Shown: positions 1 through 64,000 of the stretch, piece by piece
Layout: each line of letters begins with the position of its first letter
How positions within the stretch are numbered: position 1 is the stretch's first letter
NCBI RefSeq assembly: GCF_014395785.1
Contig: NZ_CP060713.1
Coordinates: forward strand, 2,942,501 to 3,006,500
Length of the DNA: 64,000 nucleotides
Source of the DNA: Nocardioides mesophilus
GTDB taxonomy: Bacteria > Actinomycetota > Actinomycetes > Propionibacteriales > Nocardioidaceae
Reading direction: 5' to 3'
Position numbers and translations under genes: made by a program
Notes under the pieces: generated by a model
Seen by the model: the letters and a program-made list of their open reading frames with translations, nothing else
What the model was told of the DNA's origin: nothing
Database searches by the model: none

Positions 1-760
1 TCGCCGACCGAGACCACCGTGGTGCCGCCGCCGGACAGGGTGCCCATGATCGAGGCGCCGCCCCCGACGTCGGAGCCGTCGCCGACCACGACGCCGGCGC
101 TGATCCGGCCCTCCACCATGGAGGCGCCGAGCGTGCCGGCGTTGAAGTTCACGAACCCCTCGTGCATGACGGTGGTGCCCACGGCCAGGTGCGCGCCGAG
201 CCGGACCCGGTCCGCGTCGGCGATCCGCACGCCGGTCGGCAGGACGTAGTCGGTCATCCGGGGGAACTTGTCGACGCCGTACACCGACACGTGCCCGTGG
301 GCCTGCTTGAGCCGGGTCCGGGTCAGCTCGAAGGCCTCGACCGCACACGGCCCGGCGCTGGTCCACACGACGTTGGTGAGCAGCCCGAAGACGCCGTCGA
401 GGTTGATCGAGTGCGGCGTGACGAGGCGGTGGCTGAGCAGGTGCAGCCGCAGCCACGCGTCGTGGGTGTCGGTGGGCGGGGCCTGCAGGTCCTCGGCGAA
501 GGTGAGCACGACCGAGCGCCGGACCCCCCGGACCTCGTCGACCCCTTCGAGCCGCAGCAGCTCGGCCGGGGCGTCGACGTCGCCGGTGGGCCGCCCGAGC
601 GCCGGCATCGGGAACCAGGTGTCCAGCACGCCGCCCTCGCCCTCGGTGCCGGCGTAGGTGGCCAGCCCGAACGCCCAGGCGCTGGTCGGCGCCGGGTGGG
701 ACGCGGCCGACTCGGCGGCTGCGGGGACAGTCGTCTCGGGGTGTGGTCGGTGTCGGTCAC
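1..760 (-). CDS. dapD: 2,3,4,5-tetrahydropyridine-2,6-dicarboxylate N-succinyltransferase DapD (partial, apparent frameshift near N-terminus)
   Basis: Cytoplasmic enzyme of the succinylase branch of lysine/meso-diaminopimelate synthesis, acting on tetrahydrodipicolinate with succinyl-CoA. The C-terminal end lies outside the window. The visible part has the actinobacterial DapD N-terminal domain ([25 protein letters not shown]) and the start of the left-handed beta-helix ([31 protein letters not shown]). The in-frame reading upstream meets a stop (TAG, positions 771-773) without any ATG, GTG or TTG. A GTG at 758-760 sits exactly 7 nt after a TAGCGT -10 box, so it is the probable leaderless start, but it lies in another frame. 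Adding one base to the GGGG run at 738-741 joins the two and gives [18 protein letters not shown]. The deacylase of the same pathway, dapE, lies just downstream on the other strand. Confidence 0.88.
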
Positions 761-767
761 GTGTGCC

Positions 768-773
768 ACGCTA
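768..773 (-). promoter_or_regulatory. leaderless -10 box of dapD
   Basis: TAGCGT on the minus strand, followed by seven bases and then the GTG at 760-758. The spacing is that of a leaderless actinobacterial transcript and supports that GTG as the dapD start. Confidence 0.5.
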
Positions 774-827
774 CCCAAGCCTCGGGAGCCGGGTCGCTCC
801 CCTGGACCAACGGGTGAGAGGAACCAC

Positions 828-1541
828 ATGGGCAGCACACCGACCGGCCACGCCAGCTGGCACGAGCTCTGCATGGACACCGCGGCGCGGGGGCCGGCCC
901 TCGGACGGTTCTGGGCGGGCGCCGTCGGGGGAGAGCTGCGCACCACCGCGGACGACCCGGTCGGCGACGTGGTCGTCCCCGGGGTGGAGCACGGCGGGAT
1001 CGCCCTGTGCCCGGTGCCGGAGGCCAGGACCGTCAAGCACCGGGTCCACCTCGACGTCTACACCGCCTCGCTCGCCTCGCTGGAGGCGCTCGGCGCCACG
1101 GTGCTGCTGCCCGCGGAGCAGAGCGGACTGCCGTGGACGGTGATGGCCGACCCCGAGGGCGGCGAGCTCTGCGCGTTCCTCCGGGCGCCCGCCGAGCTGC
1201 CGGCGTACCTCCTGCACGGCGTGGTCGTGGACTGCGCCGACCCGGAGCGGGTCGCCACCTGGTGGGCGGAGCGGTTCGGGTGCGCGGTGGACGACAACGA
1301 CGGCAGGGGGTACTTCACCGTCCACGACGTGCCCGGGATGCCGATCGCGACCTTCGACTTCGTGCCGGTGCCCGAGCCCAAGACCGTCAAGAACCGCATC
1401 CACTGGGACGTCTTCGGTGCCGCCGCCGACTTCGAGGCGGCCGGCGCCACGCGGCTGCGCCGCCGCGACGACGAGATCTCCTGGGACGTGCTGGCCGACC
1501 CGGAGGGCAACGAGTTCTGCGTGTTCACGCCGCGCGGTTGA
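828..1541 (+). CDS. VOC family protein with two glyoxalase-like domains
   Basis: 237 aa. Two tandem beta-alpha-beta-beta-beta vicinal-oxygen-chelate modules are visible. Each ends with the typical closing strand: VMADPEGGELCAF near residue 110 and VLADPEGNEFCVF near residue 228. Proteins of this type bind small molecules or metals; the substrate cannot be told from sequence. The ATG at 828 is chosen because GAGAGGA lies five to ten bases upstream and because translation upstream of it lacks domain similarity. It sits between divergent dapD and dapE, with 22 to 70 bp gaps. Confidence 0.82.
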   Translation: MGSTPTGHASWHELCMDTAARGPALGRFWAGAVGGELRTTADDPVGDVVVPGVEHGGIALCPVPEARTVKHRVHLDVYTASLASLEALGATVLLPAEQSGLPWTVMADPEGGELCAFLRAPAELPAYLLHGVVVDCADPERVATWWAERFGCAVDDNDGRGYFTVHDVPGMPIATFDFVPVPEPKTVKNRIHWDVFGAAADFEAAGATRLRRRDDEISWDVLADPEGNEFCVFTPRG

Positions 1542-1571
1542 GCGTCGGCACGCGATGGCAGGATGAGCGGC

Positions 1572-2642
1572 ATGGGACTTGACCTGAACGCCGACGCGGC
1601 GCAGCTGACCGAGGACCTCGTCAACATCGAGTCGGTGAGCGGCGACGAGGCGCTGATCGCCGACGCCATCCAGGACGCGCTCGACGAGCTGCCGCACCTG
1701 GCGGTGCAGCGGTTCGGCAACACCGTGGTGGCGAGGACCGAGCTGGGGCGCCCGGAGCGGGTCGTCATCGCCGGTCACATCGACACGGTGCCGTTCAACG
1801 ACAACCTGCCGGCCCGGCGCGACCCGGACGGCGACGGCTTCCTGCACGGCCTGGGCTCCTGCGACATGAAGGGCGGCGTGGCGATCGCGCTGCGCCTGGC
1901 GGCGACGATGCCCGAGCCCAACCGTGACGTGACCTTCGTGTTCTACGAGTGCGAGGAGGTCGAGGCCGAGCGCAACGGTCTCTTCCGGCTCTCGCTCAGT
2001 GACCCCGCCCTGCTCGAGGCGGACTTCGCGATCCTGATGGAGCCCTCGGACGCGGTCGTCGAGGCGGGCTGCCAGGGCACCATGCGCGTCGACGTGCTCA
2101 CCCGGGGCGAGCGGGCCCACTCGGCGCGGTCCTGGAAGGGCGTCAACGCCATCCACAGCGCCGCCGAGGTGCTGGCCCGCCTCAACGCCTACGAAGCCCG
2201 GCGGCCGGTGATCGACGGGCTGGAGTACCACGAGGGTCTCAACGCGGTCTTCATCTCCGGCGGCGTGGCCGGCAACGTGCTCCCCGACGAGTGCCGGGTC
2301 TCGGTCAACTTCCGGTTCGCCCCGGACCGTTCCGAGGAGGAGGCGCTGGCGCACGTGCGCGAGGTGTTCGCCGGCTTCGAGATCGAGGTCAGCGACTCCG
2401 CTCCGGCGGCGATGCCGGGCCTCACGGTGCCCGCGGCCGCGGCATTCGTGGAGGCCGTCGGCGGCACCGTCAACCCCAAGTTCGGCTGGACCGACGTGGC
2501 CCGGTTCAGCACCCTCGGCGTGCCGGCCGTGAACTTCGGCCCCGGCGACCCGCACCTGGCCCACAAGCAGGAGGAGTTCGTGCCGCTCGCGCACCTGGCC
2601 ACCGTGGAGCAGCAGCTGCGCGCCTGGCTGGGGGAGCGGTGA
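1572..2642 (+). CDS. dapE: succinyl-diaminopimelate desuccinylase DapE
   Basis: 356 aa, usual length for actinobacterial DapE. M20-family zinc hydrolase that removes succinate from N-succinyl-LL-diaminopimelate. Seen: IAGHIDTVPFND (metal His and catalytic Asp), LGSCDMKGG (bridging Asp), FYECEEVE (catalytic Glu pair), MEPSDAVVEAGCQGTM before the dimerisation (lid) domain, and a C-terminal metal His in DPHLAHKQEEFV. An ATG at 1563 is also in frame. The ATG at 1572 is preferred because CAGGAT (1559-1564) plus a 7-nt spacer makes a leaderless start there. The stop overlaps the GTG of the next gene. Works with dapD at the window edge. Confidence 0.93.
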   Translation: MGLDLNADAAQLTEDLVNIESVSGDEALIADAIQDALDELPHLAVQRFGNTVVARTELGRPERVVIAGHIDTVPFNDNLPARRDPDGDGFLHGLGSCDMKGGVAIALRLAATMPEPNRDVTFVFYECEEVEAERNGLFRLSLSDPALLEADFAILMEPSDAVVEAGCQGTMRVDVLTRGERAHSARSWKGVNAIHSAAEVLARLNAYEARRPVIDGLEYHEGLNAVFISGGVAGNVLPDECRVSVNFRFAPDRSEEEALAHVREVFAGFEIEVSDSAPAAMPGLTVPAAAAFVEAVGGTVNPKFGWTDVARFSTLGVPAVNFGPGDPHLAHKQEEFVPLAHLATVEQQLRAWLGER

Positions 2643-3526
2643 GCGAGCACCCGGCCGAGAAGCGCCGGGGCCGGATGACACTGCGCCGCGGCCAGCTCGA
2701 CTCCAGCACCACCGACCAGCGGCTGCTGGACTCCCGCGGCCCGAGCGACTGGGTGCACACCGACCCGTGGCGGGTGATGCGGATCCAGAGCGAGTTCGTC
2801 GAGGGCTTCGGCGCGCTGGCCGAGCTGGGCCCGGCGATCTCGGTCTTCGGCTCGGCCCGCACCCGGGTCGGCGACCCGGCGTACGTCGCCGCCGAGCGGC
2901 TCGGCCGCCACCTCACCGAGGCGGGCTTCGCCGTGATCACCGGCGGCGGGCCCGGGGTGATGGAGGCCGCCAACAAGGGTGCCTCGGAGGCCGGCGGCAC
3001 CTCGGTCGGGCTCGGCATCGAGCTGCCCTTCGAGTCCGGCCTCAACGAGTACGTCGACCGGGGGGTGAACTTCCGCTACTTCTTCGCGCGCAAGACGATG
3101 TTCGTGAAGTACGCCCAGGGGTTCGTGGTGCTGCCCGGTGGCTTCGGCACCTTCGACGAGCTCTTCGAGGCGCTCACGCTGGTGCAGACCGAGAAGGTCA
3201 CCTCGTTCCCGATCGTCCTGGTCGGCACTGCCTACTGGTCCGGGCTGGTCGACTGGCTCCGCGACACGGTGCTGGCCGACGGCAAGGTCTCCGCGCAGGA
3301 CCTGGAGATGCTCCAGCTCACCGACGACGTCGACGAGGCGGTCGCGATCATGGTGGCCGCGCGCGAGCTGCGGCACTCCGACCTGCCCGGCGGCGGCACC
3401 CACCCCGGCCAGCCGGTCTCGGGCGAGGTCGACGGGCACCTGCACCTGGACGTGACCGACGGCGCGGGCGCGCCGGGGTGGCCGCCGGCGGACGAGGCGG
3501 CAGTGGAGGCCGAGCGCCCCGAGTGA
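2639..3526 (+). CDS. LOG family (TIGR00730) Rossmann-fold protein
   Basis: 295 aa. Nucleotide 5'-monophosphate phosphoribohydrolase of the LOG/lysine-decarboxylase-like family. The two signature motifs are present: TGGGPGVMEAANKGA near residue 100 and VLPGGFGTFDELFEAL near residue 165, the latter carrying the catalytic Glu of PGGxGTxxE. Family members hydrolyse cytokinin nucleotides or AMP; the in vivo substrate is uncertain in bacteria. An extra 40-residue N-terminal region and an acidic C-terminal tail flank the core, as in the long actinobacterial form. The GTG start overlaps the dapE stop (GTGA), so translation is probably coupled to dapE. Confidence 0.88.
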   Translation: MSEHPAEKRRGRMTLRRGQLDSSTTDQRLLDSRGPSDWVHTDPWRVMRIQSEFVEGFGALAELGPAISVFGSARTRVGDPAYVAAERLGRHLTEAGFAVITGGGPGVMEAANKGASEAGGTSVGLGIELPFESGLNEYVDRGVNFRYFFARKTMFVKYAQGFVVLPGGFGTFDELFEALTLVQTEKVTSFPIVLVGTAYWSGLVDWLRDTVLADGKVSAQDLEMLQLTDDVDEAVAIMVAARELRHSDLPGGGTHPGQPVSGEVDGHLHLDVTDGAGAPGWPPADEAAVEAERPE

Positions 3527-3571
3527 CCGTCGCTGCCGGGGAGGTTTAGGCCTGCGTGCGACGATGGCGCC

Positions 3572-3958
3572 ATGACCTGGTTCTTCGCCTTCGTCATCGT
3601 CGCCGTGCTCGGCGTGATCGCCGTCGTGGCCTCGGGACGTGGCGGCGCGATGGCCGAGACGTTCGACGACCGACCCGACTCCCGCGTGCAGGCCGAGGGT
3701 CCGCTGACCTCCGACGACCTCCGCGCCGTGCGGTTCTCCACCGCGTTCCGCGGCTACCGGATGTCGGAGGTCGACGCACTGCTCGACCGGCTGGGTGCCG
3801 AGCTCGACGCCGCAGGCCGGGAGCCGGTCGCGCACCACAACGGCGTGACGCCCGGTGAGCCGACGGTCCACCACGACGGCGAGCCGGTCCACCACGCCGC
3901 CGCACCGGTGCGCGTCGACGACGGCACGCTCGACGAGCCCGCCGAGGGCCGGTCCTGA
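3572..3958 (+). CDS. small membrane protein with DivIVA domain
   Basis: 128 aa. One N-terminal transmembrane helix (residues 3-22) is followed by a short DivIVA-type segment, VRFSTAFRGYRMSEVDALLDRL (about residues 49-70), the motif used by DivIVA/Wag31 N-domains for membrane binding and dimerisation. A His- and Asp-rich tail of about 45 residues has no recognised fold. A role at the pole or septum is inferred from the domain only. The stop overlaps the ATG of the next gene, so the two are co-translated. Confidence 0.8.
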   Translation: MTWFFAFVIVAVLGVIAVVASGRGGAMAETFDDRPDSRVQAEGPLTSDDLRAVRFSTAFRGYRMSEVDALLDRLGAELDAAGREPVAHHNGVTPGEPTVHHDGEPVHHAAAPVRVDDGTLDEPAEGRS

Positions 3959-4425
3959 TGCGCGTGCTGATCGAGCGGACCGTCGACGCCGCGGTCCCCG
4001 CGGACCGGCTGTGGTCCTACGTCACCGACTGGCCGCGCCAGGGCGAGTGGGTGCCGCACACCCGCGTCGAGCTGGTCGACCCCGCCGACCCGGCCCACGC
4101 CGTCGGCGGCCGGATCCGGGCCTGGTCCGGTCTCGGCCCGATCGGGTTCTGGGACACGATGACGATCACCGGGTGGCGCGAGCACGGCGACGGTGGCGGC
4201 CGCTGCGAGGTGCTGCACACCGGCGCCGTGGTGCGCGGCGAGGGGGAGTTCGTCGTCGAGGCGACGGGTCCCTCGAGCAGCCGGTTCATCTGGAAGGAGA
4301 TGGCGGTGCTGCCGCTGGGGCGGCTCGGCGCGCTCGGCTGGCGAGTGGTGCACACGCCCGTCGAACGGCTCATCGACCGCGGTCTCGACACCATGCGTCG
4401 CCAGGTCGAGAACACCGCGCACTGA
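3958..4425 (+). CDS. SRPBCC family protein
   Basis: 155 aa. START/Bet v1-like helix-grip fold. The N-terminus MRVLIERTVDAAVPADRLWS and the closing helix ERLIDRGLDTMRRQVENTA are typical of polyketide-cyclase/dehydrase-type SRPBCC proteins that bind hydrophobic ligands. Ligand unknown. Overlaps the DivIVA-domain gene by ATGA, which indicates an operon. Confidence 0.8.
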   Translation: MRVLIERTVDAAVPADRLWSYVTDWPRQGEWVPHTRVELVDPADPAHAVGGRIRAWSGLGPIGFWDTMTITGWREHGDGGGRCEVLHTGAVVRGEGEFVVEATGPSSSRFIWKEMAVLPLGRLGALGWRVVHTPVERLIDRGLDTMRRQVENTAH

Positions 4426-4501
4426 GCGGTGCCCGCCACGCCGGCTCGCGTCGTGGCCCGATAACGGATGCGCAAGGCCCTTCGTGGGGCAGGATCGGCA
4501 C

Positions 4502-5325
4502 GTGAACCCCCTGCTTCCCCTGGCCCACCGGATGCCCGCCCTCCCGCGGCAGTGGCCGGTGCTCGGCCTGCTGCTCGCCACCGGCCTGGCCGCACCGCTG
4601 ACGGCGTACTCCTCGACCGCCTTCGCGTCGAGCGGCGCCGGCCCGGTGGCGTCCGCGCGGTCGGGGGTCTCGGTGGGCACCGTCATCGAGCGCCGGATGC
4701 TCGGCCGCTCGGTGCAGGGCCGTCAGATCTGGGCCTACCGCGTGGGCGATCCCGAGGCCGCCGTCACGGCGGTGGCGATGGCCACCATGCACGGCAACGA
4801 GCCGGCGCCCCGGAAGATCCTGCGCAGCATCCGCGCCGGTGACCCGGTCAAGAGTCTCGACCTGTGGGTCGTGCCCACCGTGAACCCCGACGGGCTGGCC
4901 CGCGGCACCCGCAAGAACGCCCGCGGGGTCGACCTGAACCGCAACTTCCCGTTCCGGTGGGCCGACCTCGACGGCAACTACGAGTCCGGTCCCAAGGCCG
5001 GCTCGGAGCCGGAGACCCGGGCCCTGATGCGGTTCTTCGCCGACGTGCGGCCCAAGTTCGTCGTCAGCTTCCACCAGCCGTTGGACGGTGTCGACATCTC
5101 GACACCCGCGACACGACGGTTCGGGATCCGGCTGGCACGCGGCCTGGACCTGCCGCGCAAGGAGCTGGTGTGCGGCGGGGTCTGCCACGGCACCTTCACC
5201 CAGTGGTACAACCACCGGTTCGACCGCAAGGCGGTGACGGTGGAGTACGGCGCGCACCCCGGGTACCGCCGGATGTGGGTGGTCGCCCCCGGCAGCTGGT
5301 GCGGACCCTCGGCGGCCACTACTGA
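4502..5325 (+). CDS. secreted M14 zinc carboxypeptidase (frameshift near C-terminus; open frame runs on to 5551)
   Basis: Peptidase with an N-terminal signal/TM segment (LGLLLATGLAAPLTAYSSTAFA). Zinc ligands are visible in MHGNEPAP (His, Glu) and VSFHQPLDG (His); RGVDLNRNFP is the substrate-binding stretch, and the catalytic Glu is in VTVEYGAH. It is probably an exported peptidoglycan- or peptide-trimming enzyme. In the sequence as given the frame continues to 5551, running antisense through the neighbouring transpeptidase gene, with an Arg/Ser-rich tail unlike any M14 protein. Adding one C to the run at 5286-5290 gives the family-like ending APRQLVRTLGGHY and a stop at 5323-5325. GTG at 4502 is preceded by CAGGAT with a 6-nt spacer. 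Confidence 0.82.
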
Positions 5326-5427
5326 CCTGGTGGGCTGCTTCCCATGGAAGCTTGACGGTTCCCACGGGTTGCGCGCCATGGGAAGCATCAGAACGCCGAC
5401 ATCCCGTGGTAATCGGGGGGCGCGAGT

Positions 5428-6207
5428 TCAGAGGTGGCGCTTGACCCAGCCGGTCGGGCCCATCACGATCCGCGGCTGCCGCGCCGGGTCGAGCCACCGC
5501 ACCAGCCACCGGAGGTCGCGTAGCGGGCCCGCGACGCAGCCGGCGGTGTAGGTGGAACGCTGCACGTGCAGGAAGATCCCGCCGCCGCGGGCGGTGTCGG
5601 CCGGCCGGCGGGCGACGTACTGGCGCCGCTTGCTCGACCAGTGCACGCCACCGGGCAGGTTGAACCCCAGGACGACGGCGTAGGCGTACTCGTAGCCGTA
5701 GGACGCCAGCCGCTCCCGGTAGTCCGTGCGCCAGTGCGAGGTGCTCGCCTGGGACGGCTGGTAGATGTTGTAGGTGGCCGGGTCGCGCGGCTCGTAGGGC
5801 CAGACGTCGTCCCCGTCGGCGTGCTCGTAGGGCAGCTTTGCGCCGGGGTCGGCCCGGTTGCCGAAGGCGTCCGGCATCGCGAAGCTGCCCGCCGGGGTGG
5901 TCCCGGTGTTCTGCCGGCGCTTGCCGGCCGGCACCCAGCCGTTCCAGCCCAGCCGGACCGTCACCGGCCCGCGGACGCGGTGCCAGCCGTCGGCGCGCTT
6001 GCGCCACACCGACATCCGGGCCCGGGTCGCCGACCACCGGTCGCTGGTCACGGTGACCAGCTGCTCGGTGCCCGCGGGGAGGTCGAGGTACGCCGGCAGC
6101 GGCGCCGCCGCCGAGGCCGGGGCCGCCGCGGGACCGACCAGGCCCGCGGCCACCAACGCCAGCCCCGCCAGCCCGGCCAGGGCGGTGCGGCCTGGCAGCC
6201 GGCTCAC
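5428..6207 (-). CDS. L,D-transpeptidase (YkuD) family protein
   Basis: 259 aa with a signal peptide (LAGLAGLALVAAGLVGPAAAPASAAA). The C-terminal YkuD-like active site is visible as IFLHVQRSTYTAGCVA, with the histidine and the nucleophilic cysteine in the HxxxxxxxGC arrangement seen in the ErfK/YbiS relatives. Such exported proteins make or use 3-3 cross-links or act as murein carboxypeptidases. The GTG start (6205-6207) overlaps the stop of the enoyl-CoA hydratase gene, which suggests read-through from the paaX unit. The function is unlikely to be linked to that pathway. Confidence 0.78.
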   Translation of the reverse strand: MSRLPGRTALAGLAGLALVAAGLVGPAAAPASAAAPLPAYLDLPAGTEQLVTVTSDRWSATRARMSVWRKRADGWHRVRGPVTVRLGWNGWVPAGKRRQNTGTTPAGSFAMPDAFGNRADPGAKLPYEHADGDDVWPYEPRDPATYNIYQPSQASTSHWRTDYRERLASYGYEYAYAVVLGFNLPGGVHWSSKRRQYVARRPADTARGGGIFLHVQRSTYTAGCVAGPLRDLRWLVRWLDPARQPRIVMGPTGWVKRHL

Positions 6208-6998
6208 CGGCCCTCGAAGGTCGGCTTCTGCTTCGCCACGAAGGACGCCACCGCGTTCGCGTGGTCGCGGGTCGAGCCGGTCAGCGTCATCATCTCCGCC
6301 TCGAAGGCCAGCGACGCCTCGAGGTCGTGCCCGGCGGAGAACTCCACCGACCGGCGGACCGCGCCGTAGGCGACGGTGGGGCCGGCGGCCAGCCGGGCCG
6401 CGAGCGCCCCCGCCTCGGCGGGCAGCGTGTCCGCGGGCACCACCGAGGTGGCCAGCCCCAGCGTCAGGGCCTCCTCGGCCGGGATCGTCCGCGGGAAGTA
6501 GAGCAGCTCGAGCGCCTTGCCGCGACCGACCAGCCGCTGCAGGGTCCACGAGGAGCCGGTGTCGCAGGAGAGCGCGACGCCGGTGAACGCGAGGTTGTAG
6601 CCGGCGGTGTCGGCGAGGATCCGGAAGTCCGCCGCGAACGCCAGGCTGGCGCCGGCGCCGGCGGCGACGCCGTTGACCGCGGCGACCACCGGCTTCGGCA
6701 TCGTCAGCAACGCGTGCACGATCGGGTTGTAGTGGTCCGGCACGGTGGTGAACAGCGCGTCCGAGGAGCTGCTGTGCAGGATCTCGATGTGCTCCTTGAG
6801 GTCCTGGCCGACGCAGAAGGCCCGGCCGGTGCCGGTGAGCACCAGGCAGCGGACGGCGTCGTCCTGCGCCGCCTCGGTGACGGCGTCGCGCAGCGCCACC
6901 TTGGTGGCCACGTCGAGGCTGTTCATGGCCTCGGGCCGGTCCAGCGTCACGGTGGCGACGCCGTCGGCGACGTCGTACCGCACGGGCTGCTCGGTCAT
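6204..6998 (-). CDS. enoyl-CoA hydratase/isomerase family protein
   Basis: 264 aa crotonase-fold protein. Seen: TLDRPEAMNSLD at the N-terminus, the oxyanion-hole stretches GRAFCVGQDLKEH and VAAVNGVAAGAGASLAFAAD, and DTGSSWTLQRLVGRGKA. It lies 13 bp downstream of a PaaX-type regulator. That association suggests a PaaB/PaaG-like step in phenylacetyl-CoA catabolism, but no other paa genes are in the window, so the exact reaction stays open. GGGAGA precedes the ATG. Confidence 0.85.
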   Translation of the reverse strand: MTEQPVRYDVADGVATVTLDRPEAMNSLDVATKVALRDAVTEAAQDDAVRCLVLTGTGRAFCVGQDLKEHIEILHSSSSDALFTTVPDHYNPIVHALLTMPKPVVAAVNGVAAGAGASLAFAADFRILADTAGYNLAFTGVALSCDTGSSWTLQRLVGRGKALELLYFPRTIPAEEALTLGLATSVVPADTLPAEAGALAARLAAGPTVAYGAVRRSVEFSAGHDLEASLAFEAEMMTLTGSTRDHANAVASFVAKQKPTFEGR

Positions 6999-7011
6999 CT
7001 GGGATCTCCCG

Positions 7012-7872
7012 TCATCGGTTCCGGTCGGTGGGGGCCACGACGGCCCCGGGGTGGGCCTCCGCGGCACCCACCTCTGCCAGGCAGGTGTCGACGTGCCGCG
7101 ACGCCGCCGGCAGCAGCCGCTCGGCCTCCTGGGCGAAGAACCTAGCCGCCTCGTCGCCGGGCCAGTGCGGCGGCAGCAGCTCGGCGGGCAGGCCGGGGTC
7201 GCTGAAGAGGAACTTGCGCCACTCGTGCACGAGCCGTGAGCGTACGGCGAACGCGTGCTCGTCCGCGTCGACCGGAGGCCCGGAGCCGTCCACGCCACCG
7301 CTGGCCGGCTCGCGCACCAGCGCCTTCGCGTCCTGGTGCCAGCGCCGGTAGGCCGAGGCGAGGGCCTCGAGGTCCCAGGCCTGGGCCGCCCGCGCCGCGG
7401 GCCGCTCGTCCGCGGCCGCGAACCGTGCGTGCTCGATGCCCTCGGCGTCGAGCAGCACCTGCACCTCCGCGGAGGCGAACGGGCTGATCCAGGTGGAGTC
7501 GGTCAGCGCGGCGTAGCCGAGGAAGCCGAGCCCGGAGCGGATCCGTTCGCGGGCCGAGCGCGAGGTCGGCAGCTGCAGCACCAGCAGGTCCCAGGAACCG
7601 GTCCAGGGGCGCTCCCGGGTCCGGTAGATCCGGGCGGCGGCGTCGTCGAGGCGGCGCCGGGCGTGCTCGGTGAGCCGGTAGCCGGGACCGGCCGGCAGCC
7701 GCACCGCCTCCAGCCAGCCCTGGCGGACCATCCGCGAGATCGCGGTGCGGACCGCGGGTGCGGTGATGCCCAGCGGTCTCAGCAGGCGGACGAGCACCGC
7801 CACCGGCGCGGCGCCCCCGCGGGCGAGCAGGTGGTCGCCGTACACGTCGAACAGCGCTGACCGGGCATGCAC
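7012..7872 (-). CDS. paaX: PaaX family transcriptional repressor
   Basis: 286 aa, full length for PaaX. The N-terminal winged-helix region (RSALFDVYGDHLL, VRTAISRMVRQGWLEA) is followed by the PaaX central and C-terminal domains (WTGSWDLLVLQLP; FLFSDPGLPAELLPPHWPG). PaaX represses phenylacetate degradation genes and is released by phenylacetyl-CoA. GTG at 7872 is used as start. It is the first gene of a three-gene minus-strand unit with the hydratase and the transpeptidase. A short palindrome, GGCAGTCTGCC (7877-7887), directly upstream could be its operator. Confidence 0.85.
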   Translation of the reverse strand: MHARSALFDVYGDHLLARGGAAPVAVLVRLLRPLGITAPAVRTAISRMVRQGWLEAVRLPAGPGYRLTEHARRRLDDAAARIYRTRERPWTGSWDLLVLQLPTSRSARERIRSGLGFLGYAALTDSTWISPFASAEVQVLLDAEGIEHARFAAADERPAARAAQAWDLEALASAYRRWHQDAKALVREPASGGVDGSGPPVDADEHAFAVRSRLVHEWRKFLFSDPGLPAELLPPHWPGDEAARFFAQEAERLLPAASRHVDTCLAEVGAAEAHPGAVVAPTDRNR

Positions 7873-7876
7873 AGAG

Positions 7877-7887
7877 GGCAGTCTGCC
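7877..7887. promoter_or_regulatory. palindrome in the paaX promoter region
   Basis: GGCAGTCTGCC is an 11-bp perfect palindrome five bases from the paaX start. A second CAGTCTG copy lies at 7891-7897. This is a candidate autoregulatory site only. Confidence 0.25.
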
Positions 7888-7930
7888 GCACAGTCTGGGC
7901 AGTCGGGGGGTGGCTCGTCAGGTTTTGAGG

Positions 7931-7936
7931 GATAAT
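7931..7936 (+). promoter_or_regulatory. -10 box upstream of the DUF3117 gene
   Basis: GATAAT stands out in the GC-rich gap between divergent paaX and the DUF3117 gene. A clear -35 is not seen. Transcription from here would give a leader of about 95 nt that carries the ribosome binding site GGAAGAGG. Confidence 0.35.
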
Positions 7937-8036
7937 GGGCTCCGCAGCACTAGGCGCGCCCGGGCCAGGCACTCACACGATGAGAGCGGCCACGCAAGGC
8001 ACGGCGCACAGACAGGGAACAGGAAGAGGTGTGCGC

Positions 8037-8204
8037 ATGGCGGCGATGAAGCCGCGGACGGGCGACGGCCCGCTCGAGGTCACAAAAGAGGGACGGGGCA
8101 TCGTGATGCGAGTCCCGCTCGAAGGTGGTGGCCGTCTGGTGGTCGAGCTCAATGCTGACGAGGCAGGCGCGCTCGGAGAAGCACTCAAGCAGGTGGTGGG
8201 CTGA
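8037..8204 (+). CDS. DUF3117 domain-containing protein
   Basis: 55 aa. The sequence MAAMKPRTGDGPLEVTKEGR, then GIVMRVPLEGGGRLVVELN, matches the highly conserved small actinobacterial DUF3117 family. The role is unknown. ATG at 8037 is preceded by GGAAGAGG. A strong hairpin terminator follows at 8226-8263, so it is a single-gene transcript. Confidence 0.9.
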   Translation: MAAMKPRTGDGPLEVTKEGRGIVMRVPLEGGGRLVVELNADEAGALGEALKQVVG

Positions 8205-8225
8205 CCCGCCCGCCGCCGTTCACGG

Positions 8226-8263
8226 AGAAGCCCCGGTCGCTCCACGGAGCGGCCGGGGCTTCT
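8226..8263. terminator. hairpin between the DUF3117 gene and pepA
   Basis: AGAAGCCCCGG pairs perfectly with CCGGGGCTTCT over 11 bp, with further pairing inside the loop. There is no long T-run, as is common in high-GC actinobacteria. Confidence 0.7.
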
Positions 8264-8343
8264 GCACGTCCGGTGCCGCAGCGTCCGGGCCGCCGAGTAG
8301 GGTCGAGGACGTCCGCCCATCCCCAGTCCAGGAGGCCCGCACG

Positions 8344-9918
8344 GTGACGCTCCCCGCCCAGGTCAGCCCGCCGGAGATCGCGCTCAGCGACTCCGCCCCG
8401 TCCCAGGTGGCCGGCGCGGAGGTGGTCGCGGTGCCCGTGCTCGCCGACGGCGCCCCGGACGCGGACGGAGCCGCGCTCACCCTCGGTCCCGGTGCCGCCG
8501 AGCTGCTCGACGAGCTCGACGAGGACCTGTTCGCGCTGCTCGACGCCGCCAAGGCGACCGGCGAGGCCGGACAGATCGTGGACCGCACGGTGCTCGACGC
8601 GTCCGGGATGGGCAACAAGGACCTCCGCCAGGTGCTGCTCGTGGGCGTCGGCGCCGGCACCCCCGCGGAGCTGCGCCGGGCCGGCGCCGCCCTCGCCCGC
8701 CGGACCCGGGACTGCGGCGTCGTCGCGACCTCCCTGGCCGCGCTGGCCGACGAGGCCGGCCTCCGGGCCCTCGTCGAGGGCCTGGTGCTGGGCTCCTTCG
8801 AGTTCCACATGCGCTCCGGCGGCCCGCTGATCACCCCGCCGAAGCAGGTGGTGCTGGCCGGGGTCACCGACGTGAAGGGCCGCCGGCCCGCGCTGGAGCG
8901 GTCGTTGGCGGTGGCCGGCGCGAGCTGGCGGTCGCGGACGCTCGCGCTGGTGCCGGCCAACGAGAAGAACCCGGTGTGGATGGCCGAGCAGGCCGCCGAC
9001 GTCGCCCGGCACGCGGGCCTCGGCATCACCGTCTGGGACGAGAAGCGGCTCGCAGCCGAGGGGTTCGGCGGCATCGTCGGCGTCGGGCAGGGCTCGGTGA
9101 ACCCGCCGCGGCTGGTCCGCCTCGACTACGCCCCGCGCAAGGCGAACCGCAAGACCCCGCACGTCGTGCTGGTCGGCAAGGGCATCACCTTCGACACCGG
9201 TGGGCTCTCGATCAAGCCCAAGGACAACATGATGCTGATGAAGCGCGACATGACCGGCGCCGGCGTGGTGCTGGCGGTCATGGGCGCGCTGGCCGCGGTG
9301 GACTGCCCGGTCCGGGTGACCGGCTTGATGGCCTGCGCGGAGAACTCGGTGGGGGCGGCCTCGATCCGGCCCGGCGACGTGCTGCGCCACTACCGCGGGC
9401 GCACCAGCGAGGTGACCAACACCGACGCCGAGGGCCGGCTGGTGATGGCCGACGCGCTGGCCTACGCCGTCGAGCAGCTGCACCCCGACGTGCTGGTCGA
9501 CGTCGCCACCCTGACCGGGGCGATGAAGATCGCGCTCGGCCAGCGCACCGGCGGCTTCTTCGCCACCGACGACGCCCTGGCCGACACGTTGCGGACCGCG
9601 TCGCTCTCGGCCGGCGAGCCGCTGTGGCGGATGCCGCTGGTGGACGACTACGAGGAGCGGCTGGCGTCCAAGGTCGCCGACGCCGACAACGCGGCCGGCG
9701 GCCCGGGAGCGATCACCGCGGCGCTGTTCCTGCAGCACTTCACCGGCGGCCTGCCGTGGGCGCACCTCGACATCGCCTCCGTGGGCGACTCGCCGAGCGA
9801 CGAGCTCGAGTGGACCAAGGGCGCCACCGGTTTCGGTGCCCGGGCGCTGCTGCACTGGCTGGAGCTGCGCGAACCGTTGGCCGGGGTGGGCGCCCCGGCC
9901 GCACACAGGGAGGTGTGA
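8344..9918 (+). CDS. pepA: leucyl aminopeptidase (M17)
   Basis: 524 aa, the usual size of M17 metallo-aminopeptidases. The N-terminal regulatory domain is followed by the catalytic domain with VLVGKGITFDTGG (metal Lys and Asp), MKRDMTGAG and the family signature NTDAEGRLVMADALAYA. These enzymes form cytoplasmic hexamers and release N-terminal residues, and act in peptide turnover. GTG at 8344 has AGGAGG at the right distance upstream. The next gene starts 2 bp after the stop. Confidence 0.93.
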   Translation: MTLPAQVSPPEIALSDSAPSQVAGAEVVAVPVLADGAPDADGAALTLGPGAAELLDELDEDLFALLDAAKATGEAGQIVDRTVLDASGMGNKDLRQVLLVGVGAGTPAELRRAGAALARRTRDCGVVATSLAALADEAGLRALVEGLVLGSFEFHMRSGGPLITPPKQVVLAGVTDVKGRRPALERSLAVAGASWRSRTLALVPANEKNPVWMAEQAADVARHAGLGITVWDEKRLAAEGFGGIVGVGQGSVNPPRLVRLDYAPRKANRKTPHVVLVGKGITFDTGGLSIKPKDNMMLMKRDMTGAGVVLAVMGALAAVDCPVRVTGLMACAENSVGAASIRPGDVLRHYRGRTSEVTNTDAEGRLVMADALAYAVEQLHPDVLVDVATLTGAMKIALGQRTGGFFATDDALADTLRTASLSAGEPLWRMPLVDDYEERLASKVADADNAAGGPGAITAALFLQHFTGGLPWAHLDIASVGDSPSDELEWTKGATGFGARALLHWLELREPLAGVGAPAAHREV

Positions 9919-9919
9919 C

Positions 9920-10279
9920 ATGCACGGACTGACGGTGCGCTGGTCGCTGGCGGCCGCGCCGGAGGGGGCGGAGGACGCGCTTCGCGCGTACGTCGAGTCC
10001 TCCTCGCACGCCCGGTTCTCGGGCAAGTCGGGGCTGCGGTTCAAGACCTGGCGGATGCGTCCGGGGGAGTGGTTCGAGGGCTGCTACGTCTTCGAGACCA
10101 GCGCCGAGCGGGACGCCTTCGAGACGGAGTTCACCGAGAACGCCGCCACGTCGCCCGGTTCGCAGCTGGTCGGCTCCTCGCCGGAGCTGATCGAGCCGTG
10201 CGAGATCGTCGCGGTCGCCGAGGGCGGCGCCGGGTTCCTTGCTGCGCCGAGCTACGCCGGCCCGGTCGGCACCCAGTAG
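9920..10279 (+). CDS. hypothetical protein, YdhR-like monooxygenase fold (tentative)
   Basis: 119 aa. The stretch GLRFKTWRMRPGEWFEGCYV followed by FETSAERDAFETEF resembles the dimeric alpha-beta barrel of YdhR-type putative monooxygenases, where a Trp- and Gly-containing strand precedes an acidic helix. No catalytic residue can be named. It follows pepA directly. Its 3' end overlaps the convergent GNAT gene by 28 bp. Confidence 0.6.
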   Translation: MHGLTVRWSLAAAPEGAEDALRAYVESSSHARFSGKSGLRFKTWRMRPGEWFEGCYVFETSAERDAFETEFTENAATSPGSQLVGSSPELIEPCEIVAVAEGGAGFLAAPSYAGPVGTQ

Positions 10280-10812
10280 CGCAGCTTGCCCTGCCGGGTG
10301 TCCTCGTAGACCCCGCCGTTGCGCTCGATAGTGCGCCGTGACGGCTCGTTGTCCACGTCGCAGGTGACCAGCACCGGGTCGATGCCCCGCGCGTGGCACA
10401 GCGGCAGCATCTGCGCGAGGGCGTACGTCGCCGCGCCCCTGCCCCGGGCGCTGGGACGGACGCCGTACCCGATGTGCCCGCCCCAGGTGAGCAGCAGGTC
10501 GGTCAGCCGGTGGCGCAGCGAGATCCGGCCGACGTACCCGTGCTCGTCGACGATCCACCGGACGGTGTACGGCACGTAGGCCGCCGGCCGGGGCGTCTCC
10601 TCAAGCCGTTCGGCGAGCAGGTGCTCGACGTAGCGCGCGAAGACCGCCGGGTCGGCGACGTCCTCGCGGCTGAACCGCAGCCCGGGGAAGCCGTCCTCGG
10701 CGGGCAGGGAGACCAGCCCCGAGTACGCCGGCCTGCCCTCGGCGGCGAACTCGTCGGCCGCCTCGAGGAAGCTGCGGTGGAAGCGGGGGTCGGGGTCGAC
10801 GAGCCGGAACAC
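10252..10812 (-). CDS. GNAT family N-acetyltransferase
   Basis: 186 aa. The acetyl-CoA binding motif is clear (GYGVRPSARGRGAATYAL), followed by VTCDVDNEPSRRTIERNGG, the usual motif-B region of GNAT proteins. The N-terminus (FRLVDPDPRFHRSFLEAA) resembles predicted acetyltransferases of the COG3981 type. Substrate unknown. GTG at 10812. Convergent with and overlapping the upstream hypothetical gene. Confidence 0.82.
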   Translation of the reverse strand: MFRLVDPDPRFHRSFLEAADEFAAEGRPAYSGLVSLPAEDGFPGLRFSREDVADPAVFARYVEHLLAERLEETPRPAAYVPYTVRWIVDEHGYVGRISLRHRLTDLLLTWGGHIGYGVRPSARGRGAATYALAQMLPLCHARGIDPVLVTCDVDNEPSRRTIERNGGVYEDTRQGKLRYWVPTGPA

Positions 10813-10911
10813 CCGACCAGCCTAGGCGCGCAGTCGGTCCGACGTGCATGCCGCCGGCCCGGGCGGGTATGCCTGAGAGGTCCCCCCCGTTCGTCCCCCC
10901 AGGAGATCGTC

Positions 10912-11487
10912 GTGAACCTCACCAGGCTCGTCGCCCGTGCCGTCGTCGGAGGGCTGTTCGTCGGCCACGGCACCCAGAAGCTCGCCGGGTGGTTCGGCGG
11001 CCCCGGCCTGGAGGGCACCACCGGGATGATGGAGTCGCTGGAGATGAACCCGCCGCGGCGCAACGCCCTGGCCGCCGGGGTCACCGAGACCGCGGGCGGG
11101 GCGCTGCTGGTCGCGGGCCTGGCCACGCCGCTGGCCAGCGCCGGGCTGATCGGCACGATGATCACCGCGATCCGCAAGGTGCACTGGTCGAGCGGGCCGT
11201 GGGCGACCAGCGGCGGCTACGAGTACAACCTCGTGCTGATCGCCTCGCTGCTCGCTCTCGCCGAGGAACGGCCCGGCGACCTCTCCCTCGACGCGGCGCT
11301 CGGTCTGGACTTCACCGGGGTGAAGTGGCCGCTGGCCGCCCTGGCCCTGGGCGCGGCCGCGTCCGAGGCCAGCGTGCTGCTGGGCAGGCGGGGCGGCGCC
11401 GACGCGAAGGCCAGCGCGTCCGACGGCGGGGTCGGCGAGCACCTCGACGAGGCCGGTCCGGTCCGGCCCCGCCCCGGCGTCGTCTGA
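10912..11487 (+). CDS. DoxX family membrane protein
   Basis: 191 aa. Four hydrophobic helices (about residues 4-20, 48-68, 70-88 and 105-122) with the DoxX signature VGHGTQKLAGWFGGPGLEGT near the N-terminus. DoxX proteins are membrane components linked to thiol/redox homeostasis in mycobacteria. GTG at 10912 with AGGAGA six bases upstream. The C-terminal tail of about 35 residues is polar. Confidence 0.85.
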   Translation: MNLTRLVARAVVGGLFVGHGTQKLAGWFGGPGLEGTTGMMESLEMNPPRRNALAAGVTETAGGALLVAGLATPLASAGLIGTMITAIRKVHWSSGPWATSGGYEYNLVLIASLLALAEERPGDLSLDAALGLDFTGVKWPLAALALGAAASEASVLLGRRGGADAKASASDGGVGEHLDEAGPVRPRPGVV

Positions 11488-11498
11488 GCCGGTCCGGG

Positions 11499-12245
11499 TC
11501 AGGAGCCGGGGGTCCACACCTTCTTGGCCACCAGCAGGCCGTCGCCGACCGGCAGCAGCACCGGCAGCAGCGACTCGTGCTCGCCGACGGTGCGGACCAG
11601 CTCGCGGATCGCCACCGTCTCCTCGTCCCGCTGCGCCGGGTCGGCCACCCGGTCGTGCCAGAGCGCGTTGTCGAACGCCACGATGCCGCCGGGCCGGAGC
11701 AGCCGCATCGCCTCGTCGAGGTAGGCGGAGTACTCCCGCTTGTCGCCGTCGGCGAAGACCATGTCGTAGTGGCCGTCGGTCAGCCGCGGCAGCACGTCGA
11801 GGGCGGCGCCGGGGATCAGCCGGACCCGCTGCGAGGGGATCCCGGCCTCGGTGAAGGCCTCCTTGGCGAGTCGCTGGTGCTCCGCCTCGGTGTCCACGGT
11901 GGTGAGCACCCCGTCGGGGCGCATCCCGCGCATCATCCAGACACCGGAGACCCCGGTGCCGGTGCCGATCTCGACCACGGCGCGGGCCTCGGTGACCGCG
12001 GCCAGGAAGCGCAGGGCCGCGCCGCCACCGCAGCCGATCGGGGCGACCCCGACCTCGGTGGCCCGGGCGCGTGCGTTGCGGAGCACGTCGTCCTCGCTGA
12101 CGAACTCCTCGGCGTAGTTCCAGCTGGCCGGCTTGAGTCCCGTGGCGATGATGGCCTCCCTCGTCGTGCCCCGGGCGGTCGGTGACCCGGGTGCGTCTGC
12201 GGCGGACTCTACCGTCGTCGCGGTCTCCCGAGCGCCATCGGCCAC
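11499..12245 (-). CDS. O-methyltransferase, divergent from sigE
   Basis: 248 aa class I SAM-dependent methyltransferase. SAM-binding motif [14 protein letters not shown], acidic motif [14 protein letters not shown] and the metal/substrate loop [19 protein letters not shown] are visible. It resembles Mycobacterium Rv1220c, which is likewise divergent from sigE, so the neighbourhood is conserved. The substrate is unknown. GTG at 12245 is the longest start; the conserved part begins near residue 28, so a shorter form is possible. Confidence 0.83.
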
Positions 12246-12260
12246 GACCGCCGCGGTCGC

Positions 12261-12286
12261 GGAACATCGCCCCGCCGCCGTACGTT
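12261..12286 (+). promoter_or_regulatory. SigE-type autoregulatory promoter
   Basis: GGAAC at 12261-12265, a 17-bp spacer and CGTT at 12283-12286 match the GGAAC-N16..18-CGTT consensus known for mycobacterial SigE and related ECF factors. It lies about 115 bp before the sigE start, where an autoregulatory promoter is expected. Confidence 0.6.
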
Positions 12287-12400
12287 GACCTGGTGGAACC
12301 CAGCAGATTCCTGCCCGCTCCTCAGCACCCTCTCAGGCGCGGCCCCTACGTTCGAGGAGACACGAAGCGTCGGATGATGGCACGGGCCCGGGAGCACCTC

Positions 12401-13027
12401 ATGAGCAGCACCTCGCAGAGCAGCAGCCCTTCCGACGCGCAGGGTGAGGCGGACGCGGGCTGGGCGGCTCCGTCGTGGGAGCAGATCGTCGCCGAGCACT
12501 CGGCGCGGGTCTACCGGCTCGCCTACCGGTTGACCGGCAACCGTCCCGACGCCGAGGACCTCACCCAGGAGGTCTTCGTCCGGGTCTTCCGCTCGCTGTC
12601 GTCCTACAGCCCCGGCACCTTCGAGGGCTGGCTGCACCGGATCACCACGAACCTGTTCCTCGACCAGGCCCGGCGCAAGGCACGGATCCGCTTCGACGCG
12701 CTCGCCGACGACGCCGACTCCCGCATCCCCAGCGTCGCCCCGACCCCTGACCGGAGCGTGCTGGACGGGCTCTTCGACGACGACGTCGAGGCCGCGCTGC
12801 GCGACCTCCCTCCCGACTTCCGGGCCGCGGTCGTGCTCTGCGACATCGAGGGGCTGAGCTACGAGGAGATCTCCGACGTGCTCGACCTCAAGCTCGGCAC
12901 GGTCCGGTCCCGGATCCACCGCGGCCGCACGATGCTGCGCGCCGCCCTGGCGCACCGGGCTCCCGGCAGCGGGCGCTCGCGGTACGCCGGCCCGCTCGAC
13001 CTGCCGTTGAGCCCGCAGGTCACGTGA
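12401..13027 (+). CDS. sigE: ECF RNA polymerase sigma factor SigE
   Basis: 208 aa with sigma-2 ([20 protein letters not shown], then [20 protein letters not shown]) and sigma-4 ([20 protein letters not shown] and [12 protein letters not shown]) regions almost identical to mycobacterial SigE, the envelope-stress sigma factor. Followed by a zinc anti-sigma factor and htrA, the same gene order as in mycobacteria. ATG at 12401 is chosen for the GGGAG seven bases upstream. In-frame ATGs at 12374 and 12377 would add eight or nine residues, and multiple starts are known for this factor in mycobacteria. A SigE-type promoter is present upstream. Confidence 0.92.
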
Positions 13028-13614
13028 TGCGACTCGGAGGACACCTCGGCGCCACGGCGAGCGCGCTCGTCGACGGCCAGCTCGGCCCGGTCGAGGAGGA
13101 GCGCGCCTGGGTGCACGTGCACCGCTGCGCCCCCTGCCGCCGGCTCGTCGAGCACGAGGGCTGGACCAAGCGACAGCTGAGCTCGGTGGCCGGCGGTGAA
13201 CCCTCCGCGCGGCTGCTCGGCTCCCTCTACGGCCTCGACGCGCGGCGCGAGGAGACCGCCGACGCCGCCGAGGTGCAGGCGTCCTGGGCCGCGGTGCACC
13301 GGCTCGAGGAGCACGCCCGCGGCCGCCGCCGGGTCGGGATCGCCGCGGTCGGCGTCGGCTCGGTGTCCGCGGCCGTCCTCGGGATGGCCACCCTCAGCGG
13401 CGCACCGCTCGGCATCGGCAACGCTCCGTCCGCGCCGCCGGCGACCTCGCTGACCCGGCCCTCGACGCCCTCGTCGTCGCCGGCCGGCTCCGCCACGAGC
13501 CGGCCGACCGGAAGTCCGCTTCCCGGGCCCGTGCTGCACCGCGACCCGGTGCCGCCGTGGGCGATGCCCCGGTCCGCCGGCGACCGCGCCGTCCCGGTCC
13601 TCGCCCCGCGCTGA
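13027..13614 (+). CDS. rseA: anti-sigma factor, RseA-like with zinc-finger (HxxxCxxC)
   Basis: 195 aa. The zinc anti-sigma signature H-x3-C-x2-C is present in HVHRCAPCRRLVEH (residues about 31-43). A hydrophobic segment (VGIAAVGVGSVSAAVLGMAT, near residue 103) could anchor it in the membrane, followed by a Ser/Thr/Pro-rich outer tail. It should hold SigE inactive and release it on envelope or redox stress. The start overlaps the sigE stop (TGATG), the usual translational coupling of a sigma/anti-sigma pair. A GTG at 13024 is an alternative start. Confidence 0.86.
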   Translation: MRLGGHLGATASALVDGQLGPVEEERAWVHVHRCAPCRRLVEHEGWTKRQLSSVAGGEPSARLLGSLYGLDARREETADAAEVQASWAAVHRLEEHARGRRRVGIAAVGVGSVSAAVLGMATLSGAPLGIGNAPSAPPATSLTRPSTPSSSPAGSATSRPTGSPLPGPVLHRDPVPPWAMPRSAGDRAVPVLAPR

Positions 13615-13658
13615 TCTCCCCTCGCCCGGGCGTTGGCACGGTGGGACACAATGGGCGG

Positions 13659-15098
13659 GTGAGCCAGTACGACGATCGCGACCCGGCCGAACCGGCACCG
13701 GACCGGCCGACCGGTGACGGGGCCGACCGGCCCCGCGACGTCGGGCAGCAGCCTGTCCCGCCGCCCCCCTCCGCGGACGAGGGGCACGAGGGGTGGCGCC
13801 GCCCCGAGCACACCGAGCCGCTGCCGGCGTACGGCGAGCCCACCGAGCCGCCCCCGTCGTACGACGAGCACACCGCCCCGCTGCCGGCGTACGGACCGGA
13901 GCACACCGCCCCGCTGCCGGCCCACGAGTGGACGCCTGGCCCCGACCCGCAGGGCTACCCGCCCTACGGCTACTACGCTGCCCCGCCGGCCGCGCCCCGC
14001 ACCTCCGCCGCGCTTCCCGGCTGGCTGTGGCCGGTGGTCGCGGCGACCGCGCTCGTGGTCGGCCTGCTCGGCGGCACGCTGGGCGGGGTGGCGGTCTCGC
14101 GCTCGATGTCCGGCGGCACTGTCGACCTGCCGGTCATCGACGGCAGCCGCGGCACCAGCGCCCCGCTCGAGGCCGACAACGGCAGCATCTCGGCGGTCGC
14201 GTCCGCGCTGCTGCCCAGCACCGTGCAGATCCTCGCCCGCGGCGGCGCGGGCGGCGGTGGCGGTGCCACCGGATCGGGCTTCGTGCTCGACGCCGACGGC
14301 CACGTGATCACCAACAACCACGTCGTCGCGGACGCGACCGGACCCGGCGAGATCGAGGTCGTGGACCTCCGCGGGCGCACCTACGACGCCACCATCGTCG
14401 GGCGCAGCCCGGTCTACGACATCGCGGTCCTCGACGTGAAGGACGCCGAACGGCTCCGCCCCGCCGCCCTCGGCTCGTCCAAGGCGATGCGCGTGGGCGA
14501 CTCGGTGGTGGCGATCGGCTCGCCCCTCGGGCTGAGCAGCACCGTGACCTCCGGCATCGTCAGCGCGCTCGACCGCCCGGTGACGACCGGCACCCAGGAC
14601 GAGTCCTCCTACATCAACGCGGTGCAGACCGACGCCGCGATCAACCCCGGCAACTCCGGCGGCCCGCTGGTCAACATGCGCGGTCAGGTGGTCGGGGTCA
14701 ACTCCGCGATCGCCACCACCGGTGGCTCCTTCGGCGGCGAGTCCGGCAACATCGGCGTCGGCTTCGCGATCCCGATGGAGCAGGTGCAGATCACCGCGTC
14801 GCAGATCCTCACCACCGGCGAGGCGAAGTACCCCGTCATCGGCGCCAACGTGAACATCGGCGGCCGCGGTGGCGACGGCGCCGAGGTCGTCGCGGTGCCC
14901 GCGGACACCCCCGCGGACGACGCCGGGCTCCGCAAGGGCGACGTCGTGGTCGCGGTCGAGGACACCCAGGTCACCGACGGGATCGGGCTGATCGTGGCGA
15001 TCCGCAGCCACCAGCCCGGAGAGGTCGTGGTGCTGACCGTGCGCCGCGACGGCGAGGAGAAGCAGGTCCGGATCCGGCTGGACGCCAAGGTCGGCTGA
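13659..15098 (+). CDS. htrA: membrane-anchored HtrA-type serine protease with PDZ domain
   Basis: 479 aa. A 110-residue Pro-rich cytoplasmic region with repeated EHTxPLPAYG-like units is followed by a TM helix (about 120-140), a trypsin-like domain and a C-terminal PDZ domain (about 385-475). The catalytic triad is intact: His221 in ITNNHVVA, Asp254 in VYDIAVLDV and Ser333 in GNSGGPLVN. HtrA degrades misfolded envelope proteins and is a classic SigE target. The GTG start follows CACAAT by six bases, a leaderless arrangement. Confidence 0.92.
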   Translation: MSQYDDRDPAEPAPDRPTGDGADRPRDVGQQPVPPPPSADEGHEGWRRPEHTEPLPAYGEPTEPPPSYDEHTAPLPAYGPEHTAPLPAHEWTPGPDPQGYPPYGYYAAPPAAPRTSAALPGWLWPVVAATALVVGLLGGTLGGVAVSRSMSGGTVDLPVIDGSRGTSAPLEADNGSISAVASALLPSTVQILARGGAGGGGGATGSGFVLDADGHVITNNHVVADATGPGEIEVVDLRGRTYDATIVGRSPVYDIAVLDVKDAERLRPAALGSSKAMRVGDSVVAIGSPLGLSSTVTSGIVSALDRPVTTGTQDESSYINAVQTDAAINPGNSGGPLVNMRGQVVGVNSAIATTGGSFGGESGNIGVGFAIPMEQVQITASQILTTGEAKYPVIGANVNIGGRGGDGAEVVAVPADTPADDAGLRKGDVVVAVEDTQVTDGIGLIVAIRSHQPGEVVVLTVRRDGEEKQVRIRLDAKVG

Positions 15099-15134
15099 CC
15101 GGTTCGACCCCGGCGGACCCGCTCGACCCTCGGG

Positions 15135-15464
15135 TCAGGTCGCGTCGGAGTCGTACGGCGGCCGCTCGTCGCGCCGCAGGGGCCGCTGCCCCGGCCGGTC
15201 CGTGCGCTCCTCGGGCGTCTCGTCCCAGGTGTCCTGGATGTACTTGCGCACCGCGCGCCGCGGGTCGAGGTCGGTGAGCTCGAAGTTGGAGAACTCCGGG
15301 CCGAGCTCGCTGCGGATGTCGTCGCGGGCGGCCTGGGAGAACGCCCGGACCTGCCGGATCATCCGGCCGGCCTGGCGGGCGAAGTCCGGGAGCCGGTCCG
15401 GCCCGAAGATCAGCACGGCCACCACGACGATGACCACCATCTCGGGCAGGCCGACTCCGAACAC
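15135..15464 (-). CDS. tatB: Sec-independent protein translocase subunit TatB
   Basis: 109 aa. N-terminal TM helix (GLPEMVVIVVVAVLIFGPDRLPDFAR) with the conserved Gly-Pro hinge, then an amphipathic helix and a charged tail, as in TatB. Works with TatA and TatC in export of folded proteins. Convergent with htrA; in mycobacteria tatB follows htrA on the same strand, so the gene is inverted here. Only 2 bp separate it from mrp upstream. Confidence 0.86.
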   Translation of the reverse strand: MFGVGLPEMVVIVVVAVLIFGPDRLPDFARQAGRMIRQVRAFSQAARDDIRSELGPEFSNFELTDLDPRRAVRKYIQDTWDETPEERTDRPGQRPLRRDERPPYDSDAT

Positions 15465-15466
15465 GG

Positions 15467-16719
15467 CTACAACCTACCGGCCGGGCTGAGCCCGAGCTGC
15501 ATTCCGGCCAGACCGCGGCCGCGGCCCGCGAGCTTGTCGGCGACCTCTCCGAGCACGCCCGCGGCCACCGAGCCGGGCGTGGCCGAGATGATCGGCCGGC
15601 CGACGTCCCCGCCGGAGCGGAGGTCGAGGTCCAGCGGGATCTCGCCGAGGACCGGCACGTCGTAGCCGAAGCGGGCCGACAGGGTGGCCGCCACGCGGGC
15701 GCCGCCGCCGCTGCCGAAGACCTCCAGCCGGTGCTCGGGGCCGCAGTGCGGGCAGGGCAGGAAGGACATGTTCTCCACGACGCCGACCACCCGCTGGTGC
15801 ATCATCGAGGCCATGGTGCCGGCCCGCTCGGCCACCTCCGCGGCGGCCTCCTGGGGCGTGGTCACCACGACCACCTCGGCGTTCGGCAGGTGCTGGCCCA
15901 GGGAGATCGCGATGTCGCCGGTGCCGGGCGGCAGGTCGAGGAAGAGCACGTCGAGGTCGCCCCAGTAGACGTCGCTGAGCATCTGCACCAGGGCCCGGTC
16001 GAGCATCGGGCCGCGCCAGGCCACGACCTGGTCGCGGCGCGGCTTGAGCATCCCGATCGAGATCACCGAGAGCGCCCCGGTGGCGCTGCCGGCGGCCCCG
16101 CCGGTGCCTCCGGTGCTGGTCAGGCCGCCGACGTCCCCGGACCCGTCGCCCGAGCCGGCCACGCCGAGCGCCCCGAGCTCGACGGGCACCGGCATGATCA
16201 TCTCCTCGACCTGGGTCGGGCGGACGTCGCCGACCCCGAGCATCGCGGGCACCGAGTGGCCGTAGATGTCGGCGTCCACGATGCCGACCTTGCGACCCTG
16301 CAGCGCCATCGCGACGGCCAGGTTCACCGTCACCGACGACTTGCCGACGCCGCCCTTGCCGCTGGCGATCGCGTAGACCTTGGTGAGCGAGTCCGGCCGG
16401 CCGAACGGGATCTCGCGCTGCGTCTGACCCCCACGCAGGGTCTCCTGCAGGCCGCTGCGCTGCTCGGGGCTCATCACGCCGAGCGTCAGGTCCACCCCGG
16501 TCACCCCGGGCACCTTGCCGACCGCGGCGGTCACGTCCCGGGTGATGGTGTCCTTGAGCGGGCAGCCCGACACCGTGAGCAGCACGTGCACCGCGACCAT
16601 GCCCTGCGGGTCGATGTTCACGGAGTCGACCATGCCGAGCTCGGTGATGGGGCGCCGGATCTCCGGGTCGTTCACCGTCGCGAGCGCAGCCTGGATCTCT
16701 TCGAGCGCGGGGAAGTCAT
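15467..16719 (-). CDS. mrp: Mrp/NBP35-type ATP-binding Fe-S cluster carrier (frameshift at N-terminus)
   Basis: About 417 aa once corrected. N-terminal MIP18-like domain (VNDPEIRRPITELGMVDSV), then a P-loop (IASGKGGVGKSS), DADIYGHSVPAMLG, FLDLPPGTGD and a CPHC pair for Fe-S binding. The open frame as given starts only at GTG 16675, inside the MIP18 domain. An ATG at 16717-16719, six bases after a TACGCT -10 box, is out of frame by one. One extra base in the GGGG run at 16709-16712 gives MTSPALEEIQAALATVNDPE, the standard N-terminus. A 40-residue Gly/Ser/Thr-rich insertion between VPVELGALGV and ALSVISIGML is unusual for the family. Confidence 0.88.
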
Positions 16720-16725
16720 GTGTTC

Positions 16726-16731
16726 AGCGTA
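16726..16731 (-). promoter_or_regulatory. leaderless -10 box of mrp
   Basis: TACGCT on the minus strand, six bases before the ATG at 16719-16717. It supports that upstream start and hence the frameshift correction. Confidence 0.5.
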
Positions 16732-16743
16732 CGCGGCGCCGGC

Positions 16744-17331
16744 TCAACGCCGGTCGCCACCGTCGTCGTCGCGACGAGCCTCGCTGCTCTCCCGGTCCCG
16801 GTCGCGGCGCTCCTCCAGCTCGCCGATCTCGCCGAGCAGGCTGCGCAGCTCCGAGCGGACGTAGTCGCGGGTGGCCACCTCGCCGAGCGCCATCCGCAGC
16901 GAGGCCATCTCGCGGGCGAGGAACTCCATGTCGGCGTGCGCCCGGGTGTTCGCCTGCCGGTCCTGCTCGGCGATGACGCGGTCCCGGTCCTCCTGCCGGT
17001 TCTGGGCGAGCAGGATCAGCGGAGCGGCGTACGACGCCTGCAGGCTGAGGATCAGCGTCAGGAAGATGAACGGGTAGGCGTCGAAGGGGAGCGTGCCGGG
17101 AGCCAGCCAGTTCCAGGCCAGCCAGACCAGCACGAACAGCGTCATGTAGAGCAGGAACCGGGCGGTGCCCATGAATCGGGCGAAGTTCTCCGCGAACCGC
17201 CCGAACCGGTCCTTGTCCAGCTCGCGCCGTCGACGCAGCAGCGGCCGGCGGGACTCCCGCGGCACGTCGAGGCGGGGGCCGCGGTGCTCCGAGCGCAGCT
17301 CCACGCGCCGCTCCGAGCCCGGCCTAGCCAC
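16744..17331 (-). CDS. DUF1003 domain-containing membrane protein
   Basis: 195 aa. Two transmembrane helices (LLYMTLFVLVWLAWNW and FIFLTLILSLQASYAAPLIL) inside the DUF1003 signature ending in LAQNRQEDRDR, then a coiled-coil C-terminus rich in Glu/Arg. Function unknown. It overlaps the upstream MgtE/CBS gene by 8 bp and is followed by mrp, the same arrangement as Rv1229c-Rv1232c in mycobacteria. Confidence 0.85.
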   Translation of the reverse strand: MARPGSERRVELRSEHRGPRLDVPRESRRPLLRRRRELDKDRFGRFAENFARFMGTARFLLYMTLFVLVWLAWNWLAPGTLPFDAYPFIFLTLILSLQASYAAPLILLAQNRQEDRDRVIAEQDRQANTRAHADMEFLAREMASLRMALGEVATRDYVRSELRSLLGEIGELEERRDRDRESSEARRDDDGGDRR

Positions 17332-18616
17332 GATCGGTCCTCAGCCCCACCCGGCCCAGCGGGCCGCCGGCGGTGCGGCTCGGCGTCTCGCGCCAGTTCT
17401 CCGGCAGCAGGTGGTCGAGCAGGTCGTCGACCGTGACCGCGCCGAGGAGCCGGTTGTCGTCGTCGACGACCGGCGCGGAGACCAGGTTGTACGTCGCCAG
17501 GTGGCGGGCCACCTCCTCGAGGGTGGCCTCCGGCCGCAGGCCCTCCACGTCGGTGTCGAGCGCCGCGCCGACCAGCGACGACGGCGGCTCACGGAGCAGC
17601 CGCTGGATGTGCGCGACGCCGATGAGTCGGCCGGTCGGCGGCTCCAGGGGCGGCCGGACGACGTACACCAGCGCCGCCAGCGACGGGCTCAGCTCGGCCT
17701 GCCGGACGTGGGCGAGCGCGTCGGCGATGGTGGCGTCCGGCGGCAGGATCACCGGCTCGGTGGTCATCATGCCGCCGGCGGTGCGCTCCTCGTAGGACAT
17801 CAGCCGGCGTACGTCCTCGGCCTCCTCCGGGTCCATCAGCTGCAGCAGCTGCTCGGCGGTCTCCGGGGGCAGCTCGGCGATCAGGTCGGCCGCGTCGTCG
17901 GGGCTCATCTCCTCGAGCACGTCCGCGGCCCGCTCGTTGCCGAGGTTGCCGAGGATCTCGACCTGGTCCTCCTCGGGCAGCTCCTCGAGGACGTCGGCGA
18001 GCCGCTCGTCGTTCAGCGCGGCCGCGATCTCGCCGCGACGCTTGGCCGGCAGGTCGTGCAGCACGCTGGCCAGGTCGGCCGGCCGCATCTCGTCGAGGGC
18101 GGCGAGCAGGTGGGTGGTGCCCTGGCGTTCCTCGGGCACGGCGAACCCGTCGATGTCGCGCCACTCCACGACGTGGGTCTGGCCGCGGCGGCCGAAGCGC
18201 TTGGCGCCCTCCTGGAGCGCCACCCGGCTGATCACCCAGTCGCGGTTGCGGACCTGCTCCATAGCGACGTCGTAGACCGTGCCCGCGGCCCCCGTCTCGC
18301 GCACCGTGACCATGCGGTCGAGCATCTGCCCGAGGACCAGCGTCTCGGTGGGCCGCTGCTCGAAGCGACGCATGTTCACCAGCCCGGTGGTGATCACCTG
18401 GCCGGAGTCGACCGAGGTCACCCGGGTCATCGGCACGAAGATCGAACGGCGGCCGAAGACCTCGACGACCAGACCGAGCACCCGCGGCTGCAGCCCCCCG
18501 GGCCGGAGCACCGCGACCAGGTCGCGGATCTTGCCCACCTGGTCACCGGCCGGGTCGAAGACCGGCAGACCGGCGAGCCGGGCCGCGAAGACGGCGCGGG
18601 TAGAGGAGGTGCTCAC
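17324..18616 (-). CDS. MgtE N-terminal and CBS-domain protein without transporter domain
   Basis: 430 aa. An N-terminal PRC-barrel-like segment is followed by the helical MgtE N-domain (ADVLEELPEEDQVEILGNL, LIAELPPETAEQLLQLMDPE) and a pair of CBS domains (MMTTEPVILPPDATIADAL; LVSAPVVDDDNRLLGAVTVD). The MgtE magnesium channel TM domain is absent, so this is a soluble sensor-like form, as in mycobacterial Rv1232c. It may respond to Mg2+ or nucleotides. GTG at 18616. Confidence 0.84.
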   Translation of the reverse strand: MSTSSTRAVFAARLAGLPVFDPAGDQVGKIRDLVAVLRPGGLQPRVLGLVVEVFGRRSIFVPMTRVTSVDSGQVITTGLVNMRRFEQRPTETLVLGQMLDRMVTVRETGAAGTVYDVAMEQVRNRDWVISRVALQEGAKRFGRRGQTHVVEWRDIDGFAVPEERQGTTHLLAALDEMRPADLASVLHDLPAKRRGEIAAALNDERLADVLEELPEEDQVEILGNLGNERAADVLEEMSPDDAADLIAELPPETAEQLLQLMDPEEAEDVRRLMSYEERTAGGMMTTEPVILPPDATIADALAHVRQAELSPSLAALVYVVRPPLEPPTGRLIGVAHIQRLLREPPSSLVGAALDTDVEGLRPEATLEEVARHLATYNLVSAPVVDDDNRLLGAVTVDDLLDHLLPENWRETPSRTAGGPLGRVGLRTDRG

Positions 18617-18706
18617 AAGGCCCCAGGCTAGCGGTCGGTGCCGGTCCAGACCGGCATTGGCGGTGGCCCCGGGCTCCGGAGGACCCGCCGTGGTTGCATG
18701 TGCGCC

Positions 18707-19606
18707 ATGCACCTGGCCTACGACGTCGTCGACGTGTTCACCGACCGGCCCTTCGCCGGCAACCAGCTCGCGGTGGTCCACGGGGCCGGCGGGCTGAGCA
18801 CCGAGCAGTGCCTGGCGCTCACCCGGGAGTTCGGCTACTCCGAGTCCACCTTCCCGGTCCCGGGCGGGGCCGCGGACTACGCCACCCGGATCTTCACCCC
18901 CGAGGCCGAGATCCCGTTCGCCGGCCACCCGACCCTGGGGACCGCGTGGGTGCTCCGCGACCGGGGTGAGCTGGAAGCGGACGAGGCGGTCCAGCAGTGC
19001 GGCGCCGGGCCGGTCGGGGTGCGCTTCTGGGCGGACCGGGTGGAGCTGTCGGCGACGCCGCGGGACCTGGCCGGCCCGGTGGGACGCGAGCTGGCGGTCG
19101 AGCTGCTGGCCGACGTCGGGCTGGGCGCCGACGACCTCGACGGCGACGCCTGGGTGGCCGGCTGCGGGCTGACGTTCGTGCACCTGCCGGTGCGCGACGA
19201 GGCGCTGCGCCGGGCCCGGCCCTCGGCCTCCGGCTTCGAGCGGCACGTCGACCGGCTGTCCGCCCTGGGCGAGGTGCGGGACCTGCTCGACGCGGTCAAC
19301 CTGTACGCCGTGGCGGGGGAGGCGCCGGGCCTGCAGGTGCACTCCCGGGTGTTCGTGCCGGGCGCCGGGGTGCCGGAGGACCCGGCGACCGGTTCGGCGG
19401 CGGCCGGCCTGGGGATGGCGCTGGTGGCCCGCGGGCTGCTCGGCGACGGTGGCCGGTACACGATCCGCCAGGGCGTCGAGATGGGCCGTCCCTCCACGTT
19501 GCACGGCCGGGTCGAGGCCGCCGACGGGCTCGCCACCCGCTGCCACGTGGCCGGGCAGGTGCGCCACGTCGCCCGCGGCGAGATCCTGGTGCCCGAGCTC
19601 AGCTGA
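18707..19606 (+). CDS. PhzF family isomerase/epimerase
   Basis: 299 aa, usual PhzF length. Two pseudo-symmetric halves are visible: DVFTDRPFAGNQLAVV, FGYSESTFPV (the catalytic Glu), TPEAEIPFAGHPTLG, and in the second half VPEDPATGSAAAGLGMAL. PhzF isomerises trans-2,3-dihydro-3-hydroxyanthranilate in phenazine synthesis, but most homologues, including lone genes like this, have unknown substrates. ATG at 18707 lies 7 nt after TTGCAT. The 3' end overlaps the convergent gene by 8 bp. Confidence 0.86.
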   Translation: MHLAYDVVDVFTDRPFAGNQLAVVHGAGGLSTEQCLALTREFGYSESTFPVPGGAADYATRIFTPEAEIPFAGHPTLGTAWVLRDRGELEADEAVQQCGAGPVGVRFWADRVELSATPRDLAGPVGRELAVELLADVGLGADDLDGDAWVAGCGLTFVHLPVRDEALRRARPSASGFERHVDRLSALGEVRDLLDAVNLYAVAGEAPGLQVHSRVFVPGAGVPEDPATGSAAAGLGMALVARGLLGDGGRYTIRQGVEMGRPSTLHGRVEAADGLATRCHVAGQVRHVARGEILVPELS

Positions 19607-20153
19607 GCTTCGGCCGCCGGCGTACCCGCCGGTGCAGCACCCGCGGCAGCGGGCCGCGGGTGGTGGCCGGCGTCGGCACCGGGGTGGCCAGGTGCGCGCC
19701 GTCGGTGAGCGCGCCCGGCTGCTCCACCAGCTCCCCGGTCGGCTCCAGCCGGGTCACCCGCGAGGTCCGCGCCCAGCCGGCCGGCGCGGTGGCGAGGTCC
19801 GGCACGTTCAGCCGGTCGGCGGCCAGGGCGGCGGTGACCGGCTGCCACCGCTCGTCGCCGGGGAGTACGGCGGTCGCCCGCGCGACCCAGGTCAGCAGCC
19901 GGCCGCCGTTGTCCTTGCTGCGCATCGTGACCTCGACCCGGCCCGGCTCGGGCAGCTCCTCGATTCCGGGCAGCTGCTGCTCGGCGCCGCCGGAGAGCAC
20001 GTAGAGCGCGTCGTCGAACCACAGGTGCCAGGCGGCGTGGCTGGTCGGCGGGACGCCGTACCGCAGCCACGAGACGCCGGTCTTGCGGCCGAGCTCGGTG
20101 ACCAGGGCCAGCGCGACCTGCTCCGGGGCCGGGCCGGCTGCGTCGGTGCTCAC
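19599..20153 (-). CDS. hypothetical protein, pyridoxamine 5'-phosphate oxidase-like (tentative)
   Basis: 184 aa. The order SWLRYGVPPTSHAAWHLWFD, DDALYVLSGGAEQQLPG, then a strand with RSKDNGGRLLTW looks like a split beta-barrel of the FMN-binding/PNPOx type found in actinobacteria. No cofactor residues can be confirmed. GTG at 20153 chosen. Convergent with phzF, divergent from the EamA transporter gene. Confidence 0.6.
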   Translation of the reverse strand: MSTDAAGPAPEQVALALVTELGRKTGVSWLRYGVPPTSHAAWHLWFDDALYVLSGGAEQQLPGIEELPEPGRVEVTMRSKDNGGRLLTWVARATAVLPGDERWQPVTAALAADRLNVPDLATAPAGWARTSRVTRLEPTGELVEQPGALTDGAHLATPVPTPATTRGPLPRVLHRRVRRRPKLS

Positions 20154-20257
20154 GGCACGAGCCTGCCACACCGCAGCGGCCCGGTGGCGCCGGATAGTCT
20201 CCCCCTCGACGTCGCCGACGTCCTCGAATCCCCTCAAGGTCACCAGGAGCCAGCACC

Positions 20258-21246
20258 GTGCCCGGCCGTCCCTTCCTCCCCGTGGGTCCGTCCCGGCGCA
20301 CCCGCCCGGCCGAGCGGGTCCCGCGCGACCCGGCGACGAGACCGCGCTGAACCGGCTGCAGGTGCCGCTGCTGATGGCCGTGGCCGTCGTGGCGGTCTCG
20401 CTGTCCGGGCCGCTGATGGCGGCGAGCGCCGTGCCGGCCCTGGCGATCGCGTTCTGGCGCAACGGGTTCGCGACGATCGCGCTGGCGCCGGCCGCCCTGA
20501 CCGGCCGGCGCTCCGAGCTGTCCGGGCTCGGCCGGCGACAGCTGGGTCTGATCGGGCTCTCCGGGGCTGCGCTGGCCCTGCACTTCGGGACCTGGGTGAC
20601 CTCGCTGACGCTGACCTCGGTGGCCTCCGCGACCGCCCTGGTCTGCCTGCAACTGGCCTGGATCGTGGCCTGGCAGCTGGTCCGGGGGCAGCGGTTCGGG
20701 CCCCGGGTGGTGGTCGGGCTGGTGCTGGCGTTCAGCGGGGTGCTGGTGGTCTCGGGGGTCGACTTCAGCCTCTCGGCTCGGGCGCTCGCCGGCGACGGGC
20801 TGGCGCTGCTCGGCGGGCTGTTCGCCGGCGTCTACACGGTGCTCGGCTCGCAGGCGCGCCGCACGGCCAGCACGACGACGTACACCTTCGTCTGCTACGG
20901 CGTGTGCGCCGCGCTGCTGCTCGGGGCCTGCCTGGTCGCGGGGCAGCCGCTCGGTGGCTACCCGCTGCGTCAGTGGGGGCTGCTGCTGCTGGTGACGCTG
21001 ACCGCCCAGCTGCTCGGACACTCGGTGCTCAACCACCTGCTGGCCACCACCAGCCCGATGGCGGTCTCGCTGGCGCTGCTCCTGGAGGTGCCCGGCGCCG
21101 CCCTGCTGGCAGCCCTGCTCCTGGGGCAGCGACCGCCGCCGGCCGCCCTGCTCGGCCTCGCCGTGATGCTGGTCGGGATGGTCCTGGTGGTCCTGGGCAA
21201 CCGTGGCGGCGTCGCGGCGCCGCTGCTCGAGGCCCCGCCGGACTGA
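20258..21246 (+). CDS. EamA/DMT family transporter (probable frameshift near N-terminus)
   Basis: About 330 aa. Ten hydrophobic helices in two EamA repeats (first from VPLLMAVAVVAVSLSGPLMA, second from LAGDGLALLGGLFAGVYTVL). Drug/metabolite transporter; substrate unknown. The only good start signal is GTG 20258 with AGGAG eight bases upstream, but that frame stops at 20348-20350. One extra C in the CCC at 20329-20331 joins it to the transporter frame (VPRDPGDETALNRLQVPLLM). Without that, translation would have to begin at an internal GTG near 20361. Confidence 0.75.
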
Positions 21247-21411
21247 AGCGTCCGACGCCGGGCGGTCCCGAGGGAGCCGCTGCGCGTTCCCCGTCCCGAC
21301 GGCGCGAACCCCGGCTGGGCGGGTGACGAATGCCACGGCTCGCGGGCCTGCCGCCCGGCGGCGGACCCGCAGTACGCTCCGGACGTTCTCGACCCGAAAG
21401 AGGTTCGCACC

Positions 21412-22389
21412 ATGCCGTCCACCCCGAACGAGCCCGCCCAGCAGCGCGCCCGTCGCTCCTGCCACGCCGTGCCCGGCTCCAACCCGCGGTTCCTGGAGAA
21501 GGCACAGGGCCTGGAGTCGGACCAGGTCTTCCTCGACATCGAGGACTCGGTGGCCCCGCTCGCGAAGGCGGACGCTCGCAAGAACATCGTCGAGGTGCTC
21601 AACACCGGCGACTGGGGGCACCGGGTCCGCACGGTGCGGGTCAACGACTGGACGACCCAGTGGACCTACAAGGACGTGATCGAGGTCGTCGAGGGGGCCG
21701 GCGCGAACCTGGACTGCATCATGCTGCCCAAGGTGCAGACGCCGGAGCAGGTGGTCGCCCTCGACGTGCTGCTGACCCAGATCGAGACGACGATGGGCTA
21801 CGAGGTCGGACGGATCGGCATCGAGGCCCAGATCGAGAACGCACTCGGCCTGATCAACGTCGACGCGATCGCGACCGCCTCGCCCCGCGTGGAGACGATC
21901 ATCTTCGGCCCGGCCGACTTCATGGCCTCGATCAACATGAAGTCGCTGGTGGTGGGGGAGCAGCCGCCCGGGTACGACGTCGGCGACGCCTACCACTACA
22001 TCCTGATGCGGATCCTGATGGCGGCCCGCGCCCACGACAAGCAGGCCATCGACGGCCCCTACCTGCAGATCAAGGACCTCGAGGGGTTCAAGCGGGTCGC
22101 CGGGCGGTCCGCGGCGCTCGGCTTCGACGGCAAGTGGACGCTGCACCCGGACCAGATCGCGGCCGCCAACGAGGTCTACTCGCCGCTGCAGTCCGACTAC
22201 GACCACGCCGAGAACATCCTCGACGCCTACGAGTTCTACACCTCGGAGAAGGGCGGCGCGAAGGGTGCGGTCATGCTGGGCGACGAGATGATCGACGAGG
22301 CCTCGCGCAAGATGGCGCTCGTCATCTCCGCCAAGGGCCGGGCGGCCGGCATGAGCCGCGAGGACGTCTGGTCGCCGCCGTCGCTCTGA
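21412..22389 (+). CDS. HpcH/HpaI aldolase/citrate lyase (CitE-like) family CoA-ester lyase
   Basis: 325 aa TIM-barrel lyase. Seen: SCHAVPGSNPRFLEKAQGL at the N-terminus, FLDIEDSVAPLAKADAR (Mg-binding Glu/Asp), CIMLPKVQTPEQV, GIEAQIENALGLIN (catalytic/metal Glu) and WTLHPDQI at the end. It fits malyl-CoA/beta-methylmalyl-CoA/citramalyl-CoA lyase-like enzymes of actinobacteria. A MaoC dehydratase and an acyl-CoA dehydrogenase lie 10-13 kb away, the usual partners of this family. AGAGG precedes the ATG. Confidence 0.87.
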   Translation: MPSTPNEPAQQRARRSCHAVPGSNPRFLEKAQGLESDQVFLDIEDSVAPLAKADARKNIVEVLNTGDWGHRVRTVRVNDWTTQWTYKDVIEVVEGAGANLDCIMLPKVQTPEQVVALDVLLTQIETTMGYEVGRIGIEAQIENALGLINVDAIATASPRVETIIFGPADFMASINMKSLVVGEQPPGYDVGDAYHYILMRILMAARAHDKQAIDGPYLQIKDLEGFKRVAGRSAALGFDGKWTLHPDQIAAANEVYSPLQSDYDHAENILDAYEFYTSEKGGAKGAVMLGDEMIDEASRKMALVISAKGRAAGMSREDVWSPPSL

Positions 22390-22429
22390 CGACGCCGGCG
22401 GATTCCCGGCCGGTCCGCCCGCCGGGGGC

Positions 22430-22435
22430 TACGAT
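22430..22435 (+). promoter_or_regulatory. leaderless -10 box of the lipoprotein gene
   Basis: TACGAT, six bases before the ATG at 22442, in the leaderless configuration seen repeatedly in this window. Confidence 0.5.
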
Positions 22436-22441
22436 CGGCTC

Positions 22442-22852
22442 ATGGTCGGTCGATGGTTCGTGGTGCTGATTCTGTGCGGTCTCGCCGTGTCCGCGTGCGG
22501 GGAGGGGACGCCGACCGGGAGGACCGACGCGTCCTCCGCGTCCGCCACGGCGGCCGATCCGGCCGCGTCCTCAGCACCGGCCGAGCCGGCGGACAGCAAC
22601 GACGATCTGGCGTCGCTGCCCGCCTGCGGGAAGGTCTGGGTCGCCGGCCAGACGATGCCTGGGCGCTACCTCGGCTGCGTCGTCGACGGCAAGTCGGTGA
22701 AGGCGCAGTCGCGTCTGTGCTCGTTCGGCAAGCGCCTCTACACCTACGACGACAGCTTCTGGGCGGTCCCGAAGGGTCGCATCGGCCAGGCGTCCGGTGC
22801 GCTTCTGGAGGACCCGGCGTACCGGCAGGTCCTCAACTCCTGCACCGGCTGA
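22442..22852 (+). CDS. putative secreted lipoprotein
   Basis: 136 aa. Signal peptide with lipobox (LCGLAVSAC, lipidated Cys near residue 19), then a 40-residue Ser/Ala/Pro linker and a small domain with four cysteines (LPACGKVW, YLGCVVDG, SRLCSFG, LNSCTG) that could form two disulfides. No family recognised. It opens a run of exported proteins reaching to about 32 kb. Confidence 0.72.
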   Translation: MVGRWFVVLILCGLAVSACGEGTPTGRTDASSASATAADPAASSAPAEPADSNDDLASLPACGKVWVAGQTMPGRYLGCVVDGKSVKAQSRLCSFGKRLYTYDDSFWAVPKGRIGQASGALLEDPAYRQVLNSCTG

Positions 22853-23042
22853 GTGGCCGGGGGGATCATCCGGCCGGCTGCGTTGATCGGGGATGCCGGT
22901 GCGGAATCCCCTGATATCGTTTTCGGCGCCGACCATGCTGAGAACGGGTCTCCCGTGGCAGGAAGCATCGGACGCGTCTCATCTCGGGGCTCTCGCCACT
23001 CGGGCGCGACACAAGAACACCATTTCGGGGGATAGGACACGC

Positions 23043-24365
23043 ATGAAGCAGATCACGAGGCTGCTCGCAGCCACGGTCTCGGCTGTGCTGCTGGCAGGTG
23101 GGCTGACCGTGGTCCAGGCAGGCCCGGCCGCTGCGGCGCCGGACAACTACACGCCGCCCAGCGGCGCCAAGTTCAACGACCCGCTGAGTGACTCCAGGCG
23201 GGCGATCTACAACCACTTGATTCGCAGCATCCGGAGCGTGACCCGGGGCGAGGAGATCCGGATCGCCTCGTGGAACCTCAAGAGCGAGAACTTCGTCGAC
23301 TCCCTGATCGCAGCGCATCGCCGCGGTGTCAGCGTCCAGGTGATCGTCTCGTCGGGCAACGCCAACGAGGAGAACCCCAACCCGGGGTTCTTCCGGCTCA
23401 AGCGGAACCTCAACCACGACGGCAGCCGGCCGGTGGAGCGTCGCAGCTGGGCGATGCTCTGCACGTCCTCGTGCCGCGGTGGCTCGGGTATCGCGCACAC
23501 GAAGATGTACTTGTTCAGCAAGGTCGGCAACGCCAAGAACGTGGTGATGTTCGGCAGCGCGAACGCGACCGAGGTCGCGGCCACCGGCCAGTGGAACGAT
23601 CTGTTCACGGTGAAGGGCAAGCGCGCCTTGTACGACCGTTCGGAGCAGATCTTCCGGGAGATGTCGCGCGACCGCCGGGCCAAGCAGCCCTACCAGACGT
23701 TCACCGTCGGCAAGTTCCAGGCGATCTGGTATCCCTACTGGTACGGAACCCGGACCTCCGGGGACCCCACCCTGACGGAGCTGCAGCACACCCGCTGCAA
23801 GGGCGCGACCGGGGCCGGCGCCGGGGGGCGGACGGTGGTCCGGATCGGCATGACGGCCTGGCTCAGCGCCTCCGGCGAGGACATCGCCAACCGGCTCAAG
23901 ACGATGTGGAACCGAGGTTGTGACGTCAAGATCGTCTACGCGGTGATCGGCAACCGGATCCTCAAGATCCTGCGCGACCCCACCGGGCGCGGAGCGATCC
24001 CGATGCGTCAGATCGTCCAGGACTTCAACGGCGACGGCGTCTACGACCGCTATCTCCACATGAAGGTGCTCACCGTGAGTGGTGTCTGGCGTGGCGACAC
24101 CAGTGCCAACGTGACCTGGAACGGTTCGTCGAACTGGACGCCGGTCAGCCTCAAGTCCGACGAGATGGGCATGAAGATCCAGGCCACCGGCGTACGCCGC
24201 CGCTACGCCAACTGGATCGAGCACCTGTTCAACAACCCTCCCTACAACCCCTACGCACGAAGCGTCAGCGGCCGTACGGCATCGCCGGGCTTCATCGACG
24301 AGGCGCCGCGTCCGGCCGACCTGGCCCCGGGCGTGAACCCCTACGCGAAGATCGAGTTCAACTAG
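23043..24365 (+). CDS. secreted phospholipase D-like protein
   Basis: 440 aa with a Sec signal peptide (LLAATVSAVLLAGGLTVVQA, cleavage after AAAA). Two PLD-like half-sites are present, AHTKMYLFS near residue 152 and LHMKVLTVSG near residue 339, each followed by the GS-N strand (MFGSANAT; WNGSSNW). In both, the Asp of the classical HxKx4D motif is Ser, as in a subfamily of actinobacterial exported PLD-like proteins. It may cleave phosphodiesters in lipids or teichoic-acid-type polymers. ATG at 23043 with a purine-rich site (GGGGGATAGGA) upstream. A hairpin at 24401-24428 follows. Confidence 0.82.
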   Translation: MKQITRLLAATVSAVLLAGGLTVVQAGPAAAAPDNYTPPSGAKFNDPLSDSRRAIYNHLIRSIRSVTRGEEIRIASWNLKSENFVDSLIAAHRRGVSVQVIVSSGNANEENPNPGFFRLKRNLNHDGSRPVERRSWAMLCTSSCRGGSGIAHTKMYLFSKVGNAKNVVMFGSANATEVAATGQWNDLFTVKGKRALYDRSEQIFREMSRDRRAKQPYQTFTVGKFQAIWYPYWYGTRTSGDPTLTELQHTRCKGATGAGAGGRTVVRIGMTAWLSASGEDIANRLKTMWNRGCDVKIVYAVIGNRILKILRDPTGRGAIPMRQIVQDFNGDGVYDRYLHMKVLTVSGVWRGDTSANVTWNGSSNWTPVSLKSDEMGMKIQATGVRRRYANWIEHLFNNPPYNPYARSVSGRTASPGFIDEAPRPADLAPGVNPYAKIEFN

Positions 24366-24400
24366 CTCACGCGATCGTCAAGCCGACTCGCCGGTGGCGG

Positions 24401-24428
24401 TCGGGCGAAAGAGAGTATTTTCGCCCGA
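24401..24428. terminator. bidirectional hairpin after the PLD-like gene
   Basis: TCGGGCGAAA (24401-24410) pairs perfectly with TTTCGCCCGA (24419-24428) around an 8-nt AT-containing loop. Its position 36 bp after the stop suits a terminator. Confidence 0.65.
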
Positions 24429-24540
24429 TCCGCTGCCGGTGAGTCGTTTGTGAACTAACGTGCTCAAAGTGTCTGTTGGGACACCGGGTGTCTGCTGCGG
24501 GGCAGGGGCTCCCGCACCGCCGACGACTGGAGCCCGGACT

Positions 24541-26724
24541 GTGCGATCGACCGTCCTGCCCTTCGTGCTGCTGGCCCTGGCGGTCGGCGGGATCGCCGAG
24601 ACGACCCCCGACGGCCCGCGAGCCGACGACCTCGTCGCCCGTCCGCAGCCGGTGGCCACCCCGGTGAGCACCCAGACGTTCGCGGACTGTGCCGACGTGC
24701 TGCTGCTCGCGGCAGGGGGTGGCGGCGAGCGGATCACCTCCACCAATCCCGTCGGTGCGACCGCGAGCGCCCTGGTGCGCCAGTACGCCGCCCGCGCCCG
24801 CGCCGGCGGCCGCAGCGTCGAGCGGCGGTACGTCGCCGTGGACGCCCCCGGCGTCGGCTCGCTCAAGCGCTCTGCGACCTTCCGCGGGACGGCCAGTGCG
24901 GCCGTCACCCGTGCGAGCGTCAACCTGTGGGCCCGGGGGGTCGATGCCGGAGTCGATGCCGCAGTTGCCTCGGTCACCGAGGCCGCCACCCACTGCCCCG
25001 ACCAGCAGGTCGTGCTCGCCGGCTACTCCCAGGGCGCCATGGTCATGCACCGCACCCTCGGCCGTCTGGCCGCCTCCGCCGTGCTCGATCGGGTCGTCGG
25101 GGCGATGCTGGTCTCCGACGGGGACCGGATCTCCCGCACCCGAGGTCCGATCCTCGGCGCTCCGGCGGCCCCCCGCCGGGGCCAGGGCGTCAGCACCGCG
25201 CGTCGCGCCCCGGCCAACGCGCTGCCGACCAGCGGCGCCTCCTACCAGGTGTGGAACCTCTGCACCCGCGGCGACGTCGTCTGCGACCTGCGCGACAACC
25301 GGGTGGCCGAGGCGCTGGTGACGAGCCGGACCTACGACGACGCCTCTCGCCGACCCCAGCTGCGCGAGATCGCGCAGCTCGCCTGGGACCGTTCCACCGG
25401 GTGGCCGATCCCGGCTCCGCGGGTGGTCACGGTGTCCCGGATCGCGGGGGTACCGCTGAGCCAACAGCTGGCCGTGAACGTCCGCGACGGGCGTGAGCCC
25501 TACGTGCGCTGGACGGTGCTCGAGGGTCTGCCCGCCGGGCTCACCCTCAGCGAGACCGGTCTGCTCTCCGGCGCTGCGACCACCGCCGGCTCCTACCGGC
25601 TCCTCTACAGCGTCCGGGACGCGAGCCTGGCGGCGTACTCCCACCCCCAGCCGGGCGCCGTGGACCTCACCATCATCCCGGCGGCCCCGGCGCAGGTGCA
25701 GACCGGCGGTGGCCAGTCCTGCCAGGTCCGCGTGGACAGCAGCCTGTGGTGCTGGGGCGCGAACGCCTACGGCCAGCTCGGTGACGGCACCAGGACCCGG
25801 CGGCTGAACCCGACGAAGGTCGCCTCCGCCGGCTCCTGGGAGACGGTCTCGACCGGAGGATCGACCACCTGCGGGATCAAGAGCGACGCCACGCTGTGGT
25901 GCTGGGGCCTCAACTACAAGGGCCAGGTCGGCGACGGCACGCGCGACAACCGGATGTATCCGCAGAAGATCGCCGGTGGCTACGCCAGCGTGAGCACCAA
26001 CTACTTCCACAGCTGCGGCATCAAGACCACCGGAGCGCTGTTCTGCTGGGGCGCGAACGCCAACGGCCAGCTCGGCGACGGCACCACCGACACCCGTGGC
26101 CGTCCCCGCCGGGTGGGCGACGCCGTGGACTGGGTGTCGGTCACCACCGGGGGTACCCACACCTGTGGCGTCCGCCGCGACGGAAGCGCCTGGTGCTGGG
26201 GCGCCAACGACTTCGGGCAGCTCGGTGACGGCACCCGGAGCCGCCGCCTGACCCCGATGCGGGTCGGCACAGCGCAGGACTGGGTGCAGCTGAGCAGTGC
26301 CTGGTTGCACACCTGCGGGGTGACCACCGGCGGTGAGGTCCGTTGCTGGGGCGACAACCGGGAGGGGCAGCTCGGCGACGGCACCACCCTCCTGCGGACC
26401 ACTCCGACCCCGGTCGTCTCCGACGAGACCTTCGTCGACGTGGCCACCGGTCAGCAGCACTCCTGTGCGGTGGGCGCGGATCGGACCGCGTGGTGCTGGG
26501 GGGCCAACAACTACGGCCAGCTGGGCAACGGCTCAGTGACAGATGCTGCGTCGCCGCAGATGGTCGCCGGCGAGCAGGACTTCGCCCAGGTGTCGGCGTC
26601 CTGGTTGCACACCTGCGCCATCCGCGCCGACGGGCGCAGCGCCTGCTGGGGTGCCAACGAGAGCGCGCAGCTCGGCACCGGCGACCTCGTGGACCAGCCG
26701 TCGCCGGTGGGGGTCATCCAGTGA
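24541..26724 (+). CDS. secreted cutinase-like domain fused to seven RCC1 repeats
   Basis: 727 aa. Signal peptide (STVLPFVLLALAVGGIAET), then an alpha/beta-hydrolase of the cutinase type (about 40-290) with nucleophile motif VVLAGYSQGAMV and RGDVVCDL carrying the catalytic-Asp region. The His expected shortly after, before a Tyr, is not there (VTSRTYDD). A putative Ig-like segment (about 300-385) precedes seven RCC1 repeats (CWGANAYGQLGDGT type), each with its own pair of Cys, suggesting one disulfide per blade of a seven-bladed propeller. GTG at 24541 is chosen for GGAG eight bases upstream and the signal peptide; a GTG at 24460 is in frame. Target unknown. Confidence 0.8.
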   Translation: MRSTVLPFVLLALAVGGIAETTPDGPRADDLVARPQPVATPVSTQTFADCADVLLLAAGGGGERITSTNPVGATASALVRQYAARARAGGRSVERRYVAVDAPGVGSLKRSATFRGTASAAVTRASVNLWARGVDAGVDAAVASVTEAATHCPDQQVVLAGYSQGAMVMHRTLGRLAASAVLDRVVGAMLVSDGDRISRTRGPILGAPAAPRRGQGVSTARRAPANALPTSGASYQVWNLCTRGDVVCDLRDNRVAEALVTSRTYDDASRRPQLREIAQLAWDRSTGWPIPAPRVVTVSRIAGVPLSQQLAVNVRDGREPYVRWTVLEGLPAGLTLSETGLLSGAATTAGSYRLLYSVRDASLAAYSHPQPGAVDLTIIPAAPAQVQTGGGQSCQVRVDSSLWCWGANAYGQLGDGTRTRRLNPTKVASAGSWETVSTGGSTTCGIKSDATLWCWGLNYKGQVGDGTRDNRMYPQKIAGGYASVSTNYFHSCGIKTTGALFCWGANANGQLGDGTTDTRGRPRRVGDAVDWVSVTTGGTHTCGVRRDGSAWCWGANDFGQLGDGTRSRRLTPMRVGTAQDWVQLSSAWLHTCGVTTGGEVRCWGDNREGQLGDGTTLLRTTPTPVVSDETFVDVATGQQHSCAVGADRTAWCWGANNYGQLGNGSVTDAASPQMVAGEQDFAQVSASWLHTCAIRADGRSACWGANESAQLGTGDLVDQPSPVGVIQ

Positions 26725-26735
26725 CCGCCCGAACC

Positions 26736-27695
26736 TCAGACCAGGCCGAAGAACCGCTCCGGGATCCGCACCAGCGGCATCTCCCGCATCGTGGCGTCCT
26801 GGGCCCGACGGATCGCGCGGTAGAGCCCCTTCTGCTTGTGGACGATCACGGCGTCGAGATCGACCTGCCCGGGATCGAACTCCGGCACGCTGCCCGGGGG
26901 AACCGGGGCGACCACCTCGTCGAGGATGCTGACCAGCTCGTCGGCACCGCGTCCCCAGTTCGACGCAGCCGCCCGGCCGTCGAGGTCGACGACGCCGCGG
27001 CGCAGCCCCGCCATCACCCGCAAGGTTTCCCGGTCGTGGAACTTCAGGTGCATCAGGTAGAGCTCGGGGTCGATCCGGAACGGGGCCAGGACCCCGTGGG
27101 ACGCGGCCGCCCAGGGCGCCGCAACCTGCTTGATCGACGGCTTGCACATGATCGGCGTGAACTTGGCGAAGCGTCGCTGCCCCAGCACCGGCCGGCTGGT
27201 GTCGATGGGCCCCTCCACCGCGGGGTGGTGGGTGACGTTGAGGCCGGTGGCGCCGATCACCAGCGTGTCCTCCCGGCTTCGCAGGAACGACACCAGACCG
27301 TCGTGCCGCGCCGGGTCCGGCACCAGGAACTCGTCGACGTCGGTGAAGATCACCCAATCGTAGGTGTGCAGCAGTCCGTCGGCGATGCCGCTCATCAGCC
27401 CCACACGGTCCCGCTCGAAGGTCCCGCGGCCGCTGAACCCGGGAATCCGGTGCACGGTGCACGGAAGCCCGTCGGTCGAGCCGTCGGTGGAGTTGTCGTC
27501 GAAGACGATCAGGTTGTCCAGACCGACTTGACGACCGTAGTAGTCCAGCCAGCGGGGCAGCATGAGCGCCTCGTCACGGGCCACGGTCAGCACCGCGACC
27601 GCCGGTTCCGCACGCCCGGACGGGGCGCGGCCGTGCCGTTTCGCCAGTCGCGGCCGGTTGGCGGCGCCCTGCTCTTCTGCTCCCGGGTTGCTCAC
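26736..27695 (-). CDS. glycosyltransferase family 2/92-like protein
   Basis: 319 aa. GT-A fold signatures: AVLTVARDEALMLPRWLDYY, IVFDDNSTDGSTDG and the metal-binding VIFTDVDEFLVPD. The arrangement matches the glyco_tranf_2_4/GT92-like proteins that transfer sugars to surface glycans. No TM helices, so it is cytosolic. GTG at 27695 lies 7 nt after a TAGCCT box. Convergent with the cutinase-RCC1 gene; divergent from the exported EEP gene. Confidence 0.82.
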   Translation of the reverse strand: MSNPGAEEQGAANRPRLAKRHGRAPSGRAEPAVAVLTVARDEALMLPRWLDYYGRQVGLDNLIVFDDNSTDGSTDGLPCTVHRIPGFSGRGTFERDRVGLMSGIADGLLHTYDWVIFTDVDEFLVPDPARHDGLVSFLRSREDTLVIGATGLNVTHHPAVEGPIDTSRPVLGQRRFAKFTPIMCKPSIKQVAAPWAAASHGVLAPFRIDPELYLMHLKFHDRETLRVMAGLRRGVVDLDGRAAASNWGRGADELVSILDEVVAPVPPGSVPEFDPGQVDLDAVIVHKQKGLYRAIRRAQDATMREMPLVRIPERFFGLV

Positions 27696-27702
27696 GCGGT
27701 GA

Positions 27703-27708
27703 AGGCTA
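27703..27708 (-). promoter_or_regulatory. leaderless -10 box of the glycosyltransferase gene
   Basis: TAGCCT on the minus strand, seven bases from the GTG start at 27695. Confidence 0.45.
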
Positions 27709-27768
27709 CCGAGGGAGGGTCGCACCATGCCCCATGAGGTTCGTCGTACATGGGCGAAGCTGTCGCGT

Positions 27769-27774
27769 TATAGT
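27769..27774 (+). promoter_or_regulatory. -10 box (TATAGT) of the EEP-family gene
   Basis: TATAGT, the closest match to a consensus -10 in the window, sits six bases before GTG 27781, so the transcript is probably leaderless. Confidence 0.55.
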
Positions 27775-27780
27775 CCAGCG

Positions 27781-28875
27781 GTGCAGATGACGACCCGGGG
27801 TTGGAAGGCGCTCGCTGTTGCCGGCGTCGTCACTCTTTCCTCGGTGGGCGTCGGTCTCGCCCCGGCGTGGGTGGGACAGCCGGACCCGGTCCTGGTCCCG
27901 GTGGCCTTCCCGGCCTCAGAGGACCGCGCCGTGGTCGTCGACCACCCGGCCCGTGCCGCCGCGCTGTCCGAGGCGCGGACCACCCAGCGGCTCGCCGCGG
28001 TGCGCGCCAGCCGGTTGGCCGAGCGCCAGGCCGCCAAGAAGGCCGCCGAGCTCGCGGCGAACGCCAAGGCGAACGCGAAGCGGATCGCGGCGCGCGAGGC
28101 CGCCGCGGTCGAGGCCGCCGCCGAGACGGCCCGGGCAGAGGCTCCTTACGACTTCGTGCTCAGCGCGTTCAACATTCTCGGCAGCAACCACACCGCGCCC
28201 GGTGGTGACGCGTCCGGGTTCGCCCCCGGCCGGGTCCGCACCGAATGGGCCGTCGACCTCATCGCCCAGCACGGCAGCTCCATCGTGGGATGGTCGGAGA
28301 TCCAGAGCGACCAGCTCTCCGCGGTGATGCGCTCCACCGGCGGCCAGTTCGAGGCGTGGCCCGGTTTCACGCTCGGCGCCAAGGGCGTCCCGGCCTCGAT
28401 GATGTGGCGAACGAGCGAGTGGCGGGCGATCACGAAGAAGACCGTCGACATCCCGTTCGTCGGTCAGACCCGTCCGATGCCCTACGTCGAGCTGGAGAAC
28501 GTCGCGACCGGCCGGCGGATCTGGGTGATGAGCGTGCACAACGCTCCCAACGACCGCTCCGCCGAGCGCAACGTCGCCGAGAGCCGCGAGCTCGCGATCG
28601 TCCGCGACCTGGTGAAGACCGGGCTGCCCGTGTTCTTCCTCGGTGACATGAACGAGAAGGCGGAGATCTTCTGCGAGGTCACCGGCACCACCAGCCTCGT
28701 GTCCGCCTCCGGAGGGTCCAACGACGGCACCTGCCGGCCGCCGAGCGGCATGCGGGTCGACTGGATCTTCGGCAGCCGCAACGCCCAGTTCAGCGAGTAC
28801 CGCGCCGACCGGAGCCCGGCGGTCGCCCGGGTGACCGACCACGCCGTCATCGTGACGAGGGTGACGGTCCCCTGA
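27781..28875 (+). CDS. exported endonuclease/exonuclease/phosphatase family protein
   Basis: 364 aa. Signal/TM segment (LAVAGVVTLSSVGVGLAPAW), an Ala/Lys/Arg-rich helical spacer (about 55-118), then an EEP fold with all motifs: SAFNILGSN, VGWSEIQ (metal Glu), MSVHNAPND (His), FLGDMNEK (Asp/Asn), VDWIFGS and TDHAVI (catalytic His). A phosphodiesterase, either nuclease or phospholipid-active, acting outside the membrane. An ATG at 27787 is in frame. The long helix could bridge the wall. Confidence 0.83.
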   Translation: MQMTTRGWKALAVAGVVTLSSVGVGLAPAWVGQPDPVLVPVAFPASEDRAVVVDHPARAAALSEARTTQRLAAVRASRLAERQAAKKAAELAANAKANAKRIAAREAAAVEAAAETARAEAPYDFVLSAFNILGSNHTAPGGDASGFAPGRVRTEWAVDLIAQHGSSIVGWSEIQSDQLSAVMRSTGGQFEAWPGFTLGAKGVPASMMWRTSEWRAITKKTVDIPFVGQTRPMPYVELENVATGRRIWVMSVHNAPNDRSAERNVAESRELAIVRDLVKTGLPVFFLGDMNEKAEIFCEVTGTTSLVSASGGSNDGTCRPPSGMRVDWIFGSRNAQFSEYRADRSPAVARVTDHAVIVTRVTVP

Positions 28876-28924
28876 TCGTCGTCGACAGCCAGGGAGTTCG
28901 GCTGCGTCGGGCTCTGGAGGAGTC

Positions 28925-30406
28925 GTGCGACGTCTACTTCGACGACCATCTCGTGTGGTCGTTCTCGCCCCCGAACGGGGTCGCGACGCGGCCGGTGAGC
29001 GGCTGGTGCCCTGGCCCAAGGCGATGCGCTCCTGGCTGAGCGGCCCGTCACGGGTGCGGATCCAGGCCGGTGACCGGGTGGTGTTCGAGGAGGAGATCGT
29101 CTTCGGCGCCGGCGAGCGCGTGCGGTTCGTCGACAAGCAGGGCATCCCGATCATGATCGACAAGTGGGGGCTGATCCAGCGGCCCTTCACCGGCCGCGGC
29201 AGCCGGGTCGTCGAGGAGATGGTGGAGCGCACCGAGGAGATCCTGCACGTCATCTCCACCGAGTGCGGAGTGGACGCCTGGATCGCCTTCGGCACCCTGC
29301 TCGGCGCCGCCCGCGACGGCAAGGTGATCGGGCACGACTCCGACATCGACCTCGCCTACCTCAGCCACGCCGAGACCCCCAGCGCCGTCGCGCTGGAGAT
29401 GTTCGCGATGGCGCGCGCGCTGCGTCGGGCCGGCATGCGGGTCCTGAACAAGTCCGGCGCCTTCATCACGGTGATGTTCCCGGTCGCGGACGGCGGCACC
29501 GGCAGCATCGACTTGTACGCCTGCTTCTACGTCGGTGACCTGCTTCACGAGACCGCGACGGTCCGGGCACGGGTGCCGCGCAGTGCGATCGAACCCCTGG
29601 GTGAGCTGGAGTTCGAGGGCCGGATGCTGCCCGCACCCGCGGATCCCGCCCGGATGCTCGAGGTCTCCTACGGCCCGTCGTGGGCAGTGCCCGACCCGTC
29701 GTTCCAGCACCGGCCCGGCCCCGAGGTGAACCGTCGCTTCGCCCCGTGGTTCGGCTCGGTGATGCGGCAGCGTCGCGAGTGGGAGCGCTTCCACCGCAAC
29801 ACCGAGGAGACGACGGCCGAGACGGCCTCGGAGTTCGCGCACTGGGTGGCCGACCGGTTGGATCCCGGGGTCCACGTCGTCGACCTCGGCGCCGGCTCGG
29901 GCTCCGACGCCCTCTGCCTGGCGGAGGGCGGCTGGTCGGTGACCGGCCTCGACTACGCCCGCGGCGCCTTCCGGCACGCCCAGGCCGCCCGCCGGACCAG
30001 CTCCGCGGCCGTCGACCTGCGCGCGATGAACCTCTACGACCTGCGGGACGCGCTGACCATGGCCGCCTCGGTGGTGCACGAGCACCCAGGACCGAGGGCC
30101 CTCTACAGCCGCGACCTCCTCGACGCGCTCGAGTCCGACACCGTCGAGGTCTTCTGGCGGGTCGCCGACATGGTGCTGCGCGGTGAAGGTCGGGCCTTCC
30201 TGGAGTGCGGGACGAGGCCGGGTCCGGAGACCGCCGAGCCGGTGCCCGGAGGCAGGCGGCGCCCCGTGCCGTTGGCCGAGGTCGAGCGGGCGGTGCGCGA
30301 GCATGGCGGCCGGGTCGACGAGGTCGAGCACCTGCGGGTCGACCCCGGGCCCGGTGTTCCGGCCGGAGCGCCCGCGTGGAGGATGGCTGTGTCGTGGTCA
30401 CGCTGA
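28925..30406 (+). CDS. LicD family protein fused to SAM-dependent methyltransferase (true start probably upstream)
   Basis: 493 aa as an open frame. LicD/nucleotidyltransferase-like domain (FGTLLGAARDGKVIGHDSDI, about 125-250) followed by a class I methyltransferase (HVVDLGAGSGSDALCLAEGG, about 315-430). LicD proteins move phosphocholine or similar groups to teichoic acids and glycans. The first 20 residues (MRRLLRRPSRVVV) look like out-of-frame translation. Another frame upstream, from about 28860 (VVDSQGVRLRRALEESCDVY, DDHLVWSFSPP), reads as protein. One extra C in the run at 28968-28972 joins it to PERGRDAAGERLVPWPKAM. No ATG/GTG start is visible in that extended frame. Lies 50 bp before the sulfotransferase-like gene. 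Confidence 0.78.
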   Translation: MRRLLRRPSRVVVLAPERGRDAAGERLVPWPKAMRSWLSGPSRVRIQAGDRVVFEEEIVFGAGERVRFVDKQGIPIMIDKWGLIQRPFTGRGSRVVEEMVERTEEILHVISTECGVDAWIAFGTLLGAARDGKVIGHDSDIDLAYLSHAETPSAVALEMFAMARALRRAGMRVLNKSGAFITVMFPVADGGTGSIDLYACFYVGDLLHETATVRARVPRSAIEPLGELEFEGRMLPAPADPARMLEVSYGPSWAVPDPSFQHRPGPEVNRRFAPWFGSVMRQRREWERFHRNTEETTAETASEFAHWVADRLDPGVHVVDLGAGSGSDALCLAEGGWSVTGLDYARGAFRHAQAARRTSSAAVDLRAMNLYDLRDALTMAASVVHEHPGPRALYSRDLLDALESDTVEVFWRVADMVLRGEGRAFLECGTRPGPETAEPVPGGRRRPVPLAEVERAVREHGGRVDEVEHLRVDPGPGVPAGAPAWRMAVSWSR

Positions 30407-30455
30407 CCACCCCCAGCATCGGTGCCCAGCCGAGACGAGCCCGGGAGGGACGAGG

Positions 30456-31781
30456 ATGACCGAGCGTGTCTACCTGCACGTGGGGGCCCCGAAGTCGGGC
30501 ACGACGTACCTGCAGCGGGTGCTCGAGGCGAACCGGGACACGCTGACCGCGGCGGGCGTGCTGGTCGCTGGGGAGACGCACCTGCAGCTGGTGCATGCCG
30601 GCATGGTGGTCCGAGAAGACCCGCGCCTCGACGACCTGCCCCCTCGGGCGCGACAGTCCTGGGCGCGGCTGGTCGAGCAGGTCCGTGGCTGGCACGGCCC
30701 GGTGGCGGTGGTCAGCTACGAGCTGTTCGCGGGCGCGTCTGCGGACCAGGTCGCGACCGCGCTCGCGGACCTCGCCGGGCTCGAGGTGCACGTGGTGATC
30801 ACCGCCCGTGACTTCGCCCAGGCGCTGCCCTCGGCGTGGCAGGAGCGGCTGAAGTTCGCGCTCACCACCACGTTGGAGGACTGGAGCCCGCGCCCCGAGG
30901 AGGACGGCCCCCGCGCCGAGTGGGGTTGGCGGACGATGGACCCTGCGGGGGTGGCCGCCCGGTGGGGCCGCGACCTGTCCGCCGAGCACGTGCACGTGGT
31001 CACCGTGCCGCGGGCCGCCGACGGCCCGGACGAGCTCTGGCACCGCTTCGCCGCCGCGTGCCGCCTGGACGTGCCGGGGCTGGACCTGCGGGTCGAGCGC
31101 GCCAACGAGTCGCTGGGGCTGGTCGCCGCCGAGCTGCTGCGGCGGGTCAACGAGCAGGTGACGGCACCGATCACCGGCAACCGGGAGCAGGCGCGCTGGC
31201 TGCGCGACACCCTCGCCCACGGGGTGCTGGCCGGGCTCGACCGCGAGCCGATCGGCCTGACCGACGCGCAGTTCGAGGACGCGGTCGTCCGCAGCGAGGC
31301 CTGCATCGATACCCTGCGGTCCAGCTCCTACGACCTCCGAGGCGACCTGGAGGACCTGCGTGCGGTCCGTCCGGAAGGCCGGACGCCGCGCGAGGTGGCC
31401 GATGCGGAGGTGGCTGCGCTGGCGGCGCGGGCGCTGGTCGGTCTGCTCGTGCTGATGCGCGAGCGCACCGTCGAGGGCGAGGGGTCGGCCCCGGACGCGC
31501 CGGCAGCCGCCGTACCCCCGTCGACGGCGAGAGGGCGGGTCAAGGGCATTGCCAAGACCCTGCTGCAGGGGTCGGGCGCCCGGGTCCTGTCGCGGGAGAA
31601 CCAGCGGCTCCAGGATCGTGTCGCCGTGCTGGAGCAGACGCTGCAGGAGCGCCGACGCACCCAGCTTCGGGTCGCCGAGCTCACCGACCTGGTGACCGAG
31701 CTGCTGCTGCCTGTCTCCGGTCGTGACGAGGCGGCGATGCGCTCCGCGCTCGAGGAGTACCGCAAGGTGTCCTCGTCGTGA
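30456..31781 (+). CDS. sulfotransferase-like P-loop protein
   Basis: 441 aa. The N-terminus YLHVGAPKSGTTYLQRVLEA matches the PAPS-binding 5'-phosphosulfate loop of sulfotransferases. Further on, VVITARDFAQALPSAWQERL fits the 3'-phosphate binding region (R/S with Trp). The last 120 residues become a charged coiled coil (RENQRLQDRVAVLEQTLQER). A sugar or lipid acceptor is likely from the LicD and glycosyltransferase neighbours. GGGAGGGACGAGG upstream supports ATG 30456. The stop overlaps the next GTG. Confidence 0.75.
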   Translation: MTERVYLHVGAPKSGTTYLQRVLEANRDTLTAAGVLVAGETHLQLVHAGMVVREDPRLDDLPPRARQSWARLVEQVRGWHGPVAVVSYELFAGASADQVATALADLAGLEVHVVITARDFAQALPSAWQERLKFALTTTLEDWSPRPEEDGPRAEWGWRTMDPAGVAARWGRDLSAEHVHVVTVPRAADGPDELWHRFAAACRLDVPGLDLRVERANESLGLVAAELLRRVNEQVTAPITGNREQARWLRDTLAHGVLAGLDREPIGLTDAQFEDAVVRSEACIDTLRSSSYDLRGDLEDLRAVRPEGRTPREVADAEVAALAARALVGLLVLMRERTVEGEGSAPDAPAAAVPPSTARGRVKGIAKTLLQGSGARVLSRENQRLQDRVAVLEQTLQERRRTQLRVAELTDLVTELLLPVSGRDEAAMRSALEEYRKVSSS

Positions 31782-32005
31782 TCGGCGAGGTACGCCGCCG
31801 GGTGAGCTCGGTCTCCGGGATCGGCGAGGTGCGGGAGCTGCGCCGGCGGGTGGAGTCGCTTGAGGACGCGGTCGCCGAGGAGGCGGTCCTCGACGAGCTG
31901 CTCGGCCGTCAGGTCGACGAGCTCGGTGCTGTGGTCGTCGCACTGGCCGAGCGCGCAAGCTCCCGCTCAGGACCGCCGTACGACGGTGCGCCGGCGCGGC
32001 TGTGA
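31778..32005 (+). CDS. small coiled-coil protein
   Basis: 75 aa, start overlapping the sulfotransferase-like stop (GTGA). The core GEVRELRRRVESLEDAVAEE, then LLGRQVDELGAVVVALAERA, has heptad spacing of hydrophobic residues, so a short coiled coil is expected. It may pair with the coiled-coil tail of the preceding protein. No family recognised. Confidence 0.6.
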   Translation: MIGEVRRRVSSVSGIGEVRELRRRVESLEDAVAEEAVLDELLGRQVDELGAVVVALAERASSRSGPPYDGAPARL

Positions 32006-32029
32006 GAAAGACCGCACACCGCCAGACCG

Positions 32030-32049
32030 CTTTGTGGCGCCCGCCACAG
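32030..32049. promoter_or_regulatory. hairpin/inverted repeat upstream of the acyl-CoA dehydrogenase gene
   Basis: TGTGGC and GCCACA flank a GCCC loop in the 144-bp gap before fadE. It could end the sulfotransferase transcript or serve as an operator. Confidence 0.35.
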
Positions 32050-32149
32050 CACACGCTGCCCCGGCCGCGCCATACTCGCCCCAGCCACCGGATACTCATC
32101 GGTAGGTAAGTCGTCGAGCGCCACCACCACACCGGGAAGGACGTGCCGC

Positions 32150-33346
32150 ATGGCCCGCCTCTGCGAGACCGAGGGTCTCACCGACATCCAGGAAGAGATC
32201 CTCAAGACCGTCCGCGCGTTCGTCGACGAGAAGATCCTCCCGGTCGCCACGGAGCTCGAGCACCGCGACGAGTACCCGACCGAGATCGTCGAGGGGCTCA
32301 AGGAGCTCGGCCTGTTCGGGCTGATGATCCCCGAGGAGTACGGCGGCCTGGGGGAGTCGCTGCTGACCTACGCCCTCGCCGTGGAGGAGATCGCCCGCGG
32401 CTGGATGAGCGTGTCCGGCATCGTCAACACCCACTTCATCGTCGCCTACATGCTGCTCCAGCACGGCACCGAGGAGCAGAAGCAGAAGTACCTACCGCGG
32501 ATGGCCACCGGCGAGGTCCGCGGAGCGTTCTCGATGTCCGAGCCGGGCTGCGGCTCGGACGTGTCGGCGATCAAGACCAAGGCCAGGCGCGGCGACGACG
32601 GTGACTACACCATCGACGGCCAGAAGATGTGGCTGACCAACGGCGGCTCGGCCAACCTGGTCGCGGTGCTGGTCAAGACCGACGAGGGCGCCGACTCGGT
32701 CTACCGGAACATGACCACCTTCCTGGTCGAGAAGGAGTCCGGCTTCGGGGAGACCGCGCAAGGTGTCACCGTGCCGGGCAAGATCGAGAAGATGGGCTAC
32801 AAGGGGGTCGACACCACCGAGCTGATCTTCGAGGGCCACCGGATCGCGGCCGACCAGATCCTCGGCGGCCAGCCTGGCAAGGGCTTCTACCAGATGATGG
32901 ACGGGGTCGAGGTGGGCCGCGTGAACGTCGCGGCCCGCGGGTGCGGCGTCGCCCACCGGGCCTTCGAGCTCGGCGTCGCCTACGCCCAGCAGCGGGAGAC
33001 CTTCGGCAAGAAGATCGCCGAGCACCAGGCCGTGCTGTTCCGGCTGGCCGAGATGGGAACCAAGGTCGAGGCCGCCCACCAGATGATGGTCAAGGCCGCC
33101 CGCACCAAGGACTCCGGTCAACGCAACGACCTCGAGGCCGGGATGGCGAAGTACCTCGCCAGCGAGTACTGCTCGCAGGTCGTCGAGGACTCCTTCCGGA
33201 TCCACGGCGGCTACGGCTTCTCCAAGGAGTACGAGATCGAGCGGCTCTACCGCGAGGCGCCGATGCTGCTGATCGGCGAGGGCACGGCCGACATCCAGCG
33301 GATGATCATCGGCAGGCGGCTCCTCGAGGACTACAAGCTGCGGTGA
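32150..33346 (+). CDS. acyl-CoA dehydrogenase
   Basis: 398 aa, standard length. Flavoprotein of fatty- or branched-acid oxidation. Three domains are visible: helical N-domain, beta domain with AFSMSEPGCGSDVSAIKT, and C-domain with QRETFGKKIAEHQAVLF and RIHGGYGFSKEYEIERLYRE. The likely catalytic Glu is in IGEGTADIQRMI. A preference for short or branched acyl-CoA is inferred from that Glu position. GGGAAGGA precedes the ATG. Confidence 0.92.
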   Translation: MARLCETEGLTDIQEEILKTVRAFVDEKILPVATELEHRDEYPTEIVEGLKELGLFGLMIPEEYGGLGESLLTYALAVEEIARGWMSVSGIVNTHFIVAYMLLQHGTEEQKQKYLPRMATGEVRGAFSMSEPGCGSDVSAIKTKARRGDDGDYTIDGQKMWLTNGGSANLVAVLVKTDEGADSVYRNMTTFLVEKESGFGETAQGVTVPGKIEKMGYKGVDTTELIFEGHRIAADQILGGQPGKGFYQMMDGVEVGRVNVAARGCGVAHRAFELGVAYAQQRETFGKKIAEHQAVLFRLAEMGTKVEAAHQMMVKAARTKDSGQRNDLEAGMAKYLASEYCSQVVEDSFRIHGGYGFSKEYEIERLYREAPMLLIGEGTADIQRMIIGRRLLEDYKLR

Positions 33347-33402
33347 GGCGCACCGGCGCGCACCGGCCCGCGACGGCCCGGGGTGCGTGAGAGGCTGCGG
33401 AC

Positions 33403-34446
33403 ATGCGGATCGTGGAGGCGTTTCGTCGTCAGGCAGAGGCCTGCTCGAACCTCGGCTCACCCATGTACGCCGAGCTGCTGGACCGGCTGGTGGCCGACCT
33501 GGAGGCCGGCGGGCCGTCCGCGACGGTGCTCGCCGGGCACGAGCACGATCCGGGACCGTCCGCGCTCGGGCTGCGGCTGCTCGGCAGCGTGCACCGGCTG
33601 GTCCTCGAGCGCCGGGCCGGTGAGCTGGCCACGTTCTACCCCTCGGTCGGCGGCACCTGGGAGCCCGAGGGTGGCTGGGTCGCCTTCCGGGACCTGCTCG
33701 ACCGGCAGCCGGACGCGGTGCGGGAGTGGCTCGACCGGCCACCGCAGACCAACGAGGTCGGCCGGGCCGCCGCACTCGTCGGCGGCCTCCTGCACCTCGA
33801 GGACCCGTTCCGGTTGCCGGTGCGGTTGTTCGAGATCGGGGCGTCCGGCGGGCTGAACCTGCTGGCCGACCGGTTCGCCTACGTCGACGAGTCCGGCGCC
33901 GTCCACGGCGACCCTGCCTCGCCCGTGCTGCTGGAGAACGCCTGGCGCGGACGGGCGTTGCGGCCCTGGCCGGCGCTCGGGTTCGTCGAGCGCGCCGGCT
34001 GCGACGTGATGCCGGTGGACCCGCGCACCACCGAGGGACGCACCACGCTGACGGCGTACGTCTGGCCCGACCAGACCGCCCGCTTCGAGCGCCTGCGCGG
34101 CGCGCTGGCGCTGGCGGCCGAGCACCCCTACGAGGTCCGGAGGCAGAGCGCCGTCGACCTCGTCGCAGGGCTGGAGCTCCGGCCCGGCACCACCACCGTG
34201 CTGTGGCACAGCGTGATGTGGCAGTACCTCTCCTCGCCGGAGCAGGACGCCGTGTCGGACCGGGTCGCCGCCCTCGGCGCGCAGGCCACCGACGAGGCGC
34301 CGTTCGTGCACCTGTTCCTCGAGCCGACCCGGCGCACCCCGGACAGCGCGCACGACTTCCTGGTGGTGCTCCAGACCTGGCCGACAGGGGAGCAGCGCTT
34401 CCTCGGTGACTCCGTGGGCCACGGGCTGCCCACCACCTGGGACTAA
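33403..34446 (+). CDS. DUF2332 domain-containing protein
   Basis: 347 aa. Conserved DUF2332 features: AFRRQAEACSNLGSPMYAEL at the N-terminus, LFEIGASGGLNLLADRFAY in the middle and VLWHSVMWQYL near the end. The EIGASGGLNL stretch resembles a SAM-binding glycine loop, so a methyltransferase-like fold is possible. Function unknown. ATG at 33403. Confidence 0.85.
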   Translation: MRIVEAFRRQAEACSNLGSPMYAELLDRLVADLEAGGPSATVLAGHEHDPGPSALGLRLLGSVHRLVLERRAGELATFYPSVGGTWEPEGGWVAFRDLLDRQPDAVREWLDRPPQTNEVGRAAALVGGLLHLEDPFRLPVRLFEIGASGGLNLLADRFAYVDESGAVHGDPASPVLLENAWRGRALRPWPALGFVERAGCDVMPVDPRTTEGRTTLTAYVWPDQTARFERLRGALALAAEHPYEVRRQSAVDLVAGLELRPGTTTVLWHSVMWQYLSSPEQDAVSDRVAALGAQATDEAPFVHLFLEPTRRTPDSAHDFLVVLQTWPTGEQRFLGDSVGHGLPTTWD

Positions 34447-34530
34447 ACCTCTCGACCACCAGGGGCCGCCGTGACAGGGTGGCACCACCCCCGCGACGGC
34501 GCCGGGGACTCGACGCTGGAGATGGCACCC

Positions 34531-34727
34531 ATGACGCAGAAGCAAGGCTCCGACAACGGGGCGGGCAACGACGACATCAAGGCCAAGATGCGCGAGGCGC
34601 TCGACCGCAAGCAGGCCCACGACCACCCGAGGACGGCGCCGGCTCCCGGTCCAAGGCCCACGGGCCCGAGGTTGTCGGCGGGGCGCCGAAGATGCACCGT
34701 CGCAAGGCCGGAGGCGGCGGGAGCTGA
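34531..34727 (+). pseudogene. DUF5302 small protein, frame broken by one missing base
   Basis: The start MTQKQGSDNGAGNDDIKAKM, then REALDRKQAHDHP, is the N-terminal half of DUF5302 proteins. The second half (EDGAGSRSKAHGPEVVGGA, then PKMHRRKAGGGGS and a stop) lies in another frame. One extra C in the CCC at 34626-34628 restores a 65-residue protein of normal length. An ATG at 34522 is also in frame. It is most likely a sequencing slip. Function of the family unknown. Confidence 0.7.
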
Positions 34728-34756
34728 TCGGCCAAGGCTGTCCCTGCCGCGTGGCC

Positions 34757-34815
34757 GGGGTCGGCCCCGCCATCGAGTGGGAGAAGCGTTTTTTATCGCT
34801 GTCGGGGCCGACCCC
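34757..34815. repeat. 13-bp perfect inverted repeat with an AT-rich loop
   Basis: GGGGTCGGCCCCG (34757-34769) and CGGGGCCGACCCC (34803-34815) are exact reverse complements. The 33-base loop holds AGCG-TTTTTTAT-CGCT, one of the few T-runs in the window. It lies between DUF5302 and MaoC genes and may be a terminator or a regulatory cruciform. Confidence 0.7.
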
Positions 34816-34876
34816 GCCCGCGCGTCCGTGACCGTCGTCCGGCATCCTGTCAGCGAGTCGAGGCGAGGAGCAGCGG

Positions 34877-35407
34877 ATGCAGTTCGGGCGGAGCTACGAG
34901 GAGTTCGAGGTCGGGGCGACGTACAAGCACTGGCCGGGCAAGACGGTCACGGAGTACGACGACCACTTGTTCTGCCTGCTGACGATGAACCACCACCCCC
35001 TGCACCTCGACGCCAACTACGCGGAGAACACCACCCAGTTCGGGCGCAACGTGGTGGTCGGCAACTACGTGTACTCGCTGCTGCTCGGCATGAGCGTCCC
35101 CGACGTCAGCGGCAAGGCGATCGCCAATCTCGAGGTCGAGTCGCTGCGTCACGTGGCGCCCACGTTCCACGGTGACACCATCTACGGCGAGACCACTGTG
35201 CTGGACAAGTGGGAGTCGAAGTCGAAGGACGACCGCGGCGTGGTGCACGTGGAGACCATCGGCTACAACCAGGACGGCACCGTGGTGTGCGTCTTCCGTC
35301 GCAAGGTGATGGTGCCCAAGGACAGCTACCTGGCCGAACGGGGCGGCGAGCAGCCGGCCCGTCCCGCTCCGGTCCCGGACAGGAACTGGCCCGGCCGCGA
35401 GGTGTGA
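34877..35407 (+). CDS. MaoC family dehydratase
   Basis: 176 aa hot-dog-fold hydratase. FGRSYEEFEVGATYKHWPGK leads into the catalytic region (LLTMNHHPLHLDANYAENT), where the Asn-His pair is in place of the usual Asp-x4-His. RNVVVGNYVYSLLLGMSV and the C-terminal strands follow. It resembles the mesaconyl-CoA/enoyl-CoA hydratase type that pairs with CitE-like lyases; such a gene is at 21.4 kb. GAGGCGAGGAG is upstream of the ATG. Confidence 0.86.
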   Translation: MQFGRSYEEFEVGATYKHWPGKTVTEYDDHLFCLLTMNHHPLHLDANYAENTTQFGRNVVVGNYVYSLLLGMSVPDVSGKAIANLEVESLRHVAPTFHGDTIYGETTVLDKWESKSKDDRGVVHVETIGYNQDGTVVCVFRRKVMVPKDSYLAERGGEQPARPAPVPDRNWPGREV

Positions 35408-35490
35408 GCGTCGTCACGCCCGGGTATCACGCGCCTGACCGGCCGTCTCGATTGGCGGACAACGCGGACATCCTGGCAAGGTGATGCGAC

Positions 35491-36957
35491 GTGACTACTC
35501 GGACCACGACTCCTGCACCCACCGGCGAGAAGACCTTCTTCGGTCAGCCCCGCGTCCTCGCCAACCTCTTCGGCGTCGAGATGTGGGAGAGGTTCTCCTT
35601 CTACGGGATGCAAGGCATCCTGCTGATCTACCTCTACTACTCGGCGTCCAAGGGTGGCCTCGGGATCGACGAGGGCGTGGCCGCCGGCATCGTGGGGGCG
35701 TACGGCGGCGGGGTCTACCTCTCGACCGTCTTCGGGGCCTGGCTGGCCGACCGGGTGATCGGTCCGGAGCGGACGCTGTTCTACAGCGCGGTCGTGGTGA
35801 TGCTCGGGCACATCTCCCTGGCGCTGGTCCCCGGCCTGGCCGGCGTGGGCCTCGGTCTGGTGCTGATCGCGCTGGGCAGCGGCGGCGTCAAGGCGAACGC
35901 CACCTCGCTGGTCGGCTCGCTCTACGACGAGCACGACGAGCGGCGTGACGCGGGCTTCTCGATCTTCTACATGGGCATCAACCTCGGCGCGCTGGTCGGT
36001 CCGCTGCTGACCGGGCTGTTGCAGAAGAACTGGGGCTTCCACTTCGGCTTCGGCCTGGCCGCCGTCGGCATGGCGATCGGCCTGGTGCAGTACACCTTGG
36101 GTCGCAGCGGCCTGCCCGACGAGACCCGGACGGTGCCGCACCCGCTGCCGGCGGGCTCGGCCCCGAAGTTCGTCGTCGCGGGTCTGCTCGCGGTGGCCGC
36201 GATCGTGGTGCTGTGCCTGACCGGTCTGATCAACACCGGCAACCTGGCCGACATCGTGGCCTGGGCCAGCGGGATCGCCGCGGTGATCTACTTCGCGGTG
36301 ATCCTCACCAGCAAGCAGGTCACCGGTGTCGAGCGCCGCCGGGTCTACGCCTTCATCCCGATGTTCATCGCGAGCGCGGTGTTCTGGTCGCTCTACCAGC
36401 AGCAGTTCACCGTCGTCACGATCTACAGCGACAAGCGCCTCGACCGGACGTTCTTCGGCTGGGAGATGCCGGTGTCGTGGGTGCAGTCCATCAACCCGAT
36501 CTTCATCATCGTGCTGGCCGGTGTCTTCGCGGCGATGTGGACCAAGCTGGGGGACCGGCAGCCCTCCTCCCCGATCAAGTTCGCGCTCGGGACCATCAGC
36601 ATCGGGGTGTCGTTCCTGCTGTTCATCCCGATGTCCGGAGGCGGGCCCAACAGCGCGCCGCTGCTCGGGCTCGCGGGCGTCCTGCTCTTCTTCACCATCT
36701 CCGAGCTGCTGCTCTCGCCGGTCGGGCTGTCGCTCTCCACGAAGCTGGCGCCGGCCAAGTTCGAGACCCAGATGGTCGCGCTGTTCTTCTTGTCGGTGGC
36801 GCTCGGAACGGCGATGTCGGGACTCCTGACCGGCTACTACGATCCCAAGAACGAGGTTCCCTACTTCACGGTGCTCGGAATTGCTGCCATCGTGGTGGGC
36901 GTGATCCTCGCCGCGTGTGCCCGGCCCATTCGTTCGCTGATGAGCGGTGTGAGGTGA
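35491..36957 (+). CDS. POT family proton-coupled oligopeptide transporter
   Basis: 488 aa, about 13 hydrophobic helices. The POT signatures are visible: FGVEMWERFSFYGMQG (ExxERFxYYG-like) in TM1 and FSIFYMGINLGALVGPLLTG in TM5. It imports di- and tripeptides with protons. Start GTG at 35491. Its stop overlaps the GTG of the phosphatase gene. Confidence 0.9.
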   Translation: MTTRTTTPAPTGEKTFFGQPRVLANLFGVEMWERFSFYGMQGILLIYLYYSASKGGLGIDEGVAAGIVGAYGGGVYLSTVFGAWLADRVIGPERTLFYSAVVVMLGHISLALVPGLAGVGLGLVLIALGSGGVKANATSLVGSLYDEHDERRDAGFSIFYMGINLGALVGPLLTGLLQKNWGFHFGFGLAAVGMAIGLVQYTLGRSGLPDETRTVPHPLPAGSAPKFVVAGLLAVAAIVVLCLTGLINTGNLADIVAWASGIAAVIYFAVILTSKQVTGVERRRVYAFIPMFIASAVFWSLYQQQFTVVTIYSDKRLDRTFFGWEMPVSWVQSINPIFIIVLAGVFAAMWTKLGDRQPSSPIKFALGTISIGVSFLLFIPMSGGGPNSAPLLGLAGVLLFFTISELLLSPVGLSLSTKLAPAKFETQMVALFFLSVALGTAMSGLLTGYYDPKNEVPYFTVLGIAAIVVGVILAACARPIRSLMSGVR

Positions 36958-37541
36958 GCGCACCCACCGGAGAAGCCGAGCCCGCCACCGAGCTCTGGCT
37001 CGTGCGGCACGGGGAGACGGAGTGGAGCCGCGACCGCAAGCACACCTCCGTCACCGACCTGCCACTGACCGACTCCGGGGTCGAGGTCGCGCACGGGCTG
37101 GCCGAGCGGCTGCGGGAGACCAGCTTCGACCTGGTGCTCACCAGCCCGCGGCAGCGGGCCCGTCGCACCGCCGAGCTCGCGGGGTTCGCCGACGCCGAGG
37201 TCGACAAGGACCTCGTCGAGTGGGACTACGGCGACTACGAGGGCATCACCACCGACGAGATCCGTGAGACCGTCCCGGGCTGGACGGTGTGGACACACCC
37301 CTCGCCGGGCGGCGAGTCGCCGGCTGCGGTGTCCGAGCGGCTCGACCGCGTGGTGGAGCGGGTGCGCGGCACGGTGGGCCGGGCGCTGGTGTTCGGCCAC
37401 GGGCACGCGCTGCGCGCGCTCACGGCGCGCTGGCTGGACCTGCCGGTGCAGGAGGGGCGGCTGTTCGTCCTGGAGACGGCTGCCCTGAGCGTGCTGGGAC
37501 AGGAGCGCGAGACCCCCGCGGTGCTCCGCTGGAACGTCTGA
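36954..37541 (+). CDS. histidine phosphatase family protein
   Basis: 195 aa phosphoglycerate-mutase-like phosphatase. The phospho-acceptor motif LVRHGETEWS, the loop DLVLTSPRQRARRTAEL, VEWDYGDYEGIT and the second catalytic His in VFGHGHALRAL are all present. Substrate unknown. Start overlaps the POT stop (GTGA). Confidence 0.88.
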   Translation: MSAPTGEAEPATELWLVRHGETEWSRDRKHTSVTDLPLTDSGVEVAHGLAERLRETSFDLVLTSPRQRARRTAELAGFADAEVDKDLVEWDYGDYEGITTDEIRETVPGWTVWTHPSPGGESPAAVSERLDRVVERVRGTVGRALVFGHGHALRALTARWLDLPVQEGRLFVLETAALSVLGQERETPAVLRWNV

Positions 37542-37580
37542 GCCAGGCCGGCCGGGCTCGCTGCCGAGCGTCCCTGTACC

Positions 37581-37999
37581 TCACCCCTGGGCGAGCACGC
37601 CCCAGGACACGAGCGTCGGGAGCAGACCAGGCGAGGTCCGCAGGGCCGAGATCTCCTCACGGCTGAACCAGCCGATGTCCGCGGCGTCGTCGGCGGCGCG
37701 GACGTCGGCCGGGTCCTGGCCGGGGAGGGAGCGCAACGGAAGTCGCGGACGAGCGCCGTCCCCTGCCCGGGCAGCGGCAGCTCCACCTCGCCGACTGGCT
37801 CACCGACGACCACGCTCAGTCCGGTCTCCTCCAGCACCTCCCGTGCGCAGGCCTGCTCGTAGGACTCGCCGGGCTCCAGCCTGCCTCCCGGCAGGCTCCA
37901 GCAGCCCTTGTCCGGCTCCTTGCCACGCTGGATCATCAGCAGCCGGCCCTGCTCGTCGAAGACGACGGCAGCGGCGCACGGGACCCGTGGTGCGGACAT
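37581..37999 (-). pseudogene. Nudix hydrolase, frame broken after the Nudix box
   Basis: N-terminal CAAAVVFDEQGRLLMIQRGK and the Nudix box GGRLEPGESYEQACAREVLE plus ETG are intact (about residues 8-60). The same frame then loses similarity after ALVRDFRC and runs on through the antisense of the phosphatase gene. The expected C-terminal half (LPGQDPADVRAADDAADIGW, then FSREEISALRTSPGLLPTLV and a stop at 37581) is in a different frame. One missing base between about 37730 and 37750 explains both. The exact base is not evident here. Hydrolysis of a nucleoside-diphosphate compound is expected. Confidence 0.72.
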
Positions 38000-38065
38000 T
38001 GCGCGACTCTAGGCCCAGGCGCCCGCGGCTGCCAGTAGACCGCACGACGTCCGCAGGTGCCCTGG

Positions 38066-39064
38066 TTACTCGCTCCAGCAGGCGATGACGGCGGCGGCGA
38101 CGCTGTAGGCGGACTGCTCGGCTGAGAACCCCGGCGGAAACGCGCTGGCGGACAACCCGGTGGCGTCGACGCGAAGAGTCTTGCCGTCCTTGAGGAAGAC
38201 AACGACGCCGTCGGTCGTCTGGAAGGCGGGGAGACCGAAGTTCTGCATGCCGTCGATGGAGTCCGCGTCGTCGAACTCGGCCCGTGTCTGGGCGAAGTAG
38301 GTGGTGCCGGAGGCCTCGTCGGTGGCATCGTGAACACTCAGCTTCAGGTCCCCCTCGGGCAGCTGATAGGTGCAGCTGAACACCTGGTGGGACCAGGTGC
38401 TGCTCGAGGCCGGTGGGTCTGAGAGCTGGAAGGTGCGCACGACGGCGTCACGGGTCTCCCCGGAGCAGATCATCTGCGCGGACTCTGAGGGCCGTGAGTC
38501 GGTTGCCGTCGCAGAGCTCGACATCGCCGAGTCGCTCATCCGGGATCCGTCGGGCATGGTGTGCTGCTCCTCGCCACCGGCCGTCGCGGTGGAGCAGCCT
38601 GCGGTGACCAGGACGGTGGCTGCTGCCAGGCTCCACAGGGTCCAGCGCCGGGGGACGCGCTGGACCAGCACGGAGACCGCGATCAGGATGCTGATGGTTT
38701 CGGCGAGGACAGCGGCCATCCCCAGCGGTTCGGTCCAGTTGCCGACGTCGTCACCGAGGTGTGGCAGCGCCGTGGCGCGGGACACGACGTAGGCGGTGAC
38801 CGCGAGCGCATTGACCACGACGCTGACCGCCCAGACCGGGAGGGTGTCGGCAACAAGGAGGGTGGCCGCCAGTGTGACGCTCACAACGCTCAGTGCGATG
38901 AACAGCACACCAATGTAGGGGGCCTCCGCCAGGTGGTGTGGGGTGACCGGTAGATGGGCGGCGGCGACGGCCAGCAGGGCGACTCCTGCGGGCCGTCTCG
39001 CCGAGGAGCGAAGTGGCGACCCCGTCCGGCCTGACCGGCGGGCGAATACTCGGTGCGTGCTCAT
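38066..39064 (-). CDS. membrane protein with extracellular domain, third gene of sortase operon
   Basis: 332 aa. About five hydrophobic helices (from VALLAVAAAHLPVT to WTLWSLAAATVLVTAGC) followed by a 170-residue outer domain with three cysteines (MICSGETR, VFSCTYQLP, VIACWSE). A Met/Ser/His-rich linker (EEQHTMPDGSRMSDSAM) joins the two. No family name can be given. The start is 13 bp after the sortase stop, so it belongs to the same operon and may be a partner of the sortase or its substrate. Confidence 0.7.
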   Translation of the reverse strand: MSTHRVFARRSGRTGSPLRSSARRPAGVALLAVAAAHLPVTPHHLAEAPYIGVLFIALSVVSVTLAATLLVADTLPVWAVSVVVNALAVTAYVVSRATALPHLGDDVGNWTEPLGMAAVLAETISILIAVSVLVQRVPRRWTLWSLAAATVLVTAGCSTATAGGEEQHTMPDGSRMSDSAMSSSATATDSRPSESAQMICSGETRDAVVRTFQLSDPPASSSTWSHQVFSCTYQLPEGDLKLSVHDATDEASGTTYFAQTRAEFDDADSIDGMQNFGLPAFQTTDGVVVFLKDGKTLRVDATGLSASAFPPGFSAEQSAYSVAAAVIACWSE

Positions 39065-39077
39065 GGAGCGTCCTCGA

Positions 39078-39761
39078 TCATGAGGTCGGGGGGCGGGTGA
39101 CACGGGTGAGGTGGGCGAAGACCACTTCGTTGCCGGTGTGGTGGCCGATGGCCCGGTCGAAGTCACTGCAGGTGATCAGCCGCAAGGTCGGAGTCCCCAG
39201 GTCCCCGCCGTAGACCAGCTTGGTGGGGAACTCGGCCTTGGGGAAGTCGCGCACCGCGTCAACCGTGAAAGTCACCTTGATGCGGTCGCGGCGGAGCACC
39301 GTGATCGTGTCGCCGGGGCGCACGTCGCCGAGCCGGAAGAACACCGATGGTCCCTGTGTGCTGTCCACGTGACCCTCGATGATCGAGGGCCCAGGCTGGC
39401 CGGGGGTGGGGGAGTTCTCGAACCAGGCGGCTTGGTTCAGCCGCGGTCCGCTGGGGACCGCCAACGTTCCGTCGGGGTTCTTGCCGATCGGGAACACCGG
39501 GGAGTCCACCCCGATCGATGAGATGGTGATCGAGACCGGCTCGGAGGCCGGGAGCGGCTTCGCCGGTTCCGGGGAAGGCTCTCCACTCGGTGACGGGGGT
39601 TCAGAGACGGCGGGCGGTGCGTGCAGCGTCCCCGCCGCCGAGGGCGGGACCACCGGCGCGGCTCGCTGCGAGAGCGCAGCGATGAGAACCAGCGTGACCC
39701 CGAGGGCGACGGCCGCCAGGGCGAGCGCGGTGCGCCCGCCCCGGAAGCTGTCGTGTGACAT
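39078..39761 (-). CDS. class F-type sortase
   Basis: 227 aa. N-terminal TM helix (TALALAAVALGVTLVLIAAL), a Pro/Ser-rich linker, then a sortase barrel: ITISSIGVDSPVFPIG, SIIEGHVDSTQGPSVFFRL (catalytic His) and LRLITCSDFDRAIGHHTGNE (catalytic Cys; the usual Arg may be the one in this loop). Typical of short actinobacterial class F enzymes that sit next to their substrates. The gene upstream encodes a CHRD-like surface protein. Confidence 0.85.
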   Translation of the reverse strand: MSHDSFRGGRTALALAAVALGVTLVLIAALSQRAAPVVPPSAAGTLHAPPAVSEPPSPSGEPSPEPAKPLPASEPVSITISSIGVDSPVFPIGKNPDGTLAVPSGPRLNQAAWFENSPTPGQPGPSIIEGHVDSTQGPSVFFRLGDVRPGDTITVLRRDRIKVTFTVDAVRDFPKAEFPTKLVYGGDLGTPTLRLITCSDFDRAIGHHTGNEVVFAHLTRVTRPPTS

Positions 39762-39786
39762 AGCTGCTACCTCGTCGACCGTGAGA

Positions 39787-40545
39787 TCAGCCGGCGTTGA
39801 CCGTGGACCGCTTGCGGGTGGAGAACAGCACACCGCCTGCGACGAGCAGGCCGCCTCCGAGCGCGAGAAGACCGGAGTCCTCGATGCCCGAGGTGGAGCC
39901 GGTCCCGGTGGCGACCCCTCCGGTCGGCATCGACGTCAAAGCCCCACACAGTGCCGGCGACGTGGCTGCCAGCGGCAGCGAGGGGACCAGGTCGCTCTTC
40001 GCGTCCTGGGCCTCCTGGCTCAGGGTGGCGGGGTCGAGACCGTGGACCACGATCACCCCGGTGCCGGCCTCCAGCGCCGACATGGTCTTGCTGTCGAGCG
40101 TGAAGGTCCGGTGGTAGTCGACGCTGCCACCGGCCGGCGCGACCTTGAGGTCGGTGCCGGCAGCGGGGCTGGTGTCGCCCTTGGTGCTCAGCGTAACCCC
40201 GATCCCGCCGTACGACGGTGCACCCTCGGTGGTGCTGATCACCCCGTCGCCGTTCTGGTCCGCATCCATCGTCGGACACGTGCCCTGGGCGCCGATGTGG
40301 ATGTGCTGCACGTGCGGGTAGGCGGCGCCGTTGAACTGATCGGCCAGTCCGCTGAAGCTCTCGTCGACAGTGGCCTGGTTCCCGTTGACAGTCATCGTGA
40401 AGCTGCCCGAACCGCCCGAGCCGTTGATCGCGTTGAGCGTGGTCTGGTACGTGGTGCCGGTGTCCGCGTGTGCCGCCATCGGCATCATCATCAGCGGCAC
40501 AGCCGCCGCGGCCAAGGGTGCGAGGAGTCGTAGCGAGCGCTTCAT
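39787..40545 (-). CDS. CHRD-like surface protein with C-terminal membrane anchor
   Basis: 252 aa. Signal peptide (LLAPLAAAAVPLMMMPMAAHA), then a beta-rich domain with YPHVQHIHIGAQGTCPTMDA and VIVVHGLDP, as in CHRD/SOD-like secreted domains with His-rich strands. The C-terminus is a hydrophobic helix (GLLALGGGLLVAGGVLF) ending in STRKRSTVNAG. This looks like a sorting signal, but no LPxTG is present; the nearest motif is SGIEDSG. Probable substrate of the sortase 25 bp downstream. ATG at 40545. Confidence 0.75.
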   Translation of the reverse strand: MKRSLRLLAPLAAAAVPLMMMPMAAHADTGTTYQTTLNAINGSGGSGSFTMTVNGNQATVDESFSGLADQFNGAAYPHVQHIHIGAQGTCPTMDADQNGDGVISTTEGAPSYGGIGVTLSTKGDTSPAAGTDLKVAPAGGSVDYHRTFTLDSKTMSALEAGTGVIVVHGLDPATLSQEAQDAKSDLVPSLPLAATSPALCGALTSMPTGGVATGTGSTSGIEDSGLLALGGGLLVAGGVLFSTRKRSTVNAG

Positions 40546-40741
40546 AGGATGTGAATTCCTTCCACCTGTTGTCGCCGGGGCACCCGAGTGGCACGCATCG
40601 GCCTGATATGAGGCATTCGGCATGAAGCGGTCTTTGGATTGCTTTCGCGCACATATCTCATTGCGGAGCGGGCGGGCGGCCATCTGGTGGAGCAGCGGCT
40701 CGTGCCTTGACGCACCGCACCCGTGCGCATGAGGGTGAGAC

Positions 40742-41376
40742 ATGACGCTGGCCGCCGGATGTCCCCGCTGCACCTCGCCCGTCACCGAGAAGAACCACGA
40801 GTGGGTCTGCCCCGACCACGGCACCGTGACACCGCTGTGGCGCCCGGACACGGCGGGCTACGAGGACTTCGCCGACCACCTGAACCGGTGCGCCGCGCTG
40901 CCGAGCTTCCTGCCGTGGCCGATCACGCCGGGCTGGGCGATCACGGACTTCGGCTGCGTCGCGACGCCGGGGAAGGACGCGCGGGCCGCCTTCGTCTCGT
41001 GCGCCGGGCCGACCGACCTCGACGGCGTGGTCGAGGTCACCGTCATCTCCGAGGAGCCCGGCGTGGGCCTCGGCGCCCGGTGCGCGGGGTGGCCCGCACC
41101 GACCCGGGCGCGGACATCGGCGACGGGGTGCCGCACGCGAAGGTGAGGGTCAACGGACACCCGATCCCGTTGTGGACGGTCTCCACCAGCGACACCGACG
41201 TCACCTTCGACCGCACCGTGTTCGCCGGAGAGGCCCAGGGCCGCTGGCTGTGGCTGGTGCTCCGACCGGCCTCGGCGGCGCTGCTGCTCCAGGACGAGTG
41301 GGTGCTCCACGACCTCTCCGACCTGGGGCCGGCGTTGATCGACCTGCCGTTCGGAGGGGCGCCGCCGGCCTGGTGA
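40742..41376 (+). pseudogene. DUF6758 family protein, frame broken by one missing base
   Basis: N-terminal zinc-ribbon-like part (CPRCTSPVTEKNHEWVCPDH) and PSFLPWPITPGWAITDFGCV are in one frame, which ends soon after GLGARCAGW. The C-terminal half (VARTDPGADIGDGVPHAKVR, RWLWLVLRPASAALLLQDEW, DLPFGGAPPAW) is in the next frame. One extra G in the GGGG at 41086-41089 restores a protein of about 211 aa. The family is conserved in actinobacteria next to a PHP gene, as here. Function unknown. Confidence 0.75.
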
Positions 41377-41415
41377 GCCGCCCCGCGTCCTCCCGGGACC
41401 GGGCGTGCCCGGCGT

Positions 41416-41421
41416 TAGGCT
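41416..41421 (+). promoter_or_regulatory. leaderless -10 box of the PHP gene
   Basis: TAGGCT, then exactly seven bases and GTG 41429. Confidence 0.5.
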
Positions 41422-41428
41422 GACCGTC

Positions 41429-42310
41429 GTGCGGATCGACCTCCACACCCACTCGAACCGCTCCGACGGCACGGACCCGCCCGCGGAGCTGGTGCGCCGT
41501 GCGCGTGCCGAGGGCCTCGACGTCCTCGCCCTCACCGACCACGACACCACCCACGGGTGGGCGGAGGCGGCGGCCGCAGCCGAGGAGCTGGGGATCCGGC
41601 TGGTGCGGGGCATCGAGATCAGCACCCGTTACGCCGGCTCCGGGGTGCACCTCCTCGCCTACCTCCCGGACCCGGACCACCCCGAGCTGATCGCCCAGCT
41701 CGACCGTGTCCTGGACGGTCGCAACGGCCGGTTGCCGGCGATCCTGGAACGGCTGGCGCGCGTCGACATCGACCTCGACGAGGACGACGTACGCCGGCTC
41801 GCGGGGAACGCCGCGGCCCTCGGGCGGCCGCACGTCGCCGATGCGCTGGTCGCCAAGGGAGTCGTCGCCTCCCGCGACGAGGCCTTCGCCCGCTTCCTCG
41901 GACCCGGTGGCCCGGCCTACGTCAACCGGTACGCCCCCGACGTCCGCGCGATGATCGCTCACGTCACCGCGGCAGGAGGGGTGAGCGTGCTGGCCCACCC
42001 CTGGGCCGGCCGCCACGAGCACAGTGCCCTGGACCGGGCCGGGCTCGCCGAGCTCAAGGAGGCGGGCCTCGCCGGCATCGAGGTCGACCACCAGGACCAC
42101 GACGCGCTGACCCGGCAGCGGCTGCGCGACCTCGCCTGGGACCTCGACCTGGTGCGCACCGGCTCCAGCGACTACCACGGCACCGGCAAGGTCGACCACG
42201 AGCTGGGCTGCAACACCACCGATCCCGGGCAGTTCGAGCGGTTGCTCGAGCTGGCGGCAGCCGCCGCCTCCCGGGTGAGCGGCAGCACCCCGGACGTCGT
42301 CGGGCAGTGA
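41429..42310 (+). CDS. PHP domain-containing phosphoesterase
   Basis: 293 aa. All PHP metal motifs are present: DLHTHSNRSDG, LALTDHDTTHGW, LVRGIEIST, VLAHPWAGRH and GSSDYHGTGK. The family includes 3',5'-nucleoside bisphosphate phosphatases (RNase AM/YciV type), which this length and motif set resemble. Cytoplasmic. GTG at 41429 is the leaderless start. Confidence 0.88.
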   Translation: MRIDLHTHSNRSDGTDPPAELVRRARAEGLDVLALTDHDTTHGWAEAAAAAEELGIRLVRGIEISTRYAGSGVHLLAYLPDPDHPELIAQLDRVLDGRNGRLPAILERLARVDIDLDEDDVRRLAGNAAALGRPHVADALVAKGVVASRDEAFARFLGPGGPAYVNRYAPDVRAMIAHVTAAGGVSVLAHPWAGRHEHSALDRAGLAELKEAGLAGIEVDHQDHDALTRQRLRDLAWDLDLVRTGSSDYHGTGKVDHELGCNTTDPGQFERLLELAAAAASRVSGSTPDVVGQ

Positions 42311-42391
42311 CCCCGGCCTGGCCGTCCGTCGCGGTGGCGCCGCCGGCCGGACCGGGTGAACCCGGGCGTGACCGCCCCGCGAGCCGCCGGG

Positions 42392-42922
42392 CTAACCGGC
42401 GTCCGGGTCGGTGGCCTGTCCGCCGTCGAAGCGCCGCTGGATCTCCTGGGCACGGCGCAGCGCGGCCTCGGCCCGGTGGCGCGCTGACTCCGCCCGCCTG
42501 AGGGCCGCCTCGGCCCGGGCAAGGGCGGCCTCCTGGCGGCGCCGGGCGGCCCGGTCGGCGTCGGAGAGGCTGGGTGCCCCGCCCGTGTCGATGTCGGTCT
42601 GCTGGCCGTCGAGGAAGTCCTGCACCTCGTCGCGCCCGGTCTGCTCGTCGTCGAGCTGCTTCTGGCGGGTGTCGCGCCGCTCCTGCTCGCGGTCGAGGTC
42701 GGACTGCCGGTGCGCGAGGTCGACCCGGGTCGGGAAGGACCCGTCGAGGCCGGACCGTTCCCGGTCGAGGTCGGACTGTTGGCGGTCGAGCCGGTCCTGC
42801 TCGTGGTCGGCGATGACCTGCTGTCTCGTCGCGATGCTCTCGTCGAGCTCCGAGAGGGCCTGCTCCCGGTCGAGGTCGGTCTGCGAGTGACTCGCGGAGC
42901 GAGGGTCGGGCGGTTGCGTCAT
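42392..42922 (-). CDS. charged repeat coiled-coil protein, partner of the EAL protein
   Basis: 176 aa, mostly Gln, Asp, Arg and Glu. Short repeats of the type Q(S/T)DLDRExxxLD occur at least four times (SQTDLDREQALSELDESI, QQSDLDRERSGLDG, RQSDLDREQERRD), followed by an Ala/Arg/Glu helix (EAALARAEAALRRAESARHR). It should form a long charged helix or coiled coil. No family recognised. The start overlaps the EAL gene stop (ATGA), so the two proteins are made together. Confidence 0.65.
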   Translation of the reverse strand: MTQPPDPRSASHSQTDLDREQALSELDESIATRQQVIADHEQDRLDRQQSDLDRERSGLDGSFPTRVDLAHRQSDLDREQERRDTRQKQLDDEQTGRDEVQDFLDGQQTDIDTGGAPSLSDADRAARRRQEAALARAEAALRRAESARHRAEAALRRAQEIQRRFDGGQATDPDAG

Positions 42923-45219
42923 GGCTGGTCCTCGGGGTGCTTCGGGGCGAGGGTGGGCAAGAGGGGGGCGGGTCGACCGAGATGGTAACCCTGCGCGTAG
43001 TCCACCCCGAGGGCGATCAGCAGGTCGAGGGTGTCGAGGTCCTCGACGCCCTCGGCGACCGTGACCGAGCCGAATCCGCGGGCCAGGTTCACCACGGCCT
43101 CGACGACGTGCCGGCTGGCGGGGTTGTGACACAGGTCGTGCACGAACTCGATGTCGATCTTGAGGTAGTCCACGGGCAGCTGCTTGAGGTAGGCGAACCC
43201 GCTGTGCCCGGTGCCGAAGTCGTCCAGCGCGACCTTGCACCCGAGGTCGTGGATGCGTTCGACGAACCGGCGTCCGGCCTCCTCGTTCGTGATCACGGCG
43301 GTCTCGGTGATCTCGAAGACCAGCAGCGCCGGGTCTGCCGCCGTCGCGCCGAGCCACTGCTCGATGTCGGCGAGGATCGCCGGATCGCTGACCGAGGCGG
43401 CCGAGACGTTCACCTCGACGGCGTGGCCGGCTGCGGCGAGGTCGATGGCACGCCGGAGGACCCAGCGGTCGATGTCCCCGATCAGTCCGTACTCCTCCGC
43501 GATGGCCAGGTAGTCGCCCGGCGGCGAGAGGGCTCCGTCCTTCTCGACGACGCGCAGCAGGAGCTCGTGCTGGGTGACCGACATCGAGGACAGGGCGACG
43601 ATCGGCTGGGCGTACAGCAGCAAGCGATCTTCCGCCAGAGCCGTCTCCACCCGTTGGATCCACACGACGGCGCTGAGCTCCTCCTGCATCCGCTCCTGCT
43701 CGGCCCGCAGGTGGGTGGCGTCCATGAACACGACGACGGAGCCGTCACTCTCAGCGGACCCCAGCGGAGACACGGTGTAGTAGACGGGGAGGGCGACCCC
43801 GTCGCGACGCAGGAAGAGGTCGTCGTCAACCTGGAGCACCTGGGCCTGCTCACGGGCACCGCCGATCGGGCACCCGTCCGCCGGGTGGACGGTCCCGTCC
43901 GACCGTCGGTGCCGGGTGATGTCGTGGAGGCGCTGGCCGCGGATCTCGTCCAAGGACCAGCCCAGCATGGACTCCGCGGCCCGGTTCATCAGGGTGACGC
44001 CGCCCTCGGCGTCCAGCGCGAACAGTCCCTCGGTCATGCTGTCGGTGACCGTCTGCAGGTGATGGCGAGCGGCCCGGGCGTCGTTCTCGGCGCGGTCCTG
44101 GCCCGACACGTCCATCCCGATGCCCAGCGTCCCGGTGACCAGGCCGTCGCCGTTGTGCAGGTCCGTCCACCGCAGGTGCCCGATGAAGGTGGTCCCGTCC
44201 TTGCGGGAGAGCTCGAAGCGGCCGTCCAGGACCGCATTGCGCCTCTCGACGACCGATACCGGTCGCGGGTCGGTCAGCTCCGGCACGGTTCGGCCGAGAG
44301 CCTCCGCCTGCGACCAGCCGTAGAGATGCTCGGCGCCGGCGCTCCAGCGCGTGATGCGGAAGTCCCTGTCCGTGCCGACCACGGCGACCTTGAACTGGTC
44401 GAACACCGCCGACTGGGCCCGTGCTTCTTCCTCCAGGCGCCGACGTTCGGTGACGTCGGTGTGCGTGATGACGATCCGTGCCGGGCCCTCCCCGCTGAAC
44501 GGCGTCGCCGCGAACGTGAACCAGCGCTGGTCCAGGGCGTAGTCGAAGACCACCGGATCCCGCCGACCGGCCAGCAGAGCCCGGATCTCCTCGCCGGCCC
44601 TGCGTGCGCCCGGCTCGTCGGGCGCCCGATCGCAGGCGGCCAGGTAGTCCTGGCCCAGGGGCGAGCTCTGGGGCAGCCCCTGGCGCCTGCCGAACTCGCG
44701 CCACGCCTCGTTGACGGCGACGATGTGCCCGCGGTCGTCGAGGACGGCGACGCTTCCCCGGATCGAGTCGATCGTGGCCTGCCAGAACGCGGCAGCCTCA
44801 CGGGCGGCCCGCTCGGCGCGCTGGAGGTCCGTGAGGTCCCTCCCCGCGGCGTACCAGAAACGTCCGTCGCTGACACCACTCCACGAGATCTCGCGGTAGT
44901 CGCCGTCGGTGGTGCGCAGTCGCAGGTTGAGCCCCGCGAACGGCTCGCCGGACGCCTGGGCGCCGAGGTTCTCCAACGCGAGGGGGAGGTCGTCGTCGTG
45001 GATCAGATCCCGAAGCCGGAGGCGCGGATACTGCGACGAGCTCCACCCGAGGGTGCGGTGCCAGGAAGGGTTCGCCGCGCGCAGCACCCCCCGGCTGTCG
45101 GTCACGACGAACAGGTCGTTCGAGGTCTCCCAGAAGATCCGCGGCAGGCCGCCGAGGTCGAGCAACGCGGTCTCCGGCGTCGTCCTGACGGTTGCCGCGT
45201 CAGCCATCGCACGCTCCAT
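42919..45219 (-). CDS. PAS-domain c-di-GMP phosphodiesterase (EAL)
   Basis: 766 aa. Four PAS-like segments (WETSNDLFVVTDSRGVLRAA; IDSIRGSVAVLDDRGHIVAV; KVAVVGTDRDFRITRWSAGA; MTEGLFALDAEGGVTLMNRA) precede an EAL domain in the last 240 residues. There is no GGDEF. Catalytic residues are kept: Glu in QHELLLR, Asn in VNVSAAS, Glu in FEITET, Asp pair in LDDFGTGHSGF, Lys in YLKIDIEF, Glu in VAEGVED and Gln in AQGYHLG. An active cyclic-di-GMP phosphodiesterase is expected, gated by small ligands or redox. Cytosolic. ATG 45207 with GGAG upstream is an alternative start. Confidence 0.88.
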   Translation of the reverse strand: MERAMADAATVRTTPETALLDLGGLPRIFWETSNDLFVVTDSRGVLRAANPSWHRTLGWSSSQYPRLRLRDLIHDDDLPLALENLGAQASGEPFAGLNLRLRTTDGDYREISWSGVSDGRFWYAAGRDLTDLQRAERAAREAAAFWQATIDSIRGSVAVLDDRGHIVAVNEAWREFGRRQGLPQSSPLGQDYLAACDRAPDEPGARRAGEEIRALLAGRRDPVVFDYALDQRWFTFAATPFSGEGPARIVITHTDVTERRRLEEEARAQSAVFDQFKVAVVGTDRDFRITRWSAGAEHLYGWSQAEALGRTVPELTDPRPVSVVERRNAVLDGRFELSRKDGTTFIGHLRWTDLHNGDGLVTGTLGIGMDVSGQDRAENDARAARHHLQTVTDSMTEGLFALDAEGGVTLMNRAAESMLGWSLDEIRGQRLHDITRHRRSDGTVHPADGCPIGGAREQAQVLQVDDDLFLRRDGVALPVYYTVSPLGSAESDGSVVVFMDATHLRAEQERMQEELSAVVWIQRVETALAEDRLLLYAQPIVALSSMSVTQHELLLRVVEKDGALSPPGDYLAIAEEYGLIGDIDRWVLRRAIDLAAAGHAVEVNVSAASVSDPAILADIEQWLGATAADPALLVFEITETAVITNEEAGRRFVERIHDLGCKVALDDFGTGHSGFAYLKQLPVDYLKIDIEFVHDLCHNPASRHVVEAVVNLARGFGSVTVAEGVEDLDTLDLLIALGVDYAQGYHLGRPAPLLPTLAPKHPEDQP

Positions 45220-45316
45220 GGTCCGTTCCGTCCCTCGTCGGCGGGGTCGTTCCCGATGAACGGAGGCCCCCGCCACAGCGCGCTGCAACGTTCCCCACGC
45301 TATTGCGTTACGTGCG

Positions 45317-45331
45317 CTTTGTCCGACAAAG
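45317..45331. promoter_or_regulatory. palindromic operator-like site upstream of the EAL gene
   Basis: CTTTGTCCGACAAAG: 7-bp arms around one base. It contains TTGTCnGACAA, the form bound by FadR-type GntR regulators. It lies between the SDR gene end and the EAL gene start. Confidence 0.45.
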
Positions 45332-45396
45332 TCGTAAAGGGCAGGCCATGCTCACATCGGTGCGTCTACCGGAGACGGCTGTCCCGCGGAGCTCCG

Positions 45397-46170
45397 TCAG
45401 CGGCGTCCGACGCCCTGCAGCCGGCCGAGCAGCGACGGCGGGACGTAGCGCGCGAGAGCGGTGAGCGCCTGGTAGCGCCTGCTCGGCACCGAGACCCGCT
45501 TGCCGCGCTCGAGGTCGGCGAGCGCGTCGCGCACCAGCCGGTCGGCCTCCAGCCACATCCAGGCGGGCGCCGACCCGCGGCTGACGTCCATGCGCGCGTG
45601 GAACTCCGTCTTGGTGAAGCCCGGGCAGAGCGCCATCGTCCGCACCCCCTGCTCGCGGTAGGTCAGGTCGGCCCACTGGCTGAACGAGGTGACGTACGCC
45701 TTGGCGGCGCTGTAGGTGCCGCGCGGGAGGAAGCCGGCGACGCTGGACACGTTGACGATCGCGCCGTGGCCCCGCCCCACCATCGCGCCGAGGGCGGCGT
45801 GGCTCAGGCGCATCACCGCGGTGACCAGTACGTCGAGCATGTCCTGCTCGTCCTCGACGCTGTTGTCGAGGAAGGGTCGCTTGAGGCCGAAGCCGGCGTT
45901 GTTGACCAGCAGGTCGACCGGACGGCTGGGCTCGGCCAGCCTCGCCTCGACCCGGCGCAGCTGCTTCCGGTCGGAGAGGTCGGCGACCAGCACCTCGACC
46001 GCGACGCCGTACTCCTGGCCGAGGCGGCCGGCCAGCTCGCGCAGCCGGGTCTCGTCGCGGGCGACCAGGACGAGGCCGTGGCCGCGGGCGGCGAGCTGCT
46101 CGGCGAAACAGGTGCCGATGCCCGCGGTAGGGCCGGTGACGAGTGCCGTGGGTGCCATGGCCGCCAGCAT
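45397..46170 (-). CDS. short-chain dehydrogenase/reductase
   Basis: 257 aa classical-type SDR. Nucleotide-binding LVTGPTAGIGTCFAEQLA, LLVNNAGFG, catalytic Ser in IVNVSSVAGFLPRG, and YSAAKAYV with the catalytic Tyr and Lys. NADP preference is suggested by LVLVARDETRLREL. Substrate unknown. ATG 46170 has GGAGG ten bases upstream; ATG 46158 is an alternative. Confidence 0.86.
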   Translation of the reverse strand: MLAAMAPTALVTGPTAGIGTCFAEQLAARGHGLVLVARDETRLRELAGRLGQEYGVAVEVLVADLSDRKQLRRVEARLAEPSRPVDLLVNNAGFGLKRPFLDNSVEDEQDMLDVLVTAVMRLSHAALGAMVGRGHGAIVNVSSVAGFLPRGTYSAAKAYVTSFSQWADLTYREQGVRTMALCPGFTKTEFHARMDVSRGSAPAWMWLEADRLVRDALADLERGKRVSVPSRRYQALTALARYVPPSLLGRLQGVGRR

Positions 46171-46290
46171 CCCAGACCGGCCTCCGAGCGGCCCGCGGGC
46201 CCGGTGCGGGTCGACCGGACTGCCCGGACCCGAACCACGAACGGGCCGGTCCTGGCATGCGCGTCCCGCGCCGGGTGCCGCCGGCAGAGC

Positions 46291-46716
46291 TCAGTGGAGC
46301 ACGTTGACCCCGTCGCTCATGTAGACGTACATCCGCTTGAAGAGACCGTTCTCGAGGTACCAGAAGTTGCAGTTCGTCAGGTGGACCTCGTCGCCGTCCT
46401 TGCCGGTGAGCTCGACGCTGAACTGTGAGGCGATGCGGCTGTTGTCCGGGTCGGCGACGTGCCGGAAGTGCACGTGCCGCATCCGGGCTCGGTAGTTGTC
46501 GAAGAGCTCTTCGTACATCGCCTTGATCTCGGCGTCGCGGCCCTGGTGCACGGCGTGCGCGGACTGGATGGTGACGACCGCGTCCTCGGCGAAGCAGCTC
46601 AGCACGCCGTCGAGGTCGTAGGTGTCGACGTAGTGGAAGTACCGCTCCACCATGTCGACGAGGTATCCGTAGGTGACAGCGGAACCGAGCGTGGGAAGCG
46701 TGGTCATGGCGGTCAT
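46291..46716 (-). CDS. NTF2/SnoaL-like family protein
   Basis: 141 aa cone-shaped alpha+beta barrel. VERYFHYVDTYDLDGVLSCF, then AEDAVVTIQSAHAVHQGRDA, and the strand TNCNFWYLENGLFKRMYVYM are typical of SnoaL-like dehydratase/isomerase-fold proteins. Function unclear. ATG 46716 is preceded by AAGGAG. The upstream 150 bp are AT-richer than average and carry two similar GATTGYATR elements (near 46752 and 46813) that may be regulatory. Confidence 0.8.
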   Translation of the reverse strand: MTAMTTLPTLGSAVTYGYLVDMVERYFHYVDTYDLDGVLSCFAEDAVVTIQSAHAVHQGRDAEIKAMYEELFDNYRARMRHVHFRHVADPDNSRIASQFSVELTGKDGDEVHLTNCNFWYLENGLFKRMYVYMSDGVNVLH

Positions 46717-46916
46717 GCGGCGACTCCTTCGGGAGCTTGGAAGTGTGAGATTGCATACACTGAACCAGCCGCTTTCGCTCAGGGTCAACGGTTCTCGTCG
46801 AGAAATCGAAGGATTGTATGGAATCTGGTGATGGATGGGTCTCGAGAGACTCCTGAGTCGTCCGACCGCCACCTCCTGCACCGGTCCCGACCTCCGGGTC
46901 GGGCACAATGGGCCGC

Positions 46917-47699
46917 GTGACCACGACGCTCGCCATCGCGAACCAGAAGGGCGGGGTCGCCAAGACCACGACCGTCGCCTCCCTCGGCGCGGCGCTCGCC
47001 GAGCTCGGGCAGCGCGTGCTGCTCGTCGACCTCGACCCGCAGGCGTGCCTGACCTTCTCGCTGGGCATCGACCCGGAGGACCTCGAGCTGTCGGTGCACC
47101 ACGTGCTCACCAAGGGCCTCGCCCCGGGGGAGGCGGTGATCGCCACCGAGGACGGCGTGGACCTGCTCCCGGCGACCATCGAGCTCGCTCGCGCCGAGGC
47201 CGACCTGCTCACCCGGACCGGGCGCGAGCACGTCCTCAAGATGGCGCTGGAGGACCTGGCGGCGGGGGAGGCCGGCGGTCACGACTGGGTGCTGCTCGAC
47301 TGCCCGCCATCCCTCGGGGTGCTCACCGTCGCCGCGCTCACCGCGGCGGACGGCGTCCTCATCCCTCTGCAGTGCGAGACGCTCTCGCACCGTGGCGTCG
47401 GCCAGCTGCTCGACACCGTCCACGACGTACGCCGGTTCACCAACCGCGGGCTGGAGGTGTGGGGCGTGCTGCCGACGTTGTACGACGGGCGCACCAACCA
47501 CGCCCGGGCGGTCCTGGACAACATCTCCGAGACCTACGAGCTCGAGGTGATCGAGCCGCCGATCCCGAAGTCGATCCGGTTCGCCGAGGCACCCGCGGCC
47601 GGCCGGTCGATCCTGTCCACGGCCCGGAGCAACCGCGGCGCCAACGCCTACCGGGATGTCGCGGCCAACCTCCTCGAGCGGGCCGGGCGCTCCACCTAG
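46917..47699 (+). CDS. ParA family ATPase (orphan)
   Basis: 260 aa. Deviant Walker A NQKGGVAKTTT with the signature lysine, Walker A' LLVDLDPQACLTFS and Walker B WVLLDCPPSLGVLT. Used for positioning of chromosomes or protein clusters. No parB partner or parS-like site is near, so this is not the main segregation pair. GTG 46917 follows CACAAT by seven bases; an ATG at 46908 is in frame. The stop codon lies within the -10 box of the next gene. Confidence 0.85.
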   Translation: MTTTLAIANQKGGVAKTTTVASLGAALAELGQRVLLVDLDPQACLTFSLGIDPEDLELSVHHVLTKGLAPGEAVIATEDGVDLLPATIELARAEADLLTRTGREHVLKMALEDLAAGEAGGHDWVLLDCPPSLGVLTVAALTAADGVLIPLQCETLSHRGVGQLLDTVHDVRRFTNRGLEVWGVLPTLYDGRTNHARAVLDNISETYELEVIEPPIPKSIRFAEAPAAGRSILSTARSNRGANAYRDVAANLLERAGRST

Positions 47700-47702
47700 A
47701 GT
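47697..47702 (+). promoter_or_regulatory. leaderless -10 box of the second L,D-transpeptidase gene, made from the parA stop codon
   Basis: TAGAGT begins with the TAG stop of the ParA gene and is followed by seven bases and then ATG 47710. Confidence 0.5.
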
Positions 47703-47709
47703 GACGAGC

Positions 47710-48432
47710 ATGGCCCGCCCTCGCGCCCTCCCCAGGCCTCGTTACCGGCGTCTCGCCGCAGCGGGGAGCGCTCTGACGGTGACCCTGATCGCCGTCTGCG
47801 GCGGCCTCGGCGTGCTGCCGGGCACCGGGGCGGCGCTCGCCGCGGACCGGACCGCGACGCTGACCTCCGTGCCCCGGCCGACGGGGCCGGAGACGGCCCA
47901 GGACGTGACGGGGCCGGACCCGGCCGCGCAGGCAGGCGCCCGCGGGGCCGCTGAGCAGGGCCCCGCCCGGACCTCCGCCCGGTTCTCCCATGAGAGCGCC
48001 GCTCGTGCCGCCCGGGCCCAGGCGGAGCTGGCGGTGCCGGCCGACAGCGGCAGCGGACGCCGGGTGGTCTTCGACATGGCCGCCCAGCGGGTCTGGCTGG
48101 TCGACGGCGACGGAGCGGTCCAGCGCACCTACCTGGTGTCGGGCAGCGTCACCGACAACCTGCAGCCCGGTGAGTACGACGTGTGGTCACGCTCGGAGCA
48201 GGCCTGGGGCATCGACGACTCCGGCACCATGAAGTTCATGGTCCGGTTCGCCCACGGCGACCACGCCGCGATCGGCTTCCACGACATCCCGATCAAGGAC
48301 GGCCGGCTGGTGCAGACCCGCGACGAGCTCGGCTCCCCGCGCTCGCACGGTTGCATCCGGCAGTGGCGGCCCGACGCCAAGGCGCTGTGGCGGTTCGCGC
48401 CGGTCGGCACCTCGGTCGTCGTGGTCGCCTAG
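47710..48432 (+). CDS. L,D-transpeptidase (YkuD) family protein
   Basis: 240 aa. Signal peptide (LAAAGSALTVTLIAVCGGLG), a linker of about 80 residues, then a YkuD domain: VVFDMAAQRVWLVDGDGAVQ, GIDDSGTMKFMVRF, IGFHDIP and the active site SPRSHGCIRQW with Cys at about residue 215. It should form 3-3 cross-links in peptidoglycan or attach ligands to it. The gene runs from its own leaderless promoter. Confidence 0.87.
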   Translation: MARPRALPRPRYRRLAAAGSALTVTLIAVCGGLGVLPGTGAALAADRTATLTSVPRPTGPETAQDVTGPDPAAQAGARGAAEQGPARTSARFSHESAARAARAQAELAVPADSGSGRRVVFDMAAQRVWLVDGDGAVQRTYLVSGSVTDNLQPGEYDVWSRSEQAWGIDDSGTMKFMVRFAHGDHAAIGFHDIPIKDGRLVQTRDELGSPRSHGCIRQWRPDAKALWRFAPVGTSVVVVA

Positions 48433-48482
48433 GACTCGACCCGGGCCGCTGCCCTGGGCCAGGGCAGCGCTACCGCGGCGGT

Positions 48483-50156
48483 CTACTCGCCGGAGGCGGC
48501 GCCGGCCGGCTTGGGGCCGCTGCGCCGACGCCGGTTGCGGCTCCGCTTCGGTGCGTCCTCACCGGTGGCCGACGCCTGCGACGGCGCGGCCGTCGCGGAG
48601 TCGGTCGTGCCGGCCGGACTCGTGCCGGCGTCCACGCGCTCGCCCGAACGGGTGCGGCTGCGGCTCCGGCTGCGCTTGGGGCGCTCCTCCCGCGAGGAGT
48701 CGGCACCTCCGTCGCGGCCGCTGTCGCGACCCGCGTCACGACCGCCGTCGCGACCCGATCCGCGGCTCGAGCCGCGGCTGGAGTCGCGGCTGGAGTCGCG
48801 GCTCGAGGAGCGTGCGGCCGAGGGCTCGCGGGGCTTCTCGGGCACCAGGCGACCCTTGGTGCCCGGCGCGATGCCCTGGTCGTGGAAGAAGTGCTCGCTG
48901 TTGGAGTAGGTCTCGGCCGGGTCGTCGAACGGCAGGTCGAGCGCCTTGTTGATGGTCTTCCACCGGGTGACGTCGGCCCAGTCCACGAAGGTGATCGCGA
49001 CACCGGTGGCGCCGGCGCGGCCGGTGCGACCGATCCGGTGGACGTAGGTCTTCTCGTCCTCGGGGCAGTTGTAGTTGATCACGTGCGTGACGTCGGCGAC
49101 GTCGATGCCGCGGGCGGCGACGTCGGTGGCGACGAGCAGCTTGGTGTTGCCCTCGCGGAACTTCTTGAGCGCCTTCTCGCGGGCGATCTGCTGCATGTCG
49201 CCGTGCAGCGGGAGGGCGTCGAAGCCGCGCTCCTGCATGTCCTCGGCGACCCGCTGCGCCTGGCGCTTGGTGCGGGTGAACACGATCGTCAGCCCGGAGT
49301 TCTCCGACTGGAGGATCCGCGCGAGCATCTCCGGCTTGTCGAGGTCGTGCACCTGGTAGATGAACTGGGCGGTCGCGGGGACCGTCTGCTGGGACTCCGA
49401 GGACTCCGCACGGATGTTCATCGGGTGCCGCATGTGGGTCCGGGCCAGCGCCACGATCGCACCGGGCATCGTCGCGGAGAACAGCATCGTCTGCCGCGTC
49501 TCCGGGGTCCGGCTGATCAGCCGCTCGACGTCGGGCAGGAAGCCGAGGTCCAGCATCTCGTCGGCCTCGTCGAGCACCAGGCACTTCACGTGCGAGAGGT
49601 CGAGGGCGCGGCGGTTCATCAGGTCGATGAGCCGGCCCGGGGTGCCGACGACGACATCGACCCCGGAGGCGAGGGTGTCCAGCTGGTTGTCGTAGCCGAC
49701 GCCGCCGTACACGGTGAGCACGCGGATGCCACGGTCGGCGCTGGCGACCGAGAGGTCACTGGAGACCTGCAGGGCCAGCTCGCGGGTCGGGGCGACGACG
49801 AGGGCCTGGGGCTTGCCCGGGGCCGCGAGATCGGCGTAGTCGACGTCGCCGGGAGCGACGGTGCGCTGCAGCAGCGGGATGCCGAAGGCCAGGGTCTTGC
49901 CGGTGCCGGTGCGTGCCTGGCCGATGAGGTCGGTGCCCATCAGGGCGACCGAGAGCGTCATCTCCTGGATCGGGAAGGGAGTCGTGATGCCGGCCCGCTC
50001 GAGGGCGTCGGCGATCTCGGGGAGCACCCCGAGGTCTCTGAAGGTGGTCAGGATCTTGCCTGTTCTCTGGACGACGTGGTCAATTGTGTCTGCCGAGCCG
50101 CGGGGCTCCCGCTCCGTGCCAGGGGGGTTGGCCCCGGGCAGCCGAGCGTCCTGCAC
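48483..50156 (-). CDS. DEAD-box RNA helicase
   Basis: 557 aa. All DEAD-box motifs: FPIQ (Q motif), QARTGTGKTLAF (I), VAPTRELALQ (Ia), VVGTPGRLIDL (Ib), LVLDEADEMLDLGF (II), MLFSATMP (III), then IVFTRTKRQAQ, LLVATDVAARGIDV (V) and HRIGRTGRAG (VI). The C-terminal 140 residues are a low-complexity RS/RD/GRD-rich and basic tail, an RNA-binding extension usual in cold-shock-type actinobacterial helicases. GTG 50156 is used; the conserved region begins about residue 36 (TTFRDLGVLPEI), so a downstream start is likely, but no ATG/GTG is near it. Confidence 0.9.
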   Translation of the reverse strand: MQDARLPGANPPGTEREPRGSADTIDHVVQRTGKILTTFRDLGVLPEIADALERAGITTPFPIQEMTLSVALMGTDLIGQARTGTGKTLAFGIPLLQRTVAPGDVDYADLAAPGKPQALVVAPTRELALQVSSDLSVASADRGIRVLTVYGGVGYDNQLDTLASGVDVVVGTPGRLIDLMNRRALDLSHVKCLVLDEADEMLDLGFLPDVERLISRTPETRQTMLFSATMPGAIVALARTHMRHPMNIRAESSESQQTVPATAQFIYQVHDLDKPEMLARILQSENSGLTIVFTRTKRQAQRVAEDMQERGFDALPLHGDMQQIAREKALKKFREGNTKLLVATDVAARGIDVADVTHVINYNCPEDEKTYVHRIGRTGRAGATGVAITFVDWADVTRWKTINKALDLPFDDPAETYSNSEHFFHDQGIAPGTKGRLVPEKPREPSAARSSSRDSSRDSSRGSSRGSGRDGGRDAGRDSGRDGGADSSREERPKRSRSRSRTRSGERVDAGTSPAGTTDSATAAPSQASATGEDAPKRSRNRRRRSGPKPAGAASGE

Positions 50157-50184
50157 TCCACGGCGTCTCCCGCCACTGTATCGC

Positions 50185-50190
50185 TACGCT
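50185..50190 (+). promoter_or_regulatory. leaderless -10 box of the ferritin-like gene
   Basis: TACGCT six bases before ATG 50197, in the 40-bp gap from the divergent helicase gene. Confidence 0.5.
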
Positions 50191-50196
50191 GCCGAC

Positions 50197-50955
50197 ATGA
50201 CTGAATCGCCGCAGGGGCCGATGCCGCCCGAGCCTGTCGAGCTCAGCCTCGCCGGGCACGGCGACGTACCCTCCGCCGTCGACGTGGCGTTGCAGGACCC
50301 GGCCTACCGGGCAGCCGTCGTCGACCTCCTCGGCGCCATCGCCTACGGCGAGTTCTCGGCCTTCGAGCGACTGGCCGACGACGCGAAGCTGGCTCCGGAG
50401 ATGGCCGACAAGGCCGAGCTGGCCCGGATGGCGGCCACCGAGTTCGGCCACTTCGAGCGGCTGAGCGAGCGGTTGAGCGAGCTCGGCGCCGACCCGTACG
50501 TCGCGATGGCGCCGTTCCGCACGGCCTTCGACGACTTCCACTCCCGCACCGCGCCCGCCGACTGGCTCGAGGGTCTGGTCAAGGCGTACGTCGGCGACGG
50601 GCTGGCGGCGGACTTCTACCGCGAGATCGCGGCCTTCCTCGATGCGAGCACGCGCGACCTGATCATCGAGAGCCTGTCCGACTCCGGCCAGTCACGCTTC
50701 GTCGTGGACCGGGTCCGCCGGGCGATCGAGACCGACCACCGCGTCGGCGGCCGGCTCGCGCTGTGGGGCCGCCGGCTGATGGGGGAGGCGCTCACCCAGG
50801 CGCAGCGGGTCGCGGCGGAGCGGGACGCGCTGTCGGCGCTGCTGGCAGGCGGTGTGGACCGGCCCGCGATGGATCTGGCCGCCATCGGGCGGCTCTTCAC
50901 CCGGCTGACCGAGAACCACTCGCAACGGATGGACGCGCTCGGACTGGCCGCCTGA
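50197..50955 (+). CDS. ferritin-like fold-containing protein
   Basis: 252 aa, mainly helical. Possible di-iron ligands are in LLGAIAYGEFSAFERLADD, MAATEFGHFERLSERL and TENHSQRMDALG: Glu plus ExxH in the second helix (EFGHFE). This is the MiaE-like ferritin-fold family found next to DEAD-box helicase and DUF3107 genes in actinobacteria. Substrate unknown. Confidence 0.82.
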   Translation: MTESPQGPMPPEPVELSLAGHGDVPSAVDVALQDPAYRAAVVDLLGAIAYGEFSAFERLADDAKLAPEMADKAELARMAATEFGHFERLSERLSELGADPYVAMAPFRTAFDDFHSRTAPADWLEGLVKAYVGDGLAADFYREIAAFLDASTRDLIIESLSDSGQSRFVVDRVRRAIETDHRVGGRLALWGRRLMGEALTQAQRVAAERDALSALLAGGVDRPAMDLAAIGRLFTRLTENHSQRMDALGLAA

Positions 50956-51128
50956 CCCGGGGGTGCCCGACCTGCGCCGCCTGACCTGAACCCTCTGACG
51001 GCGGCCGATCGGCGTGGCACCGGCCCACGGCTGACATCCGCTCCGGGAACGACGACGGCCGCCGTGCCACCAGGCGCCCCGCAGGACGCGCGATGGCCTC
51101 GACGGCCGTCCCGGCGCAAGGCCGGGAG
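50956..51128. other. intergenic gap
   Basis: No open frame with protein-like composition and no strong hairpin seen between the convergent ferritin-like and DUF3107 genes. Confidence 0.5.
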
Positions 51129-51347
51129 TCAGGAGCGGAAGCCCACCTGACCGATGCTGGGGGAGCCGATCTCGACGTAGGCCAGCTTGTCGGCGGGCAC
51201 GATGACCCGGCGGCCCTTGCTGTCGGTCAGCGACAACATGCCCTTGTCGATCGCCGCCCCGACCGCCTTCTCCACCTCGTCGCCGGGCTGGTCCATGTCG
51301 AGAACGAGCTCACGGCTGGCGTTCTGGATGCCGATCTTGACCTCCAT
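51129..51347 (-). CDS. DUF3107 domain-containing protein
   Basis: 72 aa. MEVKIGIQNASRELVLDMDQ and VIVPADKLAYVEIG match the small conserved actinobacterial DUF3107 family. AGGAGG precedes the ATG. It follows the TetR gene by 21 bp, so they form an operon. Function unknown. Confidence 0.9.
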   Translation of the reverse strand: MEVKIGIQNASRELVLDMDQPGDEVEKAVGAAIDKGMLSLTDSKGRRVIVPADKLAYVEIGSPSIGQVGFRS

Positions 51348-51368
51348 CGGAGGACCTCCTGTGTCGAG

Positions 51369-52004
51369 TCAGTGCTCTGTCGGTTCGTCGGTGCGAGGGA
51401 ACCCACGGATCCCTCGCCAGGCCAAGCCTGCCACCAGGGTGGCTGCCTGCTCGCGGTCGGTGGTCCCTGAGGCGTCGAGCCAGAACCGGGCAGAGACCTG
51501 TGCCATGCCCACCAGCGAGACCGACAGCAGCCGTGCCTGGTCGGGAGGCAGACCGGTGTCGGTGTGGATCACCTCGGTGATCGCCTCCGCGCACTCCCGG
51601 GTGACCCGGTCGACGCGCTCGCGCACCGACGGCTCGTTGGTGAGGTCGGACTCGAACACCAGCCGGAAGGCGCCGTGCGCGTTGGCGACGTAGTCGTAGA
51701 AGACGTGCATCGTGGCGGTGACCCGCTGCTTGTTGTCGTCGGTCGAGGCCAGGGCCTCGCGGCAGGCGTCGATGATCGTGTCGCACGACTGGTCGAGCAG
51801 CGCGAGGTAGAGGTCGAGCTTGCCGGGGAAGTGCTGGTAGAGCACCGGTTTGGAGACGCCCGCCTTGTCGGCGATGTCGTCCATGGCGGCGGCGTGGTAG
51901 CCCTGGGCCACGAACACCTCGAGCGCCGACTCCAGGAGCTGGACGCGGCGGGCGTTGCGGGGCATCCGGCCCCCGCGGGGCTTCTGCTCGTGCGTCGTGG
52001 TCAC
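51369..52004 (-). CDS. TetR/AcrR family transcriptional regulator
   Basis: 211 aa. N-terminal HTH (LLESALEVFVAQGYHAAAMD, then DIADKAGVSKPVLYQHFPGK; residues about 24-65) and an all-helical C-domain of the type with DQSCDTIIDACREALAS. It binds an unknown small ligand. GTG 52004 has AGGAGG nine bases upstream. In frame but without support, the reading could start further upstream. Conserved next to DUF3107 in actinobacteria. Confidence 0.88.
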   Translation of the reverse strand: MTTTHEQKPRGGRMPRNARRVQLLESALEVFVAQGYHAAAMDDIADKAGVSKPVLYQHFPGKLDLYLALLDQSCDTIIDACREALASTDDNKQRVTATMHVFYDYVANAHGAFRLVFESDLTNEPSVRERVDRVTRECAEAITEVIHTDTGLPPDQARLLSVSLVGMAQVSARFWLDASGTTDREQAATLVAGLAWRGIRGFPRTDEPTEH

Positions 52005-52064
52005 GTTGGCCGCTCCTCCTGGGTCGCTGGCCCGCAGCCTACTCCGGGGTAATCCACCCGCCGA

Positions 52065-52165
52065 GCGACACCCGGAGCGCGGGACGACCGCGTCGGGCGG
52101 TCCGGGTGGCGCGGGCGGCGCGGGAATCGCGGGCAGTCGCGGGCAGTCGCGGAGGGAGTCACGGG
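52065..52165. repeat. short G/C-rich direct repeats upstream of the TetR gene
   Basis: GCGGGCAGTC occurs twice in tandem (near 52132-52153) amid GGCGCGGGCGGCGCGGG-type repeats. It is probably slippage-derived filler; no regulator is known for it. Confidence 0.35.
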
Positions 52166-52224
52166 GCACCTGGGGCGGAAAGCGAAAGTAAAGCGCGGGT
52201 AAAAAGATGAAAACGAGGCTGGTT

Positions 52225-52403
52225 GTCCCGTTTTGCACCGTTGATCCCGGGGAATGGTGTTGCATGTGGCTCCCCCGAGCGGGAGGATGCCACATGAGGG
52301 GACGGGTTCGCCGTCTTCGATGTGGGGTTTCTTCGCTGGGGGGCCAGCAGACAGACCCGGGACCGCGCTTCGGTGCGACCCACACCTTCGGGGATCCCAC
52401 ATC
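52225..52403 (+). ncRNA. candidate structured leader RNA upstream of the Ser-Glu repeat surface protein
   Basis: The 428-bp gap from the TetR gene contains several nested inverted repeats on the + strand. ATGTGGC (52264-52270) pairs with GCCACAT (52289-52295), enclosing TCCC/GGGA. CCCGT (52228-52232) can pair with ACGGG (52302-52306). GATGTGGG (52319-52326) pairs with CCCACATC (52396-52403), and inside it are GCTGG-GGGG-CCAGC (52335-52348) and CGCGC-TTCG-GTGCG (52364-52377), the last a classic cUUCGg tetraloop. It does not match a riboswitch class known to me. It ends 30 nt before the GTG of the next gene. Confidence 0.4.
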
Positions 52404-52432
52404 GCTACGTGGGGGCACGTGGCTCGTTACAC

Positions 52433-53539
52433 GTGAAGAACGAACAAGGGGTGGGTCCTTTGGGCACGACGTCCAGTCCGTCACGTCAGCTGACGTGGCA
52501 GCAACGAGGCGCCGCCGTCATGGCAGCGCTCGGCACTCTCATCATGGCTTCCGGCCTCGTCATCCTCAGCGCCCCCAGCGCGACGGCGACGGGCAACGGC
52601 GGCCCTCCCGGCAACAACGGCACCGTCAAGATCGACGGGGTCGACTTCGACACCCACCCGGACAACGAGCCGCACCCCGGCTGCACGTTCCAGGTGGACT
52701 TCTACGGCTTCGACCAGGGCGACTACTACGCCACCGTCGTCTTCGAGGACCAGGCGCCGACGGCCGATGCCGGCCTCAGCGTGACCAGCGGCAACACGCA
52801 TCCCTTCATCGGTGGCGACGACAACTCCGGTGGCGGCAGCGAGGCCGGCCTCGACGCGCAGGAGACCTACACGCTCTCCTTCACCGGGGCCCCGCAGCAG
52901 AACCAGGGCTACCACGTCAAGCTGACCATCAACGCCCCGTTCTCCCAGGGCAACGACAGCAAGTCCAAGGTCTTCTGGGTCGGTCCGTGCGAGCAGCCGA
53001 GCGAGTCCCCGTCGGAGTCGGTGTCGCCGAGCGAGTCGGTCTCCCCGTCGGAGTCGGTGTCGCCGAGCGAGTCGGTCTCCCCGTCGGAGTCGGTGTCGCC
53101 GAGCGAGTCGGTCTCCCCGTCGGAGTCGGTCTCGCCCAGCGAGTCGGTCTCCCCGTCGGAGTCGGTCTCGCCGAGTGAGTCGGTCTCCCCGTCGGAGTCG
53201 GTCTCGCCGAGTGAGTCGGCGACCGTGCTGCCGAGCGAGTCGATCTCCCCGTCGGAGTCGGAGTCGCCCAGCGAGTCCGCGACGGTGCTCCCGACCGAGA
53301 CGCTCTCCCCGAGCGAGACGGTCCAGGGCAGTGAGTCGGCCAACGTGGGACCGCCGCCGGCGATCCTCGGCACCCAGGCTGCGGTCCCGACCGCGGTCGA
53401 GGCCGGCCTGGCCGGCAACACCGGTGACAGCTCCTCGCACCAGCTCGCCCAGCTGATGGTGGCTGCGGGCCTGGTCATGCTGCTGGCCGGTGGCTGGCTC
53501 GGACTGGGACGACGCGACCACGGTGCCCACGAGGCCTGA
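52433..53539 (+). CDS. secreted Ser-Glu-Ser repeat surface protein with C-terminal anchor
   Basis: 368 aa. Signal peptide (VMAALGTLIMASGLVILSAPSATA), a compact 130-residue domain with two Cys (HPGCTFQVDFYGF, WVGPCEQPS), then about a dozen SESVSP repeats (18-nt units, 53010-53218) and degenerate SESATVLP copies. The C-terminus has a TM helix (LMVAAGLVMLLAGGWLGL) and a basic tail (GRRDHGAHEA). The motif before it is LAGNTG, close to but one residue longer than the class E LAxTG signal. Probable substrate of the sortase that overlaps its end. GTG 52433 is used; TTG 52460 with AAGGGG upstream is possible. Confidence 0.78.
   Translation: MKNEQGVGPLGTTSSPSRQLTWQQRGAAVMAALGTLIMASGLVILSAPSATATGNGGPPGNNGTVKIDGVDFDTHPDNEPHPGCTFQVDFYGFDQGDYYATVVFEDQAPTADAGLSVTSGNTHPFIGGDDNSGGGSEAGLDAQETYTLSFTGAPQQNQGYHVKLTINAPFSQGNDSKSKVFWVGPCEQPSESPSESVSPSESVSPSESVSPSESVSPSESVSPSESVSPSESVSPSESVSPSESVSPSESVSPSESVSPSESATVLPSESISPSESESPSESATVLPTETLSPSETVQGSESANVGPPPAILGTQAAVPTAVEAGLAGNTGDSSSHQLAQLMVAAGLVMLLAGGWLGLGRRDHGAHEA
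53010..53218 (+). repeat. 18-bp tandem repeats coding for SESVSP
   Basis: About 11-12 units, alternating between two synonymous versions (GAGTCGGTGTCGCCGAGC and GAGTCGGTCTCCCCGTCG), giving an effective 36-bp period. Prone to copy-number change. Confidence 0.9.
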
Positions 53540-54254
53540 GCATCGGACTGAGCACGGCGACCACCGCACCCGGTGGCTCGCCGTGCTCGGCCTGTGCCTG
53601 GCTGCCGTGACGGTCGCCCTTCCCTGGGCGGCCCCCCGGCTTCTCGACGAGGCCGACCGGGCGGTGGCACGTTTCGCCGCCGCCCCGGTCGCGGCCCCGA
53701 CACCTCCGCCGTTCGTCGTGGAACCTTCCGTCCGGATGCGAGCCCGGCCAGCGACCGGCGGGCAGGACGGGCAGGACCCGTCCGCCCCCGCGGTGGCCTC
53801 GCCCCGCAGCGGCGTGCCCTTGCGGCTGCTGGTCCCCGAGCTCAGGGTGGACGCCCCGGTCGTGGAGATCGGCGTGACCGACGGCGTGCTCTTCCCGCCC
53901 GCCGACCCGCAGACGCTCGGCTGGTGGGGCGAGGGAGCAGTCCCGGGCGCGGCCCGGGGCGGCGCCCTGATCACCGGGCACACCGTCCACACCGGCGGCG
54001 GGGCCTTCGACGACCTCGAGACGCTGCACACCGGTGACCGGGTGCAGGTGCGCACCACCCGGGGTCTCATCGACTACGCGGTGACCGGCGTGACCGTCTA
54101 CCGCAAGGCAGGCCTCGCCCGCGACGCGGCCCGGGTGTTCAGCCAGGACGTGCCCGGCCGGCTGGTGCTGATCACCTGCGAGGACTGGAACGGCTCGGGC
54201 TACGACTCCAACGCGATCGTCTTCGCCGAGCGGACCGGCCCGAAGAGCGGCTGA
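53523..54254 (+). CDS. class E/F-type sortase
   Basis: 243 aa. N-terminal TM helix (LAVLGLCLAAVTVALPWAA), Pro/Ala-rich linker, then a sortase barrel: RLLVPELRVDAPVVEIGVTD, GALITGHTVHTGGGAFDDL (catalytic His) and LVLITCEDWNGSGYDSN (catalytic Cys). An Arg directly after the Cys loop, seen in most sortases, is not evident (NAIVFAERTG has one further on). The gene overlaps the end of the repeat-protein gene by 17 bp, so enzyme and probable substrate are co-expressed. It differs from the 39-kb sortase. Confidence 0.83.
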   Translation: MPTRPEHRTEHGDHRTRWLAVLGLCLAAVTVALPWAAPRLLDEADRAVARFAAAPVAAPTPPPFVVEPSVRMRARPATGGQDGQDPSAPAVASPRSGVPLRLLVPELRVDAPVVEIGVTDGVLFPPADPQTLGWWGEGAVPGAARGGALITGHTVHTGGGAFDDLETLHTGDRVQVRTTRGLIDYAVTGVTVYRKAGLARDAARVFSQDVPGRLVLITCEDWNGSGYDSNAIVFAERTGPKSG

Positions 54255-54304
54255 GCGGCACGTTCCAGATGACGGGACGCCGGCAGGCGCGCCGCCGTAC
54301 AGAG

Positions 54305-54330
54305 GGAACATGGCAGGAGGCGTCGGTGTT
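54305..54330 (+). promoter_or_regulatory. SigE-type promoter upstream of moeZ
   Basis: GGAAC (54305-54309), 18 bp and GTT (54328-54330), followed by GAC, as in the sigE promoter at 12261. Both sites begin GGAACAT and end GTTGAC. Start of transcription would lie about 30 bp before moeZ. Confidence 0.45.
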
Positions 54331-54339
54331 GACACCGAC
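54322..54339. promoter_or_regulatory. 18-bp palindrome over the moeZ -10 region
   Basis: GTCGGTGTTGACACCGAC: 8-bp arms with a 2-bp centre, covering the GTT -10 element. An operator or 5' hairpin. Confidence 0.45.
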
Positions 54340-54369
54340 GGAACCTGACCCACACGCTGAGGAGCACCT

Positions 54370-55608
54370 GTGTCCCTGCCACCCCTGGTCGCACCTGCCG
54401 ACACGCTGACCAACGACGAGGTCCGTCGCTACAGCCGGCACCTGATCATCCCCGACGTCGGGATGGACGGGCAGAAGCGGCTCAAGAACGCCAAGGTCCT
54501 GGTGATCGGGGCCGGTGGCCTGGGCAGCCCGGCGCTGCTCTACCTGGCCGCCGCCGGCGTGGGCACGCTCGGGATCGCCGAGTTCGACGAGGTCGACGAG
54601 TCGAACCTGCAGCGCCAGATCATCCACGGCCAGTCCGACATCGGGAAGTCCAAGGCGCTCTCGGCCAAGGAGTCGATCGCCGAGGCGAACCCGCTGGTCA
54701 ACGTCGTGCTCCACGACGAGCGGCTGGACAACGACAACGTGCTCGGCATCTTCGAGCAGTACGACCTGATCGTCGACGGCACCGACAACTTCGCGACGCG
54801 CTACATGGTCAACGACGCGGCGTACTTCTTGAAGAAGCCCTACGTCTGGGGCTCGATCTACCGCTTCGACGGGCAGGCCTCGGTGTTCTGGCCGACGGTC
54901 GACGAGTTCGCAGCCGACCTCGAGGGCGCGACGTCCACGGTCTCCGAGGCGCCCTGCTACCGCTGCCTCTACCCCGAGCCGCCGCCGCCGGGCATGGTCC
55001 CCTCGTGCGCCGAGGGTGGCGTCCTGGGGGTGCTCTGCGCGAGCATCGGCTCGATCCAGGTCAACGAGGCGATCAAGCTGCTGACCGGCATCGGAGACCC
55101 GCTGGTCGGCAAGCTGATGATCTACGACGCCCTCGAGATGGAGTACCGCAAGCTCAAGGTGCGCAAGGACCCGAACTGCGCGCTCTGCGGTGAGAACCCC
55201 ACCGTCACCGGGCTGATCGACTACGACGCCTTCTGCGGCGCCATCTCCGAGGAGGCCGCCGACGCAGCGGCCGGCTCGACCATCTCGGTCGGCCAGCTCG
55301 AGCAGTGGCTGAAGGAGCGCGACACCGGCGAGCGAGACTTCGTGCTCGTCGACGTCCGGGAGCCGAACGAGTTCGACATCAACCGGATCCCTGGCTCGGT
55401 GCTGATCCCCAAGGGCGAGTTCCTCAACGGCAACGCGCTCTCCCAGCTTCCGGCCGACAAGCCGGTGGTGCTGCACTGCAAGTCGGGCGTCCGGTCCGCG
55501 GAGGCGCTCGCGGTGCTCAAGGGCGCCGGCTTCTCCGACGCCGTGCACGTCGGCGGCGGCGTGGTCGCCTGGGTCAACCAGATCGACCCCTCCCAGCCGT
55601 CGTACTGA
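54370..55608 (+). CDS. moeZ: adenylyltransferase/sulfurtransferase MoeZ
   Basis: 412 aa, full length. ThiF/MoeB-type E1 domain (about 15-260): VLVIGAGGLGSPALLYLAAA, GIAEFDEVDESNLQRQ, and zinc Cys pairs in CYRC and CALCGE. The C-terminal rhodanese domain (about 285-405) has DFVLVDVREPNEFDINRIPG and the active Cys370 in VVLHCKSGVRSAE. MoeZ adenylates and thiolates small sulfur carriers (MoaD, ThiS, CysO types). GAGGAG precedes GTG 54370. A terminator hairpin follows. Confidence 0.93.
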   Translation: MSLPPLVAPADTLTNDEVRRYSRHLIIPDVGMDGQKRLKNAKVLVIGAGGLGSPALLYLAAAGVGTLGIAEFDEVDESNLQRQIIHGQSDIGKSKALSAKESIAEANPLVNVVLHDERLDNDNVLGIFEQYDLIVDGTDNFATRYMVNDAAYFLKKPYVWGSIYRFDGQASVFWPTVDEFAADLEGATSTVSEAPCYRCLYPEPPPPGMVPSCAEGGVLGVLCASIGSIQVNEAIKLLTGIGDPLVGKLMIYDALEMEYRKLKVRKDPNCALCGENPTVTGLIDYDAFCGAISEEAADAAAGSTISVGQLEQWLKERDTGERDFVLVDVREPNEFDINRIPGSVLIPKGEFLNGNALSQLPADKPVVLHCKSGVRSAEALAVLKGAGFSDAVHVGGGVVAWVNQIDPSQPSY

Positions 55609-55644
55609 CCCGCCGGCCGGCGCCCCCGGCGCCGCGCTGACGTT

Positions 55645-55674
55645 GGCCCCCGTGTCCTGATCGGCACGGGGGCC
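55645..55674. terminator. terminator hairpin after moeZ
   Basis: GGCCCCCGTG (55645-55654) and CACGGGGGCC (55665-55674) are exact reverse complements around a 10-nt loop. No T-run. Confidence 0.7.
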
Positions 55675-55825
55675 TCGTGCTGCCCGGGCCTGTGTCGCGC
55701 GCGTGACCTTCCCTGCCCGCGTTCGTTGGGCAGTCAGAGCACGTGGCACGACCTCGGACGGCGGGGGCCTGGATCTCTGGGGGGATCCGGGCCCTCGCGC
55801 TGCGCAGCCGGGTGCGGCGCCCGGC

Positions 55826-55831
55826 TAGGCT
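55826..55831 (+). promoter_or_regulatory. leaderless -10 box of the DUF4129 gene
   Basis: TAGGCT, seven bases, then ATG 55839. It is the presumed promoter of the whole five-gene DUF4129-MoxR-DUF58 operon. Confidence 0.5.
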
Positions 55832-55838
55832 GCCCGCG

Positions 55839-56549
55839 ATGAGGGGGCAGAGAAGCGTGCGACCGGTCGCCGCGCTGGTGCCGGCGGTCGCCGTCGGCCT
55901 GCTCCTGCTCGTCTGGGCCTCGGTGAGCGACCGGATCGCGGTGGTCAGCCCCTCGGGACGCAAGCTGAGCGTCAACCGCCGGCCGGTTCCGCAGAGCTAC
56001 CTGCCCTCGCCGCAGCCGGACCCGCTGGAGCAGGCCAGACGCCGCGGTGAGCAGTCGGGGCTGGACCTGAGCTGGATCGGCGACCTGCTGGCCTGGGCGG
56101 TCTTCCTGGCCATGCTGGTGCTGCTGCTCCTCCTCGCGCGCTGGGTCTGGCAGCACCGGTGGCGACGGCCCCCGACGCCCTCGCAGACCGACGCCGAGGT
56201 GCTTCCCGAGGCCCGCGTCAGCCGGGCGCTGAGCGAGGACGCGCCGGCGCTGCTCGCCGCGATCGGCGACGGCGAGGTGCGCAACGCCATCGTGGCCTGC
56301 TGGGCGCGGCTGGAGGAGACCATCGCCGCGGCCGGTCTGCCCCGGCTGCGCCACGAGACCTCGGCGGAGTACGTCGTGCGCGTGCTGCACCGCCTCGACC
56401 TCGACCCGCGCACGATCGGCCGGCTCGCCGCGCTCTACCGGGAGGCCCGGTTCTCCGAGCACCCGATGGGCGAGGACGCCCGGGCCGGCGCCCGCGAGGC
56501 CCTGGAGCGGCTCCACGACGAGCTGCGGCAGAGCGGCGCGCTCCGGTGA
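55839..56549 (+). CDS. DUF4129 domain-containing membrane protein
   Basis: 236 aa. Two TM helices (AALVPAVAVGLLLLVWASV; LLAWAVFLAMLVLLLLLARW) and a C-terminal cytosolic DUF4129 part with AIVACWARLEETIAAAGLPR and ALYREARFSEHPMGEDARA. It is part of the DUF4129/MoxR/DUF58 unit found in many actinobacteria. Its role is not established; peptidoglycan or envelope assembly is suggested for the set. Stop overlaps the next GTG. Confidence 0.85.
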   Translation: MRGQRSVRPVAALVPAVAVGLLLLVWASVSDRIAVVSPSGRKLSVNRRPVPQSYLPSPQPDPLEQARRRGEQSGLDLSWIGDLLAWAVFLAMLVLLLLLARWVWQHRWRRPPTPSQTDAEVLPEARVSRALSEDAPALLAAIGDGEVRNAIVACWARLEETIAAAGLPRLRHETSAEYVVRVLHRLDLDPRTIGRLAALYREARFSEHPMGEDARAGAREALERLHDELRQSGALR

Positions 56550-57040
56550 GGGCCTGGGGGGCCGGCCGGCTGGCCGCCGCGGCTGGGCTGTGGCTGGTGG
56601 TCACGGTGGCGGCGTACCTGCTCGGCAACCAGCCACGTCCCGGGCTGATCGCGCTGATGATCGCCGCCGGCGCCACGGTGCTCTGGCTGCTGCTCGACGT
56701 CTCCGGCGACTCCGAGACGGTCCGCTGGTCCTCGCCGCGGGCGGTGCCGGTCCGGCTGCCGGGGGAGGACCCGCGGCTCGCGCTGCTGCACCGCGTCGTC
56801 GTGCAGCACCTCGACTCCCGCGACGTCGGCAACGCGCTGCACCGTCACCTCGCCGAGCTGGCCGACCAGCGGCTCGTGGCCCATCACGGGGTCAGCCGGC
56901 GGGCCGACCCCGACCGGGCCGACGCGATCCTCGGCCCCGAGCTGGCCCGGGTCGTCGCGGACGCGTCCGGCGGGCCGCCGTACCCTCGCCTGTCCCTGGA
57001 CCAGATCGACCTCATCGTCTCCCGAATCGAGGACCTGTGA
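56546..57040 (+). CDS. small membrane protein of the MoxR operon
   Basis: 164 aa. Two TM helices (AAAAGLWLVVTVAAYLLGNQ; LIALMIAAGATVLWLLLDV), then a soluble domain with LLHRVVVQHLDSRDVGNALHR. Found between DUF4129 and MoxR genes in related actinobacteria. Overlaps both neighbours by GTGA. No function known. Confidence 0.75.
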   Translation: MRAWGAGRLAAAAGLWLVVTVAAYLLGNQPRPGLIALMIAAGATVLWLLLDVSGDSETVRWSSPRAVPVRLPGEDPRLALLHRVVVQHLDSRDVGNALHRHLAELADQRLVAHHGVSRRADPDRADAILGPELARVVADASGGPPYPRLSLDQIDLIVSRIEDL

Positions 57041-58005
57041 ACGCACTGACCCCGGCCGAGGTCACCCGCACCGCCGGCAGCGTCCTGGACGAGGTCCAGC
57101 GCGCCGTGGTGGGCAAGCGGGAGCAGCTCGTGCTGGTGCTCGCCGGGATCCTGGCCGGGGGACACGTGCTGATCGAGGACCTCCCCGGGCTCGGCAAGAC
57201 CCTGGCCGCGCGCTCGTTCGCCCAGACCCTGGGGCTGCGGTTCACCCGCGCCCAGTTCACCCCGGACCTGCTGCCGGCGGACCTGACCGGGTCGTTCCTC
57301 TACGACCAGAAGACCAACGAGTTCGCCTTCCGGCCGGGTCCGGTGTTCACCGGCCTGCTGCTCGCCGACGAGATCAACCGGACGCCGCCGAAGACCCAGG
57401 CGGCGCTGCTCGAGGCGATGCAGGAGCGGCAGGTCACCGTCGAGGGGCAGACGTTCCCGCTGGAGGCGCCGTTCCACGTCCTGGCGACGGCGAACCCGGT
57501 GGAGTACGAAGGCACCTACCCGCTGCCCGAGGCGCAGCTCGACCGGTTCCTGATCCGGGTCGCGTTCGGCTACCCGACCGCGGACCAGGAGTGGGGCGTG
57601 CTGTCGCGGCGTCTGGACCGGCGGCGGGAGGAGCAGGTGCTCGACGCGGTCACCGACGCCGCCGGGCTGCTGGGCATGCAGGCGGCCGTGGAGACCGTCA
57701 CCGTCGAGGAGAGCGTCGGCCGCTACTGCGTGGCGCTGACCTCCGCCACCCGCGCCCACCACCAGGTCCTGATGGGCTCCTCCCCGCGGGGGGCGCTGGC
57801 GCTGATGCTGATGGCCCGCGCCTACGCGGTGATCTCGGGCCGGGACTACGTGGTGCCCGAGGACGTGAAGTCCGTGGCACCGGCGGTGCTCGGGCACCGG
57901 GTCACGATCAAGCCGGAGCTGTGGATGGCCGAGGTCAGCGGGGCCTCGGTGGTCCAGCACGTGCTGACGCAGGTGGAGGCCCCCGGGGCCCGCGAGCGGG
58001 GCTGA
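57037..58005 (+). CDS. MoxR family AAA+ ATPase
   Basis: 322 aa. Walker A IEDLPGLGKTLAARSFAQ, Walker B LLLADEINRTPPKTQAALLE, sensor I ATANPVEYEGTYPLPEAQLD and arginine-finger region DRFLIRV, as in MoxR. These ATPases act as chaperones for metal or substrate insertion and pair with DUF58/VWA-type partners, such as the next gene. GTG overlaps the previous stop. Confidence 0.92.
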   Translation: MNALTPAEVTRTAGSVLDEVQRAVVGKREQLVLVLAGILAGGHVLIEDLPGLGKTLAARSFAQTLGLRFTRAQFTPDLLPADLTGSFLYDQKTNEFAFRPGPVFTGLLLADEINRTPPKTQAALLEAMQERQVTVEGQTFPLEAPFHVLATANPVEYEGTYPLPEAQLDRFLIRVAFGYPTADQEWGVLSRRLDRRREEQVLDAVTDAAGLLGMQAAVETVTVEESVGRYCVALTSATRAHHQVLMGSSPRGALALMLMARAYAVISGRDYVVPEDVKSVAPAVLGHRVTIKPELWMAEVSGASVVQHVLTQVEAPGARERG

Positions 58006-58011
58006 GCCGAC

Positions 58012-59406
58012 GTGTCGCTGCAGGATCTCCAGGTCTCCGCAGGCTGGCGGCCCACCGCGGCGCTGTCCCGCGCCGCGGTGCTCTCCGCGGTGCTCGCCGT
58101 CGCGGCGGTGCTGCTCGGGCGGCCCGACCTGCTGGTCCTGGGCGTGCCGTTCCTGGTGCACGCGGCGGTGGTCGTCGTACGGCGGCCCGCCGGCTCGCCC
58201 GCGGTGGAGAGCCGGCTGGCGCACACCGCGGTCCGCGAGGGCGAGGCGACCGCCGTCTCGGCGCACCTCACCGGCTGCGAGGACGCCGAGCACGCCCTGG
58301 TGGCGGTGCAGGCGGACGCTTACCAGGCGACCCGCCCCGGCCACGGCGTGGTCGGCGCCGCGCTTGCCGCGGACCAGCCCGAGGTGACCCTCGCCGTCCC
58401 GGTCGCCTCGCAGCGTTGGGGGCGCCGGACGGCCGGGGAGGGCCTGGTGGCCGCGACCGGGCCGTGGGCGGGTCGCCGCTGGGGGCCGCACCCGCTGCGC
58501 CCGATGATGCTGACCACGCTGCCGGTGCCCGGCGTCTTCGACAGCCGGGCGCCCAGCCCGCACCCGATCGGCCTGGTCGGCACCCACCAGGCACGGCGGC
58601 CGGGGCAGGGCGGCGAGCTGGCCGACATCCGTCCGTTCCAGCCCGGCGACCGGCTCCGCCGGATCCACTGGCGGCAGTCGCTGCGGACCGGTTCGCTGCA
58701 CGTGACCGGCACGATCGCGGAGGAGGACAGCAGCGTGCTGCTGCTCGTCGACGCGCTGACCGAGGTGGGACGCAGCGGCGGCACGAGCGGCGCGGCCAGC
58801 ACCCTCGACGTCGCGGTCCGGGCCGCCGGGGCGCTGGCCGAGCACTACCTGCACCAGGGGGACCGGGTGGGGATGCGGGTGCTCGGGGAGAACGAGCGCA
58901 GCACCGTGCCGGTCAGCGGCGGCCGGCGGCACCTGCGGCGGATCCTGGACACCCTGGCCCGGGTGGTGCCAGGGCAGCAGCAGCGCTTCGACGCCGGCCG
59001 GCTCCGGCTGCGGGTGCCCGCCGGCGCGGTGGTGATCGTGCTCTCGCCGATGCTCTCCGACGAGGTGGTGACCGCGACCGTGACCCTGGCCCGCAGCGGG
59101 ATCACCGTCGTCGTGGTGGACACGCTGCCGGGCGGTCGGCCCGGCCGGCCGGACAGTCCGCCGGATCCGGCCGGACCGCCCGCAGCGACGGCCGCGGGCA
59201 CCCTGGACATCGACCTGCTGGACGCGCCCGGGGACCGGCGCCGACGGCTGGCGTGGCGGATGCGGATGGTCGAGCGGGACCTGCTGCTCGGCCGCGTCGT
59301 CCGGGCGGGGGTGCCGGTCGTGCCGTGGCGCGGGCCCGGCACGCTCGACACCGTGCTGCGCGGCCTGCGCCGCCGTGCCCGCAGCCCGCGGCTGGTGTCG
59401 CGATGA
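58012..59406 (+). CDS. DUF58 domain-containing protein
   Basis: 464 aa. One or two N-terminal TM helices (VLSAVLAVAAVLLGRPDLLV) then a long beta region and the DUF58 signature ELADIRPFQPGDRLRRIHWR, followed by a vWA-like segment (SSVLLLVDALTEVGRSGG). It is the standard partner of MoxR ATPases. An extra Pro/Gly-rich stretch sits near residue 375. It ends in ATGA overlap with the next gene. Confidence 0.88.
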   Translation: MSLQDLQVSAGWRPTAALSRAAVLSAVLAVAAVLLGRPDLLVLGVPFLVHAAVVVVRRPAGSPAVESRLAHTAVREGEATAVSAHLTGCEDAEHALVAVQADAYQATRPGHGVVGAALAADQPEVTLAVPVASQRWGRRTAGEGLVAATGPWAGRRWGPHPLRPMMLTTLPVPGVFDSRAPSPHPIGLVGTHQARRPGQGGELADIRPFQPGDRLRRIHWRQSLRTGSLHVTGTIAEEDSSVLLLVDALTEVGRSGGTSGAASTLDVAVRAAGALAEHYLHQGDRVGMRVLGENERSTVPVSGGRRHLRRILDTLARVVPGQQQRFDAGRLRLRVPAGAVVIVLSPMLSDEVVTATVTLARSGITVVVVDTLPGGRPGRPDSPPDPAGPPAATAAGTLDIDLLDAPGDRRRRLAWRMRMVERDLLLGRVVRAGVPVVPWRGPGTLDTVLRGLRRRARSPRLVSR

Positions 59407-59996
59407 GCACCGGTACGCCGCTGCGCGGGCCCGGCGGGGTGATCGTCGCGACGCTGGACCAGCTGAGCACGGCCTGCGGCCAGCAGCGGCTGCTCCGTCT
59501 GGCGGCCGCCGCCGCGGTGCTGCTCTTCCCGGCGGTGACGACGGCGGCCGGGGGCGGCGTGCACCTCGTCGTCTCCGGGGCGCTGGTCGCCGTCGGGGTG
59601 GTCGGCGTGCTGCTGCCGGACTCGAACGCGCCGCTGGCGTGGATGCTGCTGGCCGTCGGCCTGTGGGCGCTCGCCGTCCCGGAGACGCTGTCGGCCTGGA
59701 CGCTGCTGGCCGCCGCCGACCTGCTGGTGGTGCACGTCGCCTGCGCGGCGGCCTCCTACGGCCCGCCGCCGCTGGCGCTGCCCGCGGGACTGCTGCGGGA
59801 GTGGGGCGGGCGGATGGCGGTGATGCTCGCGGTGACCGCGCTGGTGTGGCTGGCCGCCCGGTTCGGTGCCGCCCTCGACCTCCCCGGCAACGCCTGGGTC
59901 CTCGGGTCGGCGCTGGCGGTGGTGGCCGGCTGGGCGACGTACCTCCTGCCGCGGCTGCTCGCCCGCGACGGCACGCCGGACCGACCGGCCTCGTAG
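59403..59996 (+). CDS. membrane protein, last gene of the MoxR operon
   Basis: 197 aa, five or six hydrophobic helices (from LLRLAAAAAVLLFPAVTTAA to VLGSALAVVAGWATYLLPRL). No conserved motif recognised. Overlaps the DUF58 gene, hence the same operon. Function unknown. Confidence 0.72.
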   Translation: MSTGTPLRGPGGVIVATLDQLSTACGQQRLLRLAAAAAVLLFPAVTTAAGGGVHLVVSGALVAVGVVGVLLPDSNAPLAWMLLAVGLWALAVPETLSAWTLLAAADLLVVHVACAAASYGPPPLALPAGLLREWGGRMAVMLAVTALVWLAARFGAALDLPGNAWVLGSALAVVAGWATYLLPRLLARDGTPDRPAS

Positions 59997-59999
59997 GGT
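59994..59999 (+). promoter_or_regulatory. leaderless -10 box of the alkyltransferase-like gene
   Basis: TAGGGT, seven bases, then GTG 60007. The box begins at the TAG stop of the preceding gene. Confidence 0.45.
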
Positions 60000-60006
60000 T
60001 GCCGCC

Positions 60007-60349
60007 GTGGACGAGGAGTACGTCGAGGCGGTGCTGTCGCTCGTGGAGCAGATCCCGAGCGGCCGGGTGACGACGTACGGCACCCTCGCCGAGGCGGTGG
60101 GCGTCGGCGGCCCCCGGCTGGTGGGGCGGGTGATGTCGACGTACGGCGGGCCGGTGCCGTGGTGGCGGGTGGTCCGCGCCGACGGCGGCCTGCCGCTGTG
60201 CCACGACGGGGTCGCCCTCGCGCACCACCGCGGCGAGGGCACGCCGCTGAAGCCGTCCGGCCGGGTCGACCTGGAGCGGGCGATGTGGTGGCCCCCGGCG
60301 CCGGGACGCCCCCGGACTGTCGGTGCCCGATGGTGGGATCGCTCCGTGA
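60007..60349 (+). CDS. MGMT-like (alkyltransferase-like, ATL) DNA-binding protein; frame runs into adnA as given
   Basis: About 113 aa. EEYVEAVLSLVEQIPSGRVT (HTH helix), TYGTLAEAVGVGG and PVPWWRVVRADGGL match the DNA-binding domain of O6-alkylguanine transferases. The acceptor motif PCHR is PWWR, so this is a non-enzymatic ATL type that flags alkylated bases for repair. In the given sequence the frame has no stop and runs straight into adnA. A different frame gives an ending PGLSVPDGGIAP and a TGA (60347-60349) overlapping the adnA GTG. Two missing Cs (in the runs near 60293 and 60311), or one extra base, would explain this. A true fusion is less likely. Confidence 0.72.
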
Positions 60350-63300
60350 CGACGTACCACCTGCGCTTTCCCTCGGCCGGCCGCACCCGCGCGCCGGAGC
60401 TCGACGAGTTCCAGCGCGCCGTGGTGGACCACGCCGGCGGCCCGCTGCTGGTGCTGGCCGGTCCTGGGACCGGCAAGACCACGACGCTGGTGGAGGCGAT
60501 CGTCGACCGGATCGAGCACCGCGGGGCCTCGCCCGACTCGGTGCTGGCGCTCACCTTCAGCCGCAAGGCCGCCGAGCAGCTGCGTGACCGGGTCACGGCC
60601 CGCCTCGGTCGGACGATGGCGACCACGTTGAGCTCGACGTTCCACTCCTTCGCCTATGGCCTGGTCCGCCGCTACTCCCCGGCCGAGGTCTACGCCGCAC
60701 CGCTGCGGCTGCTCACCGCCCCCGAGCAGGACGTGATCCTGCAACGGCTGCTCACCGACGAGGCCGAGTCGGTCCGCTGGCCCGACTCGCTCTCCGCGGC
60801 GCTGCGCACCCGCGGGTTCGCCCGCGAGGTGCAGGCGGTGCTGGCCCGCGCGCAGGAGAAGGGGCTCGGCTCCGTCGGCCTGCACCGGCTCGGGGTCAGC
60901 GAGCACCGCCCCGAGCTGGTCGCCGCGGCGATGCTGATGGACCAGTACGTCGACGTGGTGGACACCGACAACCTCATCGACTACCCGGGGCTGATCGCCG
61001 AGGCGGTCGGCCTGGTCACCGGCCCCGACCACCCCGAGGTCCGTGAGGACCTGCGCCGGCAGTTCTCCCACGTTTTCGTCGACGAGTACCAAGACACCGA
61101 CCCCAGCCAGGTCGCGCTGCTGCAGGCCCTGGCCGGTGACGGTCGCAACCTGGTGGCGGTGGGCGACCCGGACCAGTCGATCTACGCGTTCCGCGGCGCC
61201 GAGGTGCGCGGGATCCTCGACTTCCCCGACCAGTTCCGGCACCGCGACGGCCGCCCCGCCGACGTCACGGCGCTCCAGGTGACCCGCCGGTTCGGTTCGC
61301 GGCTGCTGCGCGCTTCGCGCTGCGTGGTCTCGGCCAACCACTCCCGCGGGGCGATCGACCGCGAGGTCTTCGACGCCTTCCGGGCGCCCACGCCGACCGA
61401 CAACGAGTTCGGTCCGGGACGGGTGGAGGTGCGCACCTTCGACACCGCCCGGGCCGAGACCGAGCACATCGCCGACCTGCTGCGCCGGGCCCACCTCGAG
61501 GACGGCGTGCCGTGGTCGGACATGGCGGTGCTGGTCCGCTCCGGCCGCTCCACCATCCCGCCGCTGCGCCGCTCCCTCGGCGCGGCCGGCGTCCCGGTGG
61601 AGGTGGCCAGCGACGACACCCCGCTGGTGCGGGAGCCGGCGGTGCTGCCGCTGCTCGACGCGCTGCGGGCGGTGATCGACCTCGAGAACGACGACCCGGA
61701 GAGCACGCACTACCTCGGGCCGGACCGCGCCGAGGCGATGCTGGTCTCGCCGCTGGCCGGGCTGGACGCGGGCGACGTCCGGGCGCTGGCCCGTCAGCTG
61801 CGGACCCGCGAGGTGGAGGCGGCCGTCGCGGAGGACCGGTCCCCGCACCCGTCCCCCGGCTGCTGCGCGACGCCCTGCTGGACCCGGCCCGGCTCGCAGG
61901 CCTGGCCGGGCGCGGCATCACCCGGGCCGTGGCGCTCGCCTCGCTGCTGCGGGCCGCCCGGGAGCGTCTCGACGCCGGCGGCACCGCCGAGGAGGTGCTC
62001 TGGGTGCTGTGGGCGGGCACCGAGTGGCCGCAGCGGCTCCGCCGGACCGTCGACGCGGGCGGCCCCGGCGCCGGGCTGGCCCACCGCGACCTCGACGCCC
62101 TGTGCGCGCTGTTCGAGGTCGCGGCCAAGGCCGAGGAGCAGCGCGGGCACACCAGCGTCGCGGTCTTCCTCGACACGCTGACCGCCCAGGAGATCCCGGC
62201 CGACACGCTCGCCGAGCGGGGGGTCCGCGGCGACTCGGTGCGGCTGCTGACCGCGCACCGCTCCAAGGGCCTCGAATGGCGGTTCGTGGTGGTGGCCCAC
62301 ATCCAGGAGGAGGGCTGGCCCGACCTGCGTCGCCGCTCCACGTTGCTCCAGGCCGACCGGATCGGCCCCGACGGGCTGCTGCCGCCGGTGACGGCCCGGA
62401 CGCTGATCGCCGAGGAGCGCCGGCTGTTCTACGTCGCCTGCACCCGGCCGCGCCAGCGGCTGCTGGTCACCGCGGTGGCCTCGCCCGACGAGGACGGCGA
62501 GCAGCCCTCGCGGTTCCTCGACGAGCTCGGTGTGGACCGGACCCACAGCCAGGGCCGCCCCGCCCGGCCGATGTCGCTGGCCGGGCTGGTCGCCGAGCTG
62601 CGCCGCACCGTCGCCGACCCGGCCACCAGCCCGGCGCTGCGCGACGTCGCCGCGGCAAGGCTGGCCCGGCTCGCGGCGGCCGAGGACCGCGGCCGTGCCC
62701 TGGTGCCGCAGGCCGACCCCGCGCAGTGGTGGGGCACGCGGGCCCGGAGCCGGGCGCTGGTCCCGATCCGTCCGGCCGAGGAGCCGGTGCGGCTCTCGGC
62801 CAGCGCCCTGGAGGCGCTGCTGACCTGCCCGGCCAAGTGGTTCCTCGAGCGCGAGGCGGGCGGTGCCACCGCGACCTCGGCGTCGCAGGGTTTCGGCATG
62901 GTCGTGCACGCGCTCGCCGACCGGGTGGTCAAGGGCGACCTCGCCGGCTCGGTGCCCGACCTGATGGCGCACGTCGACAAGGTCTGGGGGCAGATCCCGT
63001 TCCGGACCCCGTGGTCGGCCTCCCGGGAGCGGGCCGAGATCGAGCAGGCGCTCACCCGGTTCGTCCAGTGGCACGGCCGTCCGGGGGCCCGCACGGTGCT
63101 GGCCACCGAGCAGGAGCTGCGGGCGGAGGTCACGCTGCCCGACGGGCAGCAGGTGGTGCTGAGCGGCTACGCCGACCGGCTCGAGCTCGACGAGGCGGGG
63201 CGCGTCGTGGTGATCGACCTCAAGACCACCAAGTACCCACCCACCGACAAGGACCTGCCGGCGAACCCCCAGCTCGGTCTCTACCAGCACGCGGTCCGGC

Positions 63301-63575
63301 ACGGCGCGGTCGACGAGCTGCTCGGCGGTCCCGGCGAGCCCGGTGGCGCCGAGCTGGTGCAGCTGCGCAAGAGCGTGCGCGGCAGCGTCAAGGTGCAGAC
63401 CCAGCCGCCGCAGGAGCCCGGTGAGGACGGCAGCATCCCGGTCGAGCGGCAGCTGATGGAGGCGGTCGCCTCCGTGCGCTCGGAGTCCTTCGAGGCCCGC
63501 GCCGGCGACCACTGCACCCGCTGCGCCTTCCAGTCGATCTGCCCGGTCAAGGGCGCCGGGACGGTGCTGTCGTGA
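60346..63575 (+). pseudogene. adnA: AdnA-type ATP-dependent helicase/nuclease, frame broken once
   Basis: About 1076 aa in total. UvrD-like helicase: LLVLAGPGTGKTTTLVEA (Walker A), LALTFSRKAAEQLRDRV, HVFVDEYQDTDPSQVALLQA, AVGDPDQSIYAFRGAEV, and later LTAHRSKGLEWRFVVVAH and YVACTRPRQRLLV. C-terminal PD-(D/E)xK nuclease: GFGMVVHALADRV, VVIDLKTTKYPPTDKDLP, plus Fe-S Cys (LLTCPAKWFLERE; CTRCAFQSICP). The first frame ends after EDRSPHPSPG; the rest (LLRDALLDPARLAGL) is in the next frame. One extra C in the CCCCC at 61853-61857 restores it. AdnAB resects double-strand breaks in actinobacteria. Confidence 0.88.
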
Positions 63576-64000
63576 GCGCCGTCGTCCGCACTCCCGCGCA
63601 GCTGCAGCAGCTGATGCGGGCGCCGTACCCACCCAGCGACGAGCAGTTCGCGGCGATCACGGCGCCGCTCGAGCCGGCCGTGGTGATCGCCGGCGCCGGG
63701 TCGGGCAAGACGACGGTGATGGCCGCCCGGGTGGTCTACCTGGTCGCGACCGGCCAGGTCACCCCGGACCAGGTGCTTGGCCTGACCTTCACCACCAAGG
63801 CCGCCAGCGAGCTGGCGACCCGGGTGCGCACCGCCCTGCGCGACGCCGGCATCCTGCGACCGCCGGGCCCCCGCGACCCGCGCGATCCTGGCGGCCCCGG
63901 GGAGCCGGAGGAGCCCGAGGAGCCGACGGTCGCCACCTACAACGCGTACGCCGCCGCGCTGCTCACCGAGCACGGCCTGCGGATCGGCCACGAGCCGGAC
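63572..64000 (+). CDS. adnB: AdnB-type helicase-nuclease (5' end only)
   Basis: First 143 residues; the rest is beyond the window. GTG 63572 overlaps the adnA stop. PYPPSDEQFAAITAPLEPAV and the Walker A AGAGSGKTTVMAARVVYLVA are followed by LGLTFTTKAASELATRVRTA and TVATYNAYAAALLTEHGLRI, the UvrD-type motifs Ia and Ic. A Pro/Gly/Glu-rich insert (PPGPRDPRDPGGPGEPEEP) separates them. It is the second subunit of the AdnAB end-resection motor. Confidence 0.88.
   Translation, partial: MSAVVRTPAQLQQLMRAPYPPSDEQFAAITAPLEPAVVIAGAGSGKTTVMAARVVYLVATGQVTPDQVLGLTFTTKAASELATRVRTALRDAGILRPPGPRDPRDPGGPGEPEEPEEPTVATYNAYAAALLTEHGLRIGHEPD

Follow-up and report, generated by a model that had tools for sequence, protein, structure and literature searches.

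A probable structured RNA element in the 5' leader of a putative sortase substrate gene of Nocardioides mesophilus

The FasR-sortase locus

The window, the whole 64,000-nucleotide stretch analysed here, comes from the 4.49-Mb, single-contig genome of Nocardioides mesophilus (G000). Within it, the intergenic region 52005-52459 parts the minus-strand gene of a FasR-like TetR regulator from the gene of a secreted, repeat-rich protein, the start codon of which was taken as TTG 52460 behind AAGGGGTGG (Table 1). The same AAGGGGTGG precedes a GTG codon in a relative of the same genus (G001), and GGGGTGGGTCCG precedes TTG in a genome of another genus (G098). The secreted protein has no Pfam match at E 0.01. 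The class F-like sortase encoded behind it scored 78.7 bits against the NCBIfam class F model, under the cut-off of 166, and its frame, given a start at 53490, overlaps the substrate gene. The C-termini of the secreted proteins of G000, G001 and G098 have in common the sequence VPTAV(D/E)AGL followed by a hydrophobic stretch and a basic tail, and no canonical LPXTG was seen in them by reading; from these shared features and the neighbouring sortase gene we infer the label of sortase substrate. VPTAV(D/E)AGL stands where the canonical LPXTG is expected (window 53380-53539; loci L132 and L138) and, going by its sequence, is perhaps the sorting motif of the class F-like sortase.

A FasR orthologue occurs in six of the seven genomes of the genus, and the proteins of G000 and G001 are 87% identical. 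By reading, moeZ directly follows FasR in G002, G003 and G005, from which the substrate gene is absent, and a leader with a signal-peptide protein follows FasR in G001 and G004, like in the window. The sortase comes next after the substrate in G001, the closest sortase of G004 is found at the start of another contig, and FasR, leader, substrate and sortase are all present in G098. The middle domains of the substrates differ among G000, G001, G004 and G098; the signal peptides are alike in appearance. The interval between FasR and moeZ is thus a variable site (window 51369-55608; L127-L131, L138, L139), which is empty in G002, G003 and G005 and holds substrate and sortase in G000, G001 and G098; in G044, a sortase lies immediately after FasR. 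Protein homologues were detected in 47 of 245 genomes of the family, self included. Neither a sigma-70-type promoter nor an intrinsic terminator or attenuator (hairpin plus T run) was found in 51900-52600.

Table 1. Genes and predicted RNA features at the locus (positions in the window)
Feature	Position	Strand	Remarks
FasR-like TetR-type regulator, divergent	51369..52004	-	FasR model 251.8 bits, cut-off 330
Hairpin H1, ATGTGG/CCACAT arms	52263..52296	+	-23.6 kcal/mol, z -5.0; not recovered in relatives
Hairpin H2, GUUCG loop	52298..52318	+	not recovered in relatives
P1 5' strand, closing helix	52319..52332	+	14 pairs with 52390-52403
P2 hairpin, GGGG loop (GCUGG-GGGG-CCAGC)	52335..52348	+	in G001, a hairpin with another loop
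P3 hairpin, UUCG loop (CGCGC-UUCG-GUGCG inside)	52359..52381	+	in G001, a different hairpin at the same place
Possible anti-Shine-Dalgarno strand GACCCACACCTT	52377..52388	+	11 of 12 pairs with 52446-52457
P1 3' strand	52390..52403	+	directly abuts H4
H4, 8-bp hairpin, GGGG loop, GCUACGUG-GGGG-CACGUGGC	52404..52423	+	-12 kcal/mol, z -4.56
Shine-Dalgarno block AAGGGGTGGG	52446..52455	+	AAGGGGTGG also in G001, GGGGTGGGTCC in G098
Putative sortase substrate	52460..53539	+	signal peptide, GNNGTVKI domain, Ser/Pro-rich repeats, C-terminal hydrophobic segment and basic tail (by reading)
Class F-like sortase	53490..54254	+	Pfam Sortase 9.3e-19

Predicted folding of the leader

A sequence-only reading had described two hairpin domains with an ATGTGG/CCACAT core upstream of the gene, the second enclosing a GGGG-loop hairpin and a UUCG tetraloop. 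Both domains are present, as H1 and P1, with ATGTGG at 52264-52269 and 52320-52325 and CCACAT at 52290-52295 and 52397-52402, and both inner hairpins lie within P1. The 144-nt stretch 52262-52405 folds at -76.5 kcal/mol (z -4.07), a value that none of 200 shuffles equalled. The reading made no mention of H4, nor of the fact that H1 and P1 lose to other pairing when the whole leader is folded (-130.3 vs -123.8 kcal/mol). It had found the right place and observed it correctly, but its structure held only in part.

Among 150-nt segments of the leader, the best reaches a z of -5.3 (40 shuffles) and its reverse complement -5.8, so that folding energy does not tell the strand. Across 158 plus-strand segments drawn at random from the window, the mean z is -0.32 (sd 1.19) and the minimum -4.7; the leader region is therefore unusual, but barely beyond the local range. 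Measured over the 200 nt that end 10 nt upstream of the start codon, the window reaches -2.23 and is not the lowest among the homologue leaders (L053 -2.80, L023 -2.52, L037 -2.37), which have a mean of -0.72 and an sd of 1.05 over 36 rows that include the window and hold one sequence twice (L025 = L042).

The P1/H4 core and its range

The conserved core consists of P1, which closes around two hairpins and abuts H4, followed by the Shine-Dalgarno sequence (SD) and the start codon. A covariance model built from the single sequence of window 52318-52460 (R2) matched the orthologous G001 leader over its full length (L127:1303-1168, minus strand) with 29.7 bits and an E value of 6.2e-7 in 71 kb, the next-best match having 8.7 bits. 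In the resulting alignment of G000 and G001, 98.4% of the pair cells are standard, compared to 80.8% after shuffling, and sliding the partners by 1-3 columns lowers standard pairing to 38-50%. Thirteen pairs are changed on both sides, comprising nine of 14 in P1, three of five in P2 and one of eight in H4; in P3, G001 has no letters aligned to the eight pairs. As P1 is present in two sequences, this covariation amounts to one comparison, made on a structure-fitted alignment.

Because the R2 alignment is fitted to the structure, the best uninterrupted helix ending at H4 was sought separately. In the window it starts 85 nt upstream and has 14 pairs; in G001 it starts 81 nt upstream and has 13. 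In each case, one of 400 dinucleotide shuffles does as well; the best such helix of G004 has eight pairs and is reached by 98 of 400. Folded separately, the stretches of the window and G001 both give P1, two hairpins and H4, with z of -3.3 and -3.9, respectively. P1 has 10 pairs in the G001 optimum, where three of its bases are taken by P2, and it is also present in the fold of the longer G001 leader. The interior of the longest P1 spans 57 nt in the window and 55 nt in G001, and the distance from H4 to the start codon is 36 and 34 nt, respectively; neither difference is a multiple of three, so the similarity is not accounted for by shared coding. Recurrence in the orthologous leader together with compensatory changes, found in one species pair, supports a conserved RNA structure upstream of the gene, and we regard a real, conserved RNA structure in the leader of the putative sortase substrate as highly probable. 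The plain DNA search left the G001 leader unmatched, and the conserved RNA fold is thus detectable where such a search fails.

What recurs differs from the arrangement first proposed. A model of the two domains of the sequence-only reading (R1; H1, H2 and P1) gave 34 matches up to E 10 in 47 loci, the best at E 0.12, and none at the leaders of L127, L128 and L138. Across 241 genomes it recovered self and two matches, in G184 (E 0.005) and G004 (E 0.09), both of which lie inside long open frames and were rejected as chance-level, so H1 and the second domain do not behave as one conserved unit. The models recovered neither H1 nor H2 in relatives, and conservation of P3 is likewise unsupported. 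The pattern ATGTGG..CCACAT..ATGTGG had 10 matches including self, in nine of 241 genomes, compared to 11 for the reversed control; the ATGTGG/CCACAT core, rather than being a shared feature, thus seems private to the window genome. In a plain DNA search of 98 genomes, self alone matched at full length. Three short matches (27-34 bases; G005, G018, G007) were set aside as they lie, by reading, in coding sequence.

The reading had also suggested a covariance search in actinobacterial genomes and had made its claim depend on conservation upstream of homologues. Such searches recovered the P1/H4 core in G001 and no third member. A model built from G000 and G001 (R3) found none in 83 loci (best 14 bits, E 0.18), scoring 7 bits (E 9.7) at the corresponding position in G004, and none in 284 family and 279 order genomes, where filters that lose weak matches were used and other matches had E 0.03-0.07. 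Since G000 and G001 are the only low-E matches of R3, the element is either young or fast-diverging. R1 and R3 found nothing in the fetched homologue leaders; conservation extends to the orthologous G001 leader, and nothing similar was seen upstream of most homologues. R2 used unfiltered on the leaders of G004 and G098 gave 5.4-5.8 bits on both strands and hence no support. G004, which has the locus, possesses no comparable P1 and merely an H4-like hairpin; G098 has neither P1 at the leader nor an 8-bp H4; and G002, G003 and G005, which lack the substrate gene, have no H4-like hairpin and no model match. G004 may represent a step in divergence in which H4 was kept and P1 lost or replaced. A look-alike leader at L023, the last 125 nt of which before the start hold an 11-bp helix around GGGG-loop and GCGTC/GACGC hairpins and then a G-loop hairpin at the SD, is unmatched by R3 and was not counted as a member. 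Two homologues, at L058 and L063, resemble each other in a structured leader of a different type, which is located about 120 nt ahead of the start codon and ends in GAAAGGTTTTCGA before GTG; these loci have no Rfam match.

H4 is the best conserved part of the leader. In G000, G001 and G004, 8-bp hairpins with a G loop begin 56, 54 and 43 nt upstream of the start codon, respectively, with the arms GCUACGUG/CACGUGGC, GCCGCGUG/CACGCGGU and CCGCUGCG/CGCAGCGG; the loop is GGGG in G000 and G001 and GGGGG in G004. The part CGTGGGGGCACG is identical in G000 and G001 and differs in G004. A scan of both strands of 186 loci, which total 711 kb with overlaps, for 8-bp hairpins with at most two G-U pairs found such GGGG(G)-loop hairpins in five other sequences (L037, L058, L064, L155, L158). 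The one at L064 (999-1018, minus strand), CCGTCACG-GGGG-TGTGACGG, is located 108 nt before the start of another homologue.

In 49 leaders, hairpins of at least 5 bp comprised 14 with a G loop (2.9 expected), six of them from the three genus leaders, and none with a C loop (2.0 expected); this excess on the sense strand, 14 to 0, favours an RNA over a DNA site. The set combines 46 homologue leaders, with starts picked by eye, and those of G000, G001 and G004. Absent from it are L030, where no start codon was found, the unfetched ones of 54 homologue places, and L035, L042, L045, L054, L055, L059 and L060 (duplicate, incomplete, second G001 substrate or unsettled start), of which L060 could have joined. 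Near other sortases (40 loci, including L172 with just 817 bases), three G-loop hairpins and one C-loop hairpin of at least 6 bp were present, counted irrespective of gene starts. Runs of G in 50 leaders numbered 90 compared to 82 expected from mononucleotide shuffles, and their enrichment is therefore no general leader feature.

The sequence-only reading had assigned the leader to no known class, and the Rfam searches agree. None of 4227 families matched in the 64-kb window at gathering score, and five sub-threshold matches appeared in 52100-52600 at E up to 10. Of these, the Streptomyces RNA Scr6925 (RF02826) is the sole plus-strand overlap (52254-52361); at 13.6 bits against a cut-off of 50 and E 9, it was rejected as chance. 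The G001 leader had no family match either, giving one sub-threshold hit at E up to 5 (PhotoRC-I, 14.8 bits). No description of the leader turned up in those parts of the literature and of Rfam that the search reached. The leader is new to Rfam and was found in a narrow lineage.

Shine-Dalgarno pairing and possible function

Folding of 52216-52484 gives two contrasting pictures. In the unconstrained fold (-130.3 kcal/mol), neither H1 nor P1 is formed; the H1 copy of CCACAT is paired to the P1 copy of ATGTGG, 52377-52383 pairs with 52451-52457 (probability 0.95-0.99) and 52385-52387 with 52447-52449 (0.54-0.58). Enforcing the SD pairing in register again yields -130.3, the same as without constraint. 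With P1 enforced (-123.8 kcal/mol), H1, H2 and H4 are kept, and CCUUUG at the start codon forms a short hairpin with the SD (about 0.93). Since neither fold predicted for the window leaves the SD unpaired, the energies show no open state; in the whole-leader fold of G001, P1 is kept and the SD is partly paired. Complementarity to the SD within the 18-25 nt next to P1 is reached by 53-86 of 1000 shuffles (5-9%) in both species, that of GACCCACACCTT by 53-58 of 1000, and that over the whole P1 interior by 448 and 346 of 1000. By itself, SD complementarity is not significant. Masking of the SD is a guess; in the modelled folds, the ATGTGG/CCACAT core could serve as an exchange arm that switches between gripping the SD tightly and more loosely.

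On the sequence-only reading's suggestion of a cis-regulatory structured RNA, the structure stands, conserved upstream of the gene with compensatory changes, but the regulation in cis is a proposal. We tentatively prefer, at slightly short of an even chance, a lineage-restricted structured RNA element in the 5' leader that acts in cis on translation initiation of the putative sortase substrate. Its core would be P1 closing a two-hairpin junction, with the GGGG-loop H4 adjoining, about 20 nt before the ribosome-binding site, and it would govern how accessible the SD is. The P1/H4 fold would leave the SD in a short hairpin formed locally with the start codon, easier for the ribosome to open; in the other fold, the junction strand GACCCACACC would hold it in long-range pairing. 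A signal, which might be a ligand, a protein binding at the GGGG loop or co-transcriptional folding, would shift the balance and thereby change the amount of surface protein made, and perhaps of sortase too. The more specific version, a new, narrowly distributed translational riboswitch or protein-binding leader with an SD-masking junction strand, which controls sortase surface display and occupies the position that, in another lineage, a c-di-GMP-II riboswitch has before a homologous gene, we hold to be improbable.

Translational riboswitches and other leaders that mask the SD are a familiar kind of element. The leader resembles them in having a junction domain upstream of the SD with an SD-complementary strand, but differs in its narrow range, and its masking is putative, with no clear counterpart in G001. 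The c-di-GMP-II-GAG class (RF03169) likewise stands before the starts of secreted-protein genes, one of them a homologue, but the leader does not fit it in sequence or secondary structure. On a metagenome-assembled contig labelled Mycobacterium sp. (L047, 909-992), such a riboswitch (50.6 bits) lies 11 nt before the start codon of a homologue (~1004). Across 241 genomes, 38 were matched at E up to 0.1, with one match above the cut-off of 40 bits. Matches at L134 (2035-2121, 43.4 bits), L135 (1218-1301, 38.9) and L136 (1389-1473, 38.2), in G003, G255 and G016, respectively, end 20-26 nt upstream of where secreted-protein genes probably start. By reading, the G003 gene encodes a matrixin-like protease, and those of G255 and G016 encode small exported proteins that carry a WTxTGSGTGSA motif. 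In Clostridioides difficile, sortase substrates are reported to be under c-di-GMP control, partly via riboswitches (PMC4591827, PMC6200980). The targets are alike; the phylum and the RNA class are different.

Several other explanations were weighed. That the leader is itself a diverged c-di-GMP-II riboswitch draws on the L047 riboswitch before a homologue gene and on the one match above and two just below the cut-off before other secreted-protein genes of the family; with no match to the class in the window leader at E up to 10, in the G001 leader at E up to 5 or in the window genome at E up to 0.1, we give this hardly any credence. Palindromes are typical operator shapes, and the inverted repeats, palindromic as they are, lie in a divergent intergenic region adjoining a TetR-type gene, so they might be DNA operators of the FasR-like regulator or of another transcription factor. 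Nine of the 14 P1 pairs, however, are changed on both sides between G000 and G001, the FasR proteins of which are so similar; G002, G003 and G005 keep FasR without the repeats; no palindrome conserved in sequence across orthologues was found for P1 or H1; and the G-loop hairpins keep to the sense strand. Operators are accordingly very unlikely. Chance would mean that G+C-rich intergenic hairpins were taken for an element, the resemblance to G001 coming from the conserved 3' end (CGTGGGGGCACG, AAGGGGTGG) and P1 being fitted by the model. The chance-level matches of R1, the absence of P1 at the third and fourth loci, random segments with z down to -4.7 and an unconstrained window fold without P1 all fit this. 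But P1 of G001 was also found model-free, at a near-equal distance and directly abutting H4, with one of 400 shuffles as good, and it belongs to the free-energy optimum of both the isolated stretch and the longer leader, which makes chance a rather poor explanation.

The strongest competitor accepts a real leader element and dispenses with the switch: P1 and H4 would form a static 5' stabiliser or ribosome standby site, with translation at a constant level. Strong helices recurring near the SD, an SD that is paired in both window folds and partly open in G001, and the lack of significance of its complementarity are all in keeping with this. A two-hairpin junction with a GGGG loop retained across three species, on the other hand, exceeds what a stabiliser needs, and we judge a static element unlikely, if clearly more plausible than chance or operators.

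We thus return to a cis-acting leader as our preferred, tentative reading. If the leader regulates translation, it would add an unlisted cis-acting RNA before an actinobacterial surface-protein gene, and different lineages would be seen to place different RNAs before related surface-protein genes.
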